Shown piece by piece: positions 1-40,768 of a DNA stretch of 40,768 nucleotides. The notes under the pieces are model-generated. The model saw only the letters and a program-made list of their open reading frames with translations, was not told the origin of the DNA and ran no database searches. This stretch comes from Vulcanimicrobiota bacterium (GTDB lineage Bacteria; Vulcanimicrobiota; JAJTBE01), in the NCBI GenBank assembly GCA_021107945.1, contig JAIORV010000183.1, positions 1 to 40,768 on the forward strand, written 5' to 3'. Positions within the stretch are counted from its first letter, which is position 1, and the number at the start of each line of letters is the position of its first letter. The position numbers and the translations under genes are program-made.

Positions 1-275
1 CAGGACTTACGCATTTCCAAGAAAGAAATGCATGAAACTGTCATCCTGAGCGGAATACGATCTAATTTACTTTAATAGGCATACCTTTCTCAGGAACGGG
101 GCTTACATACCTCCGATGTATTAATCAGCGAAGGATCTCTATCCATGAATAGCGATCTCTCAGGACAACATTCAGGAGATTCTTCGCTATGTGAATCCCC
201 GTACATCAAGGAAATCCCATCCTTCAGAAAATCATCGGATTAAAGTAACTCTCTCATATATCGCTCAGAATGACA
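1..275. repeat. Dispersed repeat, copy A, at the window start
   Basis: A non-coding repeat. Positions 39-275 match, in inverted orientation, 18985-19258 inside the mobile element described there; shared blocks include the stretch at 40-62 and the one at 109-138. Positions 2-13 (AGGACTTACGCA) are a perfect inverted copy of 2036-2047. The rest of the gene-free stretch (276-571) holds one arm of the CTCTGTGG-type repeat at 363-397 and nothing else I can support; the short open frame at 191-394 lies over repeat DNA and is not called as a gene. Confidence 0.7.
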
Positions 276-571
276 AGGCTAACTCCTCATTTTGCGTAAA
301 TCCTAAGATAAAAGAAAAGAGAAAATGGGAACGCTCTTCATTATCCTTCTTCCTTTCACTTAAAACTCTGTGTTCTCTACGCCCTCTGTGGTGAATTGTT
401 AGTCTTTCCGGGTTCATTTAATTATATCACTTTTCGCGAAATATTTATACAAAAAAATCTACAATTATACATGAGGGTGGAAAGGGGTGATAAATAAAAA
501 AAAAGGGGATAAGATGAAATAGACATCAGATCCCGATACTGTATAATAAATTCTCAAGAGGTGATAAAGAT

Positions 572-1108
572 ATGAACAACAACAGGTCAGGGAGAGAGAA
601 GACCGGCAGAGCGATTGCATGTATAGCGATTTTAACGGCGATTCTGCTCTTTATTATTACTACGACTGCCTTACCGGTAGTTGCCGGTGAATTAATCGAA
701 GCTAAATTCACCCCAAAATCTGACAGGGATCCTTTTATGCCGCCAAAGATTGTAAAGGGCAAAATAGTGTCTGATGATGTAAAAGTCACTCCCAATGTCA
801 AGAAAACTCCTGCCAGGAAAGGCGGCAAAGAGCCAAGGGAGAGGAACCTTGTTGCAAAAAAAGCCAAGGGAAAGCATCCTATAGAACTTCCTGGCGTCAG
901 TATAACCGGGATTATTAAGACAAAGACCGGCAATAAAGCAATTATCAATATGAAAGGTAAAAGCAAGATTATCACTACCGGTCAAAAATTAGGTATATGG
1001 AAGGTTTCCTCCGTTGGAAACAGGACTGTGATTCTGACTTCAAAAAACCAGGTGGCGAAAATTGTTTTGCCGTCTGAAACTGCATTCTCAGATAAGAAAA
1101 AGAAATAG
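572..1108 (+). CDS. PilP-like pilus/secretion periplasmic protein
   Basis: 178 residues. An N-terminal hydrophobic segment (about 13-38) anchors or exports the protein. It is followed by the motif RDPFMPP (52-58), a basic low-complexity linker (60-103) and a small beta domain (105-168: ELPGVSITGII, then KAIINMKGKS, then GQKLGIWKVSSVGNRTVIL). RDPF-x-PP followed by a beta domain with G-x-I and a late V-x-L strand is what PilP of type IV pili and GspC-like proteins look like. In that family the protein links the inner-membrane alignment complex to the secretin. The start has a clear Shine-Dalgarno (AGAGGTG). No other pilus genes lie in the window, so the job is inferred from the fold only; a stand-alone relative is possible. 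Confidence 0.6.
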   Translation: MNNNRSGREKTGRAIACIAILTAILLFIITTTALPVVAGELIEAKFTPKSDRDPFMPPKIVKGKIVSDDVKVTPNVKKTPARKGGKEPRERNLVAKKAKGKHPIELPGVSITGIIKTKTGNKAIINMKGKSKIITTGQKLGIWKVSSVGNRTVILTSKNQVAKIVLPSETAFSDKKKK

Positions 1109-1329
1109 TATATGCTTTTTTATATATTCATTTTAAATAGCCGGGGACAATCGTCTTCGGCTAATACTTTTTCATAGAAATCCCGTTATTTTATATTTGG
1201 TATCAGATAAATACGAAGGAAATTCAAATAAGATATAGAATTTTATCCAAACAAATGAAAGGTGCATGTCTTTCGTTTGATTTATCATCGGAATCTTGAA
1301 ATGCAAATATAGAAGGAGGCCGTTTAACA

Positions 1330-1512
1330 ATGAAGCTCTGTCCTCTGCTTAACGGGAAATGTATTGGAGAAGAATGCGAATGGTTCGCAGGAGGAATTAA
1401 TCGATGCACAATGGTAGCTTTGGGAATGCTCTGTGAGGGTATTCATGATATGGGCGTAAACACATATAACCGTTACGTCCCGGTGGAAGAGGAAGAACCT
1501 GTTACAGAATAA
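1330..1512 (+). CDS. Small cysteine-rich protein, unknown function
   Basis: 60 residues with five cysteines (C4, C11, C16, C26, C35) in the first 35 positions and an acidic tail ending EEEEPVTE. A strong ribosome site (AGAAGGAGG) sits just upstream, so translation is likely despite the small size. The spacing C-x6-C-x4-C-x9-C suggests a small metal-binding knuckle, but this is inference. No signal peptide or membrane segment is visible. The 221-bp spacer before it shows no terminator I am sure of, so co-transcription with the PilP-like gene is possible but unproven. I do not recognise the family. Confidence 0.6.
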   Translation: MKLCPLLNGKCIGEECEWFAGGINRCTMVALGMLCEGIHDMGVNTYNRYVPVEEEEPVTE

Positions 1513-1639
1513 AATAAGAAATAATTTTCTTCGAAAACAAGTAAGGGATTTCTATCTTCAGGTTCCCTGATAATAATTGTCCATTTTATTCTTTGAAGGC
1601 GTTAATGGCGATAACTGAAGTTTCGGCCGACAGCCAAAA

Positions 1640-1789
1640 TTGAGAAACAAAGAAGAACTCAGAGGCCTGATATTAAAGGCCGATAGAAAAAGTGTACACA
1701 TATTATATTCGCGCTATTCACCGAGAATTGATGAGGACATATTTAATGTGGAAGACGAAGAGACAACTCTCGATGACGTCGTTATTTAA
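1640..1789 (+). CDS. Possible small acidic-tailed protein or gene remnant
   Basis: An open frame of 49 codons from a TTG start, reading LRNKEELRGL and ending EDEETTLDDVVI. The frame opens only seven codons further upstream (after TGA at 1616-1618) and contains no ATG or GTG start and no clear ribosome site. The protein-like composition with a charged C-terminus makes it worth noting, but it may be a decayed gene end. Low confidence. Confidence 0.2.
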   Translation: MRNKEELRGLILKADRKSVHILYSRYSPRIDEDIFNVEDEETTLDDVVI

Positions 1790-1804
1790 GTTTTGTGAAA
1801 TTGT

Positions 1805-2047
1805 TATTATCCACCGCAGAGTTCGCAGAGGCCACTGAAACAAGCTTGCCCTGACGAAGGCCGGGGTTCAGTGTAGGCGCAGAGATTTAAACGAAGTGAG
1901 CATTAAAAGTGATATATCGCAGTATTTGCAAGCTTCGCTATGTGAGTTTCCGGACACAAGATAATCGCGTCTTTGAGAAAGTCATTAGAGTCAGGCAATT
2001 CCTTCACGATCCGCTCGAAATTATGCTATGATAATTGCGTAAGTCCT
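1805..2047. repeat. Composite dispersed repeats including copy B
   Basis: The 421-bp gene-free stretch 1790-2211 holds a CACCGCAGAG-type repeat (1811-1888), then a block at 1934-2017 that aligns with the repeat inside the 18.9-kb mobile element (shared words GGACACAAGATAATCGCGTC and GATCCGCTC), then the 12-bp inverted partner (2036-2047) of the window start. No open frame of note is present. Confidence 0.6.
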
Positions 2048-2087
2048 CTTGTTCATATAATTTAACAATCTTGTTACATTTTCTTTA

Positions 2088-2114
2088 TTGACTACTATCA
2101 CATTATTATATAAA
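2088..2114 (+). promoter_or_regulatory. Candidate sigma70-type promoter for the 2212 gene
   Basis: TTGACT at 2088-2093 and TATAAA at 2109-2114 with a 15-bp spacer, slightly short of the usual 17. The leader that follows carries a small G/C hairpin (CAGGGG at 2139-2144 against CCCCTG at 2153-2158) before the GGAGG ribosome site at 2201-2205. Confidence 0.35.
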
Positions 2115-2211
2115 CTATAGGTGTAGGATATTAAATAACAGGGGGGGAGTTACCCCTGATTATTTGTATTTGTATATTTAGTCTTTCATCTCAACACTCT
2201 GGAGGCTTTTG

Positions 2212-3021
2212 ATGGATCCGGCAATCTCCCGAATTTCAAAACAAATTAATCAAGGGCAATTAATTTCAGATTCATCTGTTAATAAAGCTATATCTGAAAA
2301 GCCGGCAACAATTAATACCACGGATTCGTTCAAAAAGAGCAGCAGACGCGATTTTTTTAATAGAATAAAGCCCAGAAACTTATGGGAGAAACCTTTTAAG
2401 AATGTAGATAATAAAGATTGGCAGGAATTCTCCGAAAAAGCACTCCTGCTGAAAGAATCTACAAATGTTTTAGCATATTCCACCCTTGCTCTGCCCTATA
2501 TATCCGTATTTGGAGCCGTTGGAGCCCTGGGACTCACAGCGGTTTCCGTTGCAGGACTGAAATCATCAAAGAATCAAGCTGAAATAGCTGACAGAGCCGC
2601 CAGTGCCGGGTGGGGCATACAGACAAGTCTCCAGATGGCAGTCAAAGCTTTCAAAATGGGTAAGACCGCAACAAAGATAGCCGCCGGACTTGGAGTTGTC
2701 GGGGGAGTCCTTGAAACAGGGCTCGGCATAAAACGAGTTATTGACGGGAAAAAGACAGGTGACAAGGAGAAAATAAAAATTGGACTACTTGATATCGCTA
2801 CGGGCGTAACCTGGGCAGTTTCTTCCGCACTCATACCACCGCCACTTGGATCAGCACTGTTTATCGGGGCGGCACTTTTAAAAACAGGATATATGAACAA
2901 GGAGAAGGTCAAAAAAAGTGCTGTTAAGATTGCCGGAAAAATAAAGGGGTGGGTAGAGAAAAAAATCAATGATCCTTTTAAAAACATAGGTGTTGACATT
3001 GCATCGACACCGGCTTCATAA
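2212..3021 (+). CDS. Gly/Ala-rich helical protein, possibly membrane-associated
   Basis: 269 residues from the ATG; a TTG one codon upstream would also work, but the GGAGG at 2201-2205 is better spaced for the ATG. A polar N-terminus (1-85) is followed by hydrophobic, Gly/Ala-rich stretches at about 87-117, 155-175 and 194-225, separated by charged segments, and a basic C-terminal helix (228-256). There is no signal peptide. The small-residue-rich helices resemble membrane-inserting or amphipathic helical hairpins. I do not recognise a family and assign no function. The isoaspartyl peptidase gene starts 18 bp downstream, so the two are probably co-transcribed. Confidence 0.55.
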   Translation: MDPAISRISKQINQGQLISDSSVNKAISEKPATINTTDSFKKSSRRDFFNRIKPRNLWEKPFKNVDNKDWQEFSEKALLLKESTNVLAYSTLALPYISVFGAVGALGLTAVSVAGLKSSKNQAEIADRAASAGWGIQTSLQMAVKAFKMGKTATKIAAGLGVVGGVLETGLGIKRVIDGKKTGDKEKIKIGLLDIATGVTWAVSSALIPPPLGSALFIGAALLKTGYMNKEKVKKSAVKIAGKIKGWVEKKINDPFKNIGVDIASTPAS

Positions 3022-3039
3022 AACAAGCAGGTATAATAC

Positions 3040-3948
3040 ATGAAACCAGCAATAATTGTCCACGGTGGCGCATGGGACATTCCTGATAAAATATGGCAGG
3101 CACATAAAGAGGGATGCACAAAAGCTCTTGAAAAAGGCATGGAGATGTTGGAAACAGGAGCATCGGCAATTGACGCCGTGGAAGAATGTATAAAAATAAT
3201 GGAAATGAACCCTGTTTTCGACGCAGGAAGGGGTTCTTTTTTAAATATTGACGGAAAAATCGAGATGGATGCAGGGATTATGGATGGAAAAGATCTGTCA
3301 TTCGGAGCGATCGGAGGAATCGACGGAATATATCATCCTGTCTCTCTTGCAAGAAAAGTGATGGAAGAAACCGAACATGTTTTCCTGGCGGGCAATGGAG
3401 CGCATAAATTTGCAAGAAAGATGGGATTTCAGAAGATTCCCTATGAAAAATTATTGGTGGGAAGGGAATTGGATAGATGGCTCAGGATAAAAGACGATCC
3501 CGATTTCAGAACAAGGACTGTATTTGAAGAAGATAAAAAAGGAAGAATAGACAAAGACGGTATAAGAGTTGATACAGTGGGCGCGGTCGCAATTGATATT
3601 AACGGCGATATCTCCTCTGCGACATCAACGGGTGGAATACCCAAGAAAATGAGCGGTAGAATCGGAGACGCCCCCATAGTGGGATGTGGATTCTATGCGG
3701 ATAATTTGGCGGGAGGCGCATCTGCGACCGGTTGGGGCGAGCAGATTATGAAAATATGTATGTGTAAAACTGCTGTTGATTTTCTATCGGAAGGACTGGA
3801 TCCCATGGAGGCTGCGAGGAGAGCCGTGGAAGTCCTGGAAACCCGTGTTGACGGCAGCGGAGGAATTATCCTTATCGATAGCAAAGGAAGAATAGGACAT
3901 GCATATAATACACCAAGAATGGCGTTTGAATTTTCATATGCCGTCTGA
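3040..3948 (+). CDS. iaaA: Isoaspartyl peptidase/L-asparaginase (Ntn-hydrolase)
   Basis: 302 residues, the usual length for the plant-type asparaginase family. These enzymes are made as an inactive precursor and cut themselves just before a threonine, which becomes the nucleophile; they release aspartate from isoaspartyl dipeptides or hydrolyse asparagine. The N-terminus IIVHGGAW and the segment VFDAGRGSFLN (59-69) are typical of the alpha part. The cleavage site is D178-T179 in DTVGAVAID, so T179 would head the beta subunit. SATSTGG (193-199) and GCGFYADN also match the family. No signal peptide, so cytosolic. It lies 18 bp after the preceding gene; only a weak ribosome site is visible. Confidence 0.92.
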   Translation: MKPAIIVHGGAWDIPDKIWQAHKEGCTKALEKGMEMLETGASAIDAVEECIKIMEMNPVFDAGRGSFLNIDGKIEMDAGIMDGKDLSFGAIGGIDGIYHPVSLARKVMEETEHVFLAGNGAHKFARKMGFQKIPYEKLLVGRELDRWLRIKDDPDFRTRTVFEEDKKGRIDKDGIRVDTVGAVAIDINGDISSATSTGGIPKKMSGRIGDAPIVGCGFYADNLAGGASATGWGEQIMKICMCKTAVDFLSEGLDPMEAARRAVEVLETRVDGSGGIILIDSKGRIGHAYNTPRMAFEFSYAV

Positions 3949-4002
3949 AGTCTCTTGATCGCAATTCTGTAAATTAATTTTTGAAAGGGGATTCCCATAA
4001 AA

Positions 4003-4896
4003 ATGAAAAAGCCGGTTTTTGCAATTGCAATTTTTTTTTTAATAGTGTCTCTATCCTCAATCCCAACACAGGCTGAGGAGAGAATAGGAATAAACTGTAA
4101 TTTTTACCCCGAGATAAAGCCATTTTTGAGCAGGATAGATCCTGATAAAATCAGCATAAAATACTTCAATGGACTCGAATTCTATTCGGCAAAAATAAAG
4201 GGTAAGGAAATAGTTATTTTTATGGGTGGAGCCGATCAGGCGGCCGCCTCTGCAAACTTACAAAAAGCAATTGATGAATTCAAACTGACAAAAATAATCG
4301 TAAGCGGCATATGCGGCAGCATATCACCTGACGTTCACATTGGCGATGTTGTGATCCCGGAGCGTTGGGCAAACCATACATACGCTTACCTGTCACCGAA
4401 GAACAAGAATTTCGCTCCGTTTTTCAAGCCCGAGGCAGGTTTTTCGGTTCCATACGGATTTATGTATCACGACAGGAAAGAATTAAACCTGATGGTGGGA
4501 TATGGCGATATTGTAAAAGAAATGATGTGGTTCCCCGTGGATGGAGAGCTTATGAAAGTGGCAGGTAAAATCAAGTCCCGGGTTAAACTGAAGAAGATTG
4601 ATACGGAAAAACCCCGGTTGTTGATTGGTGGAAACGGCGTATCCGGCAGTTGGTTTGTTGATAACTATGAATACCGTCTTCACCTTCGAAAGTACTTCAA
4701 GGCGGAAGTGGTTGACATAGAATCCCAGGCGTTATGCCAGGTTGCAATGATGAACAGAATCCCGATTCTTGTTGTTAGATGCGTTTCCGACTATGCGGGA
4801 AACGAGAAAGGCGAGCATAACAAAGCTTTGAAAAACCTTTTTATTGCCGCCGGGAATTCAACGGAGGTTGTCTGGAAGATAATAGAAGAATTGTAG
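4003..4896 (+). CDS. Exported nucleoside phosphorylase/nucleosidase-fold protein
   Basis: 297 residues. A signal peptide (1-24, cut predicted after TQA) is followed by a phosphorylase-superfamily domain: the GG-x-DQAAAS region (75-83), IIVSGICGS (98-106), the IGDVVIPE segment (113-120), DIESQA (238-243) and VRCVSDYAG (258-266). D263 matches the catalytic aspartate of MTA/SAH nucleosidase and E240 the ribose-binding glutamate, although the usual E-M-E-x-A is E-S-Q-A here. An extracytoplasmic location is unusual for MTA/SAH nucleosidases and suggests salvage of external nucleosides or a divergent substrate. It follows the isoaspartyl peptidase by 54 bp in the same direction. Confidence 0.8.
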   Translation: MKKPVFAIAIFFLIVSLSSIPTQAEERIGINCNFYPEIKPFLSRIDPDKISIKYFNGLEFYSAKIKGKEIVIFMGGADQAAASANLQKAIDEFKLTKIIVSGICGSISPDVHIGDVVIPERWANHTYAYLSPKNKNFAPFFKPEAGFSVPYGFMYHDRKELNLMVGYGDIVKEMMWFPVDGELMKVAGKIKSRVKLKKIDTEKPRLLIGGNGVSGSWFVDNYEYRLHLRKYFKAEVVDIESQALCQVAMMNRIPILVVRCVSDYAGNEKGEHNKALKNLFIAAGNSTEVVWKIIEEL

Positions 4897-4977
4897 ATAT
4901 TATTTTTCGATCTAAAATATTTTATCTGAAAGGACTAATTATAAATTGGTCGAAAGTTTTTTGAAAGGGGGTTTAAT

Positions 4978-5571
4978 ATGAGTGCGGATATTGCCAGAAA
5001 AAAATTCGAGCAGTTAAAATCGAAAATTGAAAACGGAACAGTTCATTCGCTGGTTCGTCGTGTTGGCTATGGCAGAGTTGCCGAGATCGGGGAAGAAGAA
5101 GGCTCATCGCACCTTCCCACTTTATCGGGGCAGTTGAATGGCTTTGATCTCAATTTCTATTTCAGTCCTTATCCCGATGGAGGTCATCTTCTCAACATCG
5201 AAGCCAGGATTATCTGTCCTTTCAAGTTGAGATTGACACTCGAAAAACAAGAAACCAAATCAAATAAGTTTAAACCCGTCTATCAACTCCCTGTATCGGA
5301 AATTGAAGTTGACGTCAAGGAATTTGACGAACGGTACTTTATCGAGACTATAGAGGAAGAGCCTGTCAGGAAATTCCTGGCTATACAGGAAAATAGAAAA
5401 ATGATTGATGAACTTGAGGATTTTGACAGTCTTTCTTTCCAATATAAACATCTTAAACTCCTCTATTATTTGGAGAAAATTGATGGGCTTGATATTGATC
5501 AGCTATTTAAGAGAATTAAGCTCATGACTAAAATGGGCAAGGTCCTCCATGAATTGGAAGTTCCGAAATAG
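4978..5571 (+). CDS. Conserved-looking cytosolic protein, unknown function
   Basis: 197 residues with a strong ribosome site (GAAAGGGGG, 8 bp before the ATG). Residues 1-95 appear mixed alpha/beta with an aromatic run LNFYFSPYPDGGHLLNIEAR, and 130-197 are helical and charged. There is no signal peptide, membrane segment or known motif. Codon use and composition match the neighbours. It is followed by a good intrinsic terminator, so it closes the transcription unit that may start at 2212. Confidence 0.6.
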   Translation: MSADIARKKFEQLKSKIENGTVHSLVRRVGYGRVAEIGEEEGSSHLPTLSGQLNGFDLNFYFSPYPDGGHLLNIEARIICPFKLRLTLEKQETKSNKFKPVYQLPVSEIEVDVKEFDERYFIETIEEEPVRKFLAIQENRKMIDELEDFDSLSFQYKHLKLLYYLEKIDGLDIDQLFKRIKLMTKMGKVLHELEVPK

Positions 5572-5618
5572 TCGCTCAATAGATACGAAAACGGCAAGAA
5601 ACAAATTGATATGAAATC

Positions 5619-5654
5619 AAAAAGCGAGATTGAACCTTAACAGTTTCGCTTTTT
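5619..5654 (+). terminator. Rho-independent terminator
   Basis: Perfect 9-bp stem (AAAAAGCGA at 5619-5627, TCGCTTTTT at 5646-5654) with an 18-nt loop and an A-tract/T-tract pair, 47 bp after the stop of the preceding gene. Confidence 0.7.
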
Positions 5655-5684
5655 ATTTATGTTTATGTCCATTCCATGTAGCGT

Positions 5685-5698
5685 GGGTCTTCAGACCC
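5685..5698. repeat. Short palindrome in intergenic repeat word
   Basis: GGGTCT-TC-AGACCC, a perfect 6-2-6 hairpin preceded by GTAGCGT. It belongs to the set of hairpin words found in several spacers of this window. Confidence 0.5.
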
Positions 5699-5774
5699 GC
5701 CAATATATTGTGTTTCAATTTTGGACAGGTGACATAAAAACCGCGAGTGAGAAAAACAACAGGGAGGTTATAAT

Positions 5775-6605
5775 ATGCTCATGAAAAATCCCGACTTTAT
5801 ACAGGGCATCGAGGTAAAGAAAACCAGGGTCAATGATGTTGAAATCGCATACAGGATATTCGGACAGGGACATCCACTTCTTATGATAATGGGATTCGGC
5901 GGAAATATGGAGGTATGGCAGCCTGATTTGTTGGAAGAACTATCTCGAAATTTCAGAGTTATCATTTTCGATAACAGGGGAATCGGCGAATCGACAGCAA
6001 CAGACAGGGAATTTACAATTGAGCTTTTTGCTGAAGATACGGTGGGCTTGATGAACGCCTTGAATATCGGGAGCGCATATGTCATGGGATTCTCAATGGG
6101 CACGATGATCGCCCTTCAGATGGCTGTTGATTTTCCCGGGAAGATTGACAAGCTCGTGCTATATGCCGCGGAATGCGGCGGAAAAGAGGCATTACCTCAT
6201 TCGAAAGATGTGTGGGCTATCCTCGAGGATACATCAATGCCCCTTGAAGAAAAACATGTGAAAACCCTCAGGATTCTCCTTCCTGAAAAGTGGCGCAACG
6301 AGCATCCGTCTCCCGCGGAATACTTCCCGCCCGTATCCGTGGAAATTTCGATGGAAAGCATGAACCGACAGTTCAAGGCAATTACCGACTGGAAAGGATG
6401 TTATGACAAACTCGGAAAAATAGACAAGTCCACACTTCTTGTGGCGGGAGCCGATGACATGATTATTCCCCCGGGAAATTTATTTATAATCGGCGAACAA
6501 ATTCCATCCTCCTGGGTTGTCCAGTTGCGGGGATGCGGACATGGAATGATGTACCAGGAACCGGGGAAATTATGTAAGGTTGTAAGTACATTCCTGGAGA
6601 TATAA
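5775..6605 (+). CDS. Alpha/beta hydrolase
   Basis: 276 residues, typical for a single-domain hydrolase. The catalytic triad is visible: S107 in the nucleophile elbow GFSMG (105-109), an acid at D227 or D228 in AGADDMI, and H256 in GCGHGM. The oxyanion loop is MGFGG (39-43), and the FDNRGIGES segment (65-73) is the usual strand-loop before the elbow. No signal peptide, so cytosolic. The substrate cannot be told from the sequence; relatives include esterases, lactonases and C-C hydrolases. A GGGAGG ribosome site precedes the ATG by 8 bp. It sits alone between a terminator and a repeat. Confidence 0.88.
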   Translation: MLMKNPDFIQGIEVKKTRVNDVEIAYRIFGQGHPLLMIMGFGGNMEVWQPDLLEELSRNFRVIIFDNRGIGESTATDREFTIELFAEDTVGLMNALNIGSAYVMGFSMGTMIALQMAVDFPGKIDKLVLYAAECGGKEALPHSKDVWAILEDTSMPLEEKHVKTLRILLPEKWRNEHPSPAEYFPPVSVEISMESMNRQFKAITDWKGCYDKLGKIDKSTLLVAGADDMIIPPGNLFIIGEQIPSSWVVQLRGCGHGMMYQEPGKLCKVVSTFLEI

Positions 6606-6618
6606 TGCTTTTTTAATT

Positions 6619-6674
6619 TCACCACAGAGGACACAGAGGGCACGGAGGGCTTTTCAACGCAGAGACCGCGGAGG
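6619..6674. repeat. CACAGAGG/CGCAGAG-type dispersed repeat
   Basis: Direct runs of CACAGAGG, CACGGAGG and CGCAGAGACCGCGGAGG right after the hydrolase stop. The same words recur at about a dozen other intergenic places in the window. Confidence 0.6.
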
Positions 6675-6732
6675 TTTTTCGATATCCTAACCTCTGACCT
6701 CTGATTTGAGACTATCGAAGAAGGTGTAATTT

Positions 6733-6867
6733 TTGACAAGCATCATAAATATTGTGGTTAACGTTGCCGATGGAAAAGGTTCCAACCAGGGAGTAAAAGC
6801 ACATGAGAAAAAAAGCGGAATCAAATTCAGATTCCCCGGAATGTACATAGGGGAAGCGTTTGCCTAA
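6733..6867 (+). CDS. Possible 44-residue protein or remnant
   Basis: An open frame from TTG with a fair ribosome site (GAAGGTG, about 8 bp upstream), starting TSIINIVVNVADGKG after the initiator and ending PGMYIGEAFA. Its stop overlaps the 3' end of hicB on the other strand by four bases. It could be a fragment of a decayed gene; no family recognised. Confidence 0.2.
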   Translation: MTSIINIVVNVADGKGSNQGVKAHEKKSGIKFRFPGMYIGEAFA

Positions 6868-7211
6868 GCGGCGCTGTGAAATCCCCGTGTCAGGCAATAA
6901 ATTACTTCTTGATTCAAAGAAATGTTTTCTTCTTTAGCTCTGTCGGATAAACATTTGTGAAGAGAACGAGGGAGTCTGACAAGGAATTTTCCGCTAAATT
7001 CTCGAGATTCGAATGGAGATGGAATTTCTATTTTCTTTTCAATTGCTATTTCTTTCCATTCGTTAAAAACAATGCGAAGTTCTGAAATAGCAGACTCCTG
7101 GGTATCTCCAAAAGCGGATATTTCAGGAATTTCTTCTATATATGCGCCAAAATCCTTATCCCTCCTATCAAGAAAGAGTTTGATTGTATAATCTTCAAAT
7201 TTATATGACAT
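6864..7211 (-). CDS. hicB: HicB family antitoxin
   Basis: 115 residues from the ATG at 7209-7211, chosen because GGAGGAG lies just upstream; a longer frame runs back to 7355 but only overlaps hicA. The N-terminal part (MSYKFEDYTIKLFLDRRDKD, then the GAYIEEIPEISAFGDT segment, then AISELRIVFNEW) is the partly degraded RNase H-like HicB fold that covers the toxin. The C-terminus (about 77-110: GKFLVRLPRSLHKCL, then AKEENISLNQEVIYCL) is a ribbon-helix-helix DNA-binding domain, so the protein should both neutralise HicA and repress the operon. It overlaps hicA by 11 bp, which suggests translational coupling. Confidence 0.85.
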   Translation of the reverse strand: MSYKFEDYTIKLFLDRRDKDFGAYIEEIPEISAFGDTQESAISELRIVFNEWKEIAIEKKIEIPSPFESREFSGKFLVRLPRSLHKCLSDRAKEENISLNQEVIYCLTRGFHSAA

Positions 7212-7440
7212 TATTCTCCTCCAAAATTCCCAAAAATTGTTTGACTTGATATTCCTTGGCATATTCCTTTGTTTCTTGCACCGGAAGCAGTCTTTTAAAT
7301 TCATCATTATAATATTGAAAATGACTCCCCCTGGAGCGAACACAAGTGAAACCAAATTTATTTAAAAGATTACAAAATTCATTAAACCTTAAGTTTGCAA
7401 CTGAATTTATTGCTTTATCTAAAAGCTTATCTTTTTTCAT
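7201..7440 (-). CDS. hicA: HicA family mRNA interferase toxin
   Basis: 79 residues, the normal small size. The core is FNEFCNLLNKFGFTCVRSRG followed by SHFQYYND. H40 in RGSH is the conserved catalytic histidine of this double-stranded-RNA-binding-like fold. HicA cleaves mRNA and stops translation when HicB is lost. It is the first gene of the pair (order hicA-hicB). No strong ribosome site precedes it, and a palindrome lies 10 bp upstream of the start, so initiation and repression probably meet in the same short leader. Confidence 0.85.
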   Translation of the reverse strand: MKKDKLLDKAINSVANLRFNEFCNLLNKFGFTCVRSRGSHFQYYNDEFKRLLPVQETKEYAKEYQVKQFLGILEENNVI

Positions 7441-7449
7441 ACTTTAATA

Positions 7450-7465
7450 GTATCATGGGTGATAC
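7450..7465. promoter_or_regulatory. Candidate HicB operator upstream of hicA
   Basis: Perfect inverted repeat GTATCA-TGGG-TGATAC, beginning 10 bp before the hicA start codon. A ribbon-helix-helix dimer such as HicB commonly binds short palindromes of this size over its own promoter. Confidence 0.55.
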
Positions 7466-7614
7466 CAAATCGTCAATAGAGAGGAGGAAACAAAATTACC
7501 TTCAATCGCATACATAGCCGACAACGACGACACAAACAAAGTCTATTCCGGTTCCGTCGTTGGAGTGGAGGAAGGGGAATAGATAATATTAATGAAATTG
7601 TTTCTGTGAAGAAT

Positions 7615-7923
7615 TCATAGGATGGGGTCCATTATAAACAGACCATAAATTGACAAACATCCAAATTCAAGTGTTTGTCTTAACATCATATTGGTCTGCA
7701 CACCATGCCTTCTAATAGTTGACAATAAAGATAAAGAGAGAAACTTCTGAAACTGATATAATAAAGAGACAAATATCCACCTTTCAGGATCTATGCTTAT
7801 CAAGAATTCATAACTTAGGCGAACCAATTCTTCTGCGTTGATAAATACATCTTCATAGTCTCTTTGCGCATTCTTCATTAAAGCATGCTCGGATTCAGAT
7901 AGTCCTATGGTTGAAAATTTCAT
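7615..7923 (-). CDS. Unknown helical protein, probably truncated
   Basis: 102 residues from the ATG at 7921-7923, which has a GGAGAG ribosome site nine bases upstream. The protein is helical (ISIDPERWIFVSLLYQF, then LSLSLLSTIRRHGVQTN, then the MMLRQTLEFGCLSIYGLF segment) and stops abruptly after a helix that looks like the middle of a larger domain. The shape resembles the N-terminal third of larger, uncharacterised alpha-helical proteins often found near mobile DNA, so I suspect a 3' truncation. The 7441-7614 spacer upstream of hicA shows one short open stretch without a start and nothing else. Confidence 0.4.
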   Translation of the reverse strand: MKFSTIGLSESEHALMKNAQRDYEDVFINAEELVRLSYEFLISIDPERWIFVSLLYQFQKFLSLSLLSTIRRHGVQTNMMLRQTLEFGCLSIYGLFIMDPIL

Positions 7924-8128
7924 TTTTAACAACTCTCCATAAAAAATTACTTCCGCATTTAAGAAAAAACCTTTCGCCATCCGTTATCCGCAATCCATAC
8001 CCCTTTGTGGTCTTTTCGGTGAATAAACAACTCCGCTCTCCTTTCCGGGAAGACGCTGAAGCGTCTGAAGTAGTGAGGGTTGTGTGTATTCCCTTCTTCC
8101 CCCGGATGAATCCGGGGGCTAGTCTCAT

Positions 8129-8206
8129 GGGAGGTTTAAAAATCTCCGCTACCAAGAAAATCGGAGTGGGAGGTTTAAAAACCTCCGCTACCAATAAAAA
8201 TCGGAA
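8129..8206. repeat. Two tandem 39-bp units with internal hairpin
   Basis: Two units of 39 bp (8129-8167 and 8168-8206) built on GGAGGTTTAAAAACCTCC followed by GCTACCAA and a short A/T run; each folds as a hairpin. The gene-free stretch 7924-8443 also holds a GGGACG-AGGA-CGTCCC palindrome at 8258-8273 and a CTCCGTGG-CTTCGTGGTG repeat arm near 8315-8345. No gene is seen there. Confidence 0.7.
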
Positions 8207-8443
8207 GTGGGAAATGAGAAGTGTGAAGCGGGATTCGGCGTCCCTCCTCCGCTTATCGGGACGAGGACGTCCCTCCTACAGTTCCGGCTTGTGTCATCCT
8301 TCATCCATTCTTTTCTTCGTGTTCTCCGTGGCTTCGTGGTGAATAAAAATTCGCAATCCGTCCCCTGTCATCCGTTATCCCTTTTCCTGATTTCCTAATT
8401 TCCTTAGAGTTTAAATTCCTGTATTCCTAGTCCGATATCCGTT

Positions 8444-9256
8444 TCACTCCTTCTTCCATACAAATCTCCTGATAAGCCAAACTATGGAAAAAATGACAAA
8501 CATTGTTACAACAATAATCGCCCCGCTGGGCATGCCGGCGTAATATGAGAATGTAAGACCGGATAGTGTGGATGTAACTCCCACTACAATTGATATTAAC
8601 ATGACCTGCAGAAAGTGTCTGCCGATAAGTAACGCCACCGTTGCAGGTATGATGAGGAATGCTGACACAAGGATGATACCCACGATCTGTACCGATAGCA
8701 CAATTACCACTGCAAGGATAACTAGAAGTGCGTAATACAGGAATTTTACGGGAATGTTGGATACCTGCGCCATTTCCTCATCAAATGTGAAAAATTGTAA
8801 TTGCCTGTAATAATAGATAACAAATCCCAATACTATTATGCCGAGAACAAACAGCCTGATTACGTCTGTTCTTGAGACGGCGAGGATGTTTCCAAACAGG
8901 TAGCCCATCAAATCGGTTGTATATTCTTTCCTGAGTTTGAGAAGAATAACACCCAGTGCCATGGATGTTGTGAGGAAAAGTCCGATGCTTGAATCCTCGG
9001 ACAGTTTGCCTTTCCTGCTTGTTATTCCTATAAGAACTGCAATAATAACACAGAAAACGGTTGTTGTTATGTAAAGATCCAGGTTAAATAGAAGCGCAAG
9101 GGCGATTCCCCCAAAAGCGGCGTGTGCAATGCCCTGACCGATAAATGCCATACGTCTAAGAACAACAAAAACCGACAGTACTGAACATAAAACACCCACA
9201 ACAAGTCCTGCCATGAGTGCATTCTGCATAAATTGGTATTTTAAAATTGAAATCAT
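8444..9256 (-). CDS. znuB: Metal ABC transporter permease (ZnuB-like)
   Basis: 270 residues with about eight membrane helices and the ABC-3 family pattern: VLCSVLSVFVVLRRMAFIGQ followed by GIAHAAFGGIALAL near the N-terminus and VGIILVSAFLIIPA in the C-terminal half. This is the inner-membrane channel of a ZnuABC/MntABC-type importer, moving Zn2+ or Mn2+ into the cytoplasm. It is the last gene of the minus-strand order znuA-znuC-znuB. A 169-bp spacer carrying an inverted-repeat element separates it from znuC. Metal choice cannot be read from the permease alone. Confidence 0.9.
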   Translation of the reverse strand: MISILKYQFMQNALMAGLVVGVLCSVLSVFVVLRRMAFIGQGIAHAAFGGIALALLFNLDLYITTTVFCVIIAVLIGITSRKGKLSEDSSIGLFLTTSMALGVILLKLRKEYTTDLMGYLFGNILAVSRTDVIRLFVLGIIVLGFVIYYYRQLQFFTFDEEMAQVSNIPVKFLYYALLVILAVVIVLSVQIVGIILVSAFLIIPATVALLIGRHFLQVMLISIVVGVTSTLSGLTFSYYAGMPSGAIIVVTMFVIFSIVWLIRRFVWKKE

Positions 9257-9290
9257 ACTTCCTACTACCTTCTATAATAAATAAAAAGAA

Positions 9291-9358
9291 TTTCACCGCA
9301 AAGACCACAAAGATTAAAAATAATTTTCTTTGCGTTCTTTGCTTCTTTGCGGTTAATA
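9291..9358. repeat. MITE-like inverted repeat inside znu operon (znuC-znuB gap)
   Basis: A 68-bp element bounded by CACCGCAAAGACCACAAAG on the left and CTTTGC-x4-TTTGC-x3-TTTGCGGTTAA on the right, that is, inverted arms of the dispersed ACCGCAAAGA family. It could form a stem in the znu transcript. Confidence 0.65.
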
Positions 9359-9425
9359 TTTAATTTCCACTTTTGATCTATAACTTTTTAGCGATACTTT
9401 TTTCTTATGAAAAAAAACACTCTCG

Positions 9426-10181
9426 TTAACCGGGTTGATGAGCATGGAAAGCATCGTACTCGCATGAATATGTTTTGGCAATATCTTCCTTACTCAAATG
9501 CTCCGGATTGTCATGAAAGTGAATTGTCTTGTTAAGGCATGCAACCTGATCCGCAGTTATAGTCATTGCATGAAAATTATGTGTAACGAGAACGACAGTA
9601 AGGTCAAACTTTTCCTTGACTTCTGCCAGGAATTTAAGAAAAGCCATCACGCCGGTTTGATCAATTCCAACGAGGGGTTCATCGAGCATGAGAACAGACG
9701 GTTTCCCCACCAGCGCTCTTGCAATGAGTGCTCTCTGGAGTTGTCCTCCGGATATGGCGTTTATGGAGCAGTCCTTTATCTTGTCTATACCTACCTTTTC
9801 CAATAATAGATTGACATGCTCTTTCTCTTCTTTTGTGGGTCCCTTGAAGCCTGTGAGTCCGTATAGTCCCATTTCCACTGCGTCATAAACAGTTGCGGGG
9901 AATTGTTTGTTAACTTTTGAATGCTGTGGCACATAACCCATGCAATTGTGATGATATCCACCGCTTTTGTTCTTGAATTGGCATTTCACAATTACTTTTC
10001 CCGTATATCCCTCTATTAATCCCAGCATAATTTTTAACAGAGTGGTTTTACCTCCTCCATTGGGACCGATAATTCCCAGGATAGTGCCCTCCTCAACTGT
10101 AAGGTTGATATTCTCCAGGACAACATTATCACCGTATGAGAAACCCACATTTTTAAGGATTATAATTTCATCTTTTTCCAT
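9426..10181 (-). CDS. znuC: Metal ABC transporter ATP-binding protein (ZnuC-like)
   Basis: 251 residues, standard for the family. Walker A is GPNGGGKTT (39-47), the Q-loop is VPQH (84-87), the ABC signature is ISGGQLQR (143-150), Walker B is VLMLDEP (163-169) and the switch histidine is H201. The protein powers uptake through the ZnuB-like permease. The tail EYDAFHAHQPG is His-containing, as seen in several zinc importer ATPases. Operon partners flank it, although both gaps (170 and 275 bp) are filled by repeats, which is wide for such operons. Confidence 0.93.
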   Translation of the reverse strand: MEKDEIIILKNVGFSYGDNVVLENINLTVEEGTILGIIGPNGGGKTTLLKIMLGLIEGYTGKVIVKCQFKNKSGGYHHNCMGYVPQHSKVNKQFPATVYDAVEMGLYGLTGFKGPTKEEKEHVNLLLEKVGIDKIKDCSINAISGGQLQRALIARALVGKPSVLMLDEPLVGIDQTGVMAFLKFLAEVKEKFDLTVVLVTHNFHAMTITADQVACLNKTIHFHDNPEHLSKEDIAKTYSCEYDAFHAHQPG

Positions 10182-10211
10182 CGATTCACCGCCGGTTATG
10201 ATTATATGCTA

Positions 10212-10397
10212 TTCACCGCAAAGACCACAGAGCTTATCAACAACCTTTAGACTCTCAAATTCAATTCCCTGCAAATACATTGTTCACAGGCAGATTATAG
10301 AAGCTCGGATCCTAAATTTATATATACTTCTATGCAAGCTCCTATGATGTTATACGATGACTCATTTATTTATTTCTTTGCTTCTTTGCGGTTAATT
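10212..10397. repeat. MITE-like inverted repeat inside znu operon (znuA-znuC gap)
   Basis: A 186-bp element with CACCGCAAAGACCACAGAG at the left end and TTTCTTTGCTTCTTTGCGG at the right end, the same arms as the 68-bp element between znuC and znuB but with a longer, different centre. Confidence 0.6.
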
Positions 10398-10456
10398 TTA
10401 AATACCTTCTTATAGAATGACAAGCATTTCAGGAGGCTGAATAGTGACCAATTATA

Positions 10457-11470
10457 CTAATTTTCCTCGCTGAAAGCTTCTGTAAATGCTTTCAGGTTTT
10501 CCTTCATATTTTTCACATAAGTGTCTCGTTTCGGATCATCCAGAGCTCCTATGGGATCAACTATGGCGACCTTTCCGTTTATCTCCCTTGCAATTGCCTC
10601 CGCTTCCCTGGGTGAGAACTGTGGCTCGGCAAAAACGATTTTAACTCTGTATTTCTTGAGGATTTCAATAACTTCCGCTATATGTCTTGGATCCGGCTCC
10701 TGCCCGGGAGAAGTTGAAATGACAGCGACCTCATTCAATCCATATCTTTTTGACAGATATCCCAGAAAAGCATGAAATGTTATAAAATCCTTCTTCTTGA
10801 ATTTCGATAATTCTTCACTATATAGCTTGTCAAGCCCATCCAGCTTCGCCTGGTATATCTTGCAATTTTGCTCGAATATTTCCTTTTGATCAGGTCTTAT
10901 GGATATATAAGCATCCCTGGCATCTTCAGCCATTTTTTTCATCCTCATAGGATCCATCCAGATGTGAGGATTGACTGCTCCCTCTTTATTATGAGAATCT
11001 TCCCCGGAATGCGTTCCGATTTCCTCGACCTCGGTCTGGGAAAGTATTTTCACTCCATCCGAGAGAGTAAAGATTTTCATCTTTCCTTTTTCACCCATCG
11101 CCGATGTGAGTTTCTCCATCCAGGTATCAAGTCCCAGTCCCACCATAAAAATGACATTTGCATCCTCGATATTTCGCGAATCTTCAACCGTAGGCTCATA
11201 AGTGTGGGGACTACCGCCGGGAGGCAGGAGGTTTTTCACTTCCACAATATCGCCTCCCACATTCCTGGCAATATCATAAAGGGGTAAGATTGTGGTTATG
11301 ACAACTATCTTGCCCTGCGACTTTTCCGGTGAATCCGTGGTGCCGGCTTCGCTTCCCGTTGCGCCGGACGGAGTTGCCCCTCCATCCGTCTTGCGTTGGC
11401 ATGATGGTAAAATAAATATGCCGATAATTATTAATGAAACCATTAAGGCCATAAATGCTTTTTTTCTCAT
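10457..11470 (-). CDS. znuA: Zinc-binding lipoprotein of ABC importer (ZnuA-like)
   Basis: 337 residues. Lipoprotein signal with lipobox LPSC (C24), a Ser/Gly/Thr linker (28-52), then the cluster A-I solute-binding fold. Likely metal ligands are H89 (GGSPHTYEP), H169 (NPHIWMDP), H233 (TFHAFLGYL) and D305 (IVDPIGA). A short His-bearing loop (HSGEDSHNKE, 154-163) stands where zinc binders carry a His-rich loop, so zinc is favoured over manganese, not proven. Being lipid-anchored in the periplasm, it would hand metal to the permease. It is the promoter-proximal gene, with a palindromic site about 90 bp upstream. Confidence 0.92.
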   Translation of the reverse strand: MRKKAFMALMVSLIIIGIFILPSCQRKTDGGATPSGATGSEAGTTDSPEKSQGKIVVITTILPLYDIARNVGGDIVEVKNLLPPGGSPHTYEPTVEDSRNIEDANVIFMVGLGLDTWMEKLTSAMGEKGKMKIFTLSDGVKILSQTEVEEIGTHSGEDSHNKEGAVNPHIWMDPMRMKKMAEDARDAYISIRPDQKEIFEQNCKIYQAKLDGLDKLYSEELSKFKKKDFITFHAFLGYLSKRYGLNEVAVISTSPGQEPDPRHIAEVIEILKKYRVKIVFAEPQFSPREAEAIAREINGKVAIVDPIGALDDPKRDTYVKNMKENLKAFTEAFSEEN

Positions 11471-11558
11471 TATGGTCTCCTTCTTTATCGTGTTTATGGT
11501 ATTTTCTCTCTTTATTTATCCAATCAATCCTTATTCCTTGTTTAATTGCAGAATAGTG

Positions 11559-11572
11559 ATAATTGTCATTAT
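11559..11572. promoter_or_regulatory. Candidate Fur/Zur-family operator upstream of znuA
   Basis: ATAAT-TGTC-ATTAT, a perfect AT-rich palindrome within GTGATAATTGTCATTAT, 89 bp before the znuA start. Fur-superfamily boxes have this AT-rich inverted character and znu operons are usually zinc-repressed. No regulator gene lies in the window, so the assignment is by position and shape. Confidence 0.4.
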
Positions 11573-11712
11573 GTAACAGTGTTGTCCAATAAAAGAGTAA
11601 TCTCTAATGTGTCGGCCGTGATAAAAACAAGGTATTTTTTTGTTTGTGAAATAATTGTACATGTTATGCTTTTGAGTCAATGTATTAAATGACATATAAC
11701 GGGGGTGAATCT

Positions 11713-12213
11713 TTGTCCGGATCATCGGGAAATATTAAATCAGAGAATAAGGAAATAATCGTTGTAAGCGCATGCCTTGCGGGCCGGAATTGCAGATTTG
11801 ACAAGGGAAGCCACCCAATGCAGGAGATAATGGAAATGGTGGAAGAAGGAAAAGCTATACTCGTATGCCCGGAGCAGTTGGGAGGACTTCCCACACCCAG
11901 GCCTCCTTCCGAGATACAGAAAGGCGACGGCGATGATGTTCTTGACGGGAAGTCAAGGATTGTTAATGTCAAAGGACAGGATGTAACAAATAACTTTATA
12001 AAGGGTGCTTTTGAATCATACCGGATAGTGATGGAATCAGGCGCAAAAAAGGCAATACTCAAGTCAAGAAGCCCAGCTTGTGGAGTAGGGCAAATTTATG
12101 ACGGATCATTTACCGGATCCCTGAAAAAGGGGAACGGTATTGCCTCCGCGCTTTTTATAAGATCGGGATTCAAAGTCATTAGCGATGAGGAATTTCAAGA
12201 AAAAGGAGTGTAA
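11713..12213 (+). CDS. DUF523 protein (YbbK/TudS-like Fe-S protein)
   Basis: 166 residues from TTG at 11713, chosen because GGGGGTG (11701-11707) lies five bases upstream; an ATG at 11689 has no ribosome site. The DUF523 pattern is clear: VSACLAGRNCRFDKG (18-32), CPEQLGGLPTPRPP (52-65) and KSRSPACGVGQ (117-127). A characterised member, thiouracil desulfurase TudS, holds a [4Fe-4S] cluster with three cysteines; C21, C52 and C123 are the likely equivalents here. A role in desulfuration or sulfur detoxification is therefore plausible, though most members are untested. The next gene starts three bases after its stop. Confidence 0.85.
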   Translation: MSGSSGNIKSENKEIIVVSACLAGRNCRFDKGSHPMQEIMEMVEEGKAILVCPEQLGGLPTPRPPSEIQKGDGDDVLDGKSRIVNVKGQDVTNNFIKGAFESYRIVMESGAKKAILKSRSPACGVGQIYDGSFTGSLKKGNGIASALFIRSGFKVISDEEFQEKGV

Positions 12214-12216
12214 TAC

Positions 12217-13176
12217 ATGAAAAAGGGAATCAGGTTAATATTTTTATTGATTATTGCTATTTTTATCACAACAGGAATTGTCAACGCGGTTGAGACAATT
12301 GATCAGCCGGCAAGAACAATCCAGGCGGAGAATGTAGTGAAGGCGGTCGCTTTCTCACCGGATAGCAAGCATATTGCAGGTGGAGGATGGGACAAGGTCG
12401 TAAAAATTTACAGCGCATCAAAAGGGCTCTGTCTGAAAATTTTTGTCGGCCATAAGGGATGGATCACTTCTCTTGCTTTTTCACCCGCAGGAGACAGGAT
12501 TGTATCGGGTTCGATGGATTTTACCGCCATTGTATGGGATGTGGGAAACGGCGATATTATATGCAAACTTAAAGGGCATAAGAACAACATTCGAGCTGTT
12601 GCATATTCAAATAACGGAAAGAAAATCGCCACGGCGTCATCGGATCATACAGCGAAGCTCTGGAACGCTGACAACGGTAAGCTTTTAAAGACATTCAAGG
12701 GACATATAGACTCCCTGACGGCCGTTGACATCTCGCCCGATGGAAATTACGTCGCAACGGGAGCAAGAGACCAGAAGGTGATGATATGGGACACCTCAAC
12801 AGGGAAGCTCGTAAAAGAGTTATACGGGCATAAATTCCCGGTGCTTTGCCTCAGGTATTCACCCGAGGGCGACAAGCTCATATCAGGTGACGGAAACGGT
12901 GAAATTTTCATCTGGAACACAGACACATGGAGTTTCGACAAGGTCAAGTGGAACGCGAAAGCCGTCATGTCACTGGACATATCCGAGGACGGGACGAAAT
13001 TCATAACGGGAGATGCAAAGCACAACGTCAGGCTCTGGAAAGTTGAGAGCGGAGCATTAATTGCAATTATGAAAGGTCATACCAAGAATGTGGAATCTGT
13101 CAGTATTTCCGAGGACGGTAAATGGGTAGCTTCGGGCTCTGAGGATAAGACAATTAAATTGTGGGAATTACCATGA
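12217..13176 (+). CDS. Exported WD40 beta-propeller protein
   Basis: 319 residues: signal peptide (1-24, cut after VNA) then seven WD40 repeats of about 41 residues, each with the GH...(V/I)WD-type pattern (for example FVGHKGWITSLAFSPAGDRI, then VWDVGNG; KGHIDSLTAVDISPDGNYVA, then IWDTSTG; ending TIKLWELP). That count closes a single seven-bladed propeller with nothing else attached. WD40 proteins are binding platforms, so a partner in the periplasm or at the cell surface is expected, but none is evident. The ribosome site (AAAAAGGAGTG) lies in the end of the DUF523 gene and the stop-start gap is three bases, so the two are surely co-translated. Confidence 0.9.
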   Translation: MKKGIRLIFLLIIAIFITTGIVNAVETIDQPARTIQAENVVKAVAFSPDSKHIAGGGWDKVVKIYSASKGLCLKIFVGHKGWITSLAFSPAGDRIVSGSMDFTAIVWDVGNGDIICKLKGHKNNIRAVAYSNNGKKIATASSDHTAKLWNADNGKLLKTFKGHIDSLTAVDISPDGNYVATGARDQKVMIWDTSTGKLVKELYGHKFPVLCLRYSPEGDKLISGDGNGEIFIWNTDTWSFDKVKWNAKAVMSLDISEDGTKFITGDAKHNVRLWKVESGALIAIMKGHTKNVESVSISEDGKWVASGSEDKTIKLWELP

Positions 13177-13306
13177 ACGGAAGGCAGTTGCAAGAGCTTA
13201 CAGAAAGTGAGTTCGACTGATTAAGAAGATACGGGGAAGAACAAGAAACAGAACCATACAACCTTCCAGGGAAGAAGAATGAAATATTAAGAAATATTAA
13301 AAAGTT

Positions 13307-13350
13307 GTTAACAATTTGTTAACAACATGTTACATAAACTCGGCTATAAT
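13307..13350 (+). promoter_or_regulatory. Phased GTTAAC iterons and -10 box
   Basis: GTTAAC at 13307 and 13318 and GTTACA at 13329 are spaced exactly 11 bp, one helical turn apart, directly before a consensus TATAAT (13345-13350). No good -35 is present, so the iterons may be activator or repressor sites acting in its place. The start codon follows 39 bp after the -10 box. Confidence 0.5.
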
Positions 13351-13389
13351 ATTAATAGTCATTATGAAATATTTTGAGGAGGTACAAAC

Positions 13390-14331
13390 ATGAAAAAAAT
13401 TCTACTCTGGGTAATGGTAATAGCTTTCGTTTTTTCCGTTGCCACCGCAATATATGCGGGAACAGCCGATCCTAATGCAAAGACAGGCGTAACACCAACT
13501 CGTACTCTCGATTACATACATCTGGGAGCACAGGCGATTAGACAGGAATTCGTCTGGGACGAAGCCTCTGGAACTTTTCAAACAGTAAATCTCTATTCCA
13601 TAGGAGAGGTTGACGACTTTATAGCGGAAAGAGAACAGGTTCTCCAATATGGAGCGGAGGGAGACGGAGAAATAATTGGAGACGCGGCCGATTATACATA
13701 TTGGGATGGAACCCAGTGGGTAACTCTCGACAATATCACCCGTTATGAAGGGTATGACGAAAGAGCAGAGGCCATTGTAACACGCTATGACCTGACATAC
13801 TGGACTCAGTCAACATCCTATTATGAGTCTGTTACAGGCTATCAGACCCTCTACGGTACTTCTTATGCTACCAGAGTTGTAAGACACGACCCCTACTATT
13901 ATACTTACACCTCTGCCTATTTGTATCCAACCGGAAGCGTTGCCCAGATCGGAACATTCTCAGTAGTTACGAATGTTCCCGACTCATTTGATCCCGTTTT
14001 GGAAGTGGACCTCGCAAACGGATGGAATGTAACTGTTAATTCACATTACACCGTATGGGGACATGAAGTACAAATTACTTCACCCAACGGAGAGACCTCA
14101 TATGTCTATGGCGATCCCCACCTCTTGCAGGCAGGCGGAACTCAACAGCAGGAATTAGCTGCAATCGGTAATTATGTCTTCGATCTCGGCGGATATACGC
14201 TGGATCTGTCCTGTATGGAATCAAACGCCGGATTCTCACTGGTCACCGACTTCACGATTACCGGACCCAACGATTATTCAATGTCATACGGTCGTAACGG
14301 AGAGGTTAAAATAGAAGGTGGAACCAACTAA
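13390..14331 (+). CDS. Secreted Tyr-rich protein with GDPH motif
   Basis: 313 residues. Signal peptide (1-23, cut after IYA), then about 290 residues rich in Tyr, Thr and Gly with almost no cysteine. The central region (130-180) is dominated by aromatic, strand-like sequence (TRYDLTYWTQSTSYYESVTG, then SYATRVV, then DPYYYTYTSAYLYP). The C-terminal part has HEVQITSPNGETSYVYGDPH (225-244); GDPH after a strand is the hallmark start of von Willebrand factor type D-like and related calcium-linked domains, but I cannot assign one. An excellent ribosome site (GAGGAGG) and -10 box precede it, and a strong terminator follows, so it is a single-gene unit. Probably an abundant extracellular or surface protein. 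Confidence 0.7.
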   Translation: MKKILLWVMVIAFVFSVATAIYAGTADPNAKTGVTPTRTLDYIHLGAQAIRQEFVWDEASGTFQTVNLYSIGEVDDFIAEREQVLQYGAEGDGEIIGDAADYTYWDGTQWVTLDNITRYEGYDERAEAIVTRYDLTYWTQSTSYYESVTGYQTLYGTSYATRVVRHDPYYYTYTSAYLYPTGSVAQIGTFSVVTNVPDSFDPVLEVDLANGWNVTVNSHYTVWGHEVQITSPNGETSYVYGDPHLLQAGGTQQQELAAIGNYVFDLGGYTLDLSCMESNAGFSLVTDFTITGPNDYSMSYGRNGEVKIEGGTN

Positions 14332-14359
14332 AAGATAATTTATACATAAATATACACAT

Positions 14360-14396
14360 AAATAAATAGAGGTGGACTTTCCGCCTCTATTTATTT
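14360..14396 (+). terminator. Rho-independent terminator
   Basis: A stem built on ATAAATAGAGG (14362-14372) against CCTCTATTTAT (14384-14394), extendable on both sides and inward to a loop of about five bases, followed by a T-rich run. It lies 29 bp after the secreted protein gene. The following spacer to 14556 holds a CGCAGAGATCGCAGAG repeat arm at 14433-14459. Confidence 0.85.
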
Positions 14397-14556
14397 TTAA
14401 CTTTTTTTTTGTGATAAGTAAGTGGTTTTTCAACGCAGAGATCGCAGAGCCCGCAGAGGATAACGGAGACCGGATGCCATCCTAAATCCCCACACAAGCG
14501 GGAGGAAGATATATTCTCCACCTTCCCATTTCCCAATTTGCAAACGGGCAATTGAG

Positions 14557-16308
14557 TCAAGATGTTGAATCCAACTGCTCATCGATTATTTTCAATAACC
14601 AATCCTTGTCAGTTTTTGCGATTTCAAGAAATGCCTTCGCCGCATCAGGATCAAATTGAGTCCCGATCTTTTTCTCAATCTCCTCCAGGGCGACTTCGAC
14701 AGGAAGTGCTTTTCTGTATGGCCTATTCGAAGTCATAGCGTCAAATGTATCTGCAACCGCAATAATCCTTGAAGCAAGAGGTATTTTATCTTTCTTAAGC
14801 CCCCCGGGATATCCCTTGCCGTCATAACTCTCGTGGTGATGGTACATATAAGGAACCATCTCGCTGAATTCATCGACGGGTTCCATTATCTTCGCCCCAT
14901 ACACCGGGTGCTGTTTCATTATCCCGAATTCTTCCGATGTAAGTCTGCCGGGCTTGTTAAGAACAGACTCCCGCACCTCAATTTTTCCAATATCGTGAAG
15001 CAGGGAGGCATACTCAATCTTTCGTACCTCATCTTCATTCAGCCCCATTTTCTCAGCAATTTTAACCGAATACTCCGTCACCCTGTCGGAATGACCACGT
15101 GTATAAGGATCCCGTGCCTCAATCGCATTTGCCAGCGCCTTAATTGATGAGACGAAAAGCCTCTCTTTGGCGGCATTTGCAATTTTCAGACTTTCAATAT
15201 ATTCCTTCAGACTTTTTACCATCTTGTTCATTGAATGCTCCAGGACTGAAACCTCATAAGTCCTGGTTTCGACGGTAATTTCAAAATCAAGGTTTCCATC
15301 CTCAATCTTTTTTGCATCTCTTGCCAGTTCGCTGAGAGGCCTGGAAATTGATTTTGACAGAAGGATAATGATGATCAACAGAATGAGCAGTCCGATTGCC
15401 CCTATGGCGATATTCCTGTGTTGAAGTTGGTATATATTTTGCATGATTTCATCGTGGGGATATACAATCCCAATTGAGAAATCTGCAAATTCAATCGGGT
15501 GAAATACGATCCAGGAGTCTTTATTGAGATGCGGATCCGATCCTCTTGCCACTCCCGATTTTCCCGATGTCATTTTCTTTGCAAGGTTATTGTCATAATC
15601 GAAAAGATTTCCCTTTAGTGTCAGAATCTTGTTGGGAAAGGACAGGAAGTAGCCCTTCTTGCTTATGATAAAAACATAGCCTGTTTCAAGTATCTTTATC
15701 TTGTTTATGTCGTCCGTCAACTTTTCAAGAGAAATATCAGAAGTGGCAATACCTGCAAATTTACCGTCACTGTAAAACGGGGCGGAATATGTGGTCATCA
15801 TCACATTTCCCCCGCCCTCATCATAATAAGGTTCCGACCACATAGCCTTTCCCTTTTCCTTTGGAATTTCATACCATTCCTTTTCAAAATAATTATATCG
15901 GGAGGTTGCAAGCTGAGAAAACTCAACTTTTCCATTTTTATGATAATAATAAGGCGCATAGCTTTCTTTATTTAAATTAAATGCATGAGGCTCAAAAGCG
16001 ATACAGGCACCATATATGTTATCATTCTTTTTCACAACCTCTTTGAGATAATTGTCAATGTCTTTGTCTTTGACATTATTTATAGTTTCAAATTTAATTG
16101 CTGTCATTTTTGGAATATTTGACGCTCTGAGGAATTCCTGTTCAAACCGGCTGGAGAGAACATCTGCTGTGATACCTGCATTTTCCTTCAGGTTATCAAT
16201 CACATGCTGCCTGTCTATATCGAAATTTACATACATCATAAGGGCAAAAACAATCGCAGTTGTCCCCCATACCCAGAAAAACATTTTTGATTGAAGTGAA
16301 GGTTTCAT
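14557..16308 (-). CDS. Membrane sensor Cache-HAMP-HD-GYP phosphodiesterase
   Basis: 583 residues. A transmembrane helix (about 10-28), a double-Cache-like sensor in the periplasm (about 35-295; the WYEIPKEKGKAMWSEPYYDE stretch and DGKFAGIATSDISLEKL are typical), a second helix (299-319), a HAMP linker (320-372), then an HD-GYP domain (about 385-570). The metal site is visible: H406 (RGHSDR), H438-D439 (LLHDIGK), H467 (KQHP), H490/H491 (YHHHE) and GYP at 499-501. Such proteins degrade cyclic di-GMP in response to a small ligand in the periplasm. It stands alone on the minus strand; the ligand is unknown. Confidence 0.93.
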   Translation of the reverse strand: MKPSLQSKMFFWVWGTTAIVFALMMYVNFDIDRQHVIDNLKENAGITADVLSSRFEQEFLRASNIPKMTAIKFETINNVKDKDIDNYLKEVVKKNDNIYGACIAFEPHAFNLNKESYAPYYYHKNGKVEFSQLATSRYNYFEKEWYEIPKEKGKAMWSEPYYDEGGGNVMMTTYSAPFYSDGKFAGIATSDISLEKLTDDINKIKILETGYVFIISKKGYFLSFPNKILTLKGNLFDYDNNLAKKMTSGKSGVARGSDPHLNKDSWIVFHPIEFADFSIGIVYPHDEIMQNIYQLQHRNIAIGAIGLLILLIIIILLSKSISRPLSELARDAKKIEDGNLDFEITVETRTYEVSVLEHSMNKMVKSLKEYIESLKIANAAKERLFVSSIKALANAIEARDPYTRGHSDRVTEYSVKIAEKMGLNEDEVRKIEYASLLHDIGKIEVRESVLNKPGRLTSEEFGIMKQHPVYGAKIMEPVDEFSEMVPYMYHHHESYDGKGYPGGLKKDKIPLASRIIAVADTFDAMTSNRPYRKALPVEVALEEIEKKIGTQFDPDAAKAFLEIAKTDKDWLLKIIDEQLDSTS

Positions 16309-16532
16309 TATATTTTAGCTCCATACTTTCAATTCTATATTAAGTATTAAGTTTTTGGGCGATGATGTTTTTCCTGTTCGTTGGCTGTGGATAGATGATA
16401 TTATAGACAAAAATAAAAATATCCAGTCCTCTTTTATTTTGTATGAAAGCAGGTGTTAAGACTATGCCGATTGCTCCCTGCTACATAAAAAACATAAGGG
16501 ATCTGAATAAATATTATTAAAAATATTATATA

Positions 16533-16659
16533 CAGGAGTTACACATTTTAGGATGGAATGACTTGAAATCGTCATCCTGAACTTGTTTCAGGATCTATTA
16601 AAAAAACCATGTCATTTTTAGATTCCAAAACAAATTCGGAATGACTTTTGCATAAGTCC
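16533..16659. repeat. MITE-like dispersed repeat with AGGACTTACGCA-type ends
   Basis: Starts CAGGAGTTACACATTT and ends TTTTGCATAAGTCC, imperfect inverted copies of the ends at 2-13 and 2036-2047. Inside is a hairpin ATCCTGA-ACTTGTT-TCAGGAT (16574-16594), a word that recurs near 25935 and 31103. Apart from it, the gene-free stretch 16309-16661 shows only AT-rich DNA. Confidence 0.5.
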
Positions 16660-16661
16660 CA

Positions 16662-17006
16662 TTACGTACTTCCCCCGGAACCTCCACCTGCGCCTCCGGC
16701 CGCTCCTGCTGCCCCCGAAGCTCCTCCGACTCCTCCTGCTGCGGCGGATGCGCTTCCAATTGCTCCCACGATTCCTGAAACACTCGCCCCGGCATTGCCC
16801 TGTCCTGCCACCATTGCTTCAGAAGAGATATTTGCCGAATCGGAATGACTCACAGGGGAGACTCCTCCAGAAGTTCCTCCTCCGGATCCTCCACCGGTAG
16901 ATGCTGCCGCCGTGCCACCTGTCGATGCGCCGCCATGAGCAGATGCGGCAACGCCGCTGTATGCGCCGCAAACAGCGGTACTGGGTTCGATTTTACCACC
17001 TGCCAT
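16662..17006 (-). CDS. Gly/Ala/Ser-rich small protein
   Basis: 114 residues, over two thirds Gly, Ala or Ser: MAGGKIEPSTAVCGAYSGVA, then runs such as GGGSGGGTSGG and GGVGGASGAAGAAGGAGGG. No signal peptide. A GAGGAGG ribosome site lies eleven bases before the ATG and an extended -10-like TGCTATATA is further up, so this strand is the one expressed; the Pro-rich frame on the other strand (16648-16848) has no ribosome site. The composition suggests a flexible or fibrous structural peptide, for example a surface or spore-like coat component, but nothing more can be said. Confidence 0.5.
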   Translation of the reverse strand: MAGGKIEPSTAVCGAYSGVAASAHGGASTGGTAAASTGGGSGGGTSGGVSPVSHSDSANISSEAMVAGQGNAGASVSGIVGAIGSASAAAGGVGGASGAAGAAGGAGGGSGGST

Positions 17007-17075
17007 AATCTAATAAACCTCCTCAAAAAACCTTTCTACTATATAGCAGAAAAATTTTACATCTTTTCATGCTTA

Positions 17076-17088
17076 TTGTATCATACAA
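17076..17088. promoter_or_regulatory. Palindromic site upstream of the Gly-rich gene
   Basis: TTGTAT-C-ATACAA, a perfect 6-1-6 palindrome 70 bp before the start. Further upstream, TTAA cores lie at 17125, 17136, 17145 and 17156 (GTTAAC in two of them), recalling the iterons before the 13390 gene. Confidence 0.4.
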
Positions 17089-17206
17089 CAACCGGTTCAT
17101 TCCATTGATTTAGTGTGAAATATGTTAACACTTTATTAAATATGTTAACTTTTTGTTAATTATGACTTGCTCATATGTTGTTTCGTAATTATTCACTGCA
17201 GAGGGC

Positions 17207-17248
17207 GGTAGAGTAGAGAGGGGGGACTTCCCTCCTCTCTACTCTACC
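17207..17248. other. Long perfect hairpin downstream of nucleotidase-like gene
   Basis: A 15-bp perfect stem (GGTAGAGTAGAGAGG at 17207-17221 against its complement at 17234-17248) with a 12-nt G/C loop. It lies 16 bp after the stop of the minus-strand gene, where a terminator would be, but no T-run follows on that strand; a T-run (A-run at 17251-17257 on the plus strand) sits before it instead. Confidence 0.55.
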
Positions 17249-17264
17249 GGTAAAAAAATACCTT

Positions 17265-18872
17265 TCACTTTCCCTTGGGCTTGTATGCTTTGGGATACAC
17301 CAATATCTTTATACGCCTATCCTGAGAAGGTGACACGATTTTCATTTCGGTAATATAATCGATAAATACAGCCCGAGCCTGACTGCCAAAAATAGCATCC
17401 GTGGAATCTTTGAAATTATAACCGTCACCGCCGAGGTAAGTAAAGTTAAGAGTGGCAGTTCGATATTTCCTGTCCTTTTCCAGGGGTTTACCGTTCACCA
17501 TGATGTCACTTGTCCGACTGCCCCTGGGCTTACTGAAATCAATTGAGTAGGTAAGCCCGGAAACCTGGGGAGCATGATGGGTCCGCCAGGCGCAGCCACT
17601 TTCTAATGCTCTTTTCAGGTTTCTTCCCGAAAGTTCCATGGTTACAAGGGAGTCCTGGTAGGGAAATACTTTAAATGCATCCTCTACAGTTATATTTCCC
17701 TTATTAATCTCGTCTTTGATGGCGCCCTGGTTGATAATCACCACATCAGCTCCGGTCTTTCTACGAAAACTATCGCAAAGCAAACTGCCAAGATCTACAT
17801 CAGCATATCCCTCACCCCATTCACGGCTAAGCTTGGTAGTTGCTTTTGCAATAACCTTTTTCATTATATGTTCAATTCTAATCTCGTATTTTTCAATGAT
17901 TTTTTGCACTTCCGGGTCAGGTTTCAGCTCTTCTGTCAAAACCAGAAATCTTTCATTTTCCCTGGTGTAGGATTTAATCTTTTTGGTTTTGGGATCGATT
18001 TTGAGAACTAATTTTCCAAGGTACCTGCTTCTGGAACCAGCCTGAACAATAAGGGTGTTCCGGACTTTCATTGTATCCATGATTTCTGTAAGGCACTGCC
18101 CCCCAATTATCACATCAATTTCTGGAACACACTTCGCCAATTTATCATCTCTCCACCGAGCCAATTGGGAGATGACGATAATAATTTCGGCACCCTCTTT
18201 TTTCATCTCAGGTATATATTTCTTAGCTGTTTTAATAGGACTCAGGATTTTAAGACCTTCTACATTTTCCGGTAGAGTTACCTTGAAAGTTCTTGGAGTA
18301 GCAAGTCCGAGGATGCCCACTTTTATATTGCCAACTTCCTTGATTATATAAGGCTTCACATCGAATATTCGTTTATCGGGAAATTTTTTATAGACAATAT
18401 TTGCACTGATTACGGGGAAATTTGCCATCTGAATCAATTTTTCCAATCCTGACTGCTTGAAATCAAAGTCATGGTTGCCAATTGTCATTGCATCATAATT
18501 CAGGCAATTCATAACCTCGATGACCGATCTGCCTTTGAACAGGTTGGAAATGGAAGTGCCGCTGAAAGTGTCTCCCCCGTCAAGTAAGAGAACTTTGTCG
18601 GGGTATTCCTTTCGGATCTGGGAAATTAAGGTAGCGATATATGCTAACCCCCCGATACGCTTAGGATCCTCATTGTCTTTCGTATATATATCGGAAGGCT
18701 TCAAATGACCATGTATATCATTTGTATGAACAATAACCAGGGTTTGATCTTGTTCTACGCGCGGTTCCCTTGAACACGAGATTGAAAATAACATCACAAC
18801 TATCCACATTAATGCCGCCAAAACTCTCGTTCCTGAAGTTCCTATGACCACGATCTTTTTTACCTGTCCCAT
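17265..18872 (-). CDS. UshA-like 5'-nucleotidase family protein with altered metal site
   Basis: 535 residues, the usual two-domain length. N-terminal hydrophobic signal with a cysteine at 33 (FSISC; an imperfect lipobox), then the metallophosphatase domain: HTNDIHGHL (49-57), DGGD (98-101) and GNHDFD (132-137). The two later histidine motifs are changed: the expected SH-x-G is SQLA (Q236) and the expected GGH-x-H/Q is GGQCL (Q259, L261). The C-terminal substrate domain is intact in outline (NQGAIKDEI 381-389, FPYQDSLV 403-410, YLGGDGYNF 479-487), with lysine where UshA has an arginine in this loop. Known members hydrolyse extracellular nucleotides or UDP-sugars; whether this one is catalytic is doubtful. 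Confidence 0.85.
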   Translation of the reverse strand: MGQVKKIVVIGTSGTRVLAALMWIVVMLFSISCSREPRVEQDQTLVIVHTNDIHGHLKPSDIYTKDNEDPKRIGGLAYIATLISQIRKEYPDKVLLLDGGDTFSGTSISNLFKGRSVIEVMNCLNYDAMTIGNHDFDFKQSGLEKLIQMANFPVISANIVYKKFPDKRIFDVKPYIIKEVGNIKVGILGLATPRTFKVTLPENVEGLKILSPIKTAKKYIPEMKKEGAEIIIVISQLARWRDDKLAKCVPEIDVIIGGQCLTEIMDTMKVRNTLIVQAGSRSRYLGKLVLKIDPKTKKIKSYTRENERFLVLTEELKPDPEVQKIIEKYEIRIEHIMKKVIAKATTKLSREWGEGYADVDLGSLLCDSFRRKTGADVVIINQGAIKDEINKGNITVEDAFKVFPYQDSLVTMELSGRNLKRALESGCAWRTHHAPQVSGLTYSIDFSKPRGSRTSDIMVNGKPLEKDRKYRTATLNFTYLGGDGYNFKDSTDAIFGSQARAVFIDYITEMKIVSPSQDRRIKILVYPKAYKPKGK

Positions 18873-18923
18873 TATTTCCTCCTGTATAACCGTTCAACAT
18901 CCTGAAAGGCGAAATGTCTGACC

Positions 18924-19321
18924 TATTAATTTGGGTGCATTTACTTTTTGTCAAAGGTTCAAGCGTAATTATTCAGTCTCCCAAGGCTTCTTGTCCTTCT
19001 GAGCGAATCAAGAAAGACTTGAGTATGTCATTCTGAGCGGATCACGAATGAATTACTTGACTCCGATGATTTTCTCAAAGACGCGATTATCTTGTGTCCA
19101 GGGATTTACACAGCGAAGAATCTCTTGAACCTATGCTTGAAGGAGATCGTTGCCACAGAAGAGATCCTTCGCTGATTAATACATCGGAGGTAAGTAAAAT
19201 CCGTTCTTACCAAAGCTTATCCAATAAATTAAGAGATCGTATTCCGCTCAGGATGACATGGCGGTGGGATCTGAATAGCAATAAATATTTTTGACAGGAA
19301 ACATGTGCACCCTATTAATTT
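18924..19321. mobile_element. Non-autonomous insertion element with 9-bp target duplication
   Basis: The element proper is 18933-19312 (380 bp). It begins GGGTGCATTTACTTTTTGTC and ends TTGACAGGAAACATGTGCACCC-like; the two ends are inverted copies matching at 17 of the first 23 positions, with the outer seven (GGGTGCA/TGCACCC) perfect. On both sides stands TATTAATTT (18924-18932 and 19313-19321), a 9-bp direct repeat as left by a cut-and-paste transposase. Inside are no genes; most of the interior (18985-19258) is the dispersed repeat also present at 39-275 and 1934-2017. It must have been moved by a transposase encoded elsewhere. Confidence 0.8.
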
Positions 19322-19536
19322 TCGGTATCTTCCTATACATCTACATCCTTACGACATAAAAATCACTTATTCCTCCTAAATTTATCGAATAAAGATTGAT
19401 TGATATTCAATTTTATGTCAAGCATGGCAAACGAGAAAAGGGTCGCAAACTAACTAAAATGTTTTTTAAAATTGTCTTGACAATGGGGTCCACTTTACTT
19501 TTTTTCTCGAAAATAATCTCTTGTGATTTGGGCGGC

Positions 19537-19591
19537 GGGACGCCGTCCCCACCATTATAGCAATGTTGGTAGCTGCGGCGTCTCGCCGCAG
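19537..19591. repeat. Two hairpin words in the 19.3-19.7 kb spacer
   Basis: GGGAC-GCC-GTCCC (19537-19549) and CTGCGGCG-TCT-CGCCGCAG (19573-19591), both perfect palindromes. The remaining spacer from 19322 to 19704 is AT-rich and shows a TTGACA at 19477-19482 without a convincing -10 box; no gene is present in 18873-19704. Confidence 0.6.
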
Positions 19592-19704
19592 TATAGAAAC
19601 AACCTCAAATTGTTAAAAAAATCCACAAGCAAAAAGTTTCTGGAGGGGATTTCTTTTTAAAATGGAATATCACATAAAGAAAATCGGTTATTCAGGAGAA
19701 ACTT

Positions 19705-21027
19705 ATGAACAAAAAAAAGCAAAAGAACAAAAAGGTCAAATTCCTATCTCTTTCCGTTTGTGGTTTCAAATCCATTGCAGATAAACAAACAATAGAAATT
19801 CGTCCTTTGACAATACTTGCCGGCGCAAATAGCTCCGGTAAGTCAAGTATAATGCAGCCACTTCTTTTAATGAAACAAACGCTTGAAGCGCAATACGATC
19901 CGGGGGTATTTCTCCTTGATGGCCCAAATGTCCATTTTTCATTAGGAGATCAATTATTATGGAAAGGTCCGGATGAACACAGAACGACTGAGTTTACTGT
20001 TGAGCTTGAGTTCGATAAGATTTTAGTTAGAATGAAGTATGTCAAAGCAGAAAAAGAAATTGATATCGCTGAAATGGCATACAAGTTTGGAGATAACGAA
20101 GAGCAGTTATTCACCAAGGGAATGACACATGATGAGATAAAGGAAAAAATACCGGATCTTTTTGATAGCATTTACGAGGAATTTGGCAAACTGGAAGAAT
20201 TAAATTTTGAGGTTGTTAGAAAACGATGTTTCCGCGAAATTCATATTCATTCAAGTGGAGAATTTAGCTTTGCTATTTATACGTTTTCTCCTGGCAGTTT
20301 CCTTGTAGATCTCTTACTTAATCTTATTCATCTTCCCGGCCTTCGCGGAAATCCGGAACGAACATGCAAAAAGATTGCACTTGGCAAATATTTTCCGGGG
20401 ACTTTTCAAAACTACGTGGCAAGTGTTATAGATCACTGGAAGGAAGACAGCCCAGATAAGCTAGAGTTGCTGGGAAAGAATCTTCAAAAGCTTGGCCTGA
20501 CATGGAAAATTGATTCCAGAGACATTGATGATACACAGATTGGACTCTATGTAGGTCGCCTTCCTGTTGGAAGCATGAAAAAAGGATCCGGCGACATGGT
20601 CAGTATTGCGGATGTGGGGCTTGGTGTGTCCCAGACTCTGCCTGTAGTGTTAGCTTTAATGGTGGCAGAACCGGGGCAGATTGTCTATATCGAACAGCCT
20701 GAACTTCATTTGCATCCCGGAGCCCAGGTTGCCCTTGCACAGATAATTTCTGAAGCCTCCAAAAGAGGTGTTCGTGTAGTAATTGAAACGCACAGCCAGT
20801 ATTTGCTCCTTGGTGTTCAAACGCTGGTGGCAGAAGGTAAGCTTAATCACAATTTAGTCAAGCTCCACTGGTTTACTCGCCGGAAGAATGGTTCAACCAA
20901 GGTGAGCAGTGTTGATCTTGATAAAAGCGGAGCTTATGGTGATTGGCCCGAAGATTTCAGCAATGTTGAATTAAAACTGGAAGAACGATATATAAATGCA
21001 TTCGAAAAATCGCTGGAAATGGAGTAA
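19705..21027 (+). CDS. SMC/OLD-like AAA ATPase with DUF3696-type C-terminus
   Basis: 440 residues. The N-terminus LSLSVCGFKSIADKQTIEIR leads into Walker A GANSSGKSS (40-48) and Q51. A 230-residue insertion (65-295) replaces the long coiled coil of SMC proteins. Then come a signature-like DVGLGVSQTLPVVLAL (303-318), Walker B QIVYIEQPELHLHP (325-338, E330/E333) and the switch histidine H363 (ETHS). The end, GAYGDWPEDFSN (409-420), is the DUF3696 signature. Such ATPases act as dimeric DNA- or damage-sensing machines in several anti-phage systems (OLD/Gabija, Septu, PARIS) with a nuclease partner. Here the partner gene starts 8 bp downstream. Strong ribosome site (CAGGAGAAAC). Confidence 0.85.
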   Translation: MNKKKQKNKKVKFLSLSVCGFKSIADKQTIEIRPLTILAGANSSGKSSIMQPLLLMKQTLEAQYDPGVFLLDGPNVHFSLGDQLLWKGPDEHRTTEFTVELEFDKILVRMKYVKAEKEIDIAEMAYKFGDNEEQLFTKGMTHDEIKEKIPDLFDSIYEEFGKLEELNFEVVRKRCFREIHIHSSGEFSFAIYTFSPGSFLVDLLLNLIHLPGLRGNPERTCKKIALGKYFPGTFQNYVASVIDHWKEDSPDKLELLGKNLQKLGLTWKIDSRDIDDTQIGLYVGRLPVGSMKKGSGDMVSIADVGLGVSQTLPVVLALMVAEPGQIVYIEQPELHLHPGAQVALAQIISEASKRGVRVVIETHSQYLLLGVQTLVAEGKLNHNLVKLHWFTRRKNGSTKVSSVDLDKSGAYGDWPEDFSNVELKLEERYINAFEKSLEME

Positions 21028-21035
21028 CTACATAA

Positions 21036-21569
21036 ATGTCAAAGAAAAAATCCAGGCGAATTGTAATTGATGCCTGTATTGCCCGCTCTGCCGGGGGAGA
21101 TAGAGCCAAAAAAGGACGTTCCATTCTATGCACGAGTTTTCTCTTAAAAGTATTAAAAATTTGTTACATAGCGATATTTACAGAAGAACTTTTTGAAGAA
21201 TGGAGAAAACATAGAACAGATTTTGCCAGGAAATGGCAGAAAACAATGTTCTCAAAGAATAAGGCTAAAATTCTTGATAATTCAGAAGATCAACTTTTGC
21301 GCAATAGAATTAGATTAGAATGCGAAAGAAGAAAGCTGCCATTGGAAGAAGTGCTTAAGGATACTCACCTTGTTGAAGCGGCGATTAAAACGGACAAAAC
21401 AATCGCTTCTTTAGATAATAAGGCAAGAAATAATTTTAGTAAAATGTCTCCAGGAATTGGGGAATTGAGATCAATATACTGGATAAATCCTGCCAATCCG
21501 GACGAGAATGTTATTCAATGGCTCGAATCGGGCTCAATCCCGGATGCAAATAGACTGTTGTGTAATTAA
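21036..21569 (+). CDS. PIN-like putative nuclease partner of the ATPase
   Basis: 177 residues. The order of acidic residues fits a PIN fold: D12 in RRIVIDACIARSAGG, E50/E51 in IAIFTEELFEEW, D109 in EEVLKDTHLVEAAI and D127 in IASLDNKAR. PIN domains cut RNA or DNA using these acids and Mg2+ or Mn2+. Residues 52-100 are very basic (KHRTDFARKWQKTMFSKNKA), suitable for nucleic acid binding. The gene lies 8 bp after the ATPase gene, clearly one operon. The assignment rests on motif order only; a small toxin-like VapC relationship is unlikely because of the length and the ATPase partner. Nothing like an antitoxin gene accompanies it. Confidence 0.65.
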   Translation: MSKKKSRRIVIDACIARSAGGDRAKKGRSILCTSFLLKVLKICYIAIFTEELFEEWRKHRTDFARKWQKTMFSKNKAKILDNSEDQLLRNRIRLECERRKLPLEEVLKDTHLVEAAIKTDKTIASLDNKARNNFSKMSPGIGELRSIYWINPANPDENVIQWLESGSIPDANRLLCN

Positions 21570-21634
21570 TAAAGCTTCTTTTAACCTTTTAACTATGCCG
21601 GTGCCGGCATACTCATGCGTAAGGCGGGGATCCT

Positions 21635-22309
21635 CTGAAAACGAAAAGTAAAAATCTGACACCCATTAGAATATTTGTAAAAAGGTGCATTGACATCTTT
21701 TTATCGATATTTATTCTCATACTCATTTCCCCATTGCTGATCATAATGGCTATTGCGGTGAAGCTTGAATCAAAAGGGGCGGTATTTTATCTTCAGGAGC
21801 GAATCGGCAGGGGAGGAAAGCCCTTCACAATTTACAAGTTTCGAACAATGGTTGTTGATGCAGAGAAGAAAGGACTGGGATATGAGCTTGTAAAGGGAGA
21901 CTCGCGTATTACAAAGGTAGGGGAGTTCCTTCGAAGGTGGAGCATTGACGAATTCCCGCAATTGATAAATGTGTTGAAGGGCGACATGAGCCTTGTTGGG
22001 CCGAGACCTACACTGGGATATCAGGTCGAGCAATATGACGACTTTCAAAGACGCCGTCTTGAAGTGAAACCCGGAATGACGGGGCTTGCAACTGTTATGG
22101 GGAGGAATCTTCTGACATGGAATGAAAGGATAGAGTATGATGTCCAATACATTGACAACTACTCCATAATCCTTGATTTCAAGATTATGCTGTGGACATT
22201 CTCAGCGATATTCCGGGGGACAGGAGTGTATGCCAATAACACCGATGTTTTCAAGATAAAGCCATCGGGGAAGACGGAAAAAGGAAAGCAGGAAACGGGG
22301 GACGGATAA
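21635..22309 (+). CDS. Polyprenyl-phosphate sugar-1-phosphate transferase
   Basis: 224 residues if begun at CTG 21635, which follows AAGGCGGGGA by a good distance; the frame opens at 21623 and has no ATG before 21746, too late to keep the conserved start KRCIDIFLSI. The bacterial sugar transferase domain is complete: re-entrant membrane helix (20-43), LESKGAVFYLQERIGRGGKP (44-63), IYKFRTM (66-72), catalytic D105-E106 in SIDEFPQL, SLVGPRP (119-125) and KPGMTGLA (145-152). The short length marks it as a monotopic (PglC/WcaJ-core) enzyme that loads the first sugar phosphate onto undecaprenyl phosphate for surface glycans. Confidence 0.88.
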   Translation: MKTKSKNLTPIRIFVKRCIDIFLSIFILILISPLLIIMAIAVKLESKGAVFYLQERIGRGGKPFTIYKFRTMVVDAEKKGLGYELVKGDSRITKVGEFLRRWSIDEFPQLINVLKGDMSLVGPRPTLGYQVEQYDDFQRRRLEVKPGMTGLATVMGRNLLTWNERIEYDVQYIDNYSIILDFKIMLWTFSAIFRGTGVYANNTDVFKIKPSGKTEKGKQETGDG

Positions 22310-22511
22310 GGAAAGCAGGATTTTTTCTCTAAGGAAATGAGGAAATAAGGAAAGGATAACGGAGGATGGAAAAAAGATGACGGAGGACGGAACTGTAGGA
22401 GGGACGTCTCGTCCCGATAAATGGAAAACGGAGGATGGAAATCAGAGGTTGGAGGTCGGAAGTCGGATGACAGATCCCATTTCCCACTTCCCGGTTCCCC
22501 TTTCCGGGTTC
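22310..22511. repeat. Purine-rich repeat spacer with GGGACG-TCT-CGTCCC hairpin
   Basis: Repeated words of the type GGAGGATGGAAA and GGAGGACGG alternate with a perfect palindrome at 22401-22415. The open frame through this stretch (from 22377) has no coding character and is repeat DNA read through. Confidence 0.55.
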
Positions 22512-23492
22512 ATGGAAGGACAGTCAAAAAATAAATTAACCTCGATGCTGAGAATGATGATAGTGATTCGCAGGATTGAGGAGACATTGAACGACCTTTT
22601 CGCAAGGGGAAAGCTCTTCGGGACGACACACCTCTGCGTGGGACAAGAGGCCGTCGCAGTGGGTGCATGCTATCCTCTACGAAAAGATGATCTTGTCGCC
22701 TCCACTCACCGGGGACATAGTCACGCCCTCGCCAAGGGTGTCAGTTTGCGCAAATTAATGGCGGAATTGCTTGGCAAGGATGAAGGACTCTGCAGGGGGA
22801 GAGGCGGAACCCAACATCTTTCCGATATCTCGGTGGGCTTCCTGGGGACTAACGGGATAACGGGAGGATTGATCCCTGTCGCCACAGGCGCGGCGTTGGC
22901 TTTCAAGATGAAAAAGCAGGATAATGTTGTTGTGTCTTTCTTCGGCGACGGCGCATCAAACACCGGTGTTTTTCACGAATCCATCAACTTCGCGTCAATA
23001 AAAAAACTCCCTGTTATTTATATCTGTGAAAATAATTTGTACGCAATGAGTATTCATGTGAAACGATCCACATCTGTCGAAAACATCGCCCAAAGGGCTT
23101 CAGCCTATTCAATTCCCGGCGTTATTGTCGATGGGATGGATCCCCTTGCTGTTGAGAAAGCTATGGTTGATGCGGTAAACCGGGCGAGAAAAGGCGAGGG
23201 ACCCACGCTCATAGAGGCGAAGACATACCGATACCTGGGGCATTCGAAGTCGGATCGCAGGGTATATCGTACCAGGGAGGAGGAAAAATACTGGATGGAC
23301 AGGGACGCCATTCAAAATCTCTCTTCTGCCCTGATCGAGAACAATGTCGCCGCTGACGAGGAAATTGAAGCTATTTTCAGGGATGCCGAGAATGAAGTAA
23401 AGTCTGCAGTCGATTGGGCTGTATCACTTCCGGACCCTTCTGTGGATGATGTAGCCTCAGGGTTGTTTCAAGAGAATAATGAATATGTATGA
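22512..23492 (+). CDS. Orphan TPP-dependent 2-oxoacid dehydrogenase E1 alpha subunit
   Basis: 326 residues from the ATG at 22512, matching the usual E1 alpha length; an in-frame extension to 22377 is repeat-derived. Family segments: FGTTHLCVGQEAVAVGA (36-52), STHRGHSHALAKG (64-76), the GRGGTQHLSD stretch (96-105), and the thiamine diphosphate/Mg site GDGASNTGVFHES (145-157) ending in ENN (173-175). RYLGHSKSD and YRTREEEKYW near the end are the usual phosphorylation-loop region. These subunits decarboxylate pyruvate, acetoin or branched-chain oxoacids, but only as alpha2beta2 tetramers. No E1 beta, E2 or E3 gene follows; the neighbours are surface-glycan genes. No clear ribosome site. Confidence 0.88.
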   Translation: MEGQSKNKLTSMLRMMIVIRRIEETLNDLFARGKLFGTTHLCVGQEAVAVGACYPLRKDDLVASTHRGHSHALAKGVSLRKLMAELLGKDEGLCRGRGGTQHLSDISVGFLGTNGITGGLIPVATGAALAFKMKKQDNVVVSFFGDGASNTGVFHESINFASIKKLPVIYICENNLYAMSIHVKRSTSVENIAQRASAYSIPGVIVDGMDPLAVEKAMVDAVNRARKGEGPTLIEAKTYRYLGHSKSDRRVYRTREEEKYWMDRDAIQNLSSALIENNVAADEEIEAIFRDAENEVKSAVDWAVSLPDPSVDDVASGLFQENNEYV

Positions 23493-23684
23493 AAAATCTC
23501 ATAACTATTTGCCACATAATTCGTAGAAAACACATAAGCTCCTTAATAAGTAATGTCGTTGTTTTAGGCTGGTCGGGAGACAGGACGGAAACCAAATATT
23601 GTGGAATTAATAATGGTCAAAAGTGTTAACTTTATATGAAACTCTGCGTCCTCTGCGGTGAATAATTATCTGTAAACAGCTTGA

Positions 23685-25892
23685 ATGAAAAATGAAATAA
23701 AAAAAGAAAAGATTTCCCCGATAATCCTTTTGATAATGGCAATATGCGCCATTATTATTGTTGTTGTTTGCGCATTTCTACGTCATAAATACATCGCTCT
23801 CTTTCTTAATGTCGGCACTGTAAATTGGTCCGCGATAAAGATTTTTAGCGGCATAGCCCATCAGAAAATAATGCTTATCCAAATACTGAAGTACCTCTTC
23901 AAACAATTCTTTCTCGGATATATTCTAAGCTCGCTACCCCTGCTGATTTCGATCTTCCTCATTTTATTTATACTTAAACAGGTTTCGATGATAGAAAAAT
24001 TCATTAGCACAACTCAGAAATGGCTTGTTGAGAATAAAAAAACACTTTTAATTATCGGGGCTATTATTGCTGTAGTTTTAATGTTACTTGTGAATTTTAT
24101 ATATATGGCGGGAAGACCCGTCTCAACCGATGAATTTGCATATTACTTTCAAGGGGATCTCCTCAAATCATTCCGGTTATATGTTGGCGAATCGGATCAC
24201 CCGGAATTCTATCAATGTGAAAATATTGTATTCAAGGATGGGAAATGGTATGGAAAATACACTATAGGATTCCCACTTTTCCTTGCCATAGGCTTGTTAA
24301 TCCGATTCCCGTGGATAGTCAATCCCCTTATATCGATAGCCACCCTGGCATTTATTTTCCTGATAACCCGTCTGTTATTTAACGAAAAAGCGGCCTTTTT
24401 GAGTGTTTTCATCGCCATATTCTCGCCGTTTTTCTTCTTTAATGGAGCCGCGGCGTTTCAGCCCCATATGTCGCTGGCTTTCACGCTGCTTGGATCCGCA
24501 TATTTTTATTTCAGGACAGTAGAGGATTGCAAGCTCCAATACCCGGTTTTGACGGCGATTTTTTTCACCCTGGGAACTCTTGTAAGACCAGTTGACGCCG
24601 CAATATGGGGAGTGTCTTTTTTCTTGCTTTCCATATATTTTCTTGTAACAAGGAAAGATAGGTGGGTGCTTCTCAAGCGATTTATTATTATCCTCATTGC
24701 ATCCGTTGCCGGCGTGTTTGTCATACTCTCGATAAACAGGGCGCAGACTGGAGAATACCTGAAGTTTGCATTCCACAGTTACCAAGGTAATGAAGTCTGG
24801 GGAATGTCAGCTTATGGTCACAATATCTTCAAGGGAACCTGGAATATTGCATACAGCCTGACAAGGATGATGGCTTGGAGTATTCCTCTTTTTCTGGAGT
24901 TTGCTCTCCTGTCTTTTCTGTGCAAAAGCAGAAAAAGATCCATTTTTCTCTGGCTGATATTCCTGTTTTTTATTGCATTCTTTTTTGGGTGGTATGCCCT
25001 GGGACATTTTGAATACGGTCCCCGGTATCTCTTCACGGGATTTGTCTTTTTAATCCCTGCTTCAGCGGCGGGTTTGTCATGGTTTCTTGACCGTTTAAAC
25101 GAAAAACTTCGTTTAAAGGTTTCTTCGGTTTTTTCATATGTCTTTGTTTTGAGCGTTTTTTGTATCACTTGTGTGTTTCCGTTGTTCTTCCCGGTTTTCA
25201 AGGCGCAGGTACATGAAAACACATGGGTGAAATTTTTCAAAACCACGGAAAGAATGCAGAGAGAGTCAGGGAAAAAGATTGTCGTATTTATTGCAAACGC
25301 TGCAGATAACAAGGTGAACAGCGGCACGAGAAACCTGTATCCTATGAATAGCAACCCGGTTGTGTATATGCTTTTCCTTGAGCCTGAGAAGGACTGGGAT
25401 GTAATAAAAGAAAAATACCCGGACAGGATACCCTACATCACTTTTTTTGACCCGGGAAAAAGGATTTTCACTTTTGAGCGTTTCTCTGAACTTGATTCGA
25501 TTGATCCCGAATCGATGTCGCGGTATTACTTGTTTGCCGGATTGACTTACCGATTTGGTGTTGAGGATTCAAAAGCGGCGGAGAGGGTGTGGAACGAATC
25601 ATTCCGTCTGAATAATAAAAATGTGGGAGCACTTATTAACCTGGGAAATATGTTTATGGAGGACGGCGATCTTGATAAATCTATCCCGTACTGGGAAAAA
25701 GTGATAGAGATAGATCCCGACATGAATTTCGCATATTTCTTCCTTGGGCAGGTTTATCAATTTAAGAAGGATAATGAAAAAGCTTTTAAATATTACGACA
25801 AGTATCTAAAGCGGGTTAAAAGCGGCCCCGATTATGAAAAGGCGGTTGAGAGGATGATGCACTATCAAAAATTCGGCAAATTCCCCGATTGA
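23685..25892 (+). CDS. GT-C glycosyltransferase (GT39/PMT-like) with C-terminal TPRs
   Basis: 735 residues. About a dozen membrane helices (from about 11 to 500) form a GT-C fold. The first extracytoplasmic loop carries STDEFAYYF (147-155); an acidic DE there is the usual catalytic pair of lipid-phosphate-sugar-using transferases. After the last helix comes a soluble region (about 510-615) and two to three TPRs (617-725: ALINLGNMFMEDGDLDKSIP, then IDPDMNFAYFFLGQVYQFKK). TPR fusion suggests docking of an acceptor or partner on the outer face of the inner membrane. It probably adds sugar to a lipid or protein. No strong ribosome site; the 192-bp spacer upstream carries a CTCTGCGTCCTCTGCGGTG repeat arm at 23643-23661. 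Confidence 0.8.
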   Translation: MKNEIKKEKISPIILLIMAICAIIIVVVCAFLRHKYIALFLNVGTVNWSAIKIFSGIAHQKIMLIQILKYLFKQFFLGYILSSLPLLISIFLILFILKQVSMIEKFISTTQKWLVENKKTLLIIGAIIAVVLMLLVNFIYMAGRPVSTDEFAYYFQGDLLKSFRLYVGESDHPEFYQCENIVFKDGKWYGKYTIGFPLFLAIGLLIRFPWIVNPLISIATLAFIFLITRLLFNEKAAFLSVFIAIFSPFFFFNGAAAFQPHMSLAFTLLGSAYFYFRTVEDCKLQYPVLTAIFFTLGTLVRPVDAAIWGVSFFLLSIYFLVTRKDRWVLLKRFIIILIASVAGVFVILSINRAQTGEYLKFAFHSYQGNEVWGMSAYGHNIFKGTWNIAYSLTRMMAWSIPLFLEFALLSFLCKSRKRSIFLWLIFLFFIAFFFGWYALGHFEYGPRYLFTGFVFLIPASAAGLSWFLDRLNEKLRLKVSSVFSYVFVLSVFCITCVFPLFFPVFKAQVHENTWVKFFKTTERMQRESGKKIVVFIANAADNKVNSGTRNLYPMNSNPVVYMLFLEPEKDWDVIKEKYPDRIPYITFFDPGKRIFTFERFSELDSIDPESMSRYYLFAGLTYRFGVEDSKAAERVWNESFRLNNKNVGALINLGNMFMEDGDLDKSIPYWEKVIEIDPDMNFAYFFLGQVYQFKKDNEKAFKYYDKYLKRVKSGPDYEKAVERMMHYQKFGKFPD

Positions 25893-25907
25893 GGTTGATT
25901 ATCCACC

Positions 25908-26158
25908 GCAGATATTATTTTTCACCGCAAAAGCCTGCCCTGAACTCGTTTCAGGGACCACGGAGGAATTCGGAAAACTGACAAAGCAGCCCGAATCTGT
26001 AGGAGGGATGTCCTCATCCCGATAAACGGGTTGTACATGTTTTTTTCACCGCAGAGGACTTCAGCGGTTTTGAAGTTTCAGATGACTAGCTCGGTTAAGT
26101 ATAGTTTGAAAAATTTCTTTGCGGGAATCTTTGCGCTCTTTGCTTCTTTGCGGTTTAT
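25908..26158. repeat. Repeat cluster in the 25.9-26.3 kb spacer
   Basis: Three items fill this 368-bp gene-free stretch: an arm CACCGCAAAAG with CCCTGAACTCGTTTCAGGG near 25922-25955, a hairpin GGGATG-TCCT-CATCCC (26005-26020), and a MITE-like element (26045-26158) bounded by CACCGCAGAGGAC on the left and GCTCTTTGCTTCTTTGCGG on the right. Confidence 0.6.
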
Positions 26159-26260
26159 CAAGAAAAACACCACTTTCCTCTAAATCCAGCCACTTCAGCG
26201 GATTATCAATCAAAAAACAGGAATTTCATATATAAATGAATAATCACTGAAATCATAACC

Positions 26261-27373
26261 ATGCAAAAGAATAACAACACAGAACAAAATAACCAGCCAC
26301 AAAAGAAGGTCAACAATAAAGGAAAAAGATTCCTTTTTTCCGTTCTGAGAATAGTCATTACTGTCCTCATTGTATTCCCAATACTGTTTTTTATAAAATT
26401 GCCCTATATGTATCATTCCCCCGGTAGCTGCGAGGATACATCAAATTTCATAAAGATAAAAGGTGTGAAGAAATTCAACACGCATGGCAGGTTCTTCCTC
26501 ACGACGGTCATATACGAGCGGGCAAATATCTTCCTTTTTCTTTACGGTAAAGTAAACCCCGAGGCTGAACTCACATATAAAAAAGACAAATCGAAGAAAC
26601 ACGATAAACAAAGAAATAATTATATGGTTCAGCAGATGGCTGACAGCAAGCTGAAGGCGAAGATAGCGGCATTCAGGACACTTGGTTATGAGGTAAAGAT
26701 GAAAAAAGGTCCGGTGAGGGTTATGAATATAAAGTCATGGAGCAGGGCCAAAGGCATACTAAAAGTGGGGGATGCAATAATAGAGGCACAGGGAAAGCCT
26801 GTGAAGAATGAGGAGCAACTCATAGAAATTGTTAAGAATACCTCTGCCGACAAACCGGTGCAATTGACCGTTCTTCGAAATGAGGGAAAAGGCAAGAATG
26901 CAAAGGAAAAGGAAATGAAAGTAAATGTTCCCCTCATTGAAATAGACGGCGTTCCTAAAATAGGCATACAGATACTTGCCAAAATAGAAAGCGCAGACCT
27001 GCCTTTTGATGTAACAATAGAATCTTCCAATATTGTCGGCGCATCTGCCGGGATGATGTTTTCCCTTGAGATAATGAAGCGGGTGTCGGGAGTTGATCTC
27101 ACTGGAGGTTACAGGATTGCGGGGACGGGAGCTGTTGATGAAGATGGAAATGTGATGAGCATAAAGGGAGTCAAGTACAAGGTGATGATATCGGAGAAGA
27201 CAGGGTGCCGATATTTTCTTTGTCCCGAAAAGAACTTTGAAGATGCGAAAAAAGCGGCGAAAAATATAAAAGTACTTCCTGTAAAAAATTTAAAAGATGC
27301 CCTTGCTCATCTCGAAAAAATAAATCCGTCGGCAAATTTGGAAAAGTTCATCAAAAAAGATCAACCCGATTAA
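26261..27373 (+). CDS. PDZ-Lon (S16) membrane protease, SepM/YlbL type
   Basis: 370 residues. Short basic N-terminus, one membrane helix (28-46), then an extracytoplasmic part: a family-specific region (50-145), a PDZ domain (about 150-215, with GILKVGDAIIEAQGKPV) and a Lon-type protease domain (235-352). The Ser-Lys dyad is S262 in VGASAGMMFSLEI and K307 in KGVKYKVM, with GGYRIAGTGAVDEDG (282-296) between, as in the family. Streptococcal SepM trims a signalling peptide and Bacillus YlbL handles a membrane division inhibitor, so the role is trimming of exported or membrane proteins. The GT39-like gene lies upstream in the same direction but a repeat cluster intervenes. Confidence 0.88.
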   Translation: MQKNNNTEQNNQPQKKVNNKGKRFLFSVLRIVITVLIVFPILFFIKLPYMYHSPGSCEDTSNFIKIKGVKKFNTHGRFFLTTVIYERANIFLFLYGKVNPEAELTYKKDKSKKHDKQRNNYMVQQMADSKLKAKIAAFRTLGYEVKMKKGPVRVMNIKSWSRAKGILKVGDAIIEAQGKPVKNEEQLIEIVKNTSADKPVQLTVLRNEGKGKNAKEKEMKVNVPLIEIDGVPKIGIQILAKIESADLPFDVTIESSNIVGASAGMMFSLEIMKRVSGVDLTGGYRIAGTGAVDEDGNVMSIKGVKYKVMISEKTGCRYFLCPEKNFEDAKKAAKNIKVLPVKNLKDALAHLEKINPSANLEKFIKKDQPD

Positions 27374-27500
27374 AGCTTTTAATTCAACGCAGAGATCGCA
27401 GAGAACTATTTCCCCTGGCAAAAAGCTGCAATACGGTAATTGCAGGATTCCAAATACAACTTAGGGATTAACTCTTCACCACAAAGACCACGAAAGTTAG

Positions 27501-28190
27501 TTAATTATGTCTTATAATCCTGATTTTTGTCCTGTTTGTCTTTTTCCAGTCGCCAAGTCTCTTCTTCAAAGCATGAACCTCAGAATTGGAGAATCTTTTT
27601 AATCCACTTAATTGCCTCCAGACATTTATTACCTTTACAACGTATGTCTGTGTCTGATGAAACGGTGGAATTCCGCCATATCTTCTTACCGCTCCGGGTC
27701 CTGCATTGTAGGCGGCAAGGGTAAGCTCATATCTCCTCTGCCTGGGATAGTTGTCGAAGCGAACAAGCTGTTTCTTTAAATACTTGACCGTTCCCCATAT
27801 ATTGTTATCTATATCGAATGAGTTGTATATTTTCATTCCCCTTGCCGTGCCCGGCATCAACTGTCCCAGCCCCTGCGCTCCCGATCTGCTTACCGCCTGT
27901 GGCTTGAATGTTGACTCCACAGCTATAACCGCCGCTACAACCCGGTCGTCATCCATCTTGTGAAGATAGCTGTAATATATTATCGCCTTTGATATTTTTT
28001 CGGCGGTTTTGTCATCTATAGAGGAATTGTAATGCTTGACCACATTTTTAAAATGCTCTATTCTCTTTTTGTTATAAACTTCTTCAAATTTATGTGGATA
28101 TTTGTTTGCCCCGAATGCGGGAGATATAAGAAAATATAATATAAACAAGAAAACCAGCGGTATGTGTTGGATTTTTTTAAGTGTATTCAT
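27501..28190 (-). CDS. Periplasmic lytic transglycosylase (SLT family)
   Basis: 229 residues. Signal peptide (1-27, cut after AFG), then an SLT goose-lysozyme-like domain: catalytic E92 in IAVESTF, GAQGLGQLMPGTA (104-116) and LAAYNAGPGAVRRYGGIPPF (158-177), ending with the HQTQTYVVKV segment that closes the fold. These enzymes cleave the glycan chain of peptidoglycan to leave 1,6-anhydromuramyl ends and usually act in cell wall turnover or passage of envelope machines. Strong GAGGGG ribosome site. It converges with the PDZ-Lon protease gene. Confidence 0.92.
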   Translation of the reverse strand: MNTLKKIQHIPLVFLFILYFLISPAFGANKYPHKFEEVYNKKRIEHFKNVVKHYNSSIDDKTAEKISKAIIYYSYLHKMDDDRVVAAVIAVESTFKPQAVSRSGAQGLGQLMPGTARGMKIYNSFDIDNNIWGTVKYLKKQLVRFDNYPRQRRYELTLAAYNAGPGAVRRYGGIPPFHQTQTYVVKVINVWRQLSGLKRFSNSEVHALKKRLGDWKKTNRTKIRIIRHN

Positions 28191-28337
28191 TTTTCATCCC
28201 CTCTGAAAAAACGTATTAGACATTATAACTCTATTCTGAAATCATGTCAATTAACCGGAAAAAATGGATAATGGAGAACGGAGGACAGATAAAGGAGAAC
28301 GGCTCCCATATCTCGCCTCCCGTTTCCCCATTCCAGG

Positions 28338-28365
28338 ATAAGGGACGCAGTGACGCGTCCCTTAT
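28338..28365. repeat. Perfect hairpin, possible terminator of lipoprotein copy 1
   Basis: ATAAGGGACGC (28338-28348) and GCGTCCCTTAT (28355-28365) with a 6-nt loop, 33 bp after the stop of copy 1. It belongs to the GGGACG hairpin family and lacks a T-run on the minus strand, so it differs from the terminators of copies 2-4. Confidence 0.55.
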
Positions 28366-28397
28366 GATTTTGTATAGTAGTTGTGAATTATATTGGA

Positions 28398-30926
28398 TTA
28401 ATTTGTAATCGAGTGAACTATAGTATCCAATGCGCCGCATATGAATATATCGGTTGCGCTGGAACCGGTCACTCCAGCCAGATTCTTGACTGTAATAGTC
28501 GCAAAAGGTGTAGCGCCGGGGCTGATTCTTTGTAAGGTAGTGCCGTTATAGAAGAATATGGATCCAGTATTTCCGACCATAAACACATTGGTGGCTGATG
28601 ATCCCCATACACTCTCAAACCCCGTACCTGCGACTGCCTGTACGGTTCTGGTCCAGCTAGTGCCGCCGTTCTGGGATATATAAAGTACACCATGAGTTGC
28701 GGCATCATCTCCGACAACAAAGACATTATTTGCATCCGACGCCCAGACGTCTTTCAGATCATCGGTAGCGGTGACTCCTGTGCTGGTATCAGCCCATGAT
28801 CCTGCTGCCCATGCTCCACCTGCGTATTTCCAGAGGTCGGCATTTTCTCCGACTGCGTAGACAGAGTTGCTTGCTCCTGCGCAATAGACACTATTTAGTT
28901 GGTTAGCGCCTCCGCCTGTAGGAACAATTTGACCTGCCCATGCCGCGCCATTGTTGCGGTTGATATTTCCTGCCGCGCCGACTGCATAGATATTAGTCGC
29001 GTTATATCCGTGGACACCGAACCAATCGATTGCTCCAATACCGCCTCCGCCGGAGCCGTTGTCAGCCCAGTTCACTCCAGCATATCGTCTTGAGCTTCCA
29101 CCGTCTCCAACAGCATAGACATCTGACGATGTTCTTGCCCATACGGAGTTCAAAGCGGCTGCTCCGGGTACTCCGCCTGCGGCGTATTGAACCCATGTCG
29201 TGCCACCGTTTGTAGTGGAGAGGATAAGGGGTCTTCCTCCTACAACCTCACCAACTGCGAAAACGTTATTGGCATCAACCGCTGATATGTCATTAAGCTG
29301 AGTCCAAACATGGTTTGGCTGGGCTACATTTTGAACCCAGGTTATGCCGTCAGAGGAAGTAATAACTATTCCATTGGCATTTGTTTCATCGCCTGCCAAT
29401 CCACCGGAACATAATAATACTGGGCCCGTTGCATAGCAGAAAGCTGAATATAGAGGTTGTTGTCCGGTGTTGGCGCTGGTACGATCCGCCCAGTCTGCGC
29501 CTGTTCCAAGAGGTGAATGGACAACTGTGGCGTTTCCACCGACCAGGTCTCCGCAGGCTATAGCATGTGTTCCGGCGGGTAAGATCCCAACTGATCTTAA
29601 TGTGGTGTTTGGAATGACGGCATCGTTTGTCTGATTCGCCCAATCTGCTCCGGTTCCAAGTGCGGAATATATAACTGTTGCTCTAAATACTCCAGCGGCA
29701 CCTTCTGAAGGAGCGCCTACGGCAAATACCTTCGTTCCGCCGTCTGCCCCACAGACATCCGTAAGACTTACATTGAGGGCTGCCGGACCCGCAGCATAGT
29801 CGTTGGGTGGGACTTGTCCTGCCCAGTCGGAACCGTCTCCAACGGCGGAGTATAGAATTGTTGACTGTGCTCCCACTGCGTCTCCAACTGCAAATACCTT
29901 TGCTCCGTTGGCGGGAACCCATACGCCGTTCAGGTGGGCATTTGGAGCGGCGGCGGATTGATTCGCCCAGTCACTGCCGTCTCCAAGAGCGGAGTATAGA
30001 ATTGTTCCGTTCACTCCGCCGGAATTTCCGACAATAAAAACATTCGTGGCGGCGCCGTCATGCGCGCCATAGACATCATTCAAATTGACATTTGGAATTC
30101 CCGTAACCTGTCTTGCCCAGTTTTGGCCAAAGTCGCTTGAGAAAAATATTATTCCGGAACCTCCGTTAGCTTCTCCGACAATAAACCAGTTCTTTCCTGT
30201 AGAAGATCCCCATACGGAGTTCAATGTCGCATTAAGTCCTGAATTGATTCTTTGAGTTGTTGCACCGGACTTCCGGTATATCATTCCATGTTCTCCTACC
30301 GAAATGGTGATGTTTCCAGCGATATAGGATCCTTTTGCCCTAAAATCTCCCTGGGGTTTCGGATTCTGCCATTCCCATCCGCTGATACCCGGTACAGGCA
30401 CCGGTCCCGGTGAAGATGTGGGAGTCGGGGTTGGAGTTGTCGTCCCCGTGGGCGATGGTGTTGGTGAAACTGTTGTTGTAGGTGATGGTGAAACTGTTGT
30501 TGTAGGTGATGGTGTAGGTGTGGTTGTGGGAGTCGGGCTTGTGCCGGGGGTTATTACTGTTTCATTCGATGGAACCTCGGTTGTTAAGCCCGAATTCACT
30601 GTAACAGCGATATTCGTTGTTTGATAACCCGACTTTAAAATCGAAAGAGTCCATGTACCAATAGGTACATTTGCAATTGAGAACTGCCCAAGCTGATCGG
30701 AAGTGGATGAATAAACTTCCTTTCCCGTAGTGGAAGTATCAATTGAGCATGTAGCGCTCTGAACAGGTAATCCATTCTGATCGGTAACCGTTCCTGAAAC
30801 TGTTCCCGTTTCTCCTCCTCCTCCATCGCCACCGGAGCTACTGCCACATCCCATTGGAATGAACATGGCGACAATAAATATGGCAATGACAAGCCAGAAG
30901 AGTAAAAGTGTTGTCCTTTTCTTCAT
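28398..30926 (-). CDS. Surface lipoprotein, tandem paralog 1 (beta-propeller)
   Basis: 842 residues. Lipoprotein-like signal (1-27, C27 in IPMGC, unusual because proline replaces leucine at -3), Gly/Ser spacer, carboxypeptidase-regulatory-like beta domain (42-112, GTVSGTVTDQNGLPV), a Thr/Pro/Ser linker (127-180), then about 13-14 repeats of the form LNSVWG...NVF-VG...G-I...W, typical of YCF48/Asp-box-like propellers; that number suits two seven-bladed propellers. Members of such families bind carbohydrate, protein or surfaces, but the ligand here is unknown. GGAGGGG ribosome site. The linker has one extra 24-bp repeat relative to the other copies. Last gene (3'-most) of the four-copy array. 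Confidence 0.85.
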   Translation of the reverse strand: MKKRTTLLLFWLVIAIFIVAMFIPMGCGSSSGGDGGGGETGTVSGTVTDQNGLPVQSATCSIDTSTTGKEVYSSTSDQLGQFSIANVPIGTWTLSILKSGYQTTNIAVTVNSGLTTEVPSNETVITPGTSPTPTTTPTPSPTTTVSPSPTTTVSPTPSPTGTTTPTPTPTSSPGPVPVPGISGWEWQNPKPQGDFRAKGSYIAGNITISVGEHGMIYRKSGATTQRINSGLNATLNSVWGSSTGKNWFIVGEANGGSGIIFFSSDFGQNWARQVTGIPNVNLNDVYGAHDGAATNVFIVGNSGGVNGTILYSALGDGSDWANQSAAAPNAHLNGVWVPANGAKVFAVGDAVGAQSTILYSAVGDGSDWAGQVPPNDYAAGPAALNVSLTDVCGADGGTKVFAVGAPSEGAAGVFRATVIYSALGTGADWANQTNDAVIPNTTLRSVGILPAGTHAIACGDLVGGNATVVHSPLGTGADWADRTSANTGQQPLYSAFCYATGPVLLCSGGLAGDETNANGIVITSSDGITWVQNVAQPNHVWTQLNDISAVDANNVFAVGEVVGGRPLILSTTNGGTTWVQYAAGGVPGAAALNSVWARTSSDVYAVGDGGSSRRYAGVNWADNGSGGGGIGAIDWFGVHGYNATNIYAVGAAGNINRNNGAAWAGQIVPTGGGANQLNSVYCAGASNSVYAVGENADLWKYAGGAWAAGSWADTSTGVTATDDLKDVWASDANNVFVVGDDAATHGVLYISQNGGTSWTRTVQAVAGTGFESVWGSSATNVFMVGNTGSIFFYNGTTLQRISPGATPFATITVKNLAGVTGSSATDIFICGALDTIVHSITN
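30463..30510. repeat. 24-bp tandem duplication in linker of copy 1
   Basis: Two adjacent identical 24-bp units (30463-30486, 30487-30510) in the Thr/Pro linker code; the other three copies have one unit. The length is a multiple of three, so the frame is kept. Confidence 0.8.
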
Positions 30927-31056
30927 TAACTCCCCTCCTTATAAACTATAACTTATAAACTACACTATATATTGTACTATTCTGAATACAATAATAATTT
31001 CCTATTAGAAAAAATTGGAAATTTGAATGGTTACCGTTCAGCCCCTGTGTTTTTTT

Positions 31057-31185
31057 TACCACAGAAAACACAGAGATAAATCGAAAAATTCTCTGCGCCT
31101 GCGCCGAACTTGTTTCAGGGACGTCCCTACAGATTCGGGCTGCTTTATCCGTTTTTCGAATATCTCTGTGGTCTTTGTGGTGAAT
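31057..31185. repeat. MITE-like element between lipoprotein copies 1 and 2
   Basis: Left end ACCACAGAAAACACAGAG, right end CTCTGTGGTCTTTGTGGTG, inverted arms of the dispersed family; the centre contains a CTTGTTTCAGGGACGTCCC word. The gene-free stretch 30927-31258 otherwise holds the upstream region of copy 1 and the terminator of copy 2. Confidence 0.6.
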
Positions 31186-31200
31186 AGTAGCCAAGATTAT

Positions 31201-31233
31201 ATAAAAAGAGAGGAGCTTACTTGCTCCTCTCTT
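31201..31233 (-). terminator. Terminator of lipoprotein copy 2
   Basis: Perfect 11-bp stem AAGAGAGGAGC (31206-31216) / GCTCCTCTCTT (31223-31233), 6-nt loop, followed on the minus strand by a T-run (TTTTTAT). The same stem occurs after copies 3 and 4. Confidence 0.85.
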
Positions 31234-31258
31234 AGAGATAAATCATTTTATATCATGA

Positions 31259-33757
31259 TCACCGCGTAATCGAATGTACTATAGTATCCAACGCGCCGCA
31301 TATGAATATATCGGTTGCGCTTGTGCCGGTCACTCCAGATAGATCCTTGGTTGTAATAGTCGCAAAAGGTGTAGCGCCGGGGCTTATCTTTTGTAAGGTA
31401 GTGCCGTTATAGAAGAATATGGCTCCATTATTCCCGACCATAAATACATTGGTGGCTGATGAACCCCATACACTCTCAAACTGCGTATTTGCGTCCGCCA
31501 CTACGGTTCTGGCCCAGCTAGTACCGCCGTTCTGGCTTATATAAAGTACACCATGAGTTGCGGCATCATCTCCGACAACAAATACATTGTTTGCATCCCA
31601 CGCCCAGACTTCTTTCAGAGCGTCGGTTGCAATAACTCCTGTGCTGGTATCAACCCATGATCCTGCCGCCCATGCTCCGCCTGTGTATTTCCAGAGGTCG
31701 GCACCTTCTCCGACTGCATATACACAGTTGCTTGCACCTGCGCAATAGACATGATTGAGTTGATTTGCGCCTCCACCTGTAGGAACAATCTGACCTTCCC
31801 ACGCGGCGCCGTTGTTGCGATTGATATTACCTGCCGCACCAACTGCGTATATAGAAGTTGCATTATATCCGTGGACACCAAACCAGTTGATTGCTCCAAT
31901 ACCGCCTCCGCCGGAGCCGTTGTCAGCCCAGTTCACTCCAGCATAGCGTCTCGAGCTTCCACCATCTCCAACAGCATAGACATCGGTTGCGGTTCTTGCC
32001 CATACGTCGTGCAACGTGGTGCCTCCGGGTGCTCCACCTGCGGCATATTGAACCCATGTCGTGCCACCATTTGCAGTGGAGAGGATAATGGGTCTTCCTC
32101 CCACAACTGCACCAACTACGAAAACATTATTTGCATCAGCCGCTGATATGTCATTAACCTGTGTCCATAGGTGGTTAGGTTGGGCGATATTTTGCACCCA
32201 GTTTATACCATCGCCGGAAGATAGTTGTATGCCATTCTGATTCCCTTCGGCTCCTCCGTTTCCACCAACGATAATTAAGACAGGGCCGGTTGCATAGCAG
32301 AATGCCCCATATAGGGTTTGCTGTCCGGTATTGGCGCTGGTACGATTCGCCCAGTCTGCACCTGTTCCAAGAGGTGAATGGATAACCGCAGCGTTTCCAC
32401 CAACCAGATCACCACAGGCAATAGCATTTGTTCCGGCGGGTAAGATCCCTACCGAATATAATATGGCGTTTGGAATGACAGCTGAGTTTGTCTGATTCGC
32501 CCAATCCGCTCCGGTTCCAAGGGCGGAATATATAACTGTGCCTCTATCTACTCCAGCGGCACCTTCTGAAGGAGCGCCTACGGCAAATACCTTCGTTCCG
32601 TCATCTGCTCCACAAACATCCCAAAGACTTATATTGAGGGCTGCAGGACCTGCAGCATAGTCGTTGGGTGGGACTTGTGCTGCCCAGTCTGCTCCGGTTC
32701 CAAGGGCGGAGTATAAAATTGTTGACTGTGCTCCTACTGCGTCTCCAACTGCAAATACCTTTGTTCCATTGGCGGGAACCCATACGCCGTTCAAGTTGGC
32801 ATTGGGAGCTGAAGCTGATTGATCCGCCCAGTCACTGCCGTCTCCAAGAGCGGAGTAAAGGATTGTTCCATTGGCTCCAACGATATTTCCAACAATGAAA
32901 ACATTCGTGGCGGCGCCGTCATGTGCGCCATAGACATCGTTCAAATTTGCATTGGGGATACCCACAGTCTGCCTTGTCCAGGTCAGACCGAAGTCGGTTG
33001 AGAAAAGGACTACTCCGGTTCCTCCGACTGCATCTCCGACGATGAACCAGTTTTGCCCTGTAGAAGATCCCCATACGGCGTTAAATGACACATCAATGCC
33101 TGAATTGATTTTTTCCCTCGTGCCTTCGACACCCCGGTATATCATTCCATGTTCTCCCACAAGAATCTCTATACCGCCGGCGACATAGAATCCCTTACCC
33201 CTGTAATCTCCCTGGGGCTTCGGATTCTGCCATTCCCATCCGCTGATACCGGGTACCGGTCCCGGAGGTGTGGATGTGGGAGATGGGGTGGGGGTTGTCG
33301 TCCCAGTGGGTTGTGGCGTGGGTGTAACAGTTGTTGTAGGTGATGGTGTGGGTGTGGTTGTGGGAGTCGGGCTTGTTCCCGGAGTTATCACTGTCTCATC
33401 CGATGGAAGCTCGGTTGTTGAACCCGAGTTCACTGTAACAGCGATATTCGTTGTCTGATATCCCGACTTTGTAATTGAAAGAGTCCATGTACCAATAGGT
33501 ACATTTGCAATTGTGAACATACCAAGTTGATCGGAAGTGGATGAATAAACTTCCTTCCCTGTAGTGGAAGTATCAATTGAGCATGTGGCGTCCTGAACCG
33601 GTAGTCCGTTCTGATCGGTAACCGTTCCGGAAACTGTTCCCGTTTCTCCTCCTCCGTCACCACCGGAGCTGCCGCCGCATCCCATTGGAATGAACATGGC
33701 GACAATAAATATGGCAATGACAAGCCAGAAGAGTAAAAGTGGAATCCTTTTTTTCAT
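31259..33757 (-). CDS. Surface lipoprotein, tandem paralog 2 (beta-propeller)
   Basis: 832 residues with the same order of parts as the other three copies: signal with C27, regulatory-like beta domain (about 41-111), Thr/Pro linker, and the propeller repeats (for example LNDVYGAHDGAATNVFIVGN, VWVPANGTKVFAVGDAVGAQ). Its first 221 bp region (33522-33742) is identical to that of copy 3, while its propeller is closest to copy 1. Copy 2 differs most at the seventh repeat (LYGAFCYATGPVLIIVGG, then AEGNQNGIQLSSGDG), the same place where the other copies diverge. GGGAGG ribosome site and its own terminator, so it can be transcribed alone. Confidence 0.85.
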   Translation of the reverse strand: MKKRIPLLLFWLVIAIFIVAMFIPMGCGGSSGGDGGGETGTVSGTVTDQNGLPVQDATCSIDTSTTGKEVYSSTSDQLGMFTIANVPIGTWTLSITKSGYQTTNIAVTVNSGSTTELPSDETVITPGTSPTPTTTPTPSPTTTVTPTPQPTGTTTPTPSPTSTPPGPVPGISGWEWQNPKPQGDYRGKGFYVAGGIEILVGEHGMIYRGVEGTREKINSGIDVSFNAVWGSSTGQNWFIVGDAVGGTGVVLFSTDFGLTWTRQTVGIPNANLNDVYGAHDGAATNVFIVGNIVGANGTILYSALGDGSDWADQSASAPNANLNGVWVPANGTKVFAVGDAVGAQSTILYSALGTGADWAAQVPPNDYAAGPAALNISLWDVCGADDGTKVFAVGAPSEGAAGVDRGTVIYSALGTGADWANQTNSAVIPNAILYSVGILPAGTNAIACGDLVGGNAAVIHSPLGTGADWANRTSANTGQQTLYGAFCYATGPVLIIVGGNGGAEGNQNGIQLSSGDGINWVQNIAQPNHLWTQVNDISAADANNVFVVGAVVGGRPIILSTANGGTTWVQYAAGGAPGGTTLHDVWARTATDVYAVGDGGSSRRYAGVNWADNGSGGGGIGAINWFGVHGYNATSIYAVGAAGNINRNNGAAWEGQIVPTGGGANQLNHVYCAGASNCVYAVGEGADLWKYTGGAWAAGSWVDTSTGVIATDALKEVWAWDANNVFVVGDDAATHGVLYISQNGGTSWARTVVADANTQFESVWGSSATNVFMVGNNGAIFFYNGTTLQKISPGATPFATITTKDLSGVTGTSATDIFICGALDTIVHSITR

Positions 33758-33889
33758 TATTTATCCTCCCTTTATTGCATAATATATTCTCCCTTTATAA
33801 TGTAATTCTTAATGTATCAACAATTTCCTATCTGAGCAAATTATAAATTTGAATGAAATAAGTTGTTATTAGCTTCAGAAAGTTCGGAG

Positions 33890-33922
33890 ATAAAAAGAGA
33901 GGAGCTAATTTGCTCCTCTCTT
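33890..33922 (-). terminator. Terminator of lipoprotein copy 3
   Basis: The same 11-bp stem as after copy 2 (33895-33905 and 33912-33922), loop TAATTT, followed on the minus strand by TTTTTAT. The flanking 158 bp (33791-33948) match 36473-36630 with only a handful of differences. Confidence 0.85.
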
Positions 33923-33948
33923 GAAGATAGACCGTTTTTATACAATGA

Positions 33949-36462
33949 TCACTGTGTAATCGAATGTACTATAGTATCAAACGCTCCCGTCAGGAATAGA
34001 TCGGTCGCGCTGGATCCGGTTATTCCAAACAGATCCTTGGTTGTAATAGGTGCGGCTATTGAGCCGTGGCTGATTTGTGTTAGATTGAAACCGTCATAGT
34101 AGAATATGGAGCCATTATCGCCGACTACGAACACATTAAAGCTAGATGTGCCCCATATACTCTTAAATTCCGTGTTTGCGCCCGCCTGTACGGTTCTGGC
34201 CCAGACTGCGCCACCGCCCTCGGACACATAAAACACACCATGAGTTGCGGCGTCATCTCCAACAACAAATACATTACTTGAATCCGATGCCCAGACGTCT
34301 TTCAGATCATCAGTACCTGTAATTCCTGCGCTGATATCAGCCCATGATCCTACGACCCATGCTCCACCTGTGTATCTCCAGAGGTCGGCGTCTTCCCCGA
34401 CAGCATAGACAGAGTCTGCAGCGCCTCCACAATAGACACCGTTAAGCTGTTTTGCTCCTCCGCCTACGGCAACCTGGCCTTCCCATGCGCCGTTGTAGCG
34501 GTTGATATTACCTGCCGCGCCGACAGCGTATATTGAAGTTGCATTATATCCGTGGACACCAAACCAGTCGATTGCTCCAATGTTACCTCCGCCTGCGCCG
34601 GAGCCGTTGTCTGCCCAGTTCACTCCTTCATAGCGTCTCGAGCTTCCACCGTCTCCAACAGCATAGACATCGGTCGATGTTCTTGCCCATACGGAGTTCA
34701 ATGCGGCTGCTCCGGGTACTCCGCCTGCGGCGTATTGAGTCCAGAGTGTGCCACCATTTGCAGTTGAGAGGATTAATGGTCTTCCTCCCACAACCTCACC
34801 GACTGCAAAGACATTATTTGCATCAGCCGCTGATATATCATTGGCTTGTGTCCATCGATGGTTAGGCTGGGCGATATTTTGCACCCAGGTTATACCGTCA
34901 TTAGCTTCAGAACTGAGGATAATGCCATTTTCCATGGTATAGTTTCCTCCGTCTCCACCAAAACACAGTAATTTGTTACCACAATGTGTGGCCATTAGAT
35001 TCTGCCCGGATAGGGCTCCGACTGAACGATCAGCCCAGTTGGCGCCATCACCCGCTGCACAATGAATCAGGGTGCCAATTCCACCCAGCGAGTTACCGCC
35101 TGCAATAGCGTGGGTTCCTGCGGGAAGCATGGAAACAGAATTGTAAGTGGTATTAATTAAGCCGACACCAGCTCCACCAATGTTTTTAGATTGGTTAGTC
35201 CAAAGACCGCCTTCATTGATAGTATAGATTATTGTTCCTCCCTGTCCAGCATCTACAATAGAAGGTGCTCCAACTATAAACACTTTTGATCCATCAAGAT
35301 TTCCACCGACATCCATGAAATTTGCATTGATGAGTGCCGGAATGCCCGGAACCGCCAAGTCAAGGGGTGGATTTTGTCTTGTCCAGTTTGTGCCCTGGTT
35401 GTTGGAGTATAGAATAACTCCTTTGGCTGTCTCTACATTTCCAACAGCAAACACAACAGAAGCATCAGAATCAACCCATACGCCGTTCAGGATCGTGACA
35501 ACGTTATTGGGCTTCGTTGATTGATCTACCCAGTCTGCCCCGGTTCCGAGAGCTGAAAACAGGATAGTCCCGTTTCCTCCGTCAGGTGCACCAACTACGA
35601 ACACATTTGTTCCATCGTTGGCTCCATAGACATCCATAAGATTTCCATTGGGGATACCCGCAACCTGCCTTGCCCAGGTCTGACCTGAGTCGCTGGAGTA
35701 TAGAATTACTCCACTGCCGGCATCAGTATCCCCGACAATAAACCATTTTGTTCCATCATTAGAACCCCATACGGAATTCAGGTTTACGTTGAGTCCGGAG
35801 TTTATCTTGGCCCATCCGGTCCCGGTTTTCCGTAGGATCATTCCTCCTTGTCCAACTATTATCCCGATATTGTTGGCAAAAAAAGCTCCACGGATCTGAT
35901 AATCTGCCTGGGGTTTCGGATTCTGCAATTCCCATCCGCCGATACCGGGCACGGGTATAGGTCCCGGTCCCGGTGAAGTTGTGGGAGACGGGCTTGGAGT
36001 TACCGTCCCCGTGGGTTGTGGCGTGGGTGTAACAGTTGTTGTAGGTGAGGGTGTAGGTGTAGTTGTGGGAGTCGGGCTTGTTCCCGGAGTTATCACTGTT
36101 TCATTCGATGGAACCTCGGTTGTTGAACCCGAGTTCACTGTAACAGAGATATTCATTGTTTGAAATCCCGACTTTGAAATCGAAAGAGTCCATATACCAA
36201 TAGGTACATTTGCAATTGAGAACATCCCAAGTTGATCGGAAGTGGATGAATAAACTTCCTTCCCTGTAGTGGAAGTATCAATTGAGCATGTGGCGTCCTG
36301 AACCGGTAGTCCGTTCTGATCGGTAACCGTTCCGGAAACTGTTCCCGTTTCTCCTCCTCCGTCACCACCGGAGCTGCCGCCGCATCCCATTGGAATGAAC
36401 ATGGCGACAATAAATATGGCAATGACAAGCCAGAAGAGTAAAAGTGGTGTCCTTTTTTTCAT
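33949..36462 (-). CDS. Surface lipoprotein, tandem paralog 3 (beta-propeller)
   Basis: 837 residues, same architecture. The N-terminal half of the propeller is the most divergent of the four (for example VDQSTKPNNVVTILNGVWVD, IIYTINEGGLWTNQSKNIGG), whereas its C-terminal half is nearly identical to copy 4. The shift is abrupt, as expected for recombination between paralogs. The final repeats end DLFGITGSSATDLFLTGAFD. Because the head matches copy 2 and the tail matches copy 4, it is a mosaic. Ribosome site GGGAGG; promoter elements TTGATA and TATAAA lie upstream in a segment shared with copy 2. Confidence 0.85.
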   Translation of the reverse strand: MKKRTPLLLFWLVIAIFIVAMFIPMGCGGSSGGDGGGETGTVSGTVTDQNGLPVQDATCSIDTSTTGKEVYSSTSDQLGMFSIANVPIGIWTLSISKSGFQTMNISVTVNSGSTTEVPSNETVITPGTSPTPTTTPTPSPTTTVTPTPQPTGTVTPSPSPTTSPGPGPIPVPGIGGWELQNPKPQADYQIRGAFFANNIGIIVGQGGMILRKTGTGWAKINSGLNVNLNSVWGSNDGTKWFIVGDTDAGSGVILYSSDSGQTWARQVAGIPNGNLMDVYGANDGTNVFVVGAPDGGNGTILFSALGTGADWVDQSTKPNNVVTILNGVWVDSDASVVFAVGNVETAKGVILYSNNQGTNWTRQNPPLDLAVPGIPALINANFMDVGGNLDGSKVFIVGAPSIVDAGQGGTIIYTINEGGLWTNQSKNIGGAGVGLINTTYNSVSMLPAGTHAIAGGNSLGGIGTLIHCAAGDGANWADRSVGALSGQNLMATHCGNKLLCFGGDGGNYTMENGIILSSEANDGITWVQNIAQPNHRWTQANDISAADANNVFAVGEVVGGRPLILSTANGGTLWTQYAAGGVPGAAALNSVWARTSTDVYAVGDGGSSRRYEGVNWADNGSGAGGGNIGAIDWFGVHGYNATSIYAVGAAGNINRYNGAWEGQVAVGGGAKQLNGVYCGGAADSVYAVGEDADLWRYTGGAWVVGSWADISAGITGTDDLKDVWASDSSNVFVVGDDAATHGVFYVSEGGGAVWARTVQAGANTEFKSIWGTSSFNVFVVGDNGSIFYYDGFNLTQISHGSIAAPITTKDLFGITGSSATDLFLTGAFDTIVHSITQ
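34371..34855. repeat. 485-bp tract identical to 37053-37537
   Basis: I compared this tract base by base with 37053-37537 (offset 2682) and found no difference over 485 bp, with mismatches resuming immediately outside. It codes for propeller repeats 7-10 of copies 3 and 4. Confidence 0.85.
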
Positions 36463-36573
36463 TATTTATCCTCCCTTTTATAATGTAATTCTTAATGTAT
36501 CAACGATTTCCTATCTGAGCAAATTATAAATTTGAATGAAATAAGTTGTTATTAGCCGCAGAAAGTTCGGAGA

Positions 36574-36605
36574 TAAAAAGAGAGGAGCTAATTTGCTCCT
36601 CTCTT
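36574..36605 (-). terminator. Terminator of lipoprotein copy 4
   Basis: Stem AAGAGAGGAGC (36578-36588) / GCTCCTCTCTT (36595-36605), loop TAATTT, T-run on the minus strand. Nearly identical in sequence and surroundings to the terminator of copy 3. Confidence 0.85.
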
Positions 36606-36630
36606 GAAGATAGATCGTTTTATACCATGA

Positions 36631-39132
36631 TCACTGTGTAATCGAATGTACTATAGTATCAAACGTTCCCGTCAGGAATAGATCGGTTGCACTGGATCCG
36701 GTTATTCCATGCAGATCCTTGGTTGTAATAGGTGAGGCTATTGAGCCGTGGCTGATTTGTGTTAGATTGAAACCGTCATAGCGGAATATGGAGCCATTGT
36801 CGCCGACTACGAACACATTAAAGCTAGATGTGCCCCATACACTCTTAAATTCCGTGTTTGCGGCCGCCTGTACGGTTCTGGCCCAGACCGCGCCACCGCC
36901 CTGGGATACATAAAACACACCATGAGTTGCGGCGTCATCTCCGACAACAAATACATTACTTGCATCCGATGCCCAGACGTCTTTCAGATCATCGGTACCT
37001 GTAATTCCTGCGCTGATATCAGCCCAAGATCCTACGATCCATGCTCCGCCGGTGTATCTCCAGAGGTCGGCGTCTTCCCCGACAGCATAGACAGAGTCTG
37101 CAGCGCCTCCACAATAGACACCGTTAAGCTGTTTTGCTCCTCCGCCTACGGCAACCTGGCCTTCCCATGCGCCGTTGTAGCGGTTGATATTACCTGCCGC
37201 GCCGACAGCGTATATTGAAGTTGCATTATATCCGTGGACACCAAACCAGTCGATTGCTCCAATGTTACCTCCGCCTGCGCCGGAGCCGTTGTCTGCCCAG
37301 TTCACTCCTTCATAGCGTCTCGAGCTTCCACCGTCTCCAACAGCATAGACATCGGTCGATGTTCTTGCCCATACGGAGTTCAATGCGGCTGCTCCGGGTA
37401 CTCCGCCTGCGGCGTATTGAGTCCAGAGTGTGCCACCATTTGCAGTTGAGAGGATTAATGGTCTTCCTCCCACAACCTCACCGACTGCAAAGACATTATT
37501 TGCATCAGCCGCTGATATATCATTGGCTTGTGTCCATACGTGGTTAGGTTGGGCGATATTTTGTACCCATGTTATACCATCAGCGGAGGAGATAAAAATG
37601 CCATTTGCCTGGGTATGGTCGCCTGCGTTTCCGCCAGAGCAGGTTAAATTGGGGCCAACCATGCAAAATGCGGCAAGCAGGTCCTGTTGCCCGGTGTTGG
37701 CACTGGTGCGATCCGCCCAGTCTGCGCCTGTTCCAAGAGGTGAATGGACAACTACGCCGTTTCCACCGACTATGTCTCCGCAGGCAATTGCATTTGTTCC
37801 GGCGGGTAAGATCCCAACTGATCTCAATGTGGTGTTTGGAATGACGGCATCGTTGGTCTGATTCGCCCAATCTGCTCCGGTTCCAAGTGCGGAATATATA
37901 ACTGTTGCTCTAAATACTCCAGCGGCACCTTCTGAAGGAGCGCCTACGGCAAATACCTTCGTTCCACCATCTGCCCCACAGACATCCATAAGACTTATAT
38001 TGAGGGCTGCCGGACCCGCAGCATAGTCATTTGGTGGGACTTGTGCTGCCCAGTCTGCTCCGGTTCCAAGAGCGGAGTATAGAATAGTTGACTGTGCTCC
38101 CACTGCGTCTCCAACTGCAATTACTTTTGTTCCATCGGCGGGAACCCATACGCCGTTCAGGTGGGCATTGGGTGCCGAGGCTGATTGATCCGCCCAGTCA
38201 CTGCCGTCTCCAAGAGCGGAGTATAGAATTGTTCCGTTCACTCCACCGGAATTTCCGACAACAAAAACATTCGTGGCGGCGCCGTCATGCGCGCCATAGA
38301 CATCATTCAAATTGAAATTGGGGACTCCGACGGTTTGCCTTGTCCAGGTCACGCCTGAGTTGCTTGAGTATAGAATTACTCCAGTGCCGGCATTAGTATC
38401 TCCGACAATAAACCATTTTGTTCCATCATTGGAACCCCATACAGAATTCAGATTCAAATCGAGTCCGGAATTTATCTCGGTCCACCCGGTCGCGTCTTCT
38501 CGCCAGATCATACCGTGTTGGCCAACTATAATGCCGACAGTGGCGGCACCATAAGCTCCCCGAATTTGATAATCTCCCTGTAACAGCGGATTCTGCCATT
38601 CCCATCCGCTGATACCGGGTACGGGTATAGGTCCTGGTCCCTGTGTAGGTGTGGGAGTCGGACTTGGACTTGTCGTCCCCGTGGGCGATGGTGTTGGTGA
38701 AACTGTTGTTGTAGGTGATGGTGTGGGTGTAGTTGTGGGTGTCGGGCTTGTTCCCGGAGTTATCACTGTTTCATTCGATGGAATCTCGGTTGTTGAACCC
38801 GAGTTCACTGTAACAGTGATATTCGTTGTCTGATATCCCGACATTGAAATTGAAAGAGTCCATGTACCCACAGGTACATTTAAAATTGTGAACGCTCCCA
38901 GTTGATCGGTAGTAGATGAATAGACTTCCTTCCCTGTAGTGGAAGTATCAATTGAGCAAGTAGCGTCCTGAACGGGCAGTCCATTCTGGTCGGTAACCGT
39001 TCCGGAAACTGATCCCGTTTCTCCTCCTCCGTCACCACCGGAGCTGCCGCCGCATCCCATTGGAATGAACATGGCGACAATAAACACGGCAATGAATAGC
39101 CAGAAGAACATAATAGCAGGTTTTTTCTTCAA
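36631..39132 (-). CDS. Surface lipoprotein, tandem paralog 4 (beta-propeller)
   Basis: 833 residues, begun at TTG (39130-39132) after AGGAGGGG; the signal MKKKPAIMFFWLFIAVFIVA differs slightly from the other copies but reaches the same IPMGC. Parts: regulatory-like domain (about 41-111), linker, then propeller repeats. The first half of the propeller is closest to copies 1 and 2 (LYSALGDGSDW, SEGAAGVFRATVIYSALGTG) and the second half to copy 3, with the crossover near the seventh repeat. It is the promoter-proximal gene of the array, and the 303-bp upstream spacer is distinct from those of the others. Confidence 0.85.
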   Translation of the reverse strand: MKKKPAIMFFWLFIAVFIVAMFIPMGCGGSSGGDGGGETGSVSGTVTDQNGLPVQDATCSIDTSTTGKEVYSSTTDQLGAFTILNVPVGTWTLSISMSGYQTTNITVTVNSGSTTEIPSNETVITPGTSPTPTTTPTPSPTTTVSPTPSPTGTTSPSPTPTPTQGPGPIPVPGISGWEWQNPLLQGDYQIRGAYGAATVGIIVGQHGMIWREDATGWTEINSGLDLNLNSVWGSNDGTKWFIVGDTNAGTGVILYSSNSGVTWTRQTVGVPNFNLNDVYGAHDGAATNVFVVGNSGGVNGTILYSALGDGSDWADQSASAPNAHLNGVWVPADGTKVIAVGDAVGAQSTILYSALGTGADWAAQVPPNDYAAGPAALNISLMDVCGADGGTKVFAVGAPSEGAAGVFRATVIYSALGTGADWANQTNDAVIPNTTLRSVGILPAGTNAIACGDIVGGNGVVVHSPLGTGADWADRTSANTGQQDLLAAFCMVGPNLTCSGGNAGDHTQANGIFISSADGITWVQNIAQPNHVWTQANDISAADANNVFAVGEVVGGRPLILSTANGGTLWTQYAAGGVPGAAALNSVWARTSTDVYAVGDGGSSRRYEGVNWADNGSGAGGGNIGAIDWFGVHGYNATSIYAVGAAGNINRYNGAWEGQVAVGGGAKQLNGVYCGGAADSVYAVGEDADLWRYTGGAWIVGSWADISAGITGTDDLKDVWASDASNVFVVGDDAATHGVFYVSQGGGAVWARTVQAAANTEFKSVWGTSSFNVFVVGDNGSIFRYDGFNLTQISHGSIASPITTKDLHGITGSSATDLFLTGTFDTIVHSITQ
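37053..37537. repeat. 485-bp tract identical to 34371-34855
   Basis: The partner of the tract in copy 3; same coding phase, no differences found. Confidence 0.85.
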
Positions 39133-39435
39133 TTTATCCCCTCCTTTAAAATTAAGTCGTGTCCTGATATCCAGTTATTAGCTTCTGAGACCTGATTGAA
39201 ATGGGCTTTCTAGATCATATTACATAATAATAGGACATCAGCGACCGACCTGAAGCATGGTAGCTGATAAAACAGGATTACTTTAACCGAATTAATTCCC
39301 AGCAAAGATCATGGGGCTTGGAAATCAAGAAAAAATAACATTATACTCAGTTTTTAAATTCATTGTATTCATTAAAAATCCTTTATACTTTTGGATATTT
39401 TATCGTATCCGCAAACAATAAAGACCGAAAATTAA
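39133..39435. other. Gene-free spacer upstream of the lipoprotein array
   Basis: 303 bp of AT-rich DNA. It must contain the promoter of copy 4, but no clear -35/-10 pair stands out. None of the dispersed repeat words seen elsewhere in the window occurs here. Confidence 0.5.
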
Positions 39436-40566
39436 TCAATAAAACGCAGGCAATTCACCAAAAGCGGAGACAAGAGCCCATAATCCTCCCAGTATCAATG
39501 AATGTCCTCCCGCAAGAATCGGAATTGGTGAATTTACAACTCTTTTTGTGAACTCCTTAACAAAAGGATCTTCTATCTTCCCGGGAATTCCAAGGTCGGA
39601 GTAAAACCTGTCTTTTGTGCTGACTTTCTTGCATATATGAGCGAATATCACGCGGGAGTCAATGACGGCGCCCTTGCTTGTCTCCTCGATAAATTTAAAA
39701 ACTGTGTCAAGTCCGACTTCTTCTATCATCTCCCCTAAAAAAGAACGAACCTCTCTTCTTTGCAACCTGCCGGAAGAGCGCATGCCTCTCTCTTCCGATA
39801 TTATGCGGTATTTGCAGGGACTTCTTGTATCGAGATATTTAAACAACGAGGAGCCTACCCTGCCTGAAAGAAAAATCTTGTTTCTCTCAGGAAGAAATGA
39901 AATGAATTTTTTAATCCTTGTTGTATCAATATCCAGCGTTTTTAGATAATCGGCGGTGTGCGGTGGAGTATTGGGATGAACTTTTAATACCAAAAGATCG
40001 GCAGGTGTATCAACATCTCCGATTATCTCAACAGATGGAGCTATATATATAGAGCGAAGTGCCCTGTCCTGCCATAAGTAATATGCAAGGTTATTATCCA
40101 TCGGAGGTGGGGTTATTTCAAGCGAAGCTTCCGCCGGGGTAAATGCGACCCAATCCGCAGAGAAAAAATTATTTGTATATAGTATGTTTTTTCCTGCTGA
40201 AATTGAGGCGCAAAAACTTGCCAGGAGTTCTCTCGTTATAAAAGGGGAAGCTCCCGCTCCCCAGTAAAAAACATTTTTTGGATTATATTTCAAAATTCGA
40301 TCGTTGAGCCATTTGCCGAAATTGAAACTATTGGTGGAATGATATTTATCGGGAATTATTCGTGAATCTGATCCATTAACCGTAACAGCATCCAGGAAGT
40401 CGTCGTCATTTGAGCTTATTATAACTCGATCTATTGTCTCAATTGAATTAAGCTTCCCTAAAAGGTCAAAAACCATTGCCTCTCTGGTTTTTTTAACCCA
40501 ACCGTCCGGCTCGGAGGTTATCTTTTTACTTCCGGCCAGAATGAAGAATGTAATAAGATTATTCAT
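39436..40566 (-). CDS. Nucleotidyltransferase-like (GT-A fold) protein, divergent
   Basis: 376 residues from the ATG at 40564-40566 (a TTG two codons upstream is possible and nearer to GGCAGG). The N-terminus MNNLITFFILAGSKKI followed by KTREAMVFDLLGKLNSIETI, VIISSNDDDF and later IIGDVDTPADLLVLKVHP (about 204-221) follows the plan of sugar-phosphate and MobA/CofC-like nucleotidyltransferases, which join NTP to a phosphate acceptor. The usual glycine-rich loop with arginine is altered (LAGSKK), so NTP binding is uncertain. The C-terminal 150 residues (GRVGSSLFKYLDTRSPCKYR, then ERGMRSSGRLQRREVRSFLG) are extra. Function unknown. Confidence 0.5.
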   Translation of the reverse strand: MNNLITFFILAGSKKITSEPDGWVKKTREAMVFDLLGKLNSIETIDRVIISSNDDDFLDAVTVNGSDSRIIPDKYHSTNSFNFGKWLNDRILKYNPKNVFYWGAGASPFITRELLASFCASISAGKNILYTNNFFSADWVAFTPAEASLEITPPPMDNNLAYYLWQDRALRSIYIAPSVEIIGDVDTPADLLVLKVHPNTPPHTADYLKTLDIDTTRIKKFISFLPERNKIFLSGRVGSSLFKYLDTRSPCKYRIISEERGMRSSGRLQRREVRSFLGEMIEEVGLDTVFKFIEETSKGAVIDSRVIFAHICKKVSTKDRFYSDLGIPGKIEDPFVKEFTKRVVNSPIPILAGGHSLILGGLWALVSAFGELPAFY

Positions 40567-40731
40567 AATCAATATTGCCTGCCATTTGTTTAATATTAGT
40601 TCTTAGATTTCGCACACCTGATATCTTTTAACTAAATCACTCAATTTGTCAAAAAAGCGATGAAATTTTTCCTTATTTGTCTTATAACCATATTTCATAA
40701 TATTTATAAACTTATCGAGTTTTTAAGACAA

Positions 40732-40751
40732 CACCCGATTTCAATCGGGTG
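40732..40751. other. Hairpin at the window edge
   Basis: CACCCGAT-TTCA-ATCGGGTG, a perfect 8-4-8 hairpin followed by GTTAGAAGCC. It resembles subterminal hairpins of IS200/IS605-type elements or REP sequences, but the window ends 17 bp later and nothing more can be decided. Confidence 0.35.
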
Positions 40752-40768
40752 GTTAGAAGCCTATAAAA

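Follow-up and report, generated by a model that had tools for sequence, protein, structure and literature searches.

Two adjacent genes on the forward strand of a Vulcanimicrobiota contig (JAIORV010000183.1) encode an ABC ATPase and a small PIN-fold protein. We refer to the whole stretch of DNA that was analysed, 40,768 nucleotides, as the window. The two open reading frames are separated by 8 bp, exactly as the initial annotation had placed them, and a GGAG-type ribosome-binding site precedes each gene. The genes, their key residues and a nearby repeat are as follows.

18929..19320, no strand assigned: MITE-like dispersed non-coding repeat that does not belong to the system (52 matches across the genome)
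19705..21027, forward strand: ATPase gene, ATG start, 440 aa (ORF call, Pfam, AlphaFold, Foldseek)
19822..19848, forward strand: Walker A motif GANSSGKSS, residues 40-48; G40, N42, S43, G45, K46 and S47 invariant in 56 relatives
20692..20703, forward strand: Walker B motif with catalytic glutamate, EQPE, residues 330-333; Q331, P332 and E333 invariant and E330 in at least 90% of 56 relatives
20791..20793, forward strand: switch histidine H363 in ETHS; E361 to S364 invariant in 56 relatives
21036..21569, forward strand: PIN-fold putative nuclease, predicted RNase effector, ATG start, 177 aa (AlphaFold, Foldseek)
21069..21071, forward strand: PIN acid 1, D12; D in 70 of 74 relatives and N in 4 (some Poribacteria)
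21198..21200, forward strand: PIN acid 2, E55; present in 74 of 74 relatives
21360..21362, forward strand: PIN acid 3, D109; D in 73 of 74 relatives and E in 1
21414..21416, forward strand: PIN acid 4, D127; D in 73 of 74 relatives and E in 1

The repeat is about 390 bp long, has imperfect inverted ends, and stops about 384 bp upstream of the ATPase gene. Dozens of copies are present in the genome. The full-length copies are 88 to 100% identical, and one is 100% identical over 382 bp, which suggests recent mobility. The initial annotation had taken this element as a sign of an accessory cassette. The repeat is real, but because it is dispersed throughout the genome, its nearness to the pair says little on that point. 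The GC contents of the pair (41% and 37%) do not differ enough from that of the window (43%) to point to recent transfer. A scan of the nearest neighbours in the window found no recognised defence gene, and promoter and terminator scans did no better than shuffled sequences.

The ATPase matched the Pfam models AAA_15 (1e-24) and AAA_21 (1.4e-24). The initial annotation had described it as a DUF3696-type SMC/OLD-like ATPase. The DUF3696 match (PF12476) was weak, with an E-value of 6.6e-4 and 20.3 bits against a Pfam cut-off of 22, but the OLD/SMC head was borne out by structure. The AlphaFold model (pLDDT 90.9, pTM 0.91) retrieved the heads of SMC, Rad50, PtuA and OLD in Foldseek, with E-values down to 1.8e-13. 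The Walker A motif, the EQPE Walker B motif and H363 lie where they had been read, and most of their residues are invariant among the 56 relatives. By its head fold, Walker A, Walker B and switch histidine, the protein is an OLD/SMC-head ABC ATPase. We predict that it acts as a sensor and regulator.

None of the Pfam, PADLOC, NCBIfam and PHROGs families matched the 177-residue partner. Searching the PDB directly with its sequence yielded nothing beyond short or chance matches, and the fold assignment came from structure alone. The AlphaFold model, built from an alignment of six sequences, has a pLDDT of 88.2 and a pTM of 0.85. In a Foldseek search against the PDB, PIN-type RNases filled nearly all of the top 50 places (HARP protein-only RNase P, VapC, Nob1 and ZC3H12C), and the closest folds were those of RNase P (HARP), VapC and Nob1. 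The top matches (7og5, 1v96, 2lcq and VapC) had a probability of 1.00, modest E-values of 3e-3 to 1e-1, and TM-scores of 0.5 to 0.65. A fold search of BFVD was uninformative. Independently of the fold search, a Pfam scan of 74 partner homologues most often returned PIN_12, Mut7-C, PIN_8 and PIN_3.

In the model, the first of the four conserved acidic residues is at the end of strand 1, the second lies in the helix that follows strand 2, the third belongs to the long central helix, and the fourth comes after strand 4. Acidic residues occupy the same topological places in PIN domains. Three of the acids named in the initial annotation, D12, D109 and D127, hold up (conserved in 70 to 73 of 74 relatives); E50/51 is not conserved, and its place is taken by the universally present E55. 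W149, N151 and P152 form a motif specific to the family. In four Poribacteria (loci L039, L079, L081 and L084) D12 is replaced by asparagine, and the nuclease function there may be lost or changed. The initial annotation had proposed a PIN-like nuclease, and structure prediction gave a PIN fold rather than a non-PIN one. As modelled, the partner has a PIN fold with a conserved D-E-D-D tetrad, and it is predicted to be an active nuclease.

We scanned 84,980 species genomes once and took the best 80 loci. The query was the ATPase alone, so the test of pairing was unbiased with respect to the partner. The partner was the next gene downstream in 78 of these best 80 loci; at the other two (L017 and L072) the contig stops right there. 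The co-occurrence search proposed in the initial annotation thus found the two genes together in 78 of 78 testable genome loci. On viral contigs, the partner lies downstream of the ATPase in seven of eight cases, and the exception (L096) shares just 33% identity. At all loci both genes are on one strand. The gap between them is -11 to +8 bp in 91 of 95, and the four outliers include partners that are truncated or broken. In the reverse check, all four partner matches in the window's phylum stand behind an ATPase. The two proteins have also coevolved: their pairwise distances correlate with r = 0.835 over 81 pairs, a value reached in none of 2,000 permutations. The ATPase and the PIN partner are obligately paired, far beyond chance. 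Two loci carry a broken pair: an intact partner behind a split ATPase frame in L086, and a truncated partner behind an intact ATPase in L058 (assembly errors are possible in both). Clustering of all flanks for a third recurrent operon gene returned lineage synteny only.

The pair was found in Cyanobacteria, Poribacteria, Methanothrix, Acidobacteria, Chloroflexi, Planctomycetes, Latescibacteria, Accumulibacter and others, and in a clade from viral contigs. Within each of Cyanobacteria, Poribacteria and Methanothrix, branching in the ATPase tree tracks the lineage of the host, which suggests lower mobility than is typical of a defence gene. The four members from the window's phylum are scattered over different parts of the tree. 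In that phylum, 4 of 107 genomes carry the pair. In one cyanobacterial order it is present in 18 of 147 genomes, two of them with short remnants. Eight cyanobacteria have the pair directly upstream of rpsB-tsf. In four cyanobacteria that lack it, the flanking glycosyltransferase gene and rpsB are 129 to 602 bp apart, leaving an empty site. The pair is accessory, as the initial annotation had supposed, and it is patchy and dispensable.

On Firmicutes-type prophage contigs, the pair is located between a small integrase-like gene and the genes for an HNH protein and the small and large terminase subunits. The KwaA and KwaB genes of Kiwa directly adjoin the pair in L089 and L090 (E-values of 1e-42 to 5e-125). 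A PDC-M68-like ATPase/HNH pair is present in L089 too, and in L093 a PD-T7-4-like gene lies beside the ATPase-PIN pair. The initial annotation had suggested looking for defence neighbours in other genomes, and prophages supplied them: Kiwa twice and a PD-T7-4-like gene once. The stretch from the integrase-like gene to the HNH and terminase genes has the makings of a prophage defence hot spot (L089, 3120-5729 and 8236-9723; L090, 4164-5697; L093, 5171-5746), where Kiwa, PDC-M68-like and PD-T7-4-like genes and the ATPase-PIN pair are found. At chromosomal loci, type I restriction-modification genes are near a minority of the pairs; the neighbours are mostly ordinary or housekeeping genes, many of them metabolic. 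A second ATPase gene, OLD/mad3-like, comes right after the pair in genome G030 (L003, 2037-3296). Searches of a plasmid collection with the window and cyanobacterial partners, and of a phage-record collection with the prophage partner, returned no homologue.

We suggest that the two genes probably form an anti-phage module of the abortive-infection type, made of an ATPase sensor and a PIN RNase. The case for a defence role, which we consider likely, is built mainly on the prophage context, on dispensability and architecture, and on the part that related ATPases play against phage. In PARIS, AriB is kept inactive in an assembly of the AriA ATPase; when the assembly encounters a phage protein, AriB is released and cuts tRNA (PMC12409363). 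WonAB, a pair of an OLD-ABC ATPase and a nuclease of prophage origin, also gives phage defence (PMC12137116). By analogy with PARIS, the ABC ATPase may oligomerise and keep the PIN nuclease inactive, and it may sense a phage-derived signal. Sensing would lead to an ATP-dependent rearrangement that licenses the PIN protein. The PIN protein would then cut RNA, most likely tRNA, by means of its four acidic residues and a divalent metal. As a result, translation and phage growth would stop, an abortive outcome like that of PARIS. A literature search found no phage assay of the ATPase-PIN family.

PARIS is similar in that an ABC ATPase sensor and a small nuclease are combined, and AriA profiles match the window ATPase at 3e-26. 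However, AriB is a Toprim nuclease and the partner has a PIN fold; the AriB profile matched none of the 74 partners at E ≤ 1. Septu and retron-Septu (PtuA and PtuB) share the ATPase head fold and the two-gene layout, but PtuB is an HNH nuclease, and a search of the 74 partners with PtuB gave one chance-level match (E 0.017).

The same pair could instead be a housekeeping or stress module for RNA or DNA processing. In this scenario, the ATPase would position the PIN nuclease on a cellular substrate, as in tRNA or rRNA maturation or DNA repair, and some lineages would have kept the module vertically. Among the nearest solved folds are indeed PIN RNases of tRNA and rRNA maturation (HARP and Nob1), the tree groups by phylum, eight cyanobacteria and Poribacteria show fixed synteny beside rpsB-tsf, and many neighbouring genes are metabolic. 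However, the pair occurs in only 4 of 107 and 18 of 147 sampled genomes, with empty sites and remnants, and such dispensability would not be expected of a core maturation enzyme. Nor does the carriage of the pair on prophages beside Kiwa fit this role. We consider a housekeeping role unlikely. A toxin-antitoxin-like or plasmid-exclusion module, in which the ATPase would neutralise a VapC-like PIN toxin and the purpose would be selfish maintenance or defence against plasmids, not phage, appears less likely still. VapC RNases share the PIN fold and the acidic tetrad with the partner and are among its fold matches, the two genes are tightly coupled in translation, and prophages carry them. In contrast to VapBC, there is no small VapB DNA-binding antitoxin upstream; a 440-aa ATPase takes that position in all loci, and a protein of this size with invariant ATP-binding and hydrolysis motifs would be costly if it were no more than an antitoxin. 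A strict toxin-antidote pair would also not tolerate the broken pairs at L086 and L058, which make such a role less likely, with the reservation that these may be assembly errors.

It is very improbable that the pair simply belongs to Menshen (NsnABC) or to the PADLOC candidate HEC-03, both of which have a related ATPase. In PADLOC, the window ATPase is matched best by NsnB (3e-54), and all 56 ATPases match both the NsnB and the HEC-03B profiles, with NsnB scoring better. However, the window's genome has a separate and complete Menshen on contig C97 (16110-19356; L100, L118 and L119), with NsnA at 1.8e-99, NsnB at 1.2e-111, and NsnC. The NsnB of that system scores 374 bits and the window ATPase 181, and no NsnA (DUF262) or NsnC adjoins the latter. 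We therefore rejected Menshen. HEC-03 has the same gene order, a DUF3696/AAA_15 ATPase and then a PIN-like protein of 160 to 190 aa with a D-E-D-D pattern. At the seven loci examined, HEC-03A with this pattern lies directly behind the related ATPase, and the window ATPase is 27% identical to a HEC-03B over the full length. The small proteins differ, however. The best E-value of the HEC-03A HMM was 0.02, in 1 of the 74 partners, and hhalign aligned it to the partner with a probability of 15%, over the first 56 columns only (the N-terminal half). G030 carries both HEC-03 and a window-type pair, and no HEC-03A was found in the window's genome. The sequence of the partner led us to reject membership in HEC-03 as well. 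By these profile comparisons, HEC-03A is a different PIN family, and HEC-03 is the nearest architecture. The literature gave no functional description of HEC-03; one survey merely counts it. One Poribacterium has two HEC-03 pairs in tandem (L106 and L107) and also a window-type pair (L076). PDC-M55B was considered as an alternative partner; it has a single occurrence in the phylum, as a protein of about 310 aa, and was set aside.

The layout is already known as a kind, contrary to the initial annotation, which counted no pair of a DUF3696 ATPase and a PIN-like partner among the known systems. HEC-03 has that layout, and OLD-ABC ATPases paired with PIN endoRNases have been described in BREX neighbourhoods in a paper that credits Krishnan et al. 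2020 with earlier cases (PMC12839542). Those dyads resemble the window pair in architecture and in their proposed sensor-plus-RNase logic, but they are associated with BREX, and no BREX was seen around the window's pair. The partner family is absent from all four libraries. It is about an even call whether the pair is an anti-phage system of its own that the catalogues lack, in which an NsnB/OLD-like ATPase would license its own family of PIN RNases in Cyanobacteria, Poribacteria, Methanothrix archaea, Chloroflexi, Acidobacteria, Planctomycetes and Firmicutes-type prophages.

The catalogues used here miss the effector entirely, and in them the sensor would pass for Menshen or HEC-03. Genomes with the pair are therefore mis-annotated or scored as lacking it. 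If our proposal holds, the PIN RNase joins the Toprim, HNH and PD-(D/E)XK effectors run by OLD-type ATPases, and one ATPase lineage would have recruited PIN partners at least twice (the window family and HEC-03). Trigger sensing and RNase release would be directly testable in this compact two-gene system, which is found in bacteria, archaea and prophages.

Two further observations concern the window's genome. Contig C57 (31139-32604; L115 and L116) encodes another DUF3696-type ATPase in two frames of 346 and 171 aa, which is probably a pseudogene or a sequencing error. In the window itself, positions 28398-39132 on the reverse strand hold four consecutive ORFs of 832 to 842 aa, possibly a tandem family.
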